Under the pieces are notes generated by a model. That model saw only the letters and a program-made list of their open reading frames with translations. It did no database searches and was not told where the DNA came from. Positions 1 to 47,474 of a DNA stretch of 47,474 bases are shown here, in pieces. Where the stretch lies: NCBI GenBank assembly GCA_016842085.1, contig JAEVEX010000033.1, positions 1 to 47,474 on the forward strand, given 5' to 3'. A program made the position numbers and the translations under genes. The number at the start of each line of letters is the position of its first letter. Position 1 is the stretch's first letter. Source of the DNA: Candidatus Thermoflexus tengchongensis (lineage in GTDB: Bacteria; Chloroflexota; Anaerolineae; Thermoflexales; Thermoflexaceae).

Positions 1-1
1 G

Positions 2-73
2 ATCCGAACCCGCCCCTTCTTTCAGGAGGAAGTGCTCGCCAGGGGGGTGGTGATCTATGAATCCCCATCTTGA
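2..73 (+). CDS. C-terminal end of MNT-type nucleotidyltransferase (partial)
   Basis: The window opens inside a reading frame whose last 23 codons end RGVVIYESPS before a TGA at 71-73. A tail of the form FFQEEVLARGVVIYE is typical of the MNT family of minimal nucleotidyltransferases, which act as antitoxins to HEPN toxins by modifying them. The frame overlaps the start of the following HEPN gene by 17 bases, the usual arrangement of an MNT-HEPN pair. The catalytic GSxxxG...DxD part lies outside the window, so the family call rests on the tail and the neighbour only. Confidence 0.6.
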   Translation: MRTRPFFQEEVLARGVVIYESPS

Positions 74-443
74 GCGCTGGCTTCGTTTCGCTCGCGAGGA
101 TCTGCGTATGGCAGAACTCGCTTTCGACGATGGAATTTATAACCAAGCATGCTTCCATGCCCATCAAGCGATTGAGAAGGCCTTGAAAGGGCTCCTGGAA
201 GCCCAGGGCCAGGTGCCGCCACGAACCCACAAGCTGGTGGATTTAGTGCGGCAGATCCCGCAGGGGAAGTGGGGCGACCTGGAGAGCCAGCTGCTCAGGA
301 TGGATCGTTTTTACATCCCGACTCGCTATCCGGACGCTCTCCCAGGGATGTTGCCGGAAGGATGGCCCGGGGAAAAGGACGCCCGGGAGGCATTAGAGCT
401 GGCGCGGGAAGTGCTCCGTCGCATTATGGAGGAAAGCCGATGA
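57..443 (+). CDS. HEPN domain protein, likely toxin of an MNT-HEPN pair
   Basis: This 128-residue all-helical protein has the HEPN core: an N-terminal helix with WLRFAREDLRMAELAF, a second helix with ACFHAHQAIEKALKGLL, and RTHKLVDL in the loop before the third helix. HEPN proteins of this size are RNases or nucleotide-binding partners, and next to MNT proteins they form toxin-antitoxin pairs. It overlaps the MNT fragment upstream by 17 bases and the ccmF start downstream by 4 (ATGA), so all three are probably translated together. The canonical RX4-6H RNase motif is not clear, so it may be a non-catalytic or divergent HEPN. Function is inferred from family and context. Confidence 0.75.
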   Translation: MNPHLERWLRFAREDLRMAELAFDDGIYNQACFHAHQAIEKALKGLLEAQGQVPPRTHKLVDLVRQIPQGKWGDLESQLLRMDRFYIPTRYPDALPGMLPEGWPGEKDAREALELAREVLRRIMEESR

Positions 444-2446
444 GTCTTCTTGGGGAAGGGTTGCTGGATCTGGCCTGGGGTCTGAGCCTGATCGGGACGC
501 TGGCGGCGTTTTATGGGGGATGGCGGCGGGAGGCCCGATGGGTGGAGGTGGCCCGGCGCATCGGACAGGTGATGGCGCCGTTGCTCACCCTCATGGTGCT
601 GGCCCTGGAGATCGCCCTCCTCACCGATGACTTCCGTCTGGTCTATGTGACCCAGGTCTCCCGCCAGACCCAGCCGCTCTTCCTGAAGATCACCGCCCTG
701 TGGGGCGGCCAGAACGGATCCCTGCTCTTCTGGTCCTGGCTGATGAGCCTCTTCCTCTTCGCCGCCATGGCCCGCGCGGCCCGTTTTCCCGCAGACCTCC
801 GGCCCTTCATCGCGGGTGTTCTGTTGCTGACCCAGACCTTCTTTTTGCTGCTCAACCGGTTCTTCGCCAACCCCTTTGAGACCTTTCCGGTCCCCCCGGC
901 GGATGGGCGGGGGTTGAATCCGCTGCTGCGCCATCCGGGGATGATCGCGCATCCTCCTCTGTTATATCTCGGCTTCGTCGGCTTCACGGTTCCCTACGCC
1001 ATCGTCATCGCTGCCCTGCTGGCCGGCCGGCGGGATGATGCGTGGCTCCCATTGCTCCGGCGGTGGACCCTGGTGGCGTGGCTGTTCCTGAGCCTGGGCC
1101 TCCTGGTGGGCGCTCGCTGGGCCTATGATGTGCTGGGCTGGGGCGGTTACTGGGGTTGGGATCCGGTGGAGAACGCGGCGCTGCTCCCCTGGCTGACCGG
1201 CACGGCCTTCCTGCACTCCATGATGGTTCAGGAGCGCCGGGGCATGTTGAAAGTGTGGACATCGCTGCTCATCATCCTCACCTATGCCCTGGTGATCCTG
1301 GGAACGTTCATCACGCGCACCGGGGTGATCGCCTCGGTGCACGCCTTCGCCCGCTCCGCCATCGGGGTGCCCTTCCTGATCTACGTCGGGCTGGTGCTGG
1401 TGGGCTCCCTCGCCCTGCTGGCCGCGCGCTGGGATTTGTTGCGGGCGGAGAACCGGATGGAATCCTGGCTTTCGCGGGAGACTTTCTTCCTGCTCAACAA
1501 CTGGCTCTTTCTGGGGATCGCTTTCGCGGTCTTCTGGGGCACGTTCTACCCGATGTTCTCGGAGCTGCTGTTCAACGAGAAGCTGACCGTAGGCCCCCCT
1601 TACTACAATCAGGTCACCGGCCCCCTGTTTGGAGCCCTCTACCTGCTGATGGGGGTGATCCCCTTCGTTCGCTGGCGGCGGACCCCCGGGGCATCGCTGC
1701 GCCTCTCAGTGGGCTCCTCGTTGTTGGCGGCGCTGGGCGCGGTGGCCCTCGCCGCGATCGCCGGGATCCGACAGCCGTGGGCCCTGCTGGGATTCGGCCT
1801 GTGCGCCTTCGCCGGGTGGGGGACATTGCTGGATTACGCGCTGGGAGTGGGGGCGCGGCGACGGGCGACGGGCGAGCCATGGCCGGTGGCCCTGGCCCGT
1901 CTGATGGCGCGCAACCCGCGGCGATACGGTGGATATCTGGTTCATCTCGGCGTGGTCCTGATCGGGATCGGTGTGATCGGCTCCCAGTTCGATCAGCAGG
2001 AAACCCAGCGCACGATCGGGCTGGGCGATTCCCTGGCCTTCGGCAGCTATCGTCTGGTCTATCAGGGGATCCGGCAATACACGCCGGCAACCGAGCCGGA
2101 CGTGGTGGTCACCGAGGCATGGGTTCGCGTGTATGACCGATCGGGTCGCCGGCTGGCGGATCTGTATCCGTATGTGTTGCAATACGATACCGGGGAAAGC
2201 CTGACGCCGCCGGCCCTGCGGGCGACTTTGAAGGAAGATCTCTACCTGCTGTTGAGCGGATGGGTGGAGGGCGGCAACCGGGCGACGTTCAAGGTGTTCA
2301 TCAACCCGCTGGTCTCGTGGATCTGGATCGGAGGGATCGTGCTGATCCTGGGCACGCTGGTGGCGGTGTGGCCCCGGCCTGCCCTGGCTCCGGTCCCGAG
2401 CGAGATCCGCCCGCCGCTGCAAAAGAAGCCGGCCCCTGTCTTGTAA
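440..2446 (+). CDS. ccmF: Cytochrome c haem lyase subunit CcmF
   Basis: This multi-pass membrane protein of about 668 residues matches CcmF in length (usually about 630-670). It has the tryptophan-rich haem-handling WWD motif WGGYWGWDPVEN starting near residue 234, preceded by HPPLLYLGFVGFTVPYA, which carries a conserved histidine. CcmF with CcmH attaches haem to apocytochrome CxxCH motifs outside the membrane. The ATG at 440 is chosen because it overlaps the HEPN stop and leads straight into the first hydrophobic helix; the frame is open farther upstream, but that part is non-hydrophobic and overlaps HEPN. A soluble domain lies near residues 545-625 before the last helix, as in the family. 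ccmH is separated from it by a two-gene insertion. Confidence 0.95.
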   Translation: MSLLGEGLLDLAWGLSLIGTLAAFYGGWRREARWVEVARRIGQVMAPLLTLMVLALEIALLTDDFRLVYVTQVSRQTQPLFLKITALWGGQNGSLLFWSWLMSLFLFAAMARAARFPADLRPFIAGVLLLTQTFFLLLNRFFANPFETFPVPPADGRGLNPLLRHPGMIAHPPLLYLGFVGFTVPYAIVIAALLAGRRDDAWLPLLRRWTLVAWLFLSLGLLVGARWAYDVLGWGGYWGWDPVENAALLPWLTGTAFLHSMMVQERRGMLKVWTSLLIILTYALVILGTFITRTGVIASVHAFARSAIGVPFLIYVGLVLVGSLALLAARWDLLRAENRMESWLSRETFFLLNNWLFLGIAFAVFWGTFYPMFSELLFNEKLTVGPPYYNQVTGPLFGALYLLMGVIPFVRWRRTPGASLRLSVGSSLLAALGAVALAAIAGIRQPWALLGFGLCAFAGWGTLLDYALGVGARRRATGEPWPVALARLMARNPRRYGGYLVHLGVVLIGIGVIGSQFDQQETQRTIGLGDSLAFGSYRLVYQGIRQYTPATEPDVVVTEAWVRVYDRSGRRLADLYPYVLQYDTGESLTPPALRATLKEDLYLLLSGWVEGGNRATFKVFINPLVSWIWIGGIVLILGTLVAVWPRPALAPVPSEIRPPLQKKPAPVL

Positions 2447-2459
2447 CGATGGAGGAGCC

Positions 2460-3599
2460 ATGCTGAAACGGGTGCGCATTCAGGGATATCGCTGCTTTCG
2501 GGATGTGGATGTCGAATTGAAGCCGTTACAGGTCCTGGTGGGCCCCAACGGGAGCGGGAAGAGCGCCTTCCTGGACGCCATCCGGTTTGTGCGCGACATC
2601 GTGCGCCACCATCTCCGGAGCGCCATGCAGATGCGCGTCTGGAGGCCTGAGGAGCTGTTCTGGAAAGGTCAAGCCAGTGAGATCGACATCCAGCTGACCT
2701 GGGGGAATGATTCCAGCGAGGCGAGGGGGAGCCTGTCCGGGGAAGTGATCTACGAGATCGCTCTGCAGCAGGGAGAGGGAACGGTGGGTATTGTCCGGGA
2801 GCGCCTTTCCTGGGCTGGCCGGACGATCTATCGTCGAACAGGCTCTGAGGTTCGTTTCGAAGAACAGCCCGGGGTGTCCTGGCGCGTGGAGCGCGACCAG
2901 GCTGCGCTCCGGACGCTTTTCGAGTTCACCCCAGAGCCACTGAAAGAGATCGTCAAAGGCTTGCAGGGCTGGTGGTTGAAGGCATGGCCGGAGTTCCTGC
3001 ATCCGGAACCCCGGGCCATCCGAAGGGGGATTCGCCGATGGGAGGAACCCCGGCATCAGCGTTTCTATCCCAATGCGCGCGATCTTCCTCTGCTGATTCA
3101 GCGAATGAAGGAGGCTCATCCGGAAGCCTATCAGTACTGGCTGGATGAGATCCGGTCGCTGATCGGCCAGCATGTGGAGCTCCAGCCGCACCACGACGAA
3201 GTCGCCGGGATCTTCCGCCTCGCCATGAAGTGGAACGGGGTGTGGCTCTCTCCCTCCGGGATCTCTGAGGGCTGGCTCCGGTTTATCGCCCTCAGCCTCC
3301 ATGCTTATGACCCGGAGAATGAGGGGTGCGTGTTCTTTATCGAGGAAATCGAGAACGGTCTGTCCCCCGATTCCATCGATGCCCTCTTCGGGATTATGGT
3401 GGAAACCCCGGCGGTTCAATGGCTGGTCACTTCCCAACATCCCCTGCTCGTCCGATTGGCGGGCCCTGAACGACTGCTGATTTTCTCAAAGGAAGAAGGG
3501 GAAGCGCGGGTTCTTCCGGGTAGCCAGCACCCTCTGTTAAGGGATCTGGAACCCGGGGAGGATCTCGCTGTCCTGTTTCTCGCCCACATTCTCTCCTGA
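2460..3599 (+). CDS. AAA/OLD-like ATPase (AAA_21 type) of a two-gene module
   Basis: This 379-residue ATPase starts with the SMC/RecF-like fold KRVRIQGYRCFRDVDVEL. It has a Walker A motif GPNGSGKS at residues 28-35 and a Walker B FFIEEIENGLSP at about 292-303, preceded by an ABC-signature-like ISEGWLRF. The end, VQWLVTSQHPLLVRL, contains the usual switch histidine after TSQ. Such ATPases power nuclease partners in OLD-like, Septu-like and related phage-defence systems. The start at 2460 has a good ribosome site (GGAGGAG). The next gene follows after 11 bases and encodes a TOPRIM-like protein, so the two probably act together. The defence role is inferred from architecture and pairing; no homology search was possible. 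Confidence 0.85.
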   Translation: MLKRVRIQGYRCFRDVDVELKPLQVLVGPNGSGKSAFLDAIRFVRDIVRHHLRSAMQMRVWRPEELFWKGQASEIDIQLTWGNDSSEARGSLSGEVIYEIALQQGEGTVGIVRERLSWAGRTIYRRTGSEVRFEEQPGVSWRVERDQAALRTLFEFTPEPLKEIVKGLQGWWLKAWPEFLHPEPRAIRRGIRRWEEPRHQRFYPNARDLPLLIQRMKEAHPEAYQYWLDEIRSLIGQHVELQPHHDEVAGIFRLAMKWNGVWLSPSGISEGWLRFIALSLHAYDPENEGCVFFIEEIENGLSPDSIDALFGIMVETPAVQWLVTSQHPLLVRLAGPERLLIFSKEEGEARVLPGSQHPLLRDLEPGEDLAVLFLAHILS

Positions 3600-3610
3600 A
3601 CGGATGTCTT

Positions 3611-4237
3611 ATGGATCTCGTCATCCTGGCGGCAGATTGTAACATCCAGAACGCGCTCCAGAGCCTGTTCGCTCGATTTCCATTGCGGGATCGAGCAGGA
3701 AAGCGGATGGACATCCGTTATGCGATCGCCCGCGATGACCCATTCGCGTTCTATCGTGCTGCTGAATTATTAAGGCCCTATCTGAGAAAGGCACAGTATG
3801 CCCTTGCCGTCCTCGATTTCCAGTGGTCCCATCGCTTTGAGACAAGCGATCGGATCCGCGACCAGTTACGAGATCAACTGGAGAAAAATGGGTGGTCTGG
3901 ACGTTGCGAGGTGATCGTCATCGATCCTGAGCTGGAGGTCTGGGCATGGGCGGATCTGCGGGCCCTGGCCCGGGCGATCTGTGATCACGCTCCTGAATAT
4001 ACGGAGCGTATCTATGAGGAGCTGAGACGCAGAGCTTCCGGTAAGGGCAAGCCGGATGATCCGAAGAGATCCCTGGGAGGCCTTGGAGTTCCGGGCTTCA
4101 AACGGGACAGCGCGTTTTACCGAAGGCTGGCCGATTACGTTTCCCCGGAGGCGATCGTTCGATGCGGGGATCCCGCCTTCTCGTGTTTGCGTTCCGCCCT
4201 ATCCTCCTGGTTTGGGCCCTGGCCGTCCTTGCCGTAA
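3611..4237 (+). CDS. DUF4276/TOPRIM-like protein partnered with the ATPase
   Basis: This 208-residue soluble protein opens with a beta strand MDLVILAADC and has a strand ending in an acidic residue, ALAVLDF (D69). It then has VIVIDPELEVWAWAD (residues 101-115), which resembles the acidic PYI-x-EFE-ALLFAD block of DUF4276 proteins with a TOPRIM-like fold. Such proteins are often encoded directly after AAA ATPases and are proposed nuclease or effector subunits. The C-terminus (FSCLRSALSSWF) fits the natural end of the family. Its last 76 bases overlap the start of ccmH in another frame, so ccmH expression probably depends on this gene being translated. The family call is by motif reading only; the effector activity is inference. 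Confidence 0.6.
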   Translation: MDLVILAADCNIQNALQSLFARFPLRDRAGKRMDIRYAIARDDPFAFYRAAELLRPYLRKAQYALAVLDFQWSHRFETSDRIRDQLRDQLEKNGWSGRCEVIVIDPELEVWAWADLRALARAICDHAPEYTERIYEELRRRASGKGKPDDPKRSLGGLGVPGFKRDSAFYRRLADYVSPEAIVRCGDPAFSCLRSALSSWFGPWPSLP

Positions 4238-4659
4238 CCCGGCCCGCCGGGGCCCAGACCCCGCCCCCGCCGGTGTCCGACGACGAGGTCAACCGGGTGG
4301 CGAAAAATCTCTATTGCCCCGTATGTGAGAATGTGCCGCTGGATGTCTGCGACACGCCGGCATGCATCCAGTGGAAAGAGGAGATCCGGGCGATGCTGGC
4401 GGAGGGGCGGAGCGAAAACGAGATCATCGATTTCTTCGTCACCCGTTATGGGATGCGCGTTCTGGCCGTCCCTCCTCCCCAGGGGATCGGGCTGGGGGTC
4501 TGGCTGATCCCGGCCCTGGGCCTTCCAGCGGCCGGGCTCTGGCTGGCCCTCCGCCTCGCCCGCTGGCGCCGACCCACCCCGCCGCCGGAGCCCTCACCGG
4601 AACCCTCGCTCGATGAAAACGCCCGGATGCTGGACCGCTGGATCCGGGAGCACTGGTAG
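4162..4659 (+). CDS. ccmH: Cytochrome c biogenesis protein CcmH (thiol-reducing subunit)
   Basis: This 165-residue protein has a cleavable signal (to about ...TRPAGAQ), a periplasmic three-helix CcmH domain and a C-terminal membrane helix (about 108-134). The domain reads LYCPVCENVPLDVCDTPAC, with C52 and C55 as the classical CxxC and two extra cysteines, C63 and C68. It continues IQWKEEIRAMLAEGRSENEIIDFFVTRYG, the family signature. CcmH reduces apocytochrome thiols and presents them to CcmF. The start codon lies inside the upstream gene with GGAG about 12 bases before it. The CX4C addition differs from proteobacterial CcmH and could bind metal or form a second redox pair; that is inference. 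Confidence 0.93.
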   Translation: MRGSRLLVFAFRPILLVWALAVLAVTRPAGAQTPPPPVSDDEVNRVAKNLYCPVCENVPLDVCDTPACIQWKEEIRAMLAEGRSENEIIDFFVTRYGMRVLAVPPPQGIGLGVWLIPALGLPAAGLWLALRLARWRRPTPPPEPSPEPSLDENARMLDRWIREHW

Positions 4660-4670
4660 GGAGGAGGGAT

Positions 4671-5216
4671 ATGCCTGGCCGGGGACGGTGGGGCTGGTGG
4701 ATCGGCCTGGCAGCGGTCGTGGTCTTCCTGGCCCTGCTGGGCTGGGCCTTCATCGAACGGGGGCGGACGGCTCCCACACGGGGCCCCGCTCCGGATTTCA
4801 CCCTTCCCCTCTACGAGGGTTATGACGGCGGGCTCGGGATCCGGGAGTTCCGGCTTCGGGATTGGCGGGGACATGTCGTGGTGATCAACTTCTGGGCTTC
4901 CTGGTGTAAGCCGTGTGAAGAGGAGGCCCCGTTGCTGGAGGCCCTGTGGCGGAAGTATCGGGACCGGGGCGTGATCTTTGTGGGGGTGGATTATCTGGAT
5001 GCGCCCTCGGCGGCGATGAATTACCTGCGACGGTTTCAGATCTCCTATCCCAATGGCCTGGATGCCGGCACCCGGATTTCCCGGTTGTATCGCATCACGG
5101 GGGTCCCTGAAACCTTCGTGGTGGACCCCCAGGGACAGGTGGTGTTCTACAAGGCGGCGCCGATCCGGCCCGGCGAGCTGGAGGGGGTAATCGATCGGCT
5201 GCTCCGTTCAGATTAG
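4671..5216 (+). CDS. ccmG: Thioredoxin-like CcmG/DsbE, membrane-anchored
   Basis: The protein has 181 residues. A single N-terminal membrane helix (about 9-28) anchors a TlpA/ResA-type thioredoxin fold on the outer face. The active site is FWASWCKPCEEE, with C79 and C82. The fold is completed by the cis-proline loop GVPETFVVDPQGQ and the family-typical GVDYLD insert. CcmG feeds electrons from CcdA to CcmH and apocytochrome cysteines. It starts 12 bases after ccmH with GGAGGG upstream. About 85 bases without a gene follow before the next start. Confidence 0.93.
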   Translation: MPGRGRWGWWIGLAAVVVFLALLGWAFIERGRTAPTRGPAPDFTLPLYEGYDGGLGIREFRLRDWRGHVVVINFWASWCKPCEEEAPLLEALWRKYRDRGVIFVGVDYLDAPSAAMNYLRRFQISYPNGLDAGTRISRLYRITGVPETFVVDPQGQVVFYKAAPIRPGELEGVIDRLLRSD

Positions 5217-5300
5217 GCTGGATTCCCCCTGGAGAGGGACCGTTTCCCCTTCAGGGATCCGGGTAACCTGCATCCTGAAGTCTTCACTGGAAGAAGCGCG

Positions 5301-5660
5301 ATGATGAACGAGACGATCGCGGCTCTTTTCGTGCTGTTTGGGGTTACGGTGCTGGCGCTCGCGTATGTCCTGCGGCCGCTCTGGGAGGATCGATCCCGTG
5401 GGGAAGCGCCCGCCCGGCCGGCCCTCCAGGCCCAGTATGAGCGGGTGCTGGGCATGTTGCGGGATCTGGAGACCGACTGGCGCACCGGGAAGATCCCGGA
5501 TGAGGACTACCATGAGCTGCGCCGGCGCTACCTGGAGGAGGGCGCCGCGTTATTGCGGGCGCTTCAGGAGGAAGGGGAAAAGGAAACGATCGATTGGAAA
5601 GCTCGGGTTGAGGCGGCGGTCCAGGCCCGCCGGGCGCAGCTCCGGAGGAAGGGCCCATGA
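5301..5660 (+). CDS. CcmI-like small membrane protein
   Basis: The protein has 119 residues. An N-terminal membrane helix (about 4-24, AALFVLFGVTVLALAYVLRPLW) is followed by a charged helical region containing LGMLRDLETDWRTGKIPDEDYHELRRRYLEEGAALL. A membrane anchor followed by LRDLE-D---GK-++-DY-ELR is the N-terminal signature of CcmI/CycH proteins, which hold apocytochrome near CcmFH. The C-terminal TPR region of classical CcmI is missing. Two ATG codons in tandem (5301 and 5304) could start it. It overlaps the following cytochrome gene by 4 bases. The role is inferred from signature and position. Confidence 0.75.
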   Translation: MMNETIAALFVLFGVTVLALAYVLRPLWEDRSRGEAPARPALQAQYERVLGMLRDLETDWRTGKIPDEDYHELRRRYLEEGAALLRALQEEGEKETIDWKARVEAAVQARRAQLRRKGP

Positions 5661-7387
5661 CCCGGGATCGAGCCACAGGACTGATGCTCGGGCTGGCTCT
5701 CGGGTTTCTGACCGGATGCTCCCTGACCCTGGCGGCCTCCCCTCCGGCGGGCGAGATCCCCTTTCGGACCCAGCCCTGGCCCACGCCCACGCCCTCGCTT
5801 CCCCCGGTCGGCCTTTCCCTGCAAACCGGCCGCTCGCTCTTTCAGGAACACTGCGCGAGTTGCCACGGCCTGAGGGGACGGGGGGATGGCCCCCAGGCCG
5901 CTGCCCTCCGGGCCCGGAACCCGGATGCGCGTCTGGATCTCACCGAGAGCCTGGCCGGGCGCACGGCCTCTCTTCGGGACTGGTTCCAGGTGGTCACGCA
6001 AGGCCGGATGGAGCGGGGGATGCCCCCATGGTCGACGACTTTAAGCGACAGCGAGCGCTGGGCGGTGGTGCTGTATGCCTGGTCCCTCGCGGTACCGCCA
6101 GAGGTTATGGCGGAGGCGGAAAGCCGGTACCGGGAAGCCTGCGCAGCCTGTCACGGGGAGGATGGGCGAAAGGGGCCTGTTCCCCTCGCGGATCCCGAGC
6201 GGGTGCTCGAGCGCGCGCCGTCCGCCTGGGTGGAAGCCCTGCAGCCGGGGCGTATCCCCGCCCATACCGGGCTGCCGGAGCTCTCAACGGACCTCCAGCA
6301 GGCCCTGATCGCTTACCTGCCCCAGCTGGCCTTCTCCATGGCCGACGGGATGGCCCTTCAACCGCCCCGTCCGGTGGCCACAGGCTCGGTGAGCGGCCAG
6401 GTCCTCAATGGGACCACCGAGAGGCCAGCCTCCGGGGTGACGGTGACCCTTTATGTCCTGGTGGACTCCTCACCGGTTTTCTCCCGCACGGTCTCGACCC
6501 GGGCTGATGGGACTTTCCGGTTTGACGTCGTGCCGGTTTATCCGGAGGCCGCTTATCTCCCGGTGGCGGAGTGGCAGGAAGTGGCCTATCCTGCCCCCCA
6601 TCCGCTGACGCTGACCGCGAGCCAGGAGATCACCGTCAACCTGACAGTCTTCGATCGGGGGACGGATCCGGGCGGGATCCACATCGACCAGGTCCACTGG
6701 ATCCTGCAGCCGCTGGCCGATCGCCTTTTCGTCACCGAGGTGTGGGTGTATTCGAATCGGGGAACGACCACCTACGGCGGGGCCGGGAGCCCGGGCATGA
6801 TCTTCCTTCTGCCCCCTGGCGCCTCCAATCTCCAGATCTCCGAAGGAGAGCTGGGCGTTCGATATCGTCAGGAGGAAGATCGATTGATCGATACGGCGCC
6901 GATCCCGCCGGGGATGGGATATCAGACGGCGTTCGGATATGAGCTGCCGCTGGCCCGGGCGCGAACGCTTGCGTTGCGTTCGATTTACCCGGTGGACCGC
7001 TGGAATCTTTTGATCGCGGGAGGAGCGCTGCAGGCCTCCGGTGCTGGATTGCGGGATCTCGGGATGCGCACGCTGGGGAACACGACGTATCATCTTTATG
7101 AGGTGGACCCGCCGGCCCCGGGGGAAACCCGGACCATTGCGCTGCGGCCGCCCACGCCCGTTCCCCCATGGCTGGTGCCGCTCCTGCTGGTCCTGGGCGC
7201 CGGGGTCGTTCTGGGCTTCTTCCGGTTCTGGCGAGGACGGGAGATGGATCCGATCGATGAGATCGCCCGGCTGGATGAGGCCTATGCGGCCGGGGAAGTC
7301 GACGAGGCGACCTACCGGCGGCGACGCGCCGCCCTGATCGCCCGAGCGATCCGTCGCGGGCAGGCCGGAGGCCTCTCGTTCGGGTAA
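5657..7387 (+). CDS. Dihaem cytochrome c lipoprotein with Ig-like and SHOCT-like ends
   Basis: This 576-residue protein begins with a lipoprotein signal (lipobox LTGC, C21). It has two c-type haem domains: C66-x-x-C69-H70 with a possible axial Met in RGMPPW (M122), and C162-x-x-C165-H166. A carboxypeptidase-regulatory or Ig-like beta domain follows (about 240-330, starting VSGQVLNGTTERPASGVTV), then a second beta-rich region. Near the C-terminus are a membrane helix (WLVPLLLVLGAGVVLGFF) and a short helical SHOCT-like tail (IDEIARLDEAYAAGEVDEATYRRRRAALI). It is both a likely client of the surrounding Ccm machinery and possibly part of it. Tethering at both ends (lipid and helix) is unusual. 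Its electron partners are not evident. Confidence 0.85.
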   Translation: MTRDRATGLMLGLALGFLTGCSLTLAASPPAGEIPFRTQPWPTPTPSLPPVGLSLQTGRSLFQEHCASCHGLRGRGDGPQAAALRARNPDARLDLTESLAGRTASLRDWFQVVTQGRMERGMPPWSTTLSDSERWAVVLYAWSLAVPPEVMAEAESRYREACAACHGEDGRKGPVPLADPERVLERAPSAWVEALQPGRIPAHTGLPELSTDLQQALIAYLPQLAFSMADGMALQPPRPVATGSVSGQVLNGTTERPASGVTVTLYVLVDSSPVFSRTVSTRADGTFRFDVVPVYPEAAYLPVAEWQEVAYPAPHPLTLTASQEITVNLTVFDRGTDPGGIHIDQVHWILQPLADRLFVTEVWVYSNRGTTTYGGAGSPGMIFLLPPGASNLQISEGELGVRYRQEEDRLIDTAPIPPGMGYQTAFGYELPLARARTLALRSIYPVDRWNLLIAGGALQASGAGLRDLGMRTLGNTTYHLYEVDPPAPGETRTIALRPPTPVPPWLVPLLLVLGAGVVLGFFRFWRGREMDPIDEIARLDEAYAAGEVDEATYRRRRAALIARAIRRGQAGGLSFG

Positions 7388-7421
7388 CGCCCCGGGCTGC
7401 GCTGAGAGGCTTCCCGCTTGT

Positions 7422-8945
7422 ATGAGTTGCTCTACAGTGGACGGGCTGCCGATGCTCCAGCTGGAACGGATTTCCAAGGCGTTCGGCCCGCGGTGGGTGC
7501 TGCGGGAGGTCTCTCTCGCCGTGCATCCGGGAGAGATCGTGGCGTTGATGGGGCCGAACGGGGCCGGGAAGAGCACCATGCTTCGGGTGGCGGCGACGCT
7601 CCTCCGCCCCACATCCGGCCGGGTCCGAATCGGGGGTTCCAGCTGGCCCCCGGATGGGGCCGGGGTTCGCGCCCAGGTGACCCTGCTGGGCCATCAACCC
7701 TGGCTGTATCCGGATCTCAGCGCGGAGGAGAACCTTCGTTTCTACCAGCGTCTATACGGCTGGCCCGAGGAGCCCGGCGCGATCGAAGCGTCGCTCGAGC
7801 GGATGGGCCTGGCGGACCGCGCGCGGGACCCGGTGCGCGGGTTCTCGCGGGGGATGTTGCAGCGGCTGGCGCTGGCCCGCGCCTTCCTTTCGCCGGCTCC
7901 TGTGTTGCTCCTGGATGAGCCGTTCACGGGTCTGGATGTGCTCGGACTGGAGGAAGCCCGTGAGGTCATTCAGGAGCTGGCGGCCCGGGGGCGCGCGGTG
8001 GTGGTGGCGCTCCATGACCCGGCGACCGCCGATTTCGCCCACCGGGTGGTGGTCCTGGTGGGCGGCCGCCTGGTGGCGGAAGGCGCCCCTGTGGCTTTCC
8101 AGGAGAAAGCGCTTCAGGAGCTCTATCAGGCGGGGATGACCCGCCGGCATCGCCTCGCCGCCGGAAGGCCGGCTCGTCGATCCGAAGAGGGAGGTTTCTC
8201 TCCCCCCATGGGGCTCCCCATCGGGGTCCATCCGGTTCCGGCGGAAAGCCGATCTCCTTCCGGTGCCCGGGGACAGGGGCATGAGCTTCGCGCGCTCGGG
8301 GCGTTGCTCTGGAAGGACCTTCGGATCGAGGGGCGGGCACGGGAAACGCTGACCCCCCTTTTAACGCTGGCCGGTTTAAGTCTTTTTCTGTTCGGGACAG
8401 CGTTCGAGCTGCGCCCCGACCTGGCCCGTTCTTTCGTCCCGGTGTTCTTCTGGATGCTTCTGCTTTTCGCCAGCAGCCTGGGCGTGGGGCGGATGATGGC
8501 TTCGGAGATGGATCGGGGAACGTGGGAGGGACTTCTGATGGTGCCGGGGGATCGGAGCGTCCTGTTCGCAGGCAAGGCGATGGTCCACGGGCTGCTGCTG
8601 GGGCTGGTGATCCTTCTCTCCCTGGCCGCCGCGGGCGTGTTCTTCAATCTCTCCCTGTGGGATCCCGGCATCCTCCTGCTCCTGGCCCTGGGGGCGATCG
8701 GGCTCTCGGGAGTGACCACGTTGCTGGCGGCGATGGCGATGGCCACCCGGGCTCGCGAGCTGCTCCTGCCGATCCTGCTGTTCCCGGTGGCCGCCCCCCT
8801 GGTCATCGCCGGCATCCAGGGGACCCGGGCGATCCTGGAGGCGGATCCTTCGGGGTGGTGGATATGGTTGCAGATGCTGATCGCCTACGATCTCCTCCTC
8901 TTTGCTGTGGCGTGGATGGTGTTCGAAGAGGTGGTCAGCGCGTAG
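7422..8945 (+). CDS. ccmA-ccmB: Fused haem exporter CcmA-CcmB (ABC ATPase plus permease)
   Basis: One uninterrupted frame of 507 residues encodes both halves of the CcmAB transporter. Residues 12-238 are a CcmA-type ABC ATPase: Walker A GPNGAGKST at 44-52, signature FSRGMLQR at 141-148, Walker B VLLLDEP at 161-167 and the switch His in VVALHDP. A Pro/Arg/Gly-rich linker of about 50 residues follows. Residues 289-507 are CcmB, with LWKDLRIEGR, a run of hydrophobic helices and the family-typical MASEMDRGTWEGLLM. In most bacteria these are two genes. CcmAB drives release of holo-CcmE from CcmC. The start could also be the ATG at 7452 (MLQLERI), which fits family N-termini slightly better. CcmC follows about 330 bases later. 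Confidence 0.92.
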   Translation: MSCSTVDGLPMLQLERISKAFGPRWVLREVSLAVHPGEIVALMGPNGAGKSTMLRVAATLLRPTSGRVRIGGSSWPPDGAGVRAQVTLLGHQPWLYPDLSAEENLRFYQRLYGWPEEPGAIEASLERMGLADRARDPVRGFSRGMLQRLALARAFLSPAPVLLLDEPFTGLDVLGLEEAREVIQELAARGRAVVVALHDPATADFAHRVVVLVGGRLVAEGAPVAFQEKALQELYQAGMTRRHRLAAGRPARRSEEGGFSPPMGLPIGVHPVPAESRSPSGARGQGHELRALGALLWKDLRIEGRARETLTPLLTLAGLSLFLFGTAFELRPDLARSFVPVFFWMLLLFASSLGVGRMMASEMDRGTWEGLLMVPGDRSVLFAGKAMVHGLLLGLVILLSLAAAGVFFNLSLWDPGILLLLALGAIGLSGVTTLLAAMAMATRARELLLPILLFPVAAPLVIAGIQGTRAILEADPSGWWIWLQMLIAYDLLLFAVAWMVFEEVVSA

Positions 8946-8993
8946 CGCCGGGTGTGGGGTGCTTAATCCTACAGCCGCACCTGGGCTTCAAGG

Positions 8994-9065
8994 CGTAGGG
9001 CAACTGCTTGCGGTTGCCCTACGGGGAACGGGGAGGCTCCGCTCAACGATCTGCGGTTGTCGTAT
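8994..9065 (+). repeat. 72-bp palindromic repeat, copy 1
   Basis: The first 30 bases form an 11-bp perfect hairpin: CGTAGGGCAAC at 8994-9004 and GTTGCCCTACG at 9013-9023 around an 8-base loop. The remaining bases (GGAACGGGGAGGCTCCGC... to CGTAT) are nearly identical to the reverse complement of 43967-44038. The gap 8946-9276 between ccmAB and ccmC holds this copy and, further on, a second half-palindrome (GTAGGGGCCGCTTGAGCGGC, near 9145) and no convincing gene. It is probably a dispersed, non-autonomous repeat of the REP or MITE kind; no transposase or target duplication was identified. Confidence 0.8.
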
Positions 9066-9276
9066 GAATCGCCGTGAATATTATGACGGAGGCCGTTGGC
9101 TCAAATCGGGCAGAGGAGATGGCCCTTTGCCCTTTTCTCCCATTGTAGGGGCCGCTTGAGCGGCGACTTTGGCGGCGACGCTGGTCGGGGCTGGAAATCG
9201 ATGCGAAAGGCACCGGGAAAACCGCCTGCTTCCGGTAACGCAGGCCCTTTCTCTTCCCCGGATCAAGGAGGCTTTT

Positions 9277-9972
9277 ATGCGGGCGTGGGAACGGATCTGG
9301 CTTGGGGTGACCATCGCTCTGATGATCCTGGCGACCCTCGCGGTCTTCCTTTATGCGCCCCGTGAGGCGAAAATGGGGGATGTGCAGCGGATCTTTTACT
9401 TCCATATCAGCACCGCATGGTCCGGCTTTCTGGCTTTTGCCGTGGCGCTCATCGGCGCGATCGCTTACCTGCGGACACGGTCGGCCCGCTGGGATCAGCT
9501 GAGCCATGCCGCGGTGGAGGTCGGGCTGGTGCTGCTTACCATGGCGATCGTCACGGGTTCCCTCTGGGCTCGCCCCGTATGGAATACATGGTGGACATGG
9601 GATCCGCGATTGACCACCACGACGATCACCTGGGTGGTGTATCTGGCTTATCTGCTCCTGCGGAACGCGGTGGAGAACCCGGAGACCCGCGCCCGCTTTG
9701 CGGCGGTTTACGCCATCGTGGCCTTCGTGACCGTGCCCATTACGTATCTTTCGGCCCGCCTGCTTCGCACAATCCATCCGATTGTGCTGGGTCCCAGCGT
9801 CTCCTCGGAGGCCCAGGGGCAATTCGGCCTGACGCCCCGCATGGTGCATACGATGGTGCTCAGCCTGATCGCCTGGACGTTGCTGTTCAGCGTGCTGCTC
9901 TGGATGCGCTACCGGGTCCAGCGGGCCCAGGAGACGCTGGAGGGCCTCGAAGCGGTGGCCGAGGAGGCCTGA
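9277..9972 (+). CDS. ccmC: Haem exporter / haem-handling protein CcmC
   Basis: This six-helix membrane protein of about 231 residues matches CcmC length. It has the family features QRIFYFHISTAWSGFLAF (axial histidine in FH), the WWD motif WNTWWTWDPRLTTTTITW, and a later histidine in LLRTIHPIV. CcmC loads haem onto CcmE. The ATG at 9277 is preferred to an upstream in-frame start because AAGGAG lies 6-11 bases before it and it begins right at the first helix. A long C-terminal extension is not present. A 49-residue CcmD-like gene follows 85 bases downstream. Confidence 0.94.
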   Translation: MRAWERIWLGVTIALMILATLAVFLYAPREAKMGDVQRIFYFHISTAWSGFLAFAVALIGAIAYLRTRSARWDQLSHAAVEVGLVLLTMAIVTGSLWARPVWNTWWTWDPRLTTTTITWVVYLAYLLLRNAVENPETRARFAAVYAIVAFVTVPITYLSARLLRTIHPIVLGPSVSSEAQGQFGLTPRMVHTMVLSLIAWTLLFSVLLWMRYRVQRAQETLEGLEAVAEEA

Positions 9973-10057
9973 GACAGGATCCGGGGGGGTCGGGGGGGGC
10001 GCCCCGGGCGGCCCCCTAACTTCCCAGGATCGCATCCTGTTCCTGGAGTTCATTCCC

Positions 10058-10207
10058 ATGGGCTATCTGGTCGCAGCGTATCTGGTCTTCTGGGGGGTCA
10101 CGTTCTTCTATGTGCTATATCTGTTGCGCCGGCAGCAGGCGCTGGAAGAGCGGATCGCCCGCCTGCGCGCGCGGTTCAACCCGGAGCAGGGGGAGGAAAA
10201 ACGATGA
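10058..10207 (+). CDS. ccmD: CcmD-like single-helix protein (49 residues)
   Basis: A very short gene encodes one membrane helix (YLVAAYLVFWGVTFFYVLYLL, residues 3-23) followed by a basic amphipathic helix (RRQQALEERIARLRARF). This is the pattern of CcmD, which stabilises the CcmABC complex and helps free holo-CcmE. It follows ccmC, as usual, with TGGAG about 12 bases upstream, and overlaps the next gene by 4 bases (ATGA). CcmD sequences diverge strongly, so the call rests on length, topology and place. Confidence 0.8.
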   Translation: MGYLVAAYLVFWGVTFFYVLYLLRRQQALEERIARLRARFNPEQGEEKR

Positions 10208-11013
10208 GCTCCGGTGAAGGAGTGATGCCTGCGCTCCGCTGGCGCACGTTCTCCCATGCCCTGGCCTTCGTGCTGGGGTTCTCGTTCGTGTTCGTCTTCG
10301 CCTGGGGTGGGGCAGCGACCCTCCTTGGCCAGCTCTTCTTCGAGGGGCGAGATTTTCTGGCCGCCCTCGGGGGGAGCGTGGTGATCCTGATGGGCCTGGG
10401 GATGCTGGGGGTCCGGATCCCCCTGCTGTATCCTTTGATGATGTCCGAGTGGCGCCCGCATCTCCGGGAGGTCCGCTCGTTCAGTTATCTGACCTCCGGG
10501 CTGATGGGGGTCTTTTTCGCCGCCGGGTGGACTCCCTGTGTAGGCCCCACGCTGGGGGCGATCCTCACCCTGACGTTCCAGCAGGAGACGGCGGGTCAGG
10601 CGCTGGGGCTGCTGGCTGCTTATGCCGCCGGCCTGGGGATTCCCTTCCTGGCCATGGGGCTGTTGCTGGATCACGCCCTCGCCGGGGTGCGGCGGATGCG
10701 CCGGTATCTCCCGGTCGCCCAGGCTGTGAGCGGCGTGCTGCTTCTCCTCATCGGCGGGATGGTGCTGCTGGATGTGCTGCCCCGGTTCCTCCCCTCTTTG
10801 ACGCTGCCCCTCTGGGCCCCTACGTTCACCAATTTGCGCGTCTGGACGTTCCAGCTGGGTCTATTTCTCGATGTGGGGCCGGGCGCCGGATTGGGCTATC
10901 CCGTCGCTTTCCTGGCCGGTCTGCTTTCTTTCTTTTCGCCGTGTGTCTTCCCCTTAGTCCCCGCCTATCTGGGCTATCTCAGCGGCCGGAGCCTGGGAGG
11001 GATCCATGGGTAA
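10204..11013 (+). CDS. ccdA: CcdA-like thiol-disulfide transporter, circularly permuted
   Basis: The protein has 269 residues and six predicted helices near 17-42, 51-70, 97-125, 131-158, 169-191 and 232-260. CcdA moves electrons across the membrane from thioredoxin through one cysteine in TM1 (SPC) and one in TM4 (TPC). Here the N-terminus starts at the helix normally second (SHALAFVLGFSFVFVF), the TPC motif follows at C112, and the usual first helix (FLAGLLSFFSPCVFPLVPAY, C247) lies at the C-terminus. The order is therefore TM2-3-4-5-6-1. No TM1 is encoded just upstream, where only ccmD lies. With six helices, this permutation keeps each helix's orientation. It overlaps the TlpA gene by 8 bases, its likely electron acceptor. 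Confidence 0.85.
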   Translation: MSSGEGVMPALRWRTFSHALAFVLGFSFVFVFAWGGAATLLGQLFFEGRDFLAALGGSVVILMGLGMLGVRIPLLYPLMMSEWRPHLREVRSFSYLTSGLMGVFFAAGWTPCVGPTLGAILTLTFQQETAGQALGLLAAYAAGLGIPFLAMGLLLDHALAGVRRMRRYLPVAQAVSGVLLLLIGGMVLLDVLPRFLPSLTLPLWAPTFTNLRVWTFQLGLFLDVGPGAGLGYPVAFLAGLLSFFSPCVFPLVPAYLGYLSGRSLGGIHG

Positions 11014-11542
11014 GCGGGCGATCGCGCTCCTGATGCTGCTCGCCATGGCCTGTCAGCGCCTTCCCGGGGGGAATCCGGCGCCTTCTGTTTCCACCCCCGT
11101 CTCCATGGGCCTGACCACCGGGATCCCGGCGCCGGATTTCGAGCTGGAGCGCCTGGATGGGGGAACGGTGCGCCTGAGGGATCTGCGGGGGAAGGTCGTG
11201 CTGTTGAACTTCTGGGCCACCTGGTGTGTGCCGTGCCGGGAGGAGATGCCGTTGCTGGCCCAGATCTACCGGGATTACCATGAGCAGGGCCTGGAGATCC
11301 TGGGGGTGAACCTCACTTCCCAGGACGATTTCTCGGAGGTGCGCAAGTTCGTGGAGGAGTTCGATCTGCCGTTCCCCATCCTGCTGGATCACAACGGTCG
11401 GGCGGAGCGCGCCTATCGCATCTTCGGGGTTCCCACCACGGTTTTCATCACCCGGGAGGGGATCGTCCACCGGGTGGTGGTGGGCATCCTGAAGGGGCGC
11501 GAGGATGTGGAGAAAACCATCCGGCCCCTGTTGAGTCGCTAA
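11006..11542 (+). CDS. TlpA/ResA-type thioredoxin-like lipoprotein
   Basis: The protein has 178 residues. It has a short lipoprotein signal with lipobox LAMAC (C16), a Pro/Ser linker, then a TlpA/ResA redoxin domain. The domain contains PAPDFELERLDGGTVRLRDL, active site FWATWCVPCREEM (C74, C77) and cis-Pro loop GVPTTVFITREG. It would be held on the outer face and reduced by the adjacent CcdA-like protein, whose gene it overlaps. It may serve cytochrome thiols alongside CcmG or another extracytoplasmic target such as a CuA site. The functional split between the two redoxins cannot be told from sequence. Confidence 0.92.
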   Translation: MGKRAIALLMLLAMACQRLPGGNPAPSVSTPVSMGLTTGIPAPDFELERLDGGTVRLRDLRGKVVLLNFWATWCVPCREEMPLLAQIYRDYHEQGLEILGVNLTSQDDFSEVRKFVEEFDLPFPILLDHNGRAERAYRIFGVPTTVFITREGIVHRVVVGILKGREDVEKTIRPLLSR

Positions 11543-11668
11543 CGCCAGCACAGCTTTCCCCTTTCCGTGTCGCAGGCTTCCTTCCGGGGGCTCTGGGGGC
11601 CGGACCCCGGCGTGAAAGCCCGGCTGCGTAAGCTCGAATGCCAGACCTGTCCGCACCAGGGCATCCAT

Positions 11669-12040
11669 ATGGGGACGCTGATCACGCTGCACGATGGACT
11701 CAGCCGAACGATCCTGTTCTTCACCCTGATCTGCGCGCTGTGGGGGTTCTGGCGCTATCTGCGGGGGGAGGGAGTTCGCGGGGATTTCTGGGGGGCGTTA
11801 TGGATCCTGGAGGGGGTGATCCTCCTCCAGGGGCTCCTGGGTTTGGCGATGGTCCTGATGCGGCTCTGGCCCGCCCGTGGCGGCCTGCACTTTTTATATG
11901 GGATCGTCCTGGCGCTGGCCCTCCCCCTGGTTTACGCCTACACCCGTGGCCGCGATGGACGCCAGGAACAGTTGCTTTACAGCATCGCGCTGGCCATCAT
12001 GGTAGGGTTAACCCTTCGAGCGATCACAACCGGCGGTTGA
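11669..12040 (+). CDS. Small four-helix membrane protein of unknown function
   Basis: The protein has about 123 residues and four hydrophobic stretches: RTILFFTLICALWGFWRYL, ILEGVILLQGLLGLAMVLM, HFLYGIVLALALPLVYAY and LLYSIALAIMVGLTLRAI. Histidines begin the first (TLHDGLSR) and third (GGLHFLYG) helices. A Gln-Gly-Leu-Leu-Gly segment sits in the second. This vaguely recalls half of a CtaA/Cox15 haem A synthase, but similarity is too weak for a call. A GTG at 11567 in the same frame would add 34 residues with a CxxC (LECQTC), but it lacks a ribosome site. Its position after tlpA suggests a haem or redox role. Function is not known. Confidence 0.65.
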   Translation: MGTLITLHDGLSRTILFFTLICALWGFWRYLRGEGVRGDFWGALWILEGVILLQGLLGLAMVLMRLWPARGGLHFLYGIVLALALPLVYAYTRGRDGRQEQLLYSIALAIMVGLTLRAITTGG

Positions 12041-12151
12041 TTTTCCCAGGAGGCCTCTGGGAGCCCTGGGGACAGTGAAGGTGCTCCGCGGCTCCGGAAC
12101 GGTTCTCTTCTCGGGCCCAGGGAAAAGGGAAGAAGGGATCAGGAACCGGAG

Positions 12152-13141
12152 ATGGCGAAGGCGCCCTGTGTGCTGGTCATCGATGATTCCATCGATGTGC
12201 TGCAGACCCTGAGCGATATCCTCGGGGTGGCCGGCTATGCCGTGCGCACCGCGCCCAGCGCCGAGCGCGCGCTCCAGATCCTGGAAGGCGCGGCCATCGA
12301 CCTGGTGATCACCGACCTCCGGATGGGCGGGATGGGGGGAATGGCCCTCATCCGCCGCCTGCGGGAATCCTGGCCGGACCTCCCGGTGATCGCCCTCAGC
12401 GGTTTCGCGGACGCGACGACGGTGGCCCAGGCCTTCCGGGAGGGGGTGGTGGACTTCATCGCCAAGCCGTTTACGGCAAGCGAGATCCTCGAAGCGGTGG
12501 CGCGGGCCCTGACGCGACGATCCGCTGTTCCCCCCTTGCCCGCTCCCTCCATCTCCGCGCTGGCTGCTCCCCATGTCCTGACGCCGGAACAGCGTGTCCA
12601 GGCGGAAGAGATCCTGCGCGCGTTGCAGAGCCGGCTGGGGGCGGAGCTGACGCTGCTAACGGGATCCCAGGGAGAGCTGCTGGCCGCTCAGGGATGGGTA
12701 TCCGAACCGGCGGCTCAGGCCGTGGCCCGGGCGATCGCCCAGATCGGGGCCCTCCTGGAAACCCTGGCCTCGGCCCTCGGCGAGCCGGCCTTCGTGGCCC
12801 ATGCCTGGGAAGGGGCACAGCGCGCCCTTTATGGACTTCGTTTGGAATCCGGGCGCTTCCTGGTGGCCGTGGTGCCTCGAACGGTGAAACCCGGGCTGGC
12901 CTGGCTGGAGCTCCGGGAGGCGCTCTCCCGGCTGCGGATGCTGGAGGCGGCGCCTTCCCCGTCCGAAGCCGCCCCTCCCGAGCTGCCCTCCCCGGCGGGA
13001 TCTTCCCCGGAGGAAAACCTTTTCCTCGAAGGAGGGGAAGAGATCGCCGCGCCCTTCGAGGGGGAACTGCTCAGCTATGAGGAAGCCCGGGCCCGGGGCC
13101 TGATCCCCGATCTGGAGGAAGGGGAAGAGCGCGCGGGATGA
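12152..13141 (+). CDS. Response regulator: receiver domain plus roadblock/LC7-like domain
   Basis: The protein has 329 residues. Residues 5-122 form a receiver with acidic pocket D11-D12, phosphoacceptor D55 in VITDLRMGG, S83 and K105 in IAKPF, so it looks phosphorylatable. After a Pro/Ala linker, residues about 147-270 contain ELTLLTGSQGELLAAQGW...GRFLVAVVPRTVKPGLAWLELREALSRL, the fold pattern of roadblock/LC7 domains that regulate small GTPases or kinases. An acidic tail follows. There is no DNA-binding domain, so it probably acts by protein contacts. No sensor kinase is encoded nearby. It overlaps the next gene by 4 bases (ATGA), so the two are likely coupled. Confidence 0.82.
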   Translation: MAKAPCVLVIDDSIDVLQTLSDILGVAGYAVRTAPSAERALQILEGAAIDLVITDLRMGGMGGMALIRRLRESWPDLPVIALSGFADATTVAQAFREGVVDFIAKPFTASEILEAVARALTRRSAVPPLPAPSISALAAPHVLTPEQRVQAEEILRALQSRLGAELTLLTGSQGELLAAQGWVSEPAAQAVARAIAQIGALLETLASALGEPAFVAHAWEGAQRALYGLRLESGRFLVAVVPRTVKPGLAWLELREALSRLRMLEAAPSPSEAAPPELPSPAGSSPEENLFLEGGEEIAAPFEGELLSYEEARARGLIPDLEEGEERAG

Positions 13142-14157
13142 AAGGATGGTTCCGGGTCGGCCTCGTGGGGATCCTCCTGACAGCGGGCTGCGCGGGAAAG
13201 GCGGCGCGCCATCCCCCACTGACCTCGGTGGTTCTCCTCATCCAGGGGGTGGAAGGCGATCGGGGTCCCTTCGATTTCGCCGCGGCAGGCGTCGCCGCCT
13301 TCCAGCGGAGCGAGGGCGTGCGCGTTCCGCTGCTGGCGCTCGGCGAGGATCCCATCGCCTGGGAGCGGATGATCCGGGAGGCCGTTCGGGAGCCCGATCA
13401 CCGGCTTTTCATCATCGGGATGGCAGGCCCCGCTCGCCTCGGCCTGGAGCAGGCGCGGATCTTCCCCGGCAAGCGCTTTGTCCTGCTCGGCCTGGAGGAT
13501 CCAGGTGACGTCCCACCGAACGTGCTGGTTCTTTCATTTGATGAATGGGAAGCCGGCTGGCTGGCCGGGTATATCGCGGGCCAGCTCGTCGGGCAGGAAG
13601 GGTCCGATCGAAGGCCTGGGCGGCGGATAGGGGCGCTGGTTGGCCCGGGGGCCTCGGTGGCCCTGGAGGGCTATCGGTGCGGGGCTTGGGCGGCGGGCCT
13701 GGAGGAGATCCTGCTCGAAGAAGTGGAGACGACTTCGGACCCGGTCGCGGGTTTCGAGGCGGCGCTGCGGCTGTATGGGCGGGGTGCCGGGATCGTCTTC
13801 GGGCTGGCCGGGGGGAGCAGCGCCGGCCTTTTCGAGGCCGCGGCGGCCACGCGGCGCTACGCCATCGGGTTCGGGGAAGACTGGGGGGCGCGCTACGAGG
13901 CCATGCGCTCCCTGGCCTTCGAGGCGCTCCTGGGCTCGGTCACCCCGGCGATCGACGAGGCGGTGCGGCGGATCCTGCGTCAGAGCCGGCGGGGGGAGGT
14001 GCCTTTCGGGATGCGGTGGACGCTGAAGCTGGAGGAAGGGGGCTTCGTCTGGCGGGGGACGCCAACCTTCTTCCGGATCGCGCCCTCCTGGCTCCAGCGG
14101 CAGATCCGGGAGCGCGCGGTGCATCCCCATCCGTGCCCGGAGGGGTCCGGGGGATAA
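13138..14157 (+). CDS. BMP/PnrA-family substrate-binding lipoprotein
   Basis: This 339-residue protein has a lipoprotein signal (LLTAGC, C18). The body follows the BMP family of ABC nucleoside-binding proteins: a first strand VVLLIQGVEGDRGPFDFAAAGV, a strand FVLLGLEDPGDVPPNVLVLSFDEWEAGWLAGYIAG matching the family block before 'GFLAG', and VFGLAGGSSAGLF. The usual permease and ATPase genes are absent, so it may be an orphan sensor or binding protein rather than part of an importer. It is translationally coupled to the response regulator upstream, suggesting a signalling link (inference). Confidence 0.75.
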   Translation: MKGWFRVGLVGILLTAGCAGKAARHPPLTSVVLLIQGVEGDRGPFDFAAAGVAAFQRSEGVRVPLLALGEDPIAWERMIREAVREPDHRLFIIGMAGPARLGLEQARIFPGKRFVLLGLEDPGDVPPNVLVLSFDEWEAGWLAGYIAGQLVGQEGSDRRPGRRIGALVGPGASVALEGYRCGAWAAGLEEILLEEVETTSDPVAGFEAALRLYGRGAGIVFGLAGGSSAGLFEAAAATRRYAIGFGEDWGARYEAMRSLAFEALLGSVTPAIDEAVRRILRQSRRGEVPFGMRWTLKLEEGGFVWRGTPTFFRIAPSWLQRQIRERAVHPHPCPEGSGG

Positions 14158-14184
14158 CTTGGAGAATGAGGCCGGAGGTGGGAA

Positions 14185-14754
14185 ATGACTCGGGCGGTTG
14201 CGGAGCATGTCCGTTTTGAGAGCTATGAAGCCTTCCGCCGGTGGGCGGAGGATCAGCCGGGCTACTGGATCCTGGTGCGGGGGGTTCCCATGCCGAGCCC
14301 ATCGCCATCACGCAAACATCAGGAGGTTGCGTTGCGTTTCGAGCTGCTGCTCGTGGAAGCGCTCCGTCGACCGGGCCTGGGGTGGGTCTACGACGCGCCG
14401 CTGGATGTGAAGCTGATGGAGGACACGGTGTATCAGCCGGACCTGCTGGTGGTGCTGCGGGAGCATGCGGATCGGCTGCGGGAGACCCATATCGAGGGGA
14501 CGCCGGACCTGGTGGTGGAGGTGGTTTCGCCGTCGACGGCCCATCTGGATCTTCTGGAGAAGCGCTACGATTACGGGCGGGCGGGGGTCCGGGAATACTG
14601 GGTGGTGGATCCGGAGACGCGGACGGTTGAGGTCTATGGCCTGGAAGGGGATCGGCTCATGCTCATCGAGGGGGCGCGGGAGGAAGGCCGGGTGCGCAGC
14701 CGGCTGATCCCGGGCCTGGAGGTGGACGTCGCCGCGCTCTTCCGGGACCTGTAA
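14185..14754 (+). CDS. Uma2 family PD-(D/E)XK nuclease-like protein
   Basis: This 189-residue protein is a clear Uma2 family member. The core has YQPDLLVV (D86), then GTPDLVVEVVSPSTAHLD (E112), followed by EKRYDYGRAGVREYWVVDPETRTVEVY. These proteins share the restriction-endonuclease-like fold and are abundant in Chloroflexota and cyanobacteria; their biological role is mostly unknown. Start at 14185 is supported by GGAGGTG 6 bases upstream. It seems transcribed with the lipoprotein gene 27 bases before it. Confidence 0.92.
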   Translation: MTRAVAEHVRFESYEAFRRWAEDQPGYWILVRGVPMPSPSPSRKHQEVALRFELLLVEALRRPGLGWVYDAPLDVKLMEDTVYQPDLLVVLREHADRLRETHIEGTPDLVVEVVSPSTAHLDLLEKRYDYGRAGVREYWVVDPETRTVEVYGLEGDRLMLIEGAREEGRVRSRLIPGLEVDVAALFRDL

Positions 14755-14836
14755 GGGCGTCGAATGAATTCGACCTCGATGGGCCTTCGGCCAGCGGCCG
14801 GCCTGCGCCGGCCGGGAGGGTTTTCCCGTCGGCGCA

Positions 14837-14960
14837 GGCCGACGCCGGGCGCGAAAGCGCCTCGCGAGGCCGATTTCAATCGGCGTGGAAGGCCGGCACC
14901 CGGCGCGAAGCGCCCCCCGAGGCTGATTTCAATCAGCGCGAAGGCCGGCGCGGGGTGCGG
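14837..14960 (+). repeat. Tandem imperfect repeat of hairpin-bearing units before lon
   Basis: The gap between the Uma2 gene and lon (14755-15055) holds about two and a third units of 52-54 bp starting at 14837, 14891 and 14943. Each complete unit contains GGCGCGAA(A)GCGCC and a 16-base hairpin. The hairpin reads GCCGATTTCAATCGGC at 14869-14884 in unit one and GCTGATTTCAATCAGC at 14922-14937 in unit two. The difference between these two is a paired change (C-G to T-A), preserving the stem. Further palindromes precede it (GGCCGGCCTGCGCCGGCC near 14797). Function is unknown. Confidence 0.75.
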
Positions 14961-14982
14961 ACTCCCCGCCTCCCGGCGCCTG

Positions 14983-14991
14983 TGATAGAAT
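14983..14991 (+). promoter_or_regulatory. Extended -10 promoter candidate for lon
   Basis: TGATAGAAT carries an extended -10 (TGn followed by TAGAAT, 5 of 6 matches to TATAAT). No convincing -35 lies 17 bases upstream. It would give a leader of about 57 bases before the lon start, in which no further structure is obvious. Sequence-only prediction. Confidence 0.4.
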
Positions 14992-15055
14992 CCCGATGTG
15001 CTAAAAGCGTGAGAAACGAAAGGCGAAGGGAACGGCTTGCGTGAAGGAGAACCAG

Positions 15056-17476
15056 ATGGCCCTGGAACCCCTCCTGGGACAGGAGACACTGGACCAGCGG
15101 ACCGAGGGGGAGGAACTGGTGGAGGCGGCGATCCTCCCCTTGCGGGATATGGTGGTTTTCCCGCGCATGGCGACCCCCATCCTGGTGGGCCGCGATAAAT
15201 CCCTGCGGGCGGTGGAGGCCGCCATCCAGCGGGAGGAGCCTCTGGTGGTCCTGACCCAGCGGGAGGAGAACATCGAGGACCCCACCCCGGAGGACCTCTA
15301 CACCGTGGGGACGCTGGTCTCGGTGGCCCGGGTCCTGCGTATGCCCGATGGAACCCTCAACATCCTGGTCCAGGGCCAGCAGCGGGCCCAGGTGGAGGAG
15401 TTCCTCCAGGCCGAGCCCTATCTGCGGGCGCGGGTCCGTCTGATCGTCGAGCGCGCCGACCGGCCGCCGGCGGTGGAGGCCCTGATGCGGGCCGTCCTCT
15501 CCCAGTTCGAACGGGTGGTGCAGCTCGACCGGGCGGTCCCGGAAGACGCGTATGTCTTCGCCATGAACATCGACGAGCCGGGCTGGCTGGCGGATCTGAT
15601 CGCCAGCACCCTGAACCTGAAGACGGCGGAGCGGCAGGAGCTCCTGGAGATCTTCGAGCCCTCCGCCCGGCTGCTGCGCCTCTCCATCCTGCTCGCCCGG
15701 CTCCTGGACGTGCTGGAGCTGGAGAGCAAGATCCAGGCCCAGGTCCAGCAGGAGGTCGACCGGACCCAGCGGGAGTTCTATTTGCGGGAACAGATGAAGG
15801 CCATCCAGCACGAGCTGGGCGAGGTCGACGTTTACATGCAGGAGATCCAGGAGCTCCGGGAGCGGATCGAGGCCAAAAACCTTCCGGAGGAGGTGCGGGC
15901 CCGGGCGGAGAAGGAGCTCAATCGCCTGGCCCAGATGCCGCCCCTCTCCCCCGAGGTCAGCATCATCCGCACCTACATCGACTGGATCCTGGAGCTCCCG
16001 TGGACCGAAGAGACCGAGGACAACCTGGACATCGCCCATGCGGCGGAGGTGCTGGAGCGGCATCACTATGGGCTGAAGAAGGCCAAGGAGCGGATCCTGG
16101 AGTTCCTGGCGGTGCGCAAGCTGGCCGGGGAGCGCAGCCGCAGCCCCATCCTGTGCTTCGTGGGTCCGCCGGGAACCGGCAAGACCTCTTTGGGGAAGGC
16201 CATCGCCGAGGCCCTGGGCCGGCGGTTCGTCCGCATCTCCCTGGGGGGCATTCACGACGAGGCGGAGATCCGGGGCCATCGCCGGACCTACATCGGGGCC
16301 CTGCCGGGGCGGATCTTACAGGGCATGGCCCGGGCGGGGACCATCAACCCGGTCTTCATGCTGGATGAGATCGACAAGATCGGCGTGGACTTCCGGGGGG
16401 ATCCGGCGGCGGCCCTCTTGGAGGTGCTGGACCCCGAGCAGAACCATGCCTTCTCGGATCACTACCTGGAGATCCCGTATAACCTGTCGAAGGTCCTGTT
16501 CATCACCACCGCCAACATCCTGGACACGGTGCCGCCGGCGCTACGGGACCGGCTGGAGGTGATCGAGTTCCCGGGCTACACCGAGGGGGAGAAAGTGCAG
16601 ATCGCCCGTCGGTTCCTGATCCCTCGCCAGATCGAGGAGAATGGGCTCCAGGGGATCCCGCTGAAGATCACCGATGGGGCCCTGCGGCGGATCATCCGGG
16701 AGTACACCTCGGAGGCGGGGGTGCGGAACCTGGAGCGGGAGATCGCGGCCATCTGCCGCAAGACCGCGCGGCTGGTGGCGGAGGGGAAGCCGTATCGGCG
16801 GGTGATCACCCCGGCGGCCCTGGAGCGGTATCTGGGACCGCCCCGGTATGATTACGGCCGGGCGGAGGAGACGGATCAGGTGGGCGTGGCCATGGCCCTG
16901 GCCTGGACCGAGGCGGGGGGCGAGGTGATGCCGGTGGAAGTGACTCTGATGGAGGGGAAGGGGATGCTGCTGCTCACCGGCCAGCTGGGCGAGGTCATGC
17001 AGGAATCCGCCCAGGCGGCGATGAGCTACCTGCGCTCCCGGGCGCGGGCCTTCGGCATCCGGCCGAAGCGCTTTGAGAAGACGGATGTGCACATCCATGT
17101 GCCCGAGGGGGCGATCCCCAAGGATGGCCCCTCAGCGGGGATCACCATCGCCACCGCCCTGGTCTCGGCCTTCACGGGGATCCCGGTACGGCGGGACACG
17201 GCGATGACGGGGGAGATCACCCTCCGGGGGCGGGTGCTGCCCATTGGGGGGTTGAAGGAGAAGATCCTGGCGGCCCATCGGGCGGGGATCCAGCGGGTCA
17301 TCCTGCCGAAGAAGAACCAGCGGGATCTGGTTGAACTGCCCCGGCGGGAGATCCGGGGCATGACCCTGATCTTCGTGGAGACCATGGATGAGGTCCTGCG
17401 GGCCGCCCTCGCCCGCCCCCTGCGGATTCACGAGACCGCCCCCTCCCGGAATGGGGCCTCCCGACGGAGGCGGTAA
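15056..17476 (+). CDS. lon: ATP-dependent Lon protease
   Basis: The protein has 806 residues and full LonA architecture: an N-terminal substrate-recognition domain (about 20-210), a coiled helical linker, and an AAA+ module with Walker A GPPGTGKT (K376) and Walker [10 protein letters not shown]. The C-terminal protease domain has the Ser-Lys dyad: S693 in [10 protein letters not shown] and K736 in GGLKEK, 43 residues apart as in other Lons. It degrades damaged and regulatory proteins in the cytoplasm. The ATG at 15056 is chosen over a GTG at 15041 because AAGGAG sits 6 bases before it. It stands alone between unrelated regions. Confidence 0.97.
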
Positions 17477-17550
17477 AGCGTCAGAATGGAAATCATCTCT
17501 GAGTAGCATCGGATCCAGCGAACCAAAATCCATACATCAGGATTCGAGTC

Positions 17551-18378
17551 ATGAGCGATCTTAAGTCGATGAGCGATCTGGAAGGAAGATTTTACGAGGC
17601 GCTCTATCGGACCGGCGAAGCGGATCCGGAGTGGAACCGGCGAGTCCTGGAGTTCTACGTTCCATTCTTTAGCGGCTGCCAGCGGGTCCTGGATGTCGGG
17701 TGTGGTCGGGGCGAATTCCTGGAGCTGTTGCAGGAGAGGGGGATCTCTGGGGTAGGCATCGATATCGATGCAGAGATGGTCCGCGTTTGCCAGGAAAAGG
17801 GATTGCAGGTTGTTCAGGCCGATCTGTTCGAATACTTGGCTGCTCAGGAGCAGGCCTTCGACGGCATCTTCTGCAGCAACGTGATCGAGCATATGAACAC
17901 GGACCAGGTTCTGCGGTTCTTCCAGCTGGCTTATCAGGCTGTGCGTCCCGGGGGTCGAATGCTGGTGGCCACCCCGAACCCGGAAAGTCTGATCGTTCAT
18001 CTTTATGAATTCTGGCGAGATCCCACTCATGTGCGCCTGTATAATCTTCCCCTGTTAAGGTTCCTTATGGAATACGTGGGTTTCCAGAATGTGCAAGGAG
18101 GAGAGAACCCGGAGACTCAATGGGCGATCTCAAGCACACCGGATCTGGAGCCGCTCTTGCACTCTATCTCCCTGTTTGACATTCCTGACATCCCTGGAGA
18201 TCGAAATATAATACGAAGGTTGATATACAAAACACGTCGGGCCTTGTCGAGATTATTGATTCGAAGAATTATGTTCGAAGAATGGATGTTTTTGAACACT
18301 CATGTGATTGAGTTATTCAAGATTATGGGTGTGAACAAACCTCGCGAGATTTATATATATGGACTAAGGGAGAAATGA
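17551..18378 (+). CDS. SAM-dependent class I methyltransferase
   Basis: This 275-residue protein has motif I VLDVGCGRGEFLELL (residues about 49-63), the acidic end of strand 2 VGIDIDAEMV, and VVQADLFEYL. Motif IV is FDGIFCSNVIEHM, followed by RPGGRMLVATPNPES. It is the UbiE/Methyltransf_11-23 type often found in glycan clusters, where it methylates sugars or lipid carriers. The start is uncertain because ATGAGCGATCT occurs twice (17551 and 17569). It overlaps the next gene by 4 bases. The last third is visibly more AT-rich than the first, an early sign of the compositional shift in this cluster. Confidence 0.85.
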   Translation: MSDLKSMSDLEGRFYEALYRTGEADPEWNRRVLEFYVPFFSGCQRVLDVGCGRGEFLELLQERGISGVGIDIDAEMVRVCQEKGLQVVQADLFEYLAAQEQAFDGIFCSNVIEHMNTDQVLRFFQLAYQAVRPGGRMLVATPNPESLIVHLYEFWRDPTHVRLYNLPLLRFLMEYVGFQNVQGGENPETQWAISSTPDLEPLLHSISLFDIPDIPGDRNIIRRLIYKTRRALSRLLIRRIMFEEWMFLNTHVIELFKIMGVNKPREIYIYGLREK

Positions 18379-19583
18379 GTGGTCGAAGTCGTATAGCGAT
18401 TTTTACTCCTTATGTTCCATATCCTCCCGACACTGGTGGAAAAAACAGAAGTTATCACGTTATTAAGGCGTTGTCGTGCCATTTCGATGTGGACGTTTAT
18501 TCCACAAACCATGAGCTACGGGATCAGAGTCATGCCCTCCAGTTCAACCATGAAGTGCGCCAGCTGTATATCTTCGAGATCCACAAGTCCCGGCGCTTCC
18601 GGGACTTCATGAAGTGGATTCTGAGCCCGTGGCCACGATTCGTAGACTACTTTCAGGATGATCGAGCCCTGCTCCAGGCCTGGATAGCTCTCCGGGCGGA
18701 GGATTATGATCTGGTTATCGCTGACGAGCTCTGTATGACACCCTACGCGGAGTTGCGCCCCGATCTTCCCCGCATAGTGATGAGACATAAGATCGATTCC
18801 CTCCATGTCTCCGGGGTGGCCGCTGCCTCTCCATGGAGCATTGAGAAAATTCTGCTTTGGATCGAAGCCTGGAAGCTCCGCCGCTATGAGCGGCAGAAGA
18901 TGAAGTTCTATCATGCTTGCATAACTTGTTCGGAGGCCGACGCGGCCTTTGTCCGTCGGGACGCGCCCGGGATTCGCATTCAGGTGATCCCGAATGGAGT
19001 GGACCTGGAGTTCTTTCGACCCTCCGGGATCCCCCGGGAGGACCCACCGATTCTCCTGTTCGTGGGCACGATGCACTATTATCCCAATATCGATGCTGTT
19101 CGCTATTTTTTCGAAACCATTTATCCCTTCATCCGCCAGGTCAGACCGGATGTCCGAGTTCAGATCGTCGGGCATCGGCCGCCGCCGGAGATCCAGCGCC
19201 TGGCGGATCCCCCTTCCATCGAGGTGACCGGGAGCGTCCCGGATGTGAGGCCCTATTATGAACGGGCCAGCGTCTTCATCGTCCCCTTGCGGCTGGGAGG
19301 AGGGACGCGCCTGAAGATTGTGGAAGCGATGGCCATGGGGTTGCCAGTGGTTTCCACTTCGGTGGGGGCCGAAGGGCTGGATGTCCATCCGGGGGAGGAC
19401 ATCTGGATCGCGGATGATCCACGTGCTTTTGCCGAGGGGGTTCTTCGCCTGCTGTCAGATCCGGCGCTGTGGGGCCGCCTCTCCACAGGTGGGCGACGGC
19501 TGGCCTGCCGGTATGACTGGAAGGAGCTCACCCGCCCGCTGGTGGATCTGGTGGAGGCGATGATTCGGGAGAGAAGGGCATGA
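18375..19583 (+). CDS. GT4-family glycosyltransferase
   Basis: This 402-residue GT-B fold enzyme begins IAIFTPYVPYPPDTGGKNR, the nucleotide-sugar enzyme N-domain with the GG loop. Its C-domain has ILLFVGTMHYYPNIDAVRYF and the GT4 donor-binding block PLRLGGGTRLKIVEAMAMGLPVV with the EX7E-like acid pair. It would transfer a sugar from an NDP donor during surface glycan assembly at the cytoplasmic face. It is coupled by 4-base overlaps to the methyltransferase before it and to another GT4 gene after it. The acceptor and sugar are unknown. Confidence 0.9.
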   Translation: MSGRSRIAIFTPYVPYPPDTGGKNRSYHVIKALSCHFDVDVYSTNHELRDQSHALQFNHEVRQLYIFEIHKSRRFRDFMKWILSPWPRFVDYFQDDRALLQAWIALRAEDYDLVIADELCMTPYAELRPDLPRIVMRHKIDSLHVSGVAAASPWSIEKILLWIEAWKLRRYERQKMKFYHACITCSEADAAFVRRDAPGIRIQVIPNGVDLEFFRPSGIPREDPPILLFVGTMHYYPNIDAVRYFFETIYPFIRQVRPDVRVQIVGHRPPPEIQRLADPPSIEVTGSVPDVRPYYERASVFIVPLRLGGGTRLKIVEAMAMGLPVVSTSVGAEGLDVHPGEDIWIADDPRAFAEGVLRLLSDPALWGRLSTGGRRLACRYDWKELTRPLVDLVEAMIRERRA

Positions 19584-20848
19584 AGCGAATCGTGCGTCTG
19601 GTGAATCTTTACCCGCCTTACATTGTGGGCGGGAATGAGATGCTGACACGGGATATTGAAGAAGCCCTGCGGGCGCGAGGCTACGAGGTCCACGTCTTAA
19701 CGGCCCGGGGACGTCAGCTGGATGGCATGCCCTTTGTCCATCAGGTTTTCCACTACAGCCTGGATGACCGGGAGGCGATCTTCCTGGGGGGGCGGCGGCT
19801 GTCAGCGATCGAGCAGTTTCGTCATCACGTCTTCGATCCGATCACCTATCGGAATGTGCGCCGGGCGGTGCGGCGGCTGCAGCCGGATCTGATCCTGGTG
19901 GACAACCTTTATATGGCTTCGGCTGCTCCCCTGCTGGCCGTACGGGACGCGCCATGCCCGGTGATCGCCCAGGTGGCGGATCGATGGCTCCTTTTTATCC
20001 TGCGCGATTGGGGGATGGTCCTTCGGCCTCAGACCCGAAGACATCGTCTGCTTGTGGGGACAGTCCGGGTCCTGGTGCAGCGTCCTCTCTCACGCCGGGT
20101 TCGAATTGATGGGATCGTCACCGTCTCGAACTTCATCCGGGATCTCTATGTCCGGGCCGGGTTTCCGCCGGAGATCATCGAAACCCACTACCTGGGGATC
20201 GATACGCGGATCTTCCGCCCCGGGCCGGAACACCCCCTTCATGACCCGGTCCGTTTGATTTTCATTGGATCCCTCTGGGAGGGAAAGGGCCCTCAGGTGG
20301 CGATCCGTGCGTTGCGCCTTCTTTCCCGGATGGAAGGTCTCCCATGCTTTCACCTGGATATCTTCGGGGACGGCGCAGAGGGGTTCAAGCAGTATCTGCG
20401 CCGGTTGATCCGCGAAGAGGGGGTGGAAGACCGGGTCACATTCCACGGGTTCGTTCCATGGTCGGATCTGGTCCGGGCCATGCATGAAGCGGATATCTTT
20501 GTCTTTCCCTCGATCTGGGATGAGCCGTTCGCCATCACCCCATTGCAGGCCATGGGATGCGGATTGCCGGTGGTGGCCACGACAGCAGGAGGGACCCCTG
20601 AGGGATTTGTGCATGGAGAAACAGCCCTGCTGGTCCCCCCGAATGATCCCCAGGCACTGGCTGAGGCTATCGCATGTCTGGTGCGGGATCCGGCGCTGCG
20701 GCGGCGGCTGCGGGAAAATGGGATCCGGGATGCCCACACGCGCTGGAGGTTCGACGCCTACGTGGATCGGCTGGTGGATTTCTATCAGCGGGTCTTCGAG
20801 CGCTGGCAGCGGGAGCGCGGGCATGCGGATCGCCCTGGTCGTGCATAA
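19580..20848 (+). CDS. GT4-family glycosyltransferase
   Basis: This 422-residue enzyme has N-domain IVRLVNLYPPYIVGGNEMLTRDI, a mid-protein LIFIGSLWEGKGPQVAIRAL, and the donor motif FPSIWDEPFAITPLQAMGCGLPVVATTAGG. These are typical of GT4 retaining transferases. It follows and overlaps the previous transferase by 4 bases and overlaps the next GT by 26 bases in another frame. Codon use is GC-rich like the chromosome. The substrate is not predictable. Confidence 0.92.
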   Translation: MKRIVRLVNLYPPYIVGGNEMLTRDIEEALRARGYEVHVLTARGRQLDGMPFVHQVFHYSLDDREAIFLGGRRLSAIEQFRHHVFDPITYRNVRRAVRRLQPDLILVDNLYMASAAPLLAVRDAPCPVIAQVADRWLLFILRDWGMVLRPQTRRHRLLVGTVRVLVQRPLSRRVRIDGIVTVSNFIRDLYVRAGFPPEIIETHYLGIDTRIFRPGPEHPLHDPVRLIFIGSLWEGKGPQVAIRALRLLSRMEGLPCFHLDIFGDGAEGFKQYLRRLIREEGVEDRVTFHGFVPWSDLVRAMHEADIFVFPSIWDEPFAITPLQAMGCGLPVVATTAGGTPEGFVHGETALLVPPNDPQALAEAIACLVRDPALRRRLRENGIRDAHTRWRFDAYVDRLVDFYQRVFERWQRERGHADRPGRA

Positions 20849-22109
20849 ATTCCCCCCGGCCAGCGTTGGGGGAACGGAGGTCTACACCATGAACCTCGCC
20901 CGAGCGCTGGCCGGGCGAGGGCACGAGGTGTTCGTGTTCTATCGGGATAACAGGGCGGCAGAGGGGAGAGGGGCAGGGATCTGGGAGGAGCGGGAGGGCT
21001 TCCACGCATTCCGGGTTGTGCGGCGGTTCCATCCCTCCTCAGCATCCTTGCTGGAGTATTTCTGGAACACCTTCTGGAACCCGGATGTGGAAGAGGCCTT
21101 CGAGCGCTTCCTTGAGAGGACACGGCCCGATGTGGTGCATTTCCAGCATCTGAAGGATCTTTCTTACCGGCTGATCGCCCTGGCCAGACGCAGGGGATTG
21201 CCCGCTATCCTGACCCTCCATGACTACTGGTTCCTGTGCGGGAACGCCCAGCTGATCTGGCCAGATGGACGAACCTGCCGCGGAAAGGCACTGGGCCTGA
21301 ATTGCGCCCGTTGCGCCCTGGAGGGCCGGCTTCCGCCCCTCACCGCCCAGGGGCTGCGACCGGCAGCGGCGGTTCTGATGCAGATCCGGGATCATCTGGT
21401 CCGGGGAGCAGCTTTGCAGGCGAATCGATTAATCGCCCCTTCTCGCTTCCTGATTCAGCAATACATCCGGGCAGGGTTCCCTGCCCAGCGCCTGGTATAT
21501 CTGGAGAACGGAGTGGACATCGAGCGGATCCGGCGTTATCCCCGGTGGCCTTCCCCGGATGGCCGCCTGCGCTTCGCCTATATCGGGGCACTGGCCTGGC
21601 AGAAAGGCGTGCATGTCGCGGTGGAGGCCTTTCGAGGCCTGCCGGCCGATCAGGCGATCCTGCAGATATATGGGGACCCCACCCTCTTTCCAGAATATGT
21701 GGAGCGGCTACGTCGCCTGGCCGATCCGCTGAACACACGTTTTGAGGGTCCGGTGCCCAATGAAGCGATCGGGCAGGTGCTGGCGGGAACCGATGTCCTT
21801 CTGGTGCCTTCTCTCTGGTATGAGAACTCGCCGGTGGTGATCCAGGAAGCCATAGCCGCAGGGGTTCCGGTGATCGCCTCGGACCTGGGAGCCCTGGCGG
21901 AGAAGGTGCGGCCGGGGATCAACGGATGGCTCTGTCCGCCGGGCGAGGTCCAGGCGTGGCGTGCCTGCATTCAGATGCTCCTCGAGAACCCATCCTGGCG
22001 GCAGGAGCTGCGAATGGGCGAGATCCAGGCGCTGTCGATCGAGGAGCACGCCAGCCGCCTGGAACATATTTACCGCCATTTATCCTCCATTCGCGGAGGA
22101 GGATTGTGA
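20823..22109 (+). CDS. GT4-family glycosyltransferase
   Basis: The protein has about 428 residues. The true start is taken as the ATG at 20823 (MRIALVVHKFPPASVGGTEV), the canonical GT4 N-terminus; the frame remains open far upstream inside the previous gene. The N-domain includes LTLHDYWFLCGNAQLIWPDG, common in GT4 enzymes of surface-polysaccharide clusters, and a small cysteine cluster (C in CGNA, CRGK, NCARCA). The C-domain has FAYIGALAWQKGVHVAVEAF and VPSLWYENSPVVIQEAIAAGVPVIASD with the EX7E acids. It forms a run of three consecutive GT4 genes. Confidence 0.92.
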   Translation: MRIALVVHKFPPASVGGTEVYTMNLARALAGRGHEVFVFYRDNRAAEGRGAGIWEEREGFHAFRVVRRFHPSSASLLEYFWNTFWNPDVEEAFERFLERTRPDVVHFQHLKDLSYRLIALARRRGLPAILTLHDYWFLCGNAQLIWPDGRTCRGKALGLNCARCALEGRLPPLTAQGLRPAAAVLMQIRDHLVRGAALQANRLIAPSRFLIQQYIRAGFPAQRLVYLENGVDIERIRRYPRWPSPDGRLRFAYIGALAWQKGVHVAVEAFRGLPADQAILQIYGDPTLFPEYVERLRRLADPLNTRFEGPVPNEAIGQVLAGTDVLLVPSLWYENSPVVIQEAIAAGVPVIASDLGALAEKVRPGINGWLCPPGEVQAWRACIQMLLENPSWRQELRMGEIQALSIEEHASRLEHIYRHLSSIRGGGL

Positions 22110-22435
22110 GCCGCCGGATTCTTAACGGCCTGAGCCTGTTGAGCCTGATCGGGTTGCCTTCGTGGCTGGCTGCCGGCCTGGGGATTGGTCTTAGCGCGCC
22201 TCAATTATGGCCCGGCGTGGAGCTATGGGTCGCCCGGGAATATCTCCGGCCCGGGGAAGGAAATTTCGCGGCCATGACCGGTTATTCCTTATGCGGGGAG
22301 ATTCACCATGCGATCCGCTGCTTTCCGGGACTGCCTGCAGGTATTGAAGAAGTTCGGGGTCGATCCGACCCGGGGCACCATAATCGATGTGGGAGGAACG
22401 GAAACGGTTTACCTCGATGGAGTGCCGGCCCCTAA
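22106..22435 (+). CDS. Short ORF with hydrophobic N-terminus, unknown or decayed
   Basis: A GTG overlaps the preceding stop (GTGA) and lies just after GGAGGAGGA, a strong ribosome site. The 109-residue product begins SRRILNGLSLLSLIGLPSW with a hydrophobic helix, then LWPGVELWVAREYLRPGEGN. From about residue 68 it runs through the DNA that encodes the next methyltransferase in another frame and its sequence loses protein character. It is probably the start of a gene whose remainder was replaced or lost. No family recognised. Confidence 0.3.
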   Translation: MSRRILNGLSLLSLIGLPSWLAAGLGIGLSAPQLWPGVELWVAREYLRPGEGNFAAMTGYSLCGEIHHAIRCFPGLPAGIEEVRGRSDPGHHNRCGRNGNGLPRWSAGP

Positions 22436-22805
22436 CCCGTTGAAGGCGCTGAATCCCCACGTCGTTTTTCTGGATAAGGGGTTCAATGTGGAACTCCTCG
22501 GGACTGCTGTCCATGAGGCTGTTGACTTTCTGGACATCCACGCCATTTCTCGTCTGGCTGGCCGTTTTGACCTGGTGTTTTGCTTTGACACCCTGGAGCA
22601 TGTGCCCGATCCGTTTCGGTTCTGCGAGCACCTCATCTATATTACCAGACCTGGAGGATACATCTACGTAGCAAAAGTATTCGAGTGGCCGTATCATCCT
22701 TCTCCGGAGGACTATTTCCGGTTCTCCCCGGCGGGCCTTCGGGAGTGCTTTATAAGTCCGCGCAATGGGTTAAGAGATCAGTTTGCCATATTGTGGTGTG
22801 ATTGA
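22308..22805 (+). CDS. SAM methyltransferase-like protein, probably truncated at the C-terminus
   Basis: This 165-residue protein has a class I methyltransferase core: TIIDVGGTETVYLDG (a variant motif I with GG), VVFLDKGFN, then FDLVFCFDTLEHVPDPFRFCEHL and RPGGYIYVAKVFEWPYHPSPEDYFRFSPAGL. The FRFSP block is normally followed by another 50 or more residues of strands, but here the frame ends soon after with RDQFAILWCD. The N-terminus may also be incomplete. The ATG at 22308 has GGGGAG 7 bases upstream, and an in-frame stop lies about 30 bases before it. Likely a remnant or a minimal enzyme. Confidence 0.6.
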   Translation: MRSAAFRDCLQVLKKFGVDPTRGTIIDVGGTETVYLDGVPAPNPLKALNPHVVFLDKGFNVELLGTAVHEAVDFLDIHAISRLAGRFDLVFCFDTLEHVPDPFRFCEHLIYITRPGGYIYVAKVFEWPYHPSPEDYFRFSPAGLRECFISPRNGLRDQFAILWCD

Positions 22806-22889
22806 GGGTCGGATGGGAAGGGGGTGGCCCTGTTCGGGCAGCGGTTGAGGGGATGAAAGGGTGACGGCATGGGCGATTCTGAGGCAGAG

Positions 22890-22916
22890 CAGCCCACCAC
22901 AAGCGGCTGTGGGCTG
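22890..22916 (+). terminator. Hairpin without U-tract, weak terminator candidate
   Basis: CAGCCCAC at 22890-22897 pairs with GTGGGCTG at 22909-22916, an 8-bp perfect stem with an 11-base loop, in the gap between the truncated methyltransferase and the next membrane protein. No T-run follows, so termination is uncertain. Confidence 0.3.
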
Positions 22917-22982
22917 GGAAGGAGTCACGTTTTCAGCTCTGCTCTATTGTTGGAAAGGACAACCTTCGTGGGATAAAGTGGT

Positions 22983-24194
22983 ATGGATGTTGCAAAAATC
23001 GCCTCGGATTATAAGTTGGTTATATCATTTATGAAGAAAAATTATTTGGTAGTTGTTTGTATTGTTGGTCTTCTGATTCGTTGTCTTTTGATCCTGGGTG
23101 TGTCATGGATGAATGCATCCGATTTGCAAAACTATTTCTGGGCAGCTGATCAGGTCGTACGCGGTCAATCGGCTTATCGATTATGGGCTCAGAACCTGGG
23201 CGGGTTTCGAGCGGATGTTCTGCCTCTTGAACTGGCCATTCTCAGCCTGGTGGTTTGGGTGGGGAAATCGCCCCAGGCTCTACGCGGGTTTTTCCTGCTG
23301 GGCGATACGCTGGTGATGCTTCTTGCATATAGGTGGCTGGCGGATCAGCCTCATCGGCGGGCCTTATGGATCCTCCTCTACGCATTGACACCGGGGCCGC
23401 TCTATTTCTTTACATTAACACCAAGTGATAAGCCATTGATCCTGGCGGGTATTCTGGCTATTTTGGAGTTGTCCAGGAACATGCATCGACCACGGTTTTG
23501 TGTGCTTTCCATTTTGTCGACGGGTCTGCTGGCAGCTTTTAAGTGGTTTGGATTGTTCTTCGCGTTTCCGATCGCGCGGGTCTGTGGTCGTCAGCGGATA
23601 GCCCGCCTGCTGATTGCTCTGGCAGGCATTGGTCTCATTTTTGGGATCACACATCTCCTCTGGTTCCCAGACTGGATGGTGGTTTACCAGTTTCGCCGGA
23701 TGCGCTTTGGGCCTCCATTTCACTCTGGGCTGGCCGTGTTGCTTCAGGCGTTAGGCTTGCCGATGCCGTGGCTCTATCTACCGCTGATGGCAATCTCCTG
23801 GATACTGGTCCAGTATCTCCATCTGTGTGGCCGGATCCGAATTCATGAGGCGATTGTGCTGTCGATCCTGTCGGTTTTGATCTGGACACCGGACACCACG
23901 GCGCAGATGCTGTTCTGGTTGACTCTTCTCATGCTTCTGGTGACCAGCTGGGAGACACCCTTATGGGCCGGCCTGGTATTTTTCAGCACCACCTGGATGA
24001 CCCTGATGGCCGCTGCCGCAATCGGCCAGGTGATCCCGGGTCTGCCGCTGGTGGATCGCCTGGCTGGGCTGAGCGGACCTTACGGAGGGATCCGTCTGGT
24101 GCTCTGGTCTCATCTACCCCTCACATGGCTGGCGTTGCGGATGCTGAGCTTCGGGTGGTACAGGCGTGGAGAAGACACGCGGCTGGCGATCTGA
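22983..24194 (+). CDS. Polytopic GT-C-like membrane protein
   Basis: This 403-residue protein has about ten hydrophobic helices. An early acidic motif after the first helix (SWMNASDLQNYFWAADQVVRG) lies where GT-C mannosyltransferase-like proteins carry their catalytic Asp. The pattern LYALTPGPLYFFTLTPSDKPLILAGILAI matches the conserved central block of those families (DUF2029/PIG-M-like). It would use a polyprenyl-phosphate sugar outside the membrane. ATG at 22983 or 23031 (MKKNYLVV) could start it. The 180 bases upstream hold only a hairpin. Confidence 0.7.
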   Translation: MDVAKIASDYKLVISFMKKNYLVVVCIVGLLIRCLLILGVSWMNASDLQNYFWAADQVVRGQSAYRLWAQNLGGFRADVLPLELAILSLVVWVGKSPQALRGFFLLGDTLVMLLAYRWLADQPHRRALWILLYALTPGPLYFFTLTPSDKPLILAGILAILELSRNMHRPRFCVLSILSTGLLAAFKWFGLFFAFPIARVCGRQRIARLLIALAGIGLIFGITHLLWFPDWMVVYQFRRMRFGPPFHSGLAVLLQALGLPMPWLYLPLMAISWILVQYLHLCGRIRIHEAIVLSILSVLIWTPDTTAQMLFWLTLLMLLVTSWETPLWAGLVFFSTTWMTLMAAAAIGQVIPGLPLVDRLAGLSGPYGGIRLVLWSHLPLTWLALRMLSFGWYRRGEDTRLAI

Positions 24195-24299
24195 CTTCAG
24201 GAATGGAAATGAGCAGGCCCTGTGGCAGTTCTGGGTAGGTGTTGTGGGCCTATCTTTCCCCTGGTCTGTTGTGGATCCGTGCTATGGAGCGAAGGCGGC

Positions 24300-26306
24300 G
24301 TGCGCATTCGCGGGTATCGCATGATTTCTCTGGATCATCTGGATCTGGAGAGCCTCTGGATTTTCGGGGCGACCGCTGCGGTTCTCTGGAGCGTGATGGC
24401 GGCAGGTCTCGCTCAAGCGGGTCGCTTTTGGCCTCTGGAGGTCCTCCTGGCCACCATGCTGGCTGGCCTGGGCGCATGGGGATTCTCCAGGTGGGAGCGG
24501 CGTTCCGTTTCCCCATCGGGTGGGTGGAATACACGGGAGGCGTGGCGCCTGGGCCTGCTGGGGTTGGCCGGGCTTCTGCTGTTCAGCTGGCCTGCAGAGC
24601 ACTTCCCCCTGCTGGGGGATTCCGCCATCTATCCCAATACAGCGGCCGCTCTGATCCGGACGGGGGGACTCTCTTATCATTATGTGCCTCTGGACGGCCT
24701 CACGCGTGAGCAGAAGGAGCTGTTCTATATCCCTTCCGAGCGTCAAGTGCCCGGAGTTCCGATCCGCTCCTACCGGGGATTGCTCTACGGGGCTTACTAT
24801 GTCATGGACCCGGATCGCAATCAGATCCTCTCCTCCCGTCAGCCGGTGCCCATCGTCTGGATGGGAGGGGCCGGTATGCTGGCTGGGCCGCTGGGGATGC
24901 TGTATGTCACGCCGCTCTTCGGGGTAGCTGGTCTCGTGGCGATTTACTTTCTGGGAAGGCAGATTTTCAATCGTCGGACGGCCGCCCTGGCTGCGCTCTG
25001 GTTGTTGCTGAGCTTCCCTCAGCTGCATTTCTCCCGCGCCCCTTATGCAGAGGCGGTGGGTCAGTTTTTTGTGCTGGTCGGATTATATGGACTGATCCGG
25101 GCTTTGCAGACCGGATGGATCGGCTACAGCGCTCTGGGGATGATGGCCTGGGCGGTGGCGTTTGCGGCGCGGATTGAGGTCCTTCTCGCCATCCCCGCCC
25201 TGGGTCTCTTCCTGGCTTTCATGGCCTTTCGCCATGGCCTGTCTGTTGCATTGCGGGATAGCCTCCTTTTGATCCCATCGGTCGGGTTTGCCATCGGAAC
25301 GCTGAACGGACCATATGCAGGGGCCACGGCGGAGCTGATGCTGGCGTATCAGGCTCGTTTCCTGCGGCGCCTGGATGGGTGGAGATTGGCGGGCGGGGTA
25401 GTAGCGGGCCTGCTTCTGATCGGTGTGGTGTGGATGGCCATGCGGCGATGGGAGCGAATAGCCCGTGGTTTTCAATATAGCTTTGCGGTGCTTCTCTTGC
25501 TGGCCATGGGTTATGCCCTGTTTCTGCGATCGTGGGTGGAAAGGAGGAGCCCCGAGGGATTTCATGCGGAACTGATGCCGATGGCGGCGCTGTATCTCAG
25601 CCCCTTGCTCTTCGGGCTGGCCGGGCTGGGAGCCGTTCAGGTTGCGCTTCAGCGGCCACTGCATCTGGAACGATGGTGGCTCTTGCTCTTCGGGTTGTCC
25701 TTCGGTATGATCCTGTTCTGGAAATACACGACGGCCCGGGTCTATCCGGTGGCCCTGCGGCGGCTGATGCCGGAGGTATTGCCGACCCTGGTCCTCCTGG
25801 CGGCCTGGGGCCTCCGATGGATGGAAGCAAAGGTCGGCTGGCGGAGATTGAGTCGGGGACTGGGGTATCTGGTCTGCCTCTGGCTGGCCGGGATCAGTGG
25901 GCTTTACTGGATGGAACAGGAAGGCCGCGGGACGTGGGATTTCATCCAGAGGTTGGAACGTCAGATCCCGGTGGATGCGGTGGTTCTGTTTGAACCGCTG
26001 CAGGGGGATGCGGTGGTGGGCTGGTTTGCGGCTCCGTTGTGGTCGTTTGGAGGACGGGATGCCCTGCTACTGAATCAGAAGATCGATAGAAGGCTCCTGG
26101 AGGAGGCGTTGGGCCGCTGGCGGGGCCAGGGGAGACCCATATATGTTCTGGCTCAGCATGATCCGGAAGCTTGGTGGCCAGGGCCTTTCCCAGGGCATCC
26201 TGTAGGGGAACTGCGATGGCGTTCCAGTCTCATTGGTCAATCCTTGCGTTTTCCATCGGTGATTTGGCGGTTTGATTTCCGGTTTAAGATTTATCGGATC
26301 GATTGA
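24300..26306 (+). CDS. GT-C / PMT-like polytopic membrane glycosyltransferase
   Basis: This protein has about 668 residues and 11-13 hydrophobic segments, with a soluble C-terminal part (about 560-668). The first long loop has FPLLGDSAIYPNTAAALIRTGGLSYHY, the GD...Y loop of PMT/ArnT-like GT-C enzymes. The block WLLLSFPQLHFSRAPYAEAVGQFFVL carries the conserved second-loop features (R, E). It probably transfers a lipid-linked sugar to a surface acceptor. The start is uncertain: GTG at 24300 has GGAG about 11 bases upstream, ATG 24321 has none, and the frame is open to 24222. Confidence 0.75.
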   Translation: MRIRGYRMISLDHLDLESLWIFGATAAVLWSVMAAGLAQAGRFWPLEVLLATMLAGLGAWGFSRWERRSVSPSGGWNTREAWRLGLLGLAGLLLFSWPAEHFPLLGDSAIYPNTAAALIRTGGLSYHYVPLDGLTREQKELFYIPSERQVPGVPIRSYRGLLYGAYYVMDPDRNQILSSRQPVPIVWMGGAGMLAGPLGMLYVTPLFGVAGLVAIYFLGRQIFNRRTAALAALWLLLSFPQLHFSRAPYAEAVGQFFVLVGLYGLIRALQTGWIGYSALGMMAWAVAFAARIEVLLAIPALGLFLAFMAFRHGLSVALRDSLLLIPSVGFAIGTLNGPYAGATAELMLAYQARFLRRLDGWRLAGGVVAGLLLIGVVWMAMRRWERIARGFQYSFAVLLLLAMGYALFLRSWVERRSPEGFHAELMPMAALYLSPLLFGLAGLGAVQVALQRPLHLERWWLLLFGLSFGMILFWKYTTARVYPVALRRLMPEVLPTLVLLAAWGLRWMEAKVGWRRLSRGLGYLVCLWLAGISGLYWMEQEGRGTWDFIQRLERQIPVDAVVLFEPLQGDAVVGWFAAPLWSFGGRDALLLNQKIDRRLLEEALGRWRGQGRPIYVLAQHDPEAWWPGPFPGHPVGELRWRSSLIGQSLRFPSVIWRFDFRFKIYRID

Positions 26307-26500
26307 AGGGCTGACTTTGTGAGGATATGATAGGTATCGAGGGAAAATCAATATGTGTGCGTGGCGAGAATTGCTCATTATATATTTATGATAAAATCTT
26401 TTTCTCTATACTCATTCCAAGAGTCCGTGCTATCATACCTTTCCACAGCTGGTGGCCTGCGTGCTGCGTATGTTCTACCTGAACCTCATCTACTGGGAGT

Positions 26501-26638
26501 ATGGAAGCATGGCTTCTGGCGGCGGGCAAGGTTTGTGAGGTGCCGGAGTGGAGGAAAGTGCCTGATCCGATTACCTGTGGGAAGCATTGGCCCTGCGACC
26601 TGGGAAGGGCGCAGGCGCTGCTGGATCGTCTGGGATAG
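26501..26638 (+). CDS. Possible 45-residue ORF in an otherwise gene-poor gap
   Basis: The gap 26307-26716 marks the junction between GC-rich and AT-rich DNA. Within it, an ATG at 26501 after GGGAG encodes 45 residues: MEAWLLAAGKVCEVPEWRK followed by a segment with CGKHWPCD and LGRAQALLDRLG. The composition looks protein-like and GC-rich, unlike the AT-rich DNA around it, and may be a fragment of a lost gene. No family is recognised. Nothing else convincing is seen in the gap. Confidence 0.25.
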   Translation: MEAWLLAAGKVCEVPEWRKVPDPITCGKHWPCDLGRAQALLDRLG

Positions 26639-26716
26639 GATGTATGCACCACATAGCAATGCATGAGACGATTGAGTGATTATTTTTCGAGCTCAATAAC
26701 AGGAATTTATTCCATC

Positions 26717-27859
26717 ATGAGCAGGCGTTTACGTATCCTTTTTATCACAAGAAAGTATCCACCATCGGTAGGTGGAATGGAGCGTTTGAGTTATCATTTT
26801 GTAGAGAAAATTCGTAAATATGCTGAAATTTATGTGATCGCATGGCGTGGATCTCAGATCGGATTGCTATGGTTTTTGATGTATGCTTTAGTGCGTGGAT
26901 TATATCTGGCGCGAAAAGTGGATGTGCTACATGCAGGTGATCCGTTGGTTGGTCCAGTCGTGTGGTTTTTAGGACGTCTGTATCGTATTCCAATCGTGGT
27001 AAATGTTCATGGTCTTGATCTTGTTTTTAATTTTCCCGCCTATCGTCTTCTAATTTCTTGGTTGTTGCCTCGGTTTCATCGAGTCGTTTGTATCAGTCAT
27101 GCAGTTTACTCAAAAGCGCTGGAGATAGGTTTAGAACCAGAGCAATGTCGTGTGATTCATCCAGGTATCGATGTGCCACAGAAAATCCTGGAGCGAGATT
27201 TGGCTCGTAGATATATTGAAATTTGGCTAAAAAATCCGATAGGAGATCGCCAAATATGGCTAACTGTCGGGCGTTTGGTACCTCGAAAAGGTGTAGCATG
27301 GTTCTGTGAACACGTTCTACCGCGATTACAAGATACGGATGGATTCATCTATTTAATTGTTGGCACTGGCCCTGATGTTCAACGTATACAGAAAATAATT
27401 CGTCGGTTTAATCTGATGAATCGGGTATATTTACTTGGATTTGTTGATGATAAGTATCTGAGTTGGTTCTATTCAGGCGCAGATGCCTTTATTATGCCTA
27501 ATATTGCCCAGAAATATGACATGGAAGGATTTGGAATGGTTGCCCTTGAGGCTGCTGCCTATGGGTTGCCAGTTATTGCTGCTCGAGTAGATGGAATTCA
27601 AGATGCTGTAATTGAGGGTGAAAGCGGATATCTACTTGTTCCAGGAGATGCTGAAGTATGGGTTAATTTTTTGAGAAATTGTTTAGCTTATCCATCATTA
27701 TTAGAAGACTTGCGTTCGCGAGCGCAGAGCGTGGTTTGTTCCCGTTTCGAATGGAACAAGATAATTGATTCATACCTGAATATGTATTGTGAGACGATTA
27801 ATAAGTATTTCCATGATCGGCTTGCAAAGATTTGTTCCAGCGAAAACAATAATAGTTGA
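26717..27859 (+). CDS. GT4-family glycosyltransferase (AT-rich gene)
   Basis: The protein has about 380 residues. The ATG at 26717 gives the canonical GT4 start RILFITRKYPPSVGGMERLS; an upstream in-frame ATG at 26663 would add 18 unlikely residues. The C-domain has WLTVGRLVPRKGVAWFCEHVL, VYLLGFVDDKYLSWFYSGAD and MEGFGMVALEAAAYGLPVIA with the EX7E acids. Codons are strongly AT-biased (TTA, AAA, ATT) against the GC-rich transferases upstream. This begins the AT-rich block of five to seven genes and suggests a different donor genome. Confidence 0.9.
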   Translation: MSRRLRILFITRKYPPSVGGMERLSYHFVEKIRKYAEIYVIAWRGSQIGLLWFLMYALVRGLYLARKVDVLHAGDPLVGPVVWFLGRLYRIPIVVNVHGLDLVFNFPAYRLLISWLLPRFHRVVCISHAVYSKALEIGLEPEQCRVIHPGIDVPQKILERDLARRYIEIWLKNPIGDRQIWLTVGRLVPRKGVAWFCEHVLPRLQDTDGFIYLIVGTGPDVQRIQKIIRRFNLMNRVYLLGFVDDKYLSWFYSGADAFIMPNIAQKYDMEGFGMVALEAAAYGLPVIAARVDGIQDAVIEGESGYLLVPGDAEVWVNFLRNCLAYPSLLEDLRSRAQSVVCSRFEWNKIIDSYLNMYCETINKYFHDRLAKICSSENNNS

Positions 27860-27869
27860 GGTAATAGAA

Positions 27870-28742
27870 ATGCGTATTTCTGTGATAATACCGAATTTGA
27901 ATAGTCCTGTTATTGACAAAGTGGTGGAAGCAGTATTGAGTCAGGCTGAGGAAGAGTTAACAATATGGATAGTAGGGCAAGATTGTTACGGTAAAATCCC
28001 TGTTCATCCGTCGGTTCATGTATTGATTACACCTAATCCGATTTTCCCGGGAGAGGCACGTAATTTAGGTGCAGAGCACTCACGAGCCGACGTATTAATC
28101 TTTCTGGATGCGGACTGTATACCTCAGTCGGGTTGGCTGAGGGCTTTGATTGAGGCATGGAAGGCTCACCCAGATGCGGGTGCGATTAGTGGTGCGATGT
28201 TGCCATATTCTTCTAGTTTTATTAGGCATTGTGAGCAAATTGCTCGCTTTCATGAATATATTAATACGAATCCTTTTGGAGAAAGAATGGTTCTAGCCAG
28301 CTTTAGTTTGCTTGTTCCCTACGAGGTGTGGAGATCCAGTGGCGGATTTGATCCACGTTTATGGGCTACCGAAGATCTGGATTTCACATTGCGTCTAAGG
28401 AGGCAGGGATGGAAATTATTCTTTGAGCCAAAAGCAGTTGTTTACCATGAATCCAATAGAGTTAATTTATACGATTTTGTGTCTCATGCTCGCATGAATG
28501 GGATCTACTCTATTATAACTCGTTTGCGTTATGCTGAGGTTTATCGAGGATCTTTCTGGATGCACTGGTCTTGGTTTTGGGTATTAGCCTCCCCTTTGAT
28601 TGCTCTTGGGCGAACTATTCAGATTTACATGCATACACCCGGTCTATGGCGCTACGGGTATTGTGTGCCGCTGGTTTTTCTGCACAAGTTGGCATGGTGT
28701 CAGGGGGCAGCTGATGGGTTGCGATATATTTTGCGTCCTTGA
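27870..28742 (+). CDS. GT2-family glycosyltransferase
   Basis: This GT-A fold enzyme has 290 residues. It begins MRISVIIPNLNSPVIDKVVE, then PGEARNLGAEHSRADVLIFLDADCIP with the metal-binding DxD as DAD. The acceptor region has GGFDPRLWATEDLDFTLRLRRQG, the ED...R block of inverting GT2 enzymes. Two hydrophobic segments near the end (WFWVLASPLIALG) may bring it to the membrane. The ATG at 27870 follows TTGAGGTAA; a longer frame begins inside the previous gene. AT-rich codons match its neighbours. Confidence 0.9.
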   Translation: MRISVIIPNLNSPVIDKVVEAVLSQAEEELTIWIVGQDCYGKIPVHPSVHVLITPNPIFPGEARNLGAEHSRADVLIFLDADCIPQSGWLRALIEAWKAHPDAGAISGAMLPYSSSFIRHCEQIARFHEYINTNPFGERMVLASFSLLVPYEVWRSSGGFDPRLWATEDLDFTLRLRRQGWKLFFEPKAVVYHESNRVNLYDFVSHARMNGIYSIITRLRYAEVYRGSFWMHWSWFWVLASPLIALGRTIQIYMHTPGLWRYGYCVPLVFLHKLAWCQGAADGLRYILRP

Positions 28743-28750
28743 GGTGTGAG

Positions 28751-29647
28751 ATGAAGGAACCAGTGGTTTCAGCTATTGTTTTGGCGCACAATAATTGTGA
28801 CGATACGATTGAGTGCTTGAGTTCTTTGATTGAATCTGATTATTCAAATTTGTTGGTGTGGCTTGTTGATAATGGATCACAGGATGAAACTGCTAAACAG
28901 GTAGCGGAGAGGTTTCCATCCGTGCGAATCATTCAGACAGGACGTAATCTGGGTGTTGCGGGCGGATTTAATGCTGGGATAGTTCCTGCTTTAGAATATG
29001 GTTCTGATTATATTTTTATATTGAATAATGATACAGTTGTCGAGCATGATACCTTAACGAATTTATTGGATGAGGCATTAAAGAACAATAGTTTTGGTAT
29101 ATTGATGCCAAAAATTCTGTATTATGACGATCGCCATCGGATATGGTCTGCTGGGGCGCGTTATCGGTATTTTCCGCCATCTATTGTTATGATTGGATTA
29201 AACCGTATTGATGAACCTAAATATAATATCCCTCGGGATTTGGAGTATGCTCCAACATGCGCTCTTCTGATTTCTAGGGGCGTGTTCGAAAAAGTCGGTC
29301 TGTTTGATGATGGATATTTCTTTTTTTATGATGATTGGGATTACTCGATACGAGTTCGAGAAGCTGGATATATCATTCGCTATGTTCCATCGGCGCGGTT
29401 ATATCACAAGGTATCTCGCACAATTGGGTCCACCAAGCGAACTTTAGATTTCTGGCGCATTTGGGGTCAAAGTGGAGGACGTTTTTATCGTCGTCATGGA
29501 TCATGGTTATCGGCTTTTGTTCATTTGGGGTATATTGCCTTGCGAGAATGTGTTAGAAACGGATGGATGCCAATGTTGCAATTTGTTATTGGAGCCTATG
29601 AGGGATATCGTCAGAAGATACATTCGTATCCTACACTGTTAGGGTAA
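28751..29647 (+). CDS. GT2-family glycosyltransferase (rhamnosyltransferase-like)
   Basis: This 298-residue protein has the WbbL/RfbF-like GT2 pattern: VSAIVLAHNNCDDTIECLSSL, VWLVDNGSQDET, GRNLGVAGGFNAGI, and FILNNDTVVEHD with NND as the metal motif. The acceptor block is GLFDDGYFFFYDDWDYSIRVREAGY. Such enzymes often add rhamnose or a related deoxysugar. ATG 28751 is used, 9 bases after GAGGTG. The gene is AT-rich and tightly packed with the gene before it (8 bases). Confidence 0.9.
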   Translation: MKEPVVSAIVLAHNNCDDTIECLSSLIESDYSNLLVWLVDNGSQDETAKQVAERFPSVRIIQTGRNLGVAGGFNAGIVPALEYGSDYIFILNNDTVVEHDTLTNLLDEALKNNSFGILMPKILYYDDRHRIWSAGARYRYFPPSIVMIGLNRIDEPKYNIPRDLEYAPTCALLISRGVFEKVGLFDDGYFFFYDDWDYSIRVREAGYIIRYVPSARLYHKVSRTIGSTKRTLDFWRIWGQSGGRFYRRHGSWLSAFVHLGYIALRECVRNGWMPMLQFVIGAYEGYRQKIHSYPTLLG

Positions 29648-29653
29648 GGTATC

Positions 29654-30601
29654 ATGACTCTTCAACCCGAATTCGAATTCAGCCCTTGTGGTTTTTGTGG
29701 GAGTGGTCAATCCCATATTGTATTAGAGGGCCCTGATCGTCTTCTGGGCTTACCAGGATCTTTTCGTATAGTGCGTTGCGCGGATTGTGGATTATTACGT
29801 CAAGATCCGCGTCCGACAGCTCAAACCATGATCTTTTATTATCCGTCAGATTACGATCCTTACTCCATTGCTATAGATGACGAACCATTTTTCTTGAAAA
29901 GGATAGATCGGCGCTATGGAATGTTGAAAAGGCGACGTGCTATTGAGCGCTATTGTGCTGGTGGGCGCCTGTTAGATGTCGGTTGCGCTACTGGAAATTT
30001 TCTGTATGAGATGGCGCGTTCTGGAAATTGGGAGGTTGAGGGTGTTGAACCAAATGCTGAAGCCGCGCGATATGCGCAGGAAAGATTCGGACTCAAAATA
30101 CATATCGGCGATTTGCTGACAGTAAATTTACCAGAAAGATATTATGATGTTATTACAATGTGGAATGTTTTCGAGCATCTTCATTTCCCCATGGATAATC
30201 TGAAAGTAATATCAAGCCTTCTAAAGCCAGGAGGCTGGTTTGTCTTTAGTATTCCGAATTTGAACAGCTGGGAATTAAATTTAATGGGTAAATATTGGAT
30301 GGGTTGGGAATTGCCAAGACACTTGTATTATCCATCCATAGGGTTGATGGAGTCCATGCTAAGCCGATTTGGGTTGCGTATTCATGAATGGAAATGTTTA
30401 GGTGGATCGTATATTGCATTTTTGCTCAGTCTGCGTTTTTGGTTAGAGGACGTAGTTGGCAAAACATTTCTAACTCGTCTTCTGCTGTCCATATCTGGCT
30501 CGTTGGCAATTCGGATAATGGTTTCTCCGTTATTTTATTTTATTGATCTCTTAAAAAGGGGCTCGATTATAACTGGTTTTGCCCAATTAAACGATTGGTG
30601 A
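29654..30601 (+). CDS. SAM methyltransferase with N-terminal zinc-ribbon-like motif
   Basis: This 315-residue protein starts with a CxxC...CxxC pair (SPCGFCGS and VRCADCGLLR), a probable zinc site. The Methyltransf_23 core follows: RLLDVGCATGNFLYEM, VEGVEPNAEAARYA, YYDVITMWNVFEHL and KPGGWFVFSIPN. This architecture is common in O-antigen and exopolysaccharide clusters, where it methylates sugars. A hydrophobic C-terminal part (LSISGSLAIRIMVSPLFYFI) may associate with the membrane. It lies 6 bases after the preceding transferase. Confidence 0.87.
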   Translation: MTLQPEFEFSPCGFCGSGQSHIVLEGPDRLLGLPGSFRIVRCADCGLLRQDPRPTAQTMIFYYPSDYDPYSIAIDDEPFFLKRIDRRYGMLKRRRAIERYCAGGRLLDVGCATGNFLYEMARSGNWEVEGVEPNAEAARYAQERFGLKIHIGDLLTVNLPERYYDVITMWNVFEHLHFPMDNLKVISSLLKPGGWFVFSIPNLNSWELNLMGKYWMGWELPRHLYYPSIGLMESMLSRFGLRIHEWKCLGGSYIAFLLSLRFWLEDVVGKTFLTRLLLSISGSLAIRIMVSPLFYFIDLLKRGSIITGFAQLNDW

Positions 30602-30606
30602 CGAAA

Positions 30607-31047
30607 ATGACAAAGAATAATTATATAATTTTCGCTCTCGCAATCATATGTGTGCTTTCCTGGTCATGCTCTCGTTCTGCACAGAATCAGAGTAGTCCTA
30701 TCTCTGATTTGAAAAGTATTATCCATGATAGGGAAGTTATCCAAATTCCCACCCCAATTCCTGGAGCTGCTCATGTCACCGGGCGACTTTTACCAATGAT
30801 CGGCGGTTTTGATTTGTTTCTTGCCGAAAATATCGGAAAAACAAACGAAGATAAGATATATGGAATGAATATTGAGAGCGCAAAAAGAGCAATAATTTAT
30901 GATAATGGGATCTTTTTGTTCATGAATGTTAAACCAGGAAAGTATGCTATTATTGTGTGGAATCCTGCCTTTTCGTATTTAGTTGATGAAATAGAAGTTA
31001 CTAATGACGGAATTGTTGATGTAGGAGAGATAAAAATACAGAAATAG
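30607..31047 (+). CDS. Small putative lipoprotein with a beta-sandwich-like end
   Basis: The protein has about 146 residues. It has a lipoprotein signal (IIFALAIICVLSWSCSRS, lipobox LSWSC), then a Ser/Pro stretch. A C-terminal segment, GIFLFMNVKPGKYAIIVWN...IVDVGEIKIQK, matches the ends of carboxypeptidase-regulatory-like or SpaA-type beta-sandwich domains. ATG 30607 is preferred to TTG 30595. It sits between a sugar methyltransferase and a nucleotidyltransferase. Function unknown; an outer-surface role is inferred from the signal. Confidence 0.6.
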   Translation: MTKNNYIIFALAIICVLSWSCSRSAQNQSSPISDLKSIIHDREVIQIPTPIPGAAHVTGRLLPMIGGFDLFLAENIGKTNEDKIYGMNIESAKRAIIYDNGIFLFMNVKPGKYAIIVWNPAFSYLVDEIEVTNDGIVDVGEIKIQK

Positions 31048-31062
31048 GAGGTAAAAGATAAT

Positions 31063-31830
31063 ATGGATGTTGTGGGAGTGATTCCTGCTGCTGGCATGGG
31101 AGAACGTCTTAGTCCTTATTCGGTAGAGAAAGAGATGTTCCCAATCGGGTTTTATCATGGAAAACCCAAGCCGGTTAGCCAGTATCTTGTCGAGAGAATG
31201 ATAAAATCTGGTGTCAAAAAAATATTTATGATAGTGAATTCAAGCAAATCAAACCTAATTAAGTATTATAAAAGCGGAAAATGGCTTGGAATAAGTATAG
31301 CCTATTTGTATCAAGACAAACCTCGAGGGATGGGGGATGCATTGTGCAATCTAATTCCTTGGATTCGAAATGAGATCGTTGTAATGGGTATGCCAGATAC
31401 AATATTTGAGCCGTATGATGCGTTTTCAAGGCTCATAAATTTCTATATTGACGCCAATTGTGATCTTGCTCTTGGCATATTTCCTGTTTCTGATCCTAGC
31501 AAATACGGAATAATAGCAATTGATGATCATTATAATGTCGTTTATCATGTGGATAAACCCGATATCCCGGTTTTAAATTGGTGTTGGGGAATTGCTTGCT
31601 GGGGAAAGCGATTTAACGAATTTATTAATCATATTTGTGACTCATATCGAGATGATCAGACAGAATTTACATTTGGATATCTGATAGATATGAGTTTGAA
31701 AGAAGGTTTATCGGTAAAAGGACTCCCATTTCACGACGGAAGATACATCGATGTGGGAACCATGATGGGAATTGTGGAGGCATTGCGGCTATATGGTCAG
31801 ATTCGCGGAGAAGCGGCATCTGAGGATTGA
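31063..31830 (+). CDS. NDP-sugar pyrophosphorylase-like nucleotidyltransferase
   Basis: This 255-residue protein has the sugar nucleotidyltransferase signature VIPAAGMGERLSPYSVEKEMFPI (G-x-G-x-R loop). Then come QYLVERMIKSGVKKIFMIVNSSK, QDKPRGMGDAL and VVMGMPDTIFEP (the metal-binding Asp after GMP). It continues with KYGIIAIDDH and GRYIDVGT, as in glucose-1-phosphate thymidylyltransferases (RmlA/RfbA-like). It would activate a sugar-1-phosphate for the neighbouring transferases. GGAGG lies 10 bases upstream. No RmlBCD genes accompany it in the window, so the sugar is unknown. Confidence 0.88.
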   Translation: MDVVGVIPAAGMGERLSPYSVEKEMFPIGFYHGKPKPVSQYLVERMIKSGVKKIFMIVNSSKSNLIKYYKSGKWLGISIAYLYQDKPRGMGDALCNLIPWIRNEIVVMGMPDTIFEPYDAFSRLINFYIDANCDLALGIFPVSDPSKYGIIAIDDHYNVVYHVDKPDIPVLNWCWGIACWGKRFNEFINHICDSYRDDQTEFTFGYLIDMSLKEGLSVKGLPFHDGRYIDVGTMMGIVEALRLYGQIRGEAASED

Positions 31831-31893
31831 TGCGGGATCTGGGATCACCCGGAAGAGTTACCCGGAATTCTTGCTGAATGGTCTATAGTAGTA

Positions 31894-31922
31894 TTGACTT
31901 GCTTCGAGCCGTGGGGCAAAAT
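31894..31922 (+). promoter_or_regulatory. Sigma70-like promoter for the surface protein gene
   Basis: TTGACT at 31894-31899 and CAAAAT at 31917-31922 are separated by exactly 17 bases (5/6 and 4/6 matches). Transcription would start near 31930, giving about 60 bases of leader before a strong AGGAGG ribosome site at 31978-31983. This suggests separate, possibly high expression of the surface protein. Confidence 0.5.
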
Positions 31923-31989
31923 GGAGTCGAGCTTGTCAGCACCCGTATGTTCAAATTCTAATGAAACTAATTTAATCAGGAGGTGTCTC

Positions 31990-33309
31990 ATGATCAAGAA
32001 AGGTGGGTTTCTTCTTAGGGCTTTAACTGTTTTTTGTGTGCTAATGGTATCACTTGTAGCTAATATTGCGTTGGCGCAGGTTCCTGGACCTGGTAGTGGA
32101 TACAATTCGGGTTTCACAATTCAGAATATGTCATCTTCACCTGCAGCGTGTGTTTTTTCGATATATGACCAATCTGGAAATGTGATTTACACAAGCTCAA
32201 CAATATCTGTACCTGCGAATGGAAGTTATTTTGTTTATGTTGGTGGATTGTCAATTGCGAGTGGGGCCTATGCCGCCCAGGTATCGTGCGATCAGCCTGT
32301 GGTAGCAATAGTAAATACCACTTCCTCAAGCGGCAATGCCGCTTCTTATGAGGGATTTGATTCCAACAGCACTTCTTCAACATTATTCGCTCCCGGTTTA
32401 TATAAAAATTACTATGGATATACATCTAATGTGACGGTCCAAAATGCCTCTTCTTCTTCAATAACCGTGACTCTGGAAATTTACCCCCTGGGCAGTTCGA
32501 CTCCAATTGCTACACCGAAGATTACAGGGCTGGCTCCCGGCGCCAGCAAATCCTTTGATTTATCGTTGATCTCTATTTCAAATGGTGCTTACTCAGGGCG
32601 AATTCTGGCAGATGGACCTGTAGCAGCTGTTGTCAATATTTGGAACTCGAATGGCGAGCAATATGCGTATGATGCAGTCTCCTCTGGCGCATTGAAGATA
32701 TATGCTCCGGTTTTAATGAAATCTTATTACGGATTCAATACAGCATTAACTGTTCAAAACACTCAATCGGCTACTGGTGTGATCACAGTCACTTACTCAA
32801 GCGGGTTGGTTGTAACCCGAACTATTCCAGCATATAGCTCGGTGTTGCTATATACTCCTAATGAACCATTGCCTGTGGGATGGATTGGTTCAGCAAAGGT
32901 GGAAAGCACTGTCCCGATTATTGGATTGATAAATGAAGGAAGTTCTCAACGGCGAGCAGGGTCATATTTGGGCATTGTAAACGCAACGTCAGAAGCTTTT
33001 GCGCCGATTGTTTTGAAGAACTATTATGGATTTAGCACGAGTATTACTTGTCAAAATGTCGGCGATAATCCGACTACTATCCAGGTTACTTATTCCAACG
33101 GATATGTTCAGGTCTCACCAACACCAGTTCCGTCTAATGGGACTATCGTTTTCTATCAGCCGAATGTGGCTGGATTGCCCGATGGATTTAATGGATCAGC
33201 CACGATTACTACAACTGGTCAGCCAGTTGCTTGTGTGATCAATCAAAATAAAGTGTTGGATCCTTCTTATGTCGATTGGCTGCTTGTTTACAACGCATTC
33301 AATCGCTGA
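31990..33309 (+). CDS. Secreted surface protein with four about 100-residue repeats
   Basis: This 439-residue protein has a signal peptide (cleavage near LALAQ-V, residue 30). Four beta-rich repeats begin near residues 38, 141, 246 and 345, each opening with a version of K-x-Y-Y-G-[FY]-x-x-x-[VIL]-T-x-Q-N. They are followed by strands rich in Thr/Ser/Val and a G-x-A-x-[IV] turn before the next unit. There is no membrane anchor or sortase signal. The look is of an S-layer or sheath-type structural protein, possibly glycosylated by the enzymes encoded just upstream (inference). It has its own promoter and ends at a strong hairpin. Its GC content is intermediate. Confidence 0.8.
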   Translation: MIKKGGFLLRALTVFCVLMVSLVANIALAQVPGPGSGYNSGFTIQNMSSSPAACVFSIYDQSGNVIYTSSTISVPANGSYFVYVGGLSIASGAYAAQVSCDQPVVAIVNTTSSSGNAASYEGFDSNSTSSTLFAPGLYKNYYGYTSNVTVQNASSSSITVTLEIYPLGSSTPIATPKITGLAPGASKSFDLSLISISNGAYSGRILADGPVAAVVNIWNSNGEQYAYDAVSSGALKIYAPVLMKSYYGFNTALTVQNTQSATGVITVTYSSGLVVTRTIPAYSSVLLYTPNEPLPVGWIGSAKVESTVPIIGLINEGSSQRRAGSYLGIVNATSEAFAPIVLKNYYGFSTSITCQNVGDNPTTIQVTYSNGYVQVSPTPVPSNGTIVFYQPNVAGLPDGFNGSATITTTGQPVACVINQNKVLDPSYVDWLLVYNAFNR

Positions 33310-33320
33310 GCGTTAGCAAA

Positions 33321-33362
33321 TTAAAGGCCCAGGGCCGCAATGAAGCCGCCCTGGGCCTTTAA
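33321..33362. terminator. Strong bidirectional terminator hairpin
   Basis: A 15-bp perfect stem pairs TTAAAGGCCCAGGGC (33321-33335) with its complement at 33348-33362, around a 12-base loop. The arms end in AAA/TTT runs on both sides, and the hairpin lies between two convergent genes, so it can terminate both. It also marks the right end of the AT-rich part of the glycan cluster. Confidence 0.85.
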
Positions 33363-33428
33363 TTTCTCAAATTCTATGGTTGCCCTAAATTCTCCAGGGA
33401 GCTTGCTCAAGTAATGAGGTCATCACCT

Positions 33429-34376
33429 TTAAAGCCGCTCCTCCCGCTCCCTCAAGCGATAGAGGAGTTCCTCCAGCAGCCGGCGGTTGTCGCCAATCCG
33501 GTCCGCCAGGAGGCCAAACAGGAAGATCAGGAAGGCCAGAATGAGGGCGAGGGTGGCGACGATCAGGGATTGGAGATGGCCCCGCAGGGCGAATCCTTCG
33601 GTAATGAAAAACCACATCAGCCGGGCGAAGAGGATCAGGCCAGCTGCCCAGAAAGGAAGGGAGAGATAGAAAAAGGCCTTCAACGGTTCGTAGCTCGCAT
33701 AAACCCGCACGATGGTTGCCCCCTGCCGCTTGATGAAGTCCCACAGGCCCTGATGGAGCCGGGAGGGCCGGGAAGTGGGACGGGCATGGATGGGAACATG
33801 GGTGACGGCCAGACGTCGCTTGCCGGCCTGGATAAGATGTTCCACGGTATACGAGAAGTCCGTCAGCACGATCAATCGCAGGGCCGCCTCCCGACTGTAG
33901 GCCCGGAAGCCGCTCGGCGCATCCGGAACGTCCAGCCCCGAAGCCCAGCGCACGACGGCCGAGCCCAGCGCCGATAGGATCCGTTTGTGCCATGGGAAAT
34001 GGGCCAGGCGGGTGACCTGTCGGTCGCCGACGACCATGTCGGCTTCCCCCCGTAGAATGGGCGCGATCAACGCCGGGATGTCCGCCGGATCATACTGGCC
34101 GTCGGCGTCTAAGTTGACGATGATGTCCGCCCCCAGGCGCAGGGCGGTGTCAAACCCGGTCTGAAAGGCGGCCGCCAGCCCCCGATTCCGCCGGTGCCGC
34201 ACGATGATGTCCGCTCCCGCGGCGCGGGCGATCTCCCCCGTCCCATCGGTCGAGCCATCATCCACCACCAGGACCGTGATCCGTTCCACCCCGGGGATCC
34301 CCCGCGGGATCTCCCGAATCACCCCGCCGATGGTCTCCGCTTCGTTATAGGCCGGGATCTGGATCACAACGTGCAT
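33429..34376 (-). CDS. GT2-family glycosyltransferase with C-terminal membrane helices
   Basis: This 315-residue protein is encoded on the minus strand. It begins MHVVIQIPAYNEAETIGGVI, has VLVVDDGSTDGTGEIA, NRGLAAAFQTGFDTAL and DIIVNLDADGQYDPADI (the DxD). After the catalytic domain come two membrane helices (about 230-255 and 265-290). This matches dolichol-phosphate-mannose-synthase-like or GtrB-like enzymes that load a sugar onto polyprenyl phosphate, the donor used by GT-C enzymes such as those encoded in this cluster. GGAGG sits 5 bases before the ATG. The reading frame extends upstream but lacks a better start. Confidence 0.92.
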   Translation of the reverse strand: MHVVIQIPAYNEAETIGGVIREIPRGIPGVERITVLVVDDGSTDGTGEIARAAGADIIVRHRRNRGLAAAFQTGFDTALRLGADIIVNLDADGQYDPADIPALIAPILRGEADMVVGDRQVTRLAHFPWHKRILSALGSAVVRWASGLDVPDAPSGFRAYSREAALRLIVLTDFSYTVEHLIQAGKRRLAVTHVPIHARPTSRPSRLHQGLWDFIKRQGATIVRVYASYEPLKAFFYLSLPFWAAGLILFARLMWFFITEGFALRGHLQSLIVATLALILAFLIFLFGLLADRIGDNRRLLEELLYRLREREERL

Positions 34377-34649
34377 GGGACCTCCGCTCTCTGCATCCCC
34401 TGGATATCCAGGACCTGCCCGACCTCCCGTCAGGCTTCCAGTCATAGGCCAGAACGTCCCCATCCCCAGGGAGAGATGCCCATCCGGCCCCCGGATTCGA
34501 GCTCCGCTGTGCCAGCCTTCCCCCTGATAATAACTCCGGACGATCGCTCCGGTGAAATGGCTTGGCGGGGGAAGGCCGCGCGATTACACTCGATCTTCAG
34601 GGCGGTGCCCACGGAATCCACCGCTCGAGATATGAGAGGTTGAAACGGA
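34377..34649. other. Intergenic region between divergent glycan genes
   Basis: This 273-base GC-rich gap separates the minus-strand GT2 gene and the plus-strand GT39-like gene, so promoters for both should lie here. I see no repeat, RNA gene or convincing -35/-10 pair. Confidence 0.4.
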
Positions 34650-36503
34650 ATGCCGATCGCATGGTGGCTTCTCCTGATCGCCGTCTACCTGAACCGCCTC
34701 TATCTCCCTCCCCTCTGGTTCGACGAGGGGTGGTCCTGGCATCTGGCCCGGATGCCGATCCCGGAGATGCTGCGGGCCACGGCGGCGGACCGAAGCCCTT
34801 TCCTCTATTACCTGTTCCTCCACTTCTGGATCCGGATCGCCGGCGAAAGTGAGTTCGCGCTGCGGTGGCCTTCGGTGGCGTTCGGCCTGCTGACGGCCGC
34901 CCTCGCCGGACGGATCGCCACGCGCGGGTGGGGACGGCCCGCGGGGATCCTGGCGATGCTCATAATGGGGCTTTCCCCGTTCTGGTTGTATTATGTCCAG
35001 GAAGCCCGGATGTATGCGATGCTGGCCGCCGGGACGCTGGCGGCCCTGGAAGGAATGGAGGCGGCCCTCCGACGGCCCACGCCGCTCCGTTTCCTGATCT
35101 GGACGCTTCTCGCCGCCGGAACGATCCTCACGCACTATTACGGGCTCTTCCCGGCGGCCGCGATGGCCATCGGGCTGGGGATGGGGAGCGCCCGCCGCCC
35201 GGCGGCGCGCCGGCGATGGGCGGCGAGCATGCTGGGGCTCGTGCTGCTCATCGGCCCATGGCTGATCTTCGCCCGGGAACGGTTCGTTCGCCCTGAGGAT
35301 TTCCTCCGCCCCCCCACCACCCTATCCGGAATCCTCTCCGCCCTCGCCCACGGGTTCTGGCCGGGGGAATGGACGTGGCTCCCCGCCGCCCTCCTTGCCC
35401 TGGCTGCCCTGCTCCGGTGGAACGCCTTCACCCGCCGGTGGGCGGCCTGCACCCTGGGCACGATGGTCCTGACCATCGCGACCCTCGTGACGGTCTTCCC
35501 CCGCTTCGCCCTGTTCCATCCTCGCTACGGGATTTTCCTGTGGGCGCTCTGGGTCGTCGGGATCGGCGGTGGAGCCGCCCGATTGGGGGAGCTCCTCGGC
35601 GCGCGGATCCCGGGATGGCCTCGCCGGGCCCGCGGATGGATCGGGGCGCTGTTCCTCTTCCCCCTGGGGGCCATGCTCCTTGGCCCATGGCAGGCGTGGT
35701 GGACCGATCCCCACCGCGGCCGGGATCCTTATCGGGAGGCGGTGGCCCACGTGGCCCGGCAGATCCGCCCCGGGGAAGCCGCCCTCACCCTGCGGGCCAA
35801 CTGGGCGGTGCTCTATTACTGGAACCGGATGGGGGTCCCGGCCCCGCTCCTCCTGGGCCCCGAATCCCCCGTGTGGGAGGAAGAGGCGGTCCGGGCATGG
35901 CTGGAGGATGCCCACCGCCGGTATGGTCCGCCGGATAGCCCGTGGCGCCTGTGGCTCTTCGGATGGCAGCAGGAGGTGGTGGATCCCCTGGGGCTCTTCG
36001 ATGGGCTGTTGCTGGAAAACGGCTTCGAGGTCGGGGGACAGCCTTTCGGATCCCTCTGGGTGGCTTACTACGAGACGTGGCCGCCCTTCCACAAGCGTTC
36101 CCTGACGCCGCTGAGGGCCGATTTCGAGGGGAAGATCGAATTGCGGGGCGTCCATCTGCGCCGGCCCCGCTGGCCGGGGGATCTGCTCGGGGTGACCCTG
36201 GCCTGGGCGCGGGTGGGGTCGGTCCCTCGTCCGCCCCGCATGTTCGTCCACGTTCTGGATCCCGCGGGGCGCCTGGTGGCCCAGCGGGACGGCCCGCTGC
36301 CGAACGATCTTGTGCCCATCTCCGCCTGGCCCCTCGATCACACCTTCCCGATCTTCACCCGGGTGATCCTGCCGCGGGATCTCCACGGCCTCTACCGGAT
36401 CCGGGTCGGCCTCTATGACCCCATCTCCGGAGCCCGCTGGCCCGTCCGGATCAATGGCTCCCTGGATGATGGGGTGGAGGTGGGAACCCTGGAGCTCCCA
36501 TAA
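34650..36503 (+). CDS. GT39/PMT-like membrane glycosyltransferase
   Basis: The protein has 617 residues. The catalytic first loop has LPPLWFDEGWSWHLARMPI with the acidic DE pair of PMT/ArnT-like GT-C enzymes, followed by DRSPFLYYLFLHFWIRIAGES (the family's conserved PP/HP...Y region). About ten helices follow to residue 350. A soluble C-terminal domain from about 360 starts PYREAVAHVARQIRPGEAAL. The last 120 residues are beta-rich and may bind glycan. It likely uses the polyprenyl-phosphate sugar made by the GT2 enzyme encoded divergently. GC-rich, resembling the chromosome. Confidence 0.88.
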   Translation: MPIAWWLLLIAVYLNRLYLPPLWFDEGWSWHLARMPIPEMLRATAADRSPFLYYLFLHFWIRIAGESEFALRWPSVAFGLLTAALAGRIATRGWGRPAGILAMLIMGLSPFWLYYVQEARMYAMLAAGTLAALEGMEAALRRPTPLRFLIWTLLAAGTILTHYYGLFPAAAMAIGLGMGSARRPAARRRWAASMLGLVLLIGPWLIFARERFVRPEDFLRPPTTLSGILSALAHGFWPGEWTWLPAALLALAALLRWNAFTRRWAACTLGTMVLTIATLVTVFPRFALFHPRYGIFLWALWVVGIGGGAARLGELLGARIPGWPRRARGWIGALFLFPLGAMLLGPWQAWWTDPHRGRDPYREAVAHVARQIRPGEAALTLRANWAVLYYWNRMGVPAPLLLGPESPVWEEEAVRAWLEDAHRRYGPPDSPWRLWLFGWQQEVVDPLGLFDGLLLENGFEVGGQPFGSLWVAYYETWPPFHKRSLTPLRADFEGKIELRGVHLRRPRWPGDLLGVTLAWARVGSVPRPPRMFVHVLDPAGRLVAQRDGPLPNDLVPISAWPLDHTFPIFTRVILPRDLHGLYRIRVGLYDPISGARWPVRINGSLDDGVEVGTLELP

Positions 36504-36565
36504 CGGCCTATGGAGAGCGCACGCATCTCCCATCGCGCCATTTCAACCGCCGTCGGACGCGAAAG

Positions 36566-36793
36566 ATGCTCGCTTACTCCGGGCGCCTCGAGACGCACCG
36601 GGCCGCTGCGGCGCGGGAGGACATCGTTTACCATCTGGTCCGCCCGCTCACGACCTTGCGTCTGGAGGTCGCCGATGACCCGCCGCGGCGCTGGCTTCCC
36701 CGAACACCGGCGATGGCGGCCGGCCTGACCGGTCCGATCTGGACGGTTCAAGAGCTACGGACGACTATATCCCTGCCTGCCGGCAACACTTAA
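36566..36793 (+). pseudogene. Remnant of a DDE-type transposase C-terminus
   Basis: A short frame ends with RTPAMAAGLTGPIWTVQEL, which closely resembles the C-terminal end of IS1-like and related DDE transposases (RTPAMAAGLTDHxWTxEEL). It is preceded by HLVRPLTTLRLEV, reminiscent of the 'NFxRPHxSLRLE' segment with changes. No catalytic domain or terminal repeats are left. The surrounding gap 36504-36998 contains another protein-like fragment (TERLSDINAALFILKLGL, about 36792-36934) that I cannot assign. Together they indicate a decayed insertion site. Confidence 0.55.
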
Positions 36794-36998
36794 CAGAGAG
36801 GCTATCGGACATCAACGCCGCACTCTTCATCCTCAAACTGGGCCTGGAACGAGCCCGCAGGGACAGTGGAATGCTGTCATGCCTGCAGGAAGCCATCGGC
36901 TTCAGCCGACGGTCGTTCACCATCCCTGATTGACGTGCTGGTGGGCACCGACTACACTTGAGATGGAGTGTACTTTGAAATGGATGTGGGAGGGGGCC

Positions 36999-37235
36999 AT
37001 GCAAGAATTGCTGGAACGAATTACCTTTGATAAAGATGTGCTCTGTGGGAAGCCGGTAATCCGAGGCCTGCGCATCTCGGTTGAGCAGATCCTGGAACTC
37101 CTGGCCAAAGGCGCTACCTGGGAGGAGATCCTGGAGGACTATCCGGAACTTGAGCCTGACGATCTACGTGCTGCCTTGCTCTACGCCCACCATCTGGTGG
37201 CTGGCGAAAATATTCTGGATCGAGTGCCGGGATGA
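36999..37235 (+). CDS. DUF433 antitoxin-like protein
   Basis: This 78-residue protein matches the DUF433 pattern throughout: ERITFDKDVLCGKPVIRGLRISVEQILELLAKGATWEEILEDYPELEPDDLRAALLYA. Members carry a winged-helix-like fold and are usually the antitoxin next to a DUF5615 PIN-like toxin. The start has GGAGGG 5 bases upstream; a longer frame begins at 36930. It overlaps the following toxin fragment by 4 bases, as in intact pairs. Confidence 0.88.
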   Translation: MQELLERITFDKDVLCGKPVIRGLRISVEQILELLAKGATWEEILEDYPELEPDDLRAALLYAHHLVAGENILDRVPG

Positions 37236-37339
37236 AGTTCCTGGTAGACGTCAACACCATTGGAATCTGGTGCCGTTGTGGTTGCCCTGAGCAAGGAGAC
37301 TCGCATCCGAAAATCACCGAAACCGTGAGCTGCTTGTGA
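37232..37339 (+). pseudogene. Broken DUF5615 (PIN-like) toxin remnant
   Basis: The frame begins MKFLVDVN, the invariant first strand with the catalytic-site Asp of DUF5615 toxins. It loses all family similarity after residue 8 and stops at 35 residues (the full toxin has about 110-120). An internal deletion or frameshift has removed the PIN domain. The downstream gap 37340-37705 has no gene, only a hairpin. The antitoxin has therefore lost its usual partner. Confidence 0.6.
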
Positions 37340-37566
37340 GCTTTGAACTTGTTCTTTCTCCAGCTCATGTTTCCACCCTGTTGCCACGCGAAGCCTACCC
37401 TGCTACAAGTCCTGCAGCGTCTCCCGATGTCATGGTGGAGAACGTCGGGGCGAAAGCAGCATACAAGAGGACGCCTGAGAGCGGTCTGAAGCAACGTGAT
37501 GACGTGACAGCTATGGGCTGCCCGCCCTCAATGGCCCTGCCGGGAGTTCTCCGGGAAGTTGGGGCA

Positions 37567-37595
37567 CCCCACGTGATCCGAAGGATCGCGTGGGG
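37567..37595. repeat. 13-bp stem palindrome in a gene-free gap
   Basis: CCCCACGTGATCC at 37567-37579 pairs with GGATCGCGTGGGG at 37583-37595 around a GAA loop, with a single G-T wobble. It lies in the 366-base gap before the phosphatase gene. It may be a REP-like element or a terminator without U-tract. No second copy was spotted in the window. Confidence 0.5.
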
Positions 37596-37705
37596 ACCCC
37601 GAACGCCTGCAGGGGCAACCGGCCGGTGTGGATCCCGTATGGGTGAAATGGATGACGATGCGTCACGGAACGGCGGGAAGAGATCGTCCTCTTCGTGGAA
37701 GGATC

Positions 37706-38308
37706 ATGCCAGAGCGACTGTATCTGATCCGGCACGGACGCACGGCGTGGAATGCCGAGGGGCGGATCCAGGGATGGGCGGATGTGCCCCTGGATGACGT
37801 GGGACGGGAGCAGGTCCGCCGGCTGGCGGAGCGCCTGCGGGCCGCTCCGCCGGACCTCATCCTCTGCAGCCCGCTGTGGCGGGCCTATGAGACCGCCCGG
37901 ATCCTCGCCGCTGTCTGGGACGTTCCCATCGAGGTGGACGAGCGGTTGAAGGAGCGTGGCCAGGGCCCCTTTGAGGGGCGCCCGGGGGAGGAAGTGGCCG
38001 CGCTGCAGCAGGCCTGGCGGGAGATGGCCCGGGATCCCACCGCGGTGATTGAGGGAGTAGAGCCCCGGGAGGTCTTCGCGGAGCGGGTGTGGGCGGCGAT
38101 GCAGACGGCCATGGAACGGCCGGAGCGGGTCGTGGCGGTGGTGGCCCACGGCGGGACCTTCAGCATCTTCTTCCGCCGCTGGCTGGGCCTTCCCCTGGAT
38201 CGGCCTTCCCCCTTTCGGTTCGATAACGCCTCGCTGACTGAGCTGGTCGTTCAGGATGGGCGCTGGGTGGTGCGCTGCCTGAACGATACGTGCCATCTGG
38301 AGGATTGA
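37706..38308 (+). CDS. Histidine phosphatase (phosphoglycerate mutase-like)
   Basis: This 200-residue protein has the catalytic motif LIRHGRTAWNAEGRIQGWADVPL (H10). Then follow LCSPLWRAYETARILA and the second histidine block VVAVVAHGGTFSIFFRRWLG. These place it in the histidine phosphatase branch of GpmB/CobC-like enzymes. The substrate is unclear; CobC-like alpha-ribazole phosphatase is possible and would fit a B12-using organism, but nothing nearby supports this. ATG 37706 follows GGAAGG. An upstream extension of the frame is unlikely. Confidence 0.9.
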   Translation: MPERLYLIRHGRTAWNAEGRIQGWADVPLDDVGREQVRRLAERLRAAPPDLILCSPLWRAYETARILAAVWDVPIEVDERLKERGQGPFEGRPGEEVAALQQAWREMARDPTAVIEGVEPREVFAERVWAAMQTAMERPERVVAVVAHGGTFSIFFRRWLGLPLDRPSPFRFDNASLTELVVQDGRWVVRCLNDTCHLED

Positions 38309-38389
38309 GCCGGGCAACACGGGCCGTGCTGCCCGCATGCTTGAAGCTCAACGGCGTGAGCCCCCGCAGGTTAAAGCGTTCGGTGGCTC

Positions 38390-38418
38390 TTGACAGCCCC
38401 TCGCCCCCATGCTAAGAT
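38390..38418 (+). promoter_or_regulatory. Sigma70-type promoter of nrdR
   Basis: TTGACA at 38390-38395 (perfect -35) and TAAGAT at 38413-38418 are separated by 17 bases; a TG lies one base before the -10 (extended). The predicted start is near 38425, upstream of the NrdR-box candidates, so repressor bound there would block transcription. Confidence 0.75.
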
Positions 38419-38434
38419 AAAGGCCCGTCTGGAT

Positions 38435-38478
38435 CCGAAGATCTGGCGGTTTATGCGGTATTCTACCCTATATATGGG
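38435..38478 (+). promoter_or_regulatory. NrdR-box pair in front of nrdR
   Basis: CCCTATATATGGG at 38466-38478 fits the core of NrdR boxes (ACACTATATATAGTGT-like). A weaker element CCGAAGATCTGGCGG (38435-38449) lies about 30 bases upstream centre to centre, roughly three helical turns, the usual spacing of paired NrdR sites. The identical 13-mer precedes nrdJ. Autoregulation by NrdR is inferred. Confidence 0.6.
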
Positions 38479-38489
38479 GGTTCCAGGAC

Positions 38490-38981
38490 GTGCGTTGCCC
38501 CTTTTGTGGGAGCGAGGAGACACGGGTGATCGACACCACGCCGGAGGCGGAGCGGCGGGCGGTGCGGCGGCGTCGGGAGTGCCCCCGGTGTCTGCGCCGG
38601 TTCACCACCATTGAGCGGCCGATCCACCTCGCTCCCATGGTGATCAAGCGGGACGGGCGCCGGGAGCCTTTCGATCGGGAGAAGCTGCTGCGGGGGATCC
38701 AGATCGCCTGCGCCAAGCGGCCCATCCCGGCGGAGGCGCTGGAGCGCCTGGTGGAACGCATTGAGGCCCGCCTCCAGGCGATGGGGAAGTCGGAGATCCC
38801 CAGCCGCCAGATCGGCGATATGGTCATCGCCGGGTTGAAGGAGCTGGATGAGATCGCCTACATCCGTTATGCGATCGTCTATCTGGGCCTGAGCGATCTG
38901 GAAAGCATCCGACGGGAGATCGATAACCTTCTGCAAAATCGGTCCCGAGAAGGAGCCCCGGCCTCTATAGAAGCGCCCTGA
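38490..38981 (+). CDS. nrdR: Transcriptional repressor NrdR
   Basis: This 163-residue protein has the full family pattern. There is a zinc ribbon with cysteines in MRCPFCGSEETRVIDTTP and RRRRECPRCLRRFTTIERP (C3, C6, C31, C34). An ATP-cone domain begins MVIKRDGRREPFDREKLLRGI. NrdR senses ATP/dATP and represses ribonucleotide reductase genes. The start is GTG (38490), preceded by a GGGG run that is part of the operator-like palindrome, so repressor binding and ribosome site nearly touch. nrdJ follows 350 bases downstream. Confidence 0.96.
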   Translation: MRCPFCGSEETRVIDTTPEAERRAVRRRRECPRCLRRFTTIERPIHLAPMVIKRDGRREPFDREKLLRGIQIACAKRPIPAEALERLVERIEARLQAMGKSEIPSRQIGDMVIAGLKELDEIAYIRYAIVYLGLSDLESIRREIDNLLQNRSREGAPASIEAP

Positions 38982-39084
38982 CCGGCGTCATCCAGGCGGT
39001 CTCCACCTCTGAATCGATCCCGGATCCAGTCCTTTGCCAGAACCCGGAGCGGTCTGCGGAAGGAAACGTGCTGCGCCCACGAAC

Positions 39085-39130
39085 CCCTATATATGGGATC
39101 TAAGAGAAAGAATACCGCCAGATATGGCGG
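39085..39130 (+). promoter_or_regulatory. NrdR-box pair in front of nrdJ
   Basis: CCCTATATATGGG at 39085-39097 is identical to the site before nrdR. A second palindrome-like site CCGCCAGATATGGCGG lies at 39115-39130, with centres about 31 bases apart. The remainder of the 350-base gap 38982-39331 shows no cobalamin riboswitch features that I can recognise and no gene. NrdR control of nrdJ is inferred from the shared site. Confidence 0.65.
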
Positions 39131-39331
39131 GAACTCCCAAGATCTGCTTCGGGCGAGATCGGAGGAGGGACGCCGTTCATCTCCGCTGGGGCTTTTCCAG
39201 GGGGAAGGGGCCATCCCGTCTGCTGGAATGAGGGTCCAGCGGCGGAGGTCGGAGCAAGCGGGAGAGCCCTGGCCCCAGGGCCCCGGGGAAATCTTCCATG
39301 TTCGGAAGCCCATTCCATCGAGGAGGCGGCC

Positions 39332-42300
39332 ATGACGACCCGATGGGAGATCCGCGTGGACGAAGCCAACCCGGAGGAAGAGATCCCCTTAACGGAGAAC
39401 GGCCGCATCGTCCTGGAGCGACGGTATCTGCGCAAGGGGCCGGACGGCCGGCCGGTGGAGACGATCCCCGAGATGTTCCGCCGGGTGGCCCGGGCCATTG
39501 CGGAGGCCGAGAAGGAGCTGGGCGGCGATCCGGCCCTCTGGGAGGAGCGCTTCTACCGGATGCTCACCTCCCTCCGCTTTCTCCCCAATTCCCCCACCTT
39601 CACGGGCGCCGGCACCCCCCTGGGGCAGCTGGCGGCATGCTTCACGCCCGAGATGCGGGTGATGACCGATCGCGGCCTGAAACGGATCGCTGACCTGCGG
39701 CCTGGCGATCGCGTCCTGACCCATCGGGGCCGTTATCAGCCGGTCCTGCAAACCTCCCGGCGGTTTTATCGAGGACGGCTGAAGGTGATCAAAGTGCGGC
39801 GGATCGGTCAACCCATTCGGGCCACCCCCGAGCATCCTTTCCTGACCCCTCGGGGCTGGGTGATGGCTGCCGATCTCCGTCCTGGAGATTGGGTGGCTGT
39901 CGGCTTCCCGAAGGGCATCTTGCCGGTTGAGTCTTTCGATCTGGCCGGAGAGATTCCCGTAGAGGATCTTGAATTTCAGGCGGTCTCCATAGCGTCTCCA
40001 GCGCATCGTCCGGCAGCTGATCCGAATTGGGGTCGGCATGCTCGTTGGGTTCCCTCATTGAACGCCGATGATGGGGAGCACATCTATTATGAGATCGAAG
40101 AAATTCAAACTCAGGACTATGAAGGTGCGGTTTACAACTGTGAGGTGGAAGAGGATCACTCATATGTCGTAGAAGGAGTTGTAGTCCACAACTGCTTTGT
40201 CCTCCCCCTGGAAGACGACATGGGGAAGATCCCGGGGGGGATTTTCCAGACGCTGCGGGATGCGGCGCTGATCCAGCAGACGGGCGGCGGCAACGGGTTC
40301 TCGTTCTCCCGCCTGCGCCCCAAGAACGCCATCGTCTTCTCCTCGATGGGCCGGGCCACGGGCCCGGTGGGCTTTCTGCGGGTTTACGATCGCGCCTTCG
40401 GGGAGATCGCTCAGGGGGGGTCGAGGCGTGGCGCCAACATGGCGGTGCTCCGGGTGGACCACCCGGACATCGAGGAGTTCATTACCTGCAAGACGGATGA
40501 GAACGCCATCACCAACTTCAACATCTCGGTGGGCATCACCGACGCCTTCATGCGGGCGGTGGAGAACGACGAGGAGTGGGAGCTGCGTTTCCCGGACGTG
40601 CTGCACCCGGCCTATCGGGACTTCCGGGGCACCCTCGAAGATGCCGAGCGGGCGGGGATCCCGATCAAGGTCTACAAGCGGGTGCGGGCCCGGGATCTCT
40701 TCCGCAAGATCGCCACCCAGGCCCACCACAACGGCGAGCCCGGCGTCCTTTTCCTGGACACCGCGAATCGCTCCAACCCGGTGCCCCATCTGTATACGTT
40801 GGAAGCTACAAACCCATGCGGTGAACAGTGGTTGGGGCCTTTTGAAAACTGCTGTCTGGGTTCGGTGAACCTGGCGCGCCATGTGAAATACGTGAACGGC
40901 CGGGCGGAGGTGGACTGGGAGAAGCTGCAGGAGACGGTGGAGTGGGCCACCCGCTTCCTGGACAACGTGGTCCAGGTGAACCGGTATGTGCCCGCCGTCC
41001 CACAGCTGAAGGAAGCCGCCTACAGGACCCGGCGCATCGGGCTGGGTTTCATGGGGCTGGCGGACCTGATGTATCACCTGCGGATCCGCTATGGCTCCGA
41101 GGAGGGCCAGGAGTTCGCCGCCCAGATCGCCGAGTTTATCCGTTACCACGCGATGCGCACCAGCATCGAGCTGGCCAAAGAGCGAGGGCCCTTCCCGGCG
41201 ATCCGGGGGAGCATCTATGACCCGGAGAACCTGAAATGGGAGCCCCCGAAGCCCCTGAAGCCCTACACCCGGGATTGGGGCCGACCGCCCCTGGACTGGA
41301 ACGCCATCGTGGAGGGGATCCGTCGCTATGGCATCCGCAACGCCGCGCAGACCACGGTGGCCCCGACCGGCACGCTTTCCACCGTCGCCGGCTGCGAGGG
41401 CTACGGGTGCGAGCCGGTCTTCGCCCTGGCCTACATCCGCTACGTCCACGAGGCGGAGGGACGCCTGGAGCTGCGCTACGTCAGCCCCCTCTTTATGCGC
41501 GCTCTGAAGGAGGCTGGCCTCGATGAGGAGGCCCGCGCCCGGATCATCGAGGAGGTCCTGCGCAAGGGCACCTGCCAGCACATCCAGGAGCTCCCCGACT
41601 GGATCCGCCATACCTTTGTAGTCGCCCAGGATCTCACCCCCGAGGAGCACGTCTGGATGCAGGCCAGCATCCAGGCGTTCATCGATAACAGCATCAGCAA
41701 GTGCGTGACCGGGGATACGCTCGTTCTGACCGAAAACGGCCTGGTTCCCATCGCCAGCCTGTCCCCCATGCGCCTGCCGGACCAGTTCGAGCCGATTCAA
41801 CTGCGGGTTGTTTCTCCGGATGGGGTGGAGCCGGCGAACCTCTTTTATTATGGCGGCAAGCGGGAGACGCGACGGGTCTATCTCCGCTACGGTTTTGAGA
41901 TCGAAGGAACGCCCAATCATCCGATTCAGGTGCTGGGCGATGATGGGCGGATCCGCTTCGTGCCGCTGGAGGCCTTGAAGCCGGGGGATCTGGTGGTTCT
42001 TTACATGAACCAGCAGCGGTTTGGCCCCCCCGGACAGCCGTTGCCCCCTTACGTCGGATCATGGCGGACATCCTCCAGGCGCATCCGCTTCCCGGAGCGG
42101 ATGTCGGAGGATCTGGCTTACCTCCTGGGCTGCATCACCTCGGAGGGGAGCATTACAGCCAATGGGGTAGCCATCTGCCATCACGACCGGATGTTGCTTC
42201 AGCGACTGGAGGGGATCTTTTACGAGCTGTTTGGTCTGCGCGGGCATATCGTGCCGGATCGCCGCCGGAAGCAGCTTTACAACCTGCAGGTCAACTCCAG

Positions 42301-43786
42301 GCCCCTTCGGGACTGGTTGATCAACGCCCTGGGGATGCGCCCTGGCGCGCGGAACAAGGTGATCCCGGAATCCATTCTGCGGGCCAGTCGGGAGGAGATC
42401 ATCGCTTTCCTCCGGGGGCTGTTCCTGGATGCTTTCGTGACTAAGGATGGGCGCATGTTCGGCATCACCCTGGCCAGCCGGACGCTGATCCGTCAGTTGC
42501 AGGTTCTTCTTCTAAATATGGGGATCTTCTCCCGTGTAACCCGCAGTGGGGCGCATGCATGGGCGCTCACCGTGAGCGGTGAGGCCCTGGAGCGTCTGGC
42601 GGCGATTGCCCAATTCGACGAGCCATGGAAGACGCAGCGCATAGAGGCTCGCCATAACGGACGTGACCGCCGTCTCTTCAATTACGGGCTCCTGTTGCCG
42701 GAATCCGTCACCCAGGCGCTGCGGGCGATGCAGCGGGCTTCTACGCGATCCCTGCTCAGTCTGTATGGCAAGCCGGGGCCGGAGTATCAGCGGGCCCGTG
42801 TGAATCTGCTGATGGGCCACCGGATGGAGCGCCGGATGGCTCATCGGGTGTATCGTCATTTCGACGACGTCGAACATCCGTATGCCTGCGCTTTCTTCGC
42901 CAGCGATCGCCCGGATATGCTCTATATTCCGGTGGAGCGCGTTGAGAGCGGGTTTGCCGAAGTCTTTGATCTGCATGTTCCCGGCAGCCATGCCTTCATT
43001 GCAAACGGGATAGGGAACCACAACACCATTAATTTCCCCGAGACGGCAACGGTGGAGGATGTTGAAAAGGCTTACATGCTGGCCTGGAAGCTGGGATGCA
43101 AGGGGCTGACGGTGTATGTGGCGGGGTCCCGACAGAAGGAGGTGCTGGAGACGCTGGAGACGAAGGAGAAGAAGGAGAAGAAACGGGAGGAGGGACTGAT
43201 GGTTCCGACCCAGCCCACGCTGCCGCAGCCAGTGGGCCCGACCGTGCGTCCGCGGCCGCAGAAACTCGCTGGCGTCACCTACCGGATCGCCACGCCGGTG
43301 GGGACGGCGTTCATCACCCTGAATGAGAACGGCGAGGGTCAGCCCTTCGAGGTGTTCCTGAATGTGGGGAAGGCGGGTTCGGACATCGCGGCGGTGGCGG
43401 AGGCCATCGGGCGGCTGATCTCCCTGCTGCTGCGGCTGCCCTCCCCGGTGCCGCCGGCCGAGCGGCTGCGCCAGGTGGTGGATCAGCTCCAGGGCATCGG
43501 CGGGGGGCGCGCCCTGGGCTTCGGGCCGGAACGGGTGCGCAGCCTCCCCGACGGCATCGCCCGGGTGCTGGCGGAATACCTGACGGAGCGAGGGATGGAA
43601 GCCATTCCGGTCCCATCCCCAGCGGTTCAGCCGGCCCTCCCATTGTCCGAGGTCCCCCCGGCAGCCCCGGAGGAGACCGGGCGACTGGGACCTGTCGGGG
43701 ATCTTTGCCCGCAGTGCGGCGAGGCCACGCTGCTGGAGCAGGAAGGATGCCGGACCTGCTATAACTGCGGCTACAGCGAGTGTTAA
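39332..43786 (+). CDS. nrdJ: Adenosylcobalamin-dependent ribonucleotide reductase NrdJ with two inteins
   Basis: The 1484-codon frame encodes a class II reductase of about 858 residues after removal of two inteins. Catalytic residues are visible. The redox Cys in [12 protein letters not shown] is C288 of the precursor and follows intein 1. The thiyl-radical Cys lies in ATNPCGEQ (C496, mature C311) with Glu two residues on. Its redox partner C507 is 11 residues after it, the same spacing as in Thermotoga NrdJ. The C-terminus has a cysteine-rich tail, [26 protein letters not shown], for re-reduction or zinc binding. It makes dNTPs without oxygen dependence. It lies downstream of nrdR with shared operator sites and ends at a terminator. 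Confidence 0.96.
39638..40192 (+). mobile_element. Mini-intein in NrdJ (intein 1, 185 residues)
   Basis: Residues 103-287 interrupt the conserved QLAA|CFVLP. Block A is [20 protein letters not shown], block B is [14 protein letters not shown] (TxxH), and blocks F/G run from [20 protein letters not shown] to +1 Cys. No LAGLIDADG motif is present, so it has no homing nuclease; it keeps a short insert between B and F (about residues 195-260). All splicing residues (C1, TxxH, HN, C+1) look intact. The second half is more AT-rich than the reductase around it. Confidence 0.93.
41702..43024 (+). mobile_element. Intein with LAGLIDADG domain in NrdJ (intein 2, 441 residues)
   Basis: Residues 791-1231 interrupt [26 protein letters not shown]. 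Block A is [20 protein letters not shown], block [12 protein letters not shown], and block [24 protein letters not shown] with +1 Thr. The endonuclease region has a first motif [15 protein letters not shown], with the acidic residue E938, and a second [15 protein letters not shown]. The second lacks the final Asp-Gly of the DADG consensus. Splicing residues look intact, so the host protein should mature, while homing activity is doubtful. Confidence 0.93.
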
Positions 43787-43792
43787 CCGGAT

Positions 43793-43820
43793 CCCCCCTC
43801 CCTGAAAGCAGGGAGGGGGG
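43793..43820 (+). terminator. Terminator hairpin after nrdJ
   Basis: CCCCCCTCCCTG (43793-43804) pairs with CAGGGAGGGGGG (43809-43820) in a 12-bp perfect stem with a 4-base AAAG-type loop, beginning 7 bases after the nrdJ stop. The tail GTTCGTT is only moderately T-rich. Confidence 0.8.
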
Positions 43821-43966
43821 GTTCGTTCCCGCCCAGGGCTTATGAGGTCAGGTCGAATCGGGAAGGCGAGAGGGCCTTTCCCGGTTCCACCTTCGTTGAT
43901 GGATTGGCCTGCCCCGGATGCTGCGAGGCGACGTGGGAAGAGGCGAAGGGGCCTTTCCCCCTGTTA

Positions 43967-44038
43967 ATACGACAACCGCAGATCGTTGAGCGGAGCCTCC
44001 CTGTTCTCCGTAGGGCAACGGCAAGCCGTTGCCCTACG
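43967..44038 (-). repeat. 72-bp palindromic repeat, copy 2 (inverted)
   Basis: Read on the minus strand this segment matches 8994-9065 over its full 72 bases with few mismatches. Its hairpin is stronger than in copy 1: CGTAGGGCAACGGC (44009-44022) pairs with its complement at 44025-44038 around AA. Similarity seems to continue weakly beyond 43967 (AGGCGAAGGGGCCTTT at 43941-43956 against the reverse of GGCCCTTTGCCC near 9120). It lies between the nrdJ terminator and mtnA; the rest of that gap is empty. Confidence 0.8.
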
Positions 44039-44061
44039 CTCCGCGTGGCGCTCCGTTCGAG

Positions 44062-44067
44062 TAAAAT
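44062..44067 (+). promoter_or_regulatory. -10 promoter element candidate for mtnA
   Basis: TAAAAT (5/6) lies 34 bases before the mtnA ATG, with GGAGG (44089-44093) as ribosome site between. It has no clear -35. It resembles the TAGAATCCC element before lon (TAAAATCCC here). Confidence 0.35.
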
Positions 44068-44100
44068 CCCCATTGATCTTTCCGGCATGGAGGCCTCAGA

Positions 44101-45138
<1,038 letters not shown>

Positions 45139-45218
45139 TGGCCAGAAGGGGAAACCCTTCGGGAGCTGGTGGCCATCGAACGTGGCTCCTACCCCCGGAA
45201 TCCAGGGGAGGAGAGCGG

Positions 45219-46829
45219 ATGTGGTTGCGTTGTGCTTCCTGTGAGCATCAGTGGCCGTATCTCCGTTTCGAGATCCGCTGCCCGCGTTGCGGCGGCGACT
45301 GGCTGGATGTCGTCTACGATCTGGAGGCCGTCCGCCGGCAGTGGGAGCGCGTGCTCCGCGAACGTCCCTTCACCATGTGGCGCTATCGGGAGCTTCTGCC
45401 CCTGCGCCAGGATCTCCACATCGTGACGATGGACGAAGGGGGAACGCCGCTGTTGCGGGCGGAGAACCTGGGGTTGATGCTGGGCCGTCCGCGTCTCTAC
45501 ATCAAGGACGAGCGCCAGAACCCCACGGGATCCTTCAAAGATCGCCAGGCCTCCCTGGCGATCTCCGTGGCGCGGGAAGCGGACCTGCGGGAGATGGTGG
45601 TGGCTTCCACCGGGAACGTGGCCATCTCCTACGCGGCCTACTGTGCCCGGGCCGGGATTCAGCTGTGGGCCTTCCTGGTCAGCTCTGCGCCCTCGGACAA
45701 AATGCGCGAGGTCGCTCTGTATGGCGCGGAGGTCATCAAGGTGACCGGGACTTACGACCAGACCAAGCAGGTGGCGGCCCGATTCGCCGAGCGGCGGGGG
45801 TTGTTCCTGGACCGGGGGATCCGCAGCCTGGCGGCGCGGGAGAGCATGAAGACCATCGCCTTCGAGATCGCCGAGCAGCTGGGGTGGCGGGCGCCGGACT
45901 GGTATATCCAGGCGGTGAGCGGCGGGATGGGCCCCATCGGGGTGTGGAAGGGTTTCCGGGAGCTCCAGGCCATGGGCCTGGTGGACCGGGTTCCGCGCAT
46001 TGGCGTTATCCAGGCGGAGGGCTGCGCGCCGATCGTGGAATCCTTCCGCGAAGGCCGGGAGCAGGCCCGGGTCGTCCAGACCCCGCGCACCCGCATCGCC
46101 ACGCTGGCGACCGGGGATCCGGGCCCGGCCTACCCGGTGCTGCGTCGCATCGTCCTGGAGACCGGGGGGGCGATGGAGCTGGTGAGCGATGAGGAGGCCT
46201 ATCGGGCGATGCATCTTCTGGCCAAGATGGAAGGGCTTTCGATGGAACCGGCGGCGGCCGCCGCTTTCGCCGGTGCCTTCAAGCTGATCGCCTCCGGGCG
46301 CATCCGGCCGGAGGAGACCGTGGTCATCAACGCTTCAGGGCATACCTTCCCGGTGGAGAAATTCGCCCTGGGGGAGGACTGGGTCCACACCCTGGAAGCC
46401 CCTGCCGCGCCTTCTGAGGGATTCCTCACCGCTCTGGATCAGCTGGACCCGCGCAGCCGGCGGGTGCTGATCGTCGACGACGATCCGGACGCCGCTCGCC
46501 TGATCCGGCGTATCCTCCAGGCGCGGGGGTCTTTCTACGTGGAGGAAGTCTATCGGGGCGATGAGGCCCTATCGCGGATCCGAGCGCAGCCGCCGGATGT
46601 GATCCTGCTGGATCTGATGATGCCCGGGATGGATGGCTTCTCCCTGCTGGAGGCGCTGAAGGCCGATGAGCAGCTGCGCCGTATCCCGGTCCTGGTGATC
46701 ACTGCCCGGAGCCTGGCGCCGGAGGAACAGGCCCGCCTGCGCGAGCAGGCCTATGCGGTGCTGGAGAAGGGAACCTTCACCGACGAGCACCTGCTCGAGG
46801 ATATGCTGGCGGCCCTCCATGCCTCGTAG
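45219..46829 (+). CDS. thrC: Threonine synthase-like PLP enzyme fused to a response-regulator receiver domain
   Basis: The protein has 536 residues. It begins with a four-cysteine zinc ribbon (LRCASCEH...IRCPRCGG). The fold-type II PLP domain has the catalytic lysine in NPTGSFKDRQA (K107), ASTGNVAISYAAYCARAG and the phosphate loop AVSGGMGPIGVWKG. These features match threonine synthase. Residues about 414-530 are a complete receiver domain: D420-D422 pocket, phosphoacceptor D465 in LLDLMMPGMDG, T495 and K517. The frame is continuous, with no stop or restart between. ATG 45219 has GGAGGAGAG upstream; the frame extends to 45135. It may be a phosphorylation-controlled enzyme or a sensor built on an enzyme fold; the kinase is unknown. 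Confidence 0.9.
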   Translation: MWLRCASCEHQWPYLRFEIRCPRCGGDWLDVVYDLEAVRRQWERVLRERPFTMWRYRELLPLRQDLHIVTMDEGGTPLLRAENLGLMLGRPRLYIKDERQNPTGSFKDRQASLAISVAREADLREMVVASTGNVAISYAAYCARAGIQLWAFLVSSAPSDKMREVALYGAEVIKVTGTYDQTKQVAARFAERRGLFLDRGIRSLAARESMKTIAFEIAEQLGWRAPDWYIQAVSGGMGPIGVWKGFRELQAMGLVDRVPRIGVIQAEGCAPIVESFREGREQARVVQTPRTRIATLATGDPGPAYPVLRRIVLETGGAMELVSDEEAYRAMHLLAKMEGLSMEPAAAAAFAGAFKLIASGRIRPEETVVINASGHTFPVEKFALGEDWVHTLEAPAAPSEGFLTALDQLDPRSRRVLIVDDDPDAARLIRRILQARGSFYVEEVYRGDEALSRIRAQPPDVILLDLMMPGMDGFSLLEALKADEQLRRIPVLVITARSLAPEEQARLREQAYAVLEKGTFTDEHLLEDMLAALHAS

Positions 46830-47028
46830 CCGGGATCCCTGGTGTCGGTTCTACCCGCTGGGGACTACTGCTGGATCACTGCTCACAATGGGCATTTGCT
46901 CAACGGCACCGAGCTCAGCCGCTGCGACCGAAGGCGGCGAAGCCGTCGAGGGAGCAGTCGGCTGGAGCAAGGGGTTAGCCCGCCTACTATTTGTAAGAGC
47001 TTCTAGCCGACTGTCCCTGAATAACCCC
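46830..47028. other. Intergenic region between convergent genes, no feature seen
   Basis: About 200 bases between the fused synthase and the minus-strand secreted protein. It contains short inverted GGCGGCGAAGCCG stretches but no convincing hairpin with T-run, RNA or gene. Confidence 0.4.
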
Positions 47029-47474
47029 TCATGGATATGCCGCCGGTGTGGGTGTCGAAATAGGCGAGATAAAAGGAGACGGCAGTTGGGTAGGCGTGGG
47101 CGTGCGCACGGGCGGTGGGGAAGTCGGGGTGGGGAACGGCGTGGGCCACGGAGTGGCCGTGGGGAAAGGTGTGCCTAAAGATGGCGCAAAAACTTTCCCA
47201 CCTTCCCGCCTCAGTTCAATGTGCACAAAATCCGAGCTCACCACCTGACCCAAACGGGGATCAAAACCTTCTGCGTGCAGTTGATAGGCTCCTTCTTTTG
47301 GAGGAAAGGTCACCAGAAATGCATATTCCTGAGCGCTGTTGGCCCAGACATCCGTGATCCACCACACCCCATTTCCCGCCGGCCATAATCTTTGCTCCTT
47401 GAATTCACCCTTCTCCGGCTTGATCTGAACCGAAGGATCCGGGGAAGAGAAGGTCAGCCCCAATTGGGGAAAAT
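47029..47474 (-). CDS. C-terminal part of a secreted protein with Pro/Thr-rich tail (partial)
   Basis: The minus-strand frame is open to the window edge, so the N-terminus is missing; 147 or more residues are visible. A beta-rich segment (WWITDVWANSAQEYAFLVTFPPKEGAYQLHAEGFD) precedes a low-complexity tail of about 50 residues alternating T, P, and S (TPFPTATPWPTPFPTPTSPPP). Such tails are common in extracytoplasmic proteins of Chloroflexota, where they act as flexible, possibly glycosylated, linkers. No catalytic motif is seen in the visible part. Confidence 0.7.
   Translation of the reverse strand, partial: FPQLGLTFSSPDPSVQIKPEKGEFKEQRLWPAGNGVWWITDVWANSAQEYAFLVTFPPKEGAYQLHAEGFDPRLGQVVSSDFVHIELRREGGKVFAPSLGTPFPTATPWPTPFPTPTSPPPVRTPTPTQLPSPFISPISTPTPAAYP

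Follow-up and report, generated by a model that had tools for sequence, protein, structure and literature searches.

The nearest precedent for the protein described here is the whole-repeat swapping of the CPA/AT transporters, as seen between Mem_trans and SBF_like (PMC8396727). Circular permutants of rhodopsin, in the part of PMC7162841 that cites them, are engineered laboratory constructs, and the authors of that 2020 review knew of no observed circular permutations in membrane proteins. A search of the open literature found no report of a permuted CcdA; subscription literature lay outside this search, and priority is uncertain.

The window analysed here, a stretch of 47,474 nucleotides, contains an open reading frame (10204..11013, + strand, as are all features given below) encoding a protein of 269 aa that, judged by its sequence, is a CcdA with helix 1 moved behind helix 6. 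The chain begins with a new basic N-terminus, predicted to be cytoplasmic, and the TM2 equivalent (residues 9-41; 10228..10326), followed by the equivalents of TM3 (residues 49-67; 10348..10404), TM4 (residues 95-125; 10486..10578), TM5 (residues 130-153; 10591..10662) and TM6 (residues 155-195; 10666..10788). Bounds of TM2, TM3, TM5 and TM6 were taken from AF2 helix bounds and from profile alignment to the solved Thermus thermophilus CcdA (PDB 5vkv). TM4 carries the motif GWTPCVGP with the invariant C112 (codon 10537-10539). A TM6-TM1 linker (10789..10896), part of which (GLFLDVG) resembles the C-tails GFFVDFGL and GVGWDVGL of ordinary CcdA, then leads to the TM1 equivalent at the C-terminus (residues 232-268; 10897..11007). 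Here C247 (codon 10942-10944) lies within SFFSPCVFPLVPAY / LLSFFSPCVFPLVPAY, 22 residues from the protein end. Both redox cysteines, C247 in the SPC motif of TM1 and C112 in the TPC motif of TM4, are invariant in the two alignments (A1 and A2).

Profile comparisons reveal the same arrangement. Pfam DsbD_TM (PF02683) matches residues 12-184 of the window protein with profile positions 41-211 (43.2 bits against a cut-off of 27.1), while profile positions 7-35, the TM1 part, map downstream of the remaining profile in the genome search. In fact, all parts of the window protein align to 5vkv, supporting homology to CcdA TM1-6 over all six helices, and a profile built from permuted relatives matches 5vkv in two stretches of swapped order (216-248 to chain 3-35, and 16-200 to chain 40-214), whereas one built from ordinary relatives gives a single continuous match. 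The colinear order TM1-6 is absent from the window protein, and because its order is TM2-6-1 we class it as a permuted variant rather than an ordinary DsbD_TM member. With both segments homologous to the parent, their order swapped and the relatives arranged alike, the protein is a circular permutation. The original prediction had proposed exactly this from the letters alone, with the order TM2-3-4-5-6-1, C112 in a TPC motif and C247 near the C-terminus; the Pfam and 5vkv profile matches agree with it, and homologs with the same order exist in the same genus, in other Chloroflexota and in further phyla.

A helix order of this kind could arise as an assembly or sequencing artefact, and the window's genome is indeed fragmented and contains a second near-identical copy. 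Six of the eight other genomes of the genus, however, have a match (76-89% identity, each in single copy). The permuted order is complete to the end in five of these six, the match in G002 being cut within TM1 by a contig end; one of the genomes with this order, G004, is a single contig. The reading frame is intact, and dN/dS among genus members is 0.09-0.20 (about 0.1-0.2): permuted ccdA is under purifying selection in this genus. The six-frame translations of the flanking DNA contain no second TM1, the single TM1 match being the C-terminal one. Assembly error and a missed upstream TM1, either of which would have undone the original prediction, are therefore ruled out, since the same-genus genomes agree and the flanking frames lack a second TM1. 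Considering as well that the order is repeated in 102 distinct permuted proteins across several phyla, we give an artefact practically no credence.

The second copy (L031, on the 7361-base contig G000:C3) is a further ccmAB-ccmC-ccdA-resA stretch whose ccdA is 96% identical, with a dS of 0.12; it reflects either mixed strains within the bin or a duplication that happened recently, other genus members being single-copy. Besides this copy, no other DsbD_TM match above the cut-off was found in the window's own genome, nor any in G003 or G004, and thus these three genomes have no clear CcdA besides the permuted form.

The permuted form extends well beyond the genus. Chloroflexota were sampled through class relatives, 400 genomes of the phylum and a scan of genome contigs, and the order was verified by motif and by three segment HMMs. 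In the 400-genome search, at least 27 genomes have end-to-end colinear matches among the matches listed. The contig scan also yielded a Woesearchaeota archaeon (L046), a Deinococcales MAG (L073) and a bacterium (L043). When their phyla were searched, 14, 21 and 20 genomes, respectively, proved to carry permuted CcdA, as segment order confirmed. As a control, no permuted form occurs among the matches listed in 249 Pseudomonadota genomes, so the query itself does not create the permuted order. After removal of duplicates, 102 distinct permuted CcdA proteins were obtained, from Chloroflexota, Deinococcota, the phylum of L043 and Woesearchaeota-type archaea. The helix order of the window protein is thus far beyond chance, recurring in 102 distinct proteins including those of same-genus genomes.

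Two sets of loci deserve separate mention. Deinococcota genomes such as G674, G675, G676, G680 and G681 pair a permuted CcdA with an ordinary one, as judged by match range, and offer a natural test of whether the two forms divide their labour. In L134 (G372), L143 (G028) and L144 (G041), the permuted ccdA is split over two frames, shortened, or has SLC for SPC in TM1; these copies are either pseudogenes or sequence errors.

The surroundings of the window gene are those of a CcdA, with a ResA/CcmG thioredoxin and cytochrome c maturation genes adjoining it. From their domain matches, the ccm genes of the window are read as a System I cytochrome c maturation cluster: (I) CcmF (269..2446; Pfam CcmF_C), (II) CcmH (4162..4659; Pfam CcmH), (III) a CcmG-like second thioredoxin-fold protein (4671..5216; Pfam AhpC-TSA/Redoxin), (IV) a CcmA-CcmB fusion in one ORF of 507 aa (7422..8945; ABC_tran at 27-168, CcmB at 294-496) and (V) the heme exporter subunit CcmC (9169..9972; Pfam Cytochrom_C_asm, NCBIfam ccmC). 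Immediately upstream of the window gene lies an ORF of 49 aa (10058..10207), CcmD-like in having one hydrophobic stretch and a basic tail, which overlaps the ccdA start (ATGA); that the upstream DNA encodes only a CcmD-like protein had been noted originally and holds. Downstream follows a ResA/CcmG-type thioredoxin with the motif WCVPC (11006..11542; Pfam, NCBIfam). An ORF for an AAA_21 ATPase (2460-3599) between ccmF and ccmH breaks up the cluster, which also contains two different thioredoxin-fold proteins (4671-5216 and 11006-11542).

The conserved ccmAB-ccmC-ccdA-resA slot is occupied by ordinary ccdA in the loci L019, L022, L152 and L157 and by permuted ccdA in L038, L045 and L145; several families have the permuted gene in this place, others the ordinary one. 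We consider it likely, by analogy with the family, that the function is transmembrane electron delivery to a ResA/CcmG thioredoxin in cytochrome c maturation, and the thioredoxin encoded at 11006..11542 is the likely electron acceptor. In such a pathway, a cytoplasmic thioredoxin would reduce the C112-C247 pair, which would hand electrons outward to the ResA/CcmG thioredoxin of the neighbouring gene, and this in turn would keep the heme-binding cysteines of cytochrome c reduced. One could imagine instead that the permuted proteins have given up the role of CcdA and serve, for example, in other transport; the NCBIfam library leaves the window protein unnamed. Such a change of function appears highly improbable given that none of the 118 permuted loci scanned (a redundant set) lacks either redox cysteine, that the operon slot is that of ordinary CcdA and that the permuted gene is the sole CcdA found in several genomes.

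Membrane topology offers a rationale for a preserved function. Owing to the even number of helices, the old ends of CcdA lie on the same outer side of the membrane, where they could be joined. Opening the cytoplasmic TM1-TM2 loop would then create the new ends with every helix orientation kept, and because of this the permuted protein should work as a CcdA. Across the permuted loci, the mean net charge is +1.46 for the new N-terminus and -1.15 for the TM6-TM1 linker. By the positive-inside rule, a basic N-terminus and an acidic linker are what one expects if the ends are cytoplasmic and the linker lies outside, in line with the original placement of the new ends in the TM1-TM2 loop.

AF2, run on 18 permuted sequences, gave a model with six long helices (pLDDT 78.6, pTM 0.72) in which the C-terminal TM1 is broken. 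VIA-align superimposes model residues 10-225 on 5vkv 34-224 (181 residues, rmsd 4.8, 29% identity), covering TM2-6 only, with a Z of 5.7 that is not specific, as unrelated rows reach the same range and 5vkv ranks fifth by Z among them, although its identity and number of aligned residues are high. The model of an ordinary control matched 5vkv clearly (Z 8.9 over 199 residues). Foldseek, a sequential aligner and hence unsuited to permutation, returned no match of the permuted model in the PDB at E <= 0.001. Sequential aligners such as Foldseek and VIA-align cannot place the moved TM1, and their results are no evidence against permutation. We infer a fold in which TM1 packs in its old place, which would put C247 beside C112.

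The new linkers point to how the permutation came about. The TM6-TM1 linker of permuted CcdA opens with sequence corresponding to the C-terminal tail of ordinary sisters. In the Chloroflexota protein L145, the linker reads AQFGTFINVDQGLVQGSSSQIS and then enters TM1, while its ordinary relative L157 ends with AQYGTFLDIDLEL and starts with MEAQNLT before TM1. Similarly, in the phylum of L043 an ordinary end AGWFYQFVPAPTL compares with the permuted linker TAWLYQTFPAAATLGTG...GGGAIT, and in archaea ANFAFLNEFLLR compares with ANFEFASSLLLKYNLG...STLG. With shuffled linkers as control, the agreement between linkers and the ordinary tails of the same lineage has z of 13.6, 12.2, 10.2 and 2.9 in four lineages, whereas z against the tails of other lineages is mostly about 0 (one exception, 3.9); part of this signal, being close to TM6, is shared helix-end ancestry. 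Despite this share, the linker sequences still tie every permuted lineage to the ordinary one it belongs with. An extra insert in the linker weakens the trace of head-to-tail fusion in the window's genus (z 3.7 and 4.8).

These linkers, by retaining the C-tail of their own lineage, support the route already suggested in the original prediction, duplication followed by end losses. In this scenario, ccdA would have been duplicated in tandem in place inside the ccm operon, both copies would have fused in frame head to tail, and the first copy would then have lost TM1 and the second TM2-6. We regard this origin as likely, the duplication step itself being deduced from its presumed products. Direct relocation of the TM1 segment, without tandem duplication and end loss, would fit the lack of intermediates: among the loci scanned, none showed a doubled form, whether TM1 at both ends or tandem or adjacent ccdA copies. 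Such an intermediate would support the route but is not a condition of permutation, and its absence does not exclude one. In the linkers, moreover, an old C-tail precedes an N-leader similar to the leaders of ordinary sisters. Head-to-tail fusion would leave this arrangement, which makes direct relocation unlikely.

Beyond what had been predicted, the permutation is both widespread and recurrent. A tree of 98 proteins, computed from core and TM1 columns, requires 9 order changes (8-10 across bootstraps), at least 4 of them forced by strong branches; a quick tree of 184 proteins gives 11 changes, at least 6 forced. In the larger tree, the archaeal permuted proteins are nested inside an archaeal ordinary clade. 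Most permuted proteins of the L043 phylum are, with strong branches, sister to the ordinary ones of that phylum. Within Chloroflexota, permuted L029 and L108 cluster with ordinary L023, L024, L030 and L054, and permuted L020, L045 and L145 cluster with ordinary L152, L156 and L157, with which they share a long TM3-TM4 insert. This insert, largely hydrophobic and up to about 120 residues long in these six proteins, probably forms extra helices. A second, separate permuted set in the L043 phylum (L254, L255 and L256) lies near alphaproteobacterial and acidobacterial ordinary CcdA and represents either another origin or a transfer.

Could one ancient permutation explain all cases, with ordinary members inside permuted groups being reversions or tree errors? 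The protein tree has about 220 columns, many weak branches and some long rows, which leaves room for such errors. Nevertheless, constraining all permuted proteins to one clade is rejected by the AU test (dlnL 199, p-AU about 1e-48). The tested group has the advantage of being defined by trait and not by tree, though alignment and long branches are caveats. Archaeal and most L043-phylum permuted proteins are placed with their own ordinary relatives on strong branches, linkers resemble the C-tails of ordinary CcdA from the same lineage and, for the most part, from no other, and both orders occur inside the one clade marked by the long TM3-TM4 insert. A single ancient event is accordingly very hard to sustain, and permutation of CcdA arose several times independently, in distant bacteria and archaea.

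The number of these events might nonetheless be lower than the tree count if horizontal transfer of a few permuted genes explained part of the spread. Deinococcota permuted proteins do lie far in the tree from ordinary ones of the same phylum, and several Deinococcota genomes carry both forms. The archaeal, L043-phylum and two Chloroflexota cases, on the other hand, adjoin their own ordinary relatives and share tails with them, and we hold a reduction by transfer to be possible, though the less probable reading. A further-reaching reading, which we consider probable, is that CcdA was permuted many times (at least 4-6 events, across bacteria and archaea), each time by in-place head-to-tail tandem fusion, and that natural circular permutation of helical membrane proteins is recurrent and not rare. 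For the window gene itself we are strongly confident that it is a predicted functional CcdA and a true circular permutant, likely produced via tandem duplication, in a family with several independent origins of this order.

In sum, the order of the helices in a membrane protein can change in nature while the gene stays in service. CcdA offers a family with recurring permutation, fusion fossils and both forms in one operon slot of related genomes, and with it the evolution of membrane topology becomes directly testable: one can ask how changes in helix order, insertion order and end location are compatible with a kept function. Pairs of ordinary and permuted CcdA are minimal six-helix systems for folding studies. 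The family also holds a warning, in that order-dependent annotation sees only TM2-6 of a permuted CcdA.

Compared with T. thermophilus CcdA (PDB 5vkv; PF02683), the window protein shares six homologous helices, both redox cysteine motifs and a redox operon context, but has helix 1 at the C-terminus and ends predicted to be cytoplasmic, whereas those of 5vkv are outside. The ordinary Chloroflexota CcdA proteins L019, L022, L152 and L157 resemble it in gene neighbourhood and cysteines, and the C-tail of L157 is retained in the L145 linker, yet all four have TM1 at the N-terminus. The rhodopsin permutants, as far as PMC7162841 presents them, are alike in being a helical membrane protein that tolerates permutation. 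Like the CPA/AT transporters, permuted CcdA has parts of a helical transporter re-ordered, apparently by duplication and shuffling. In CPA/AT, however, the exchange between families concerns whole inverted repeats, and their orientation flips, whereas in permuted CcdA a single helix moves, with its orientation kept, within one family and repeatedly.
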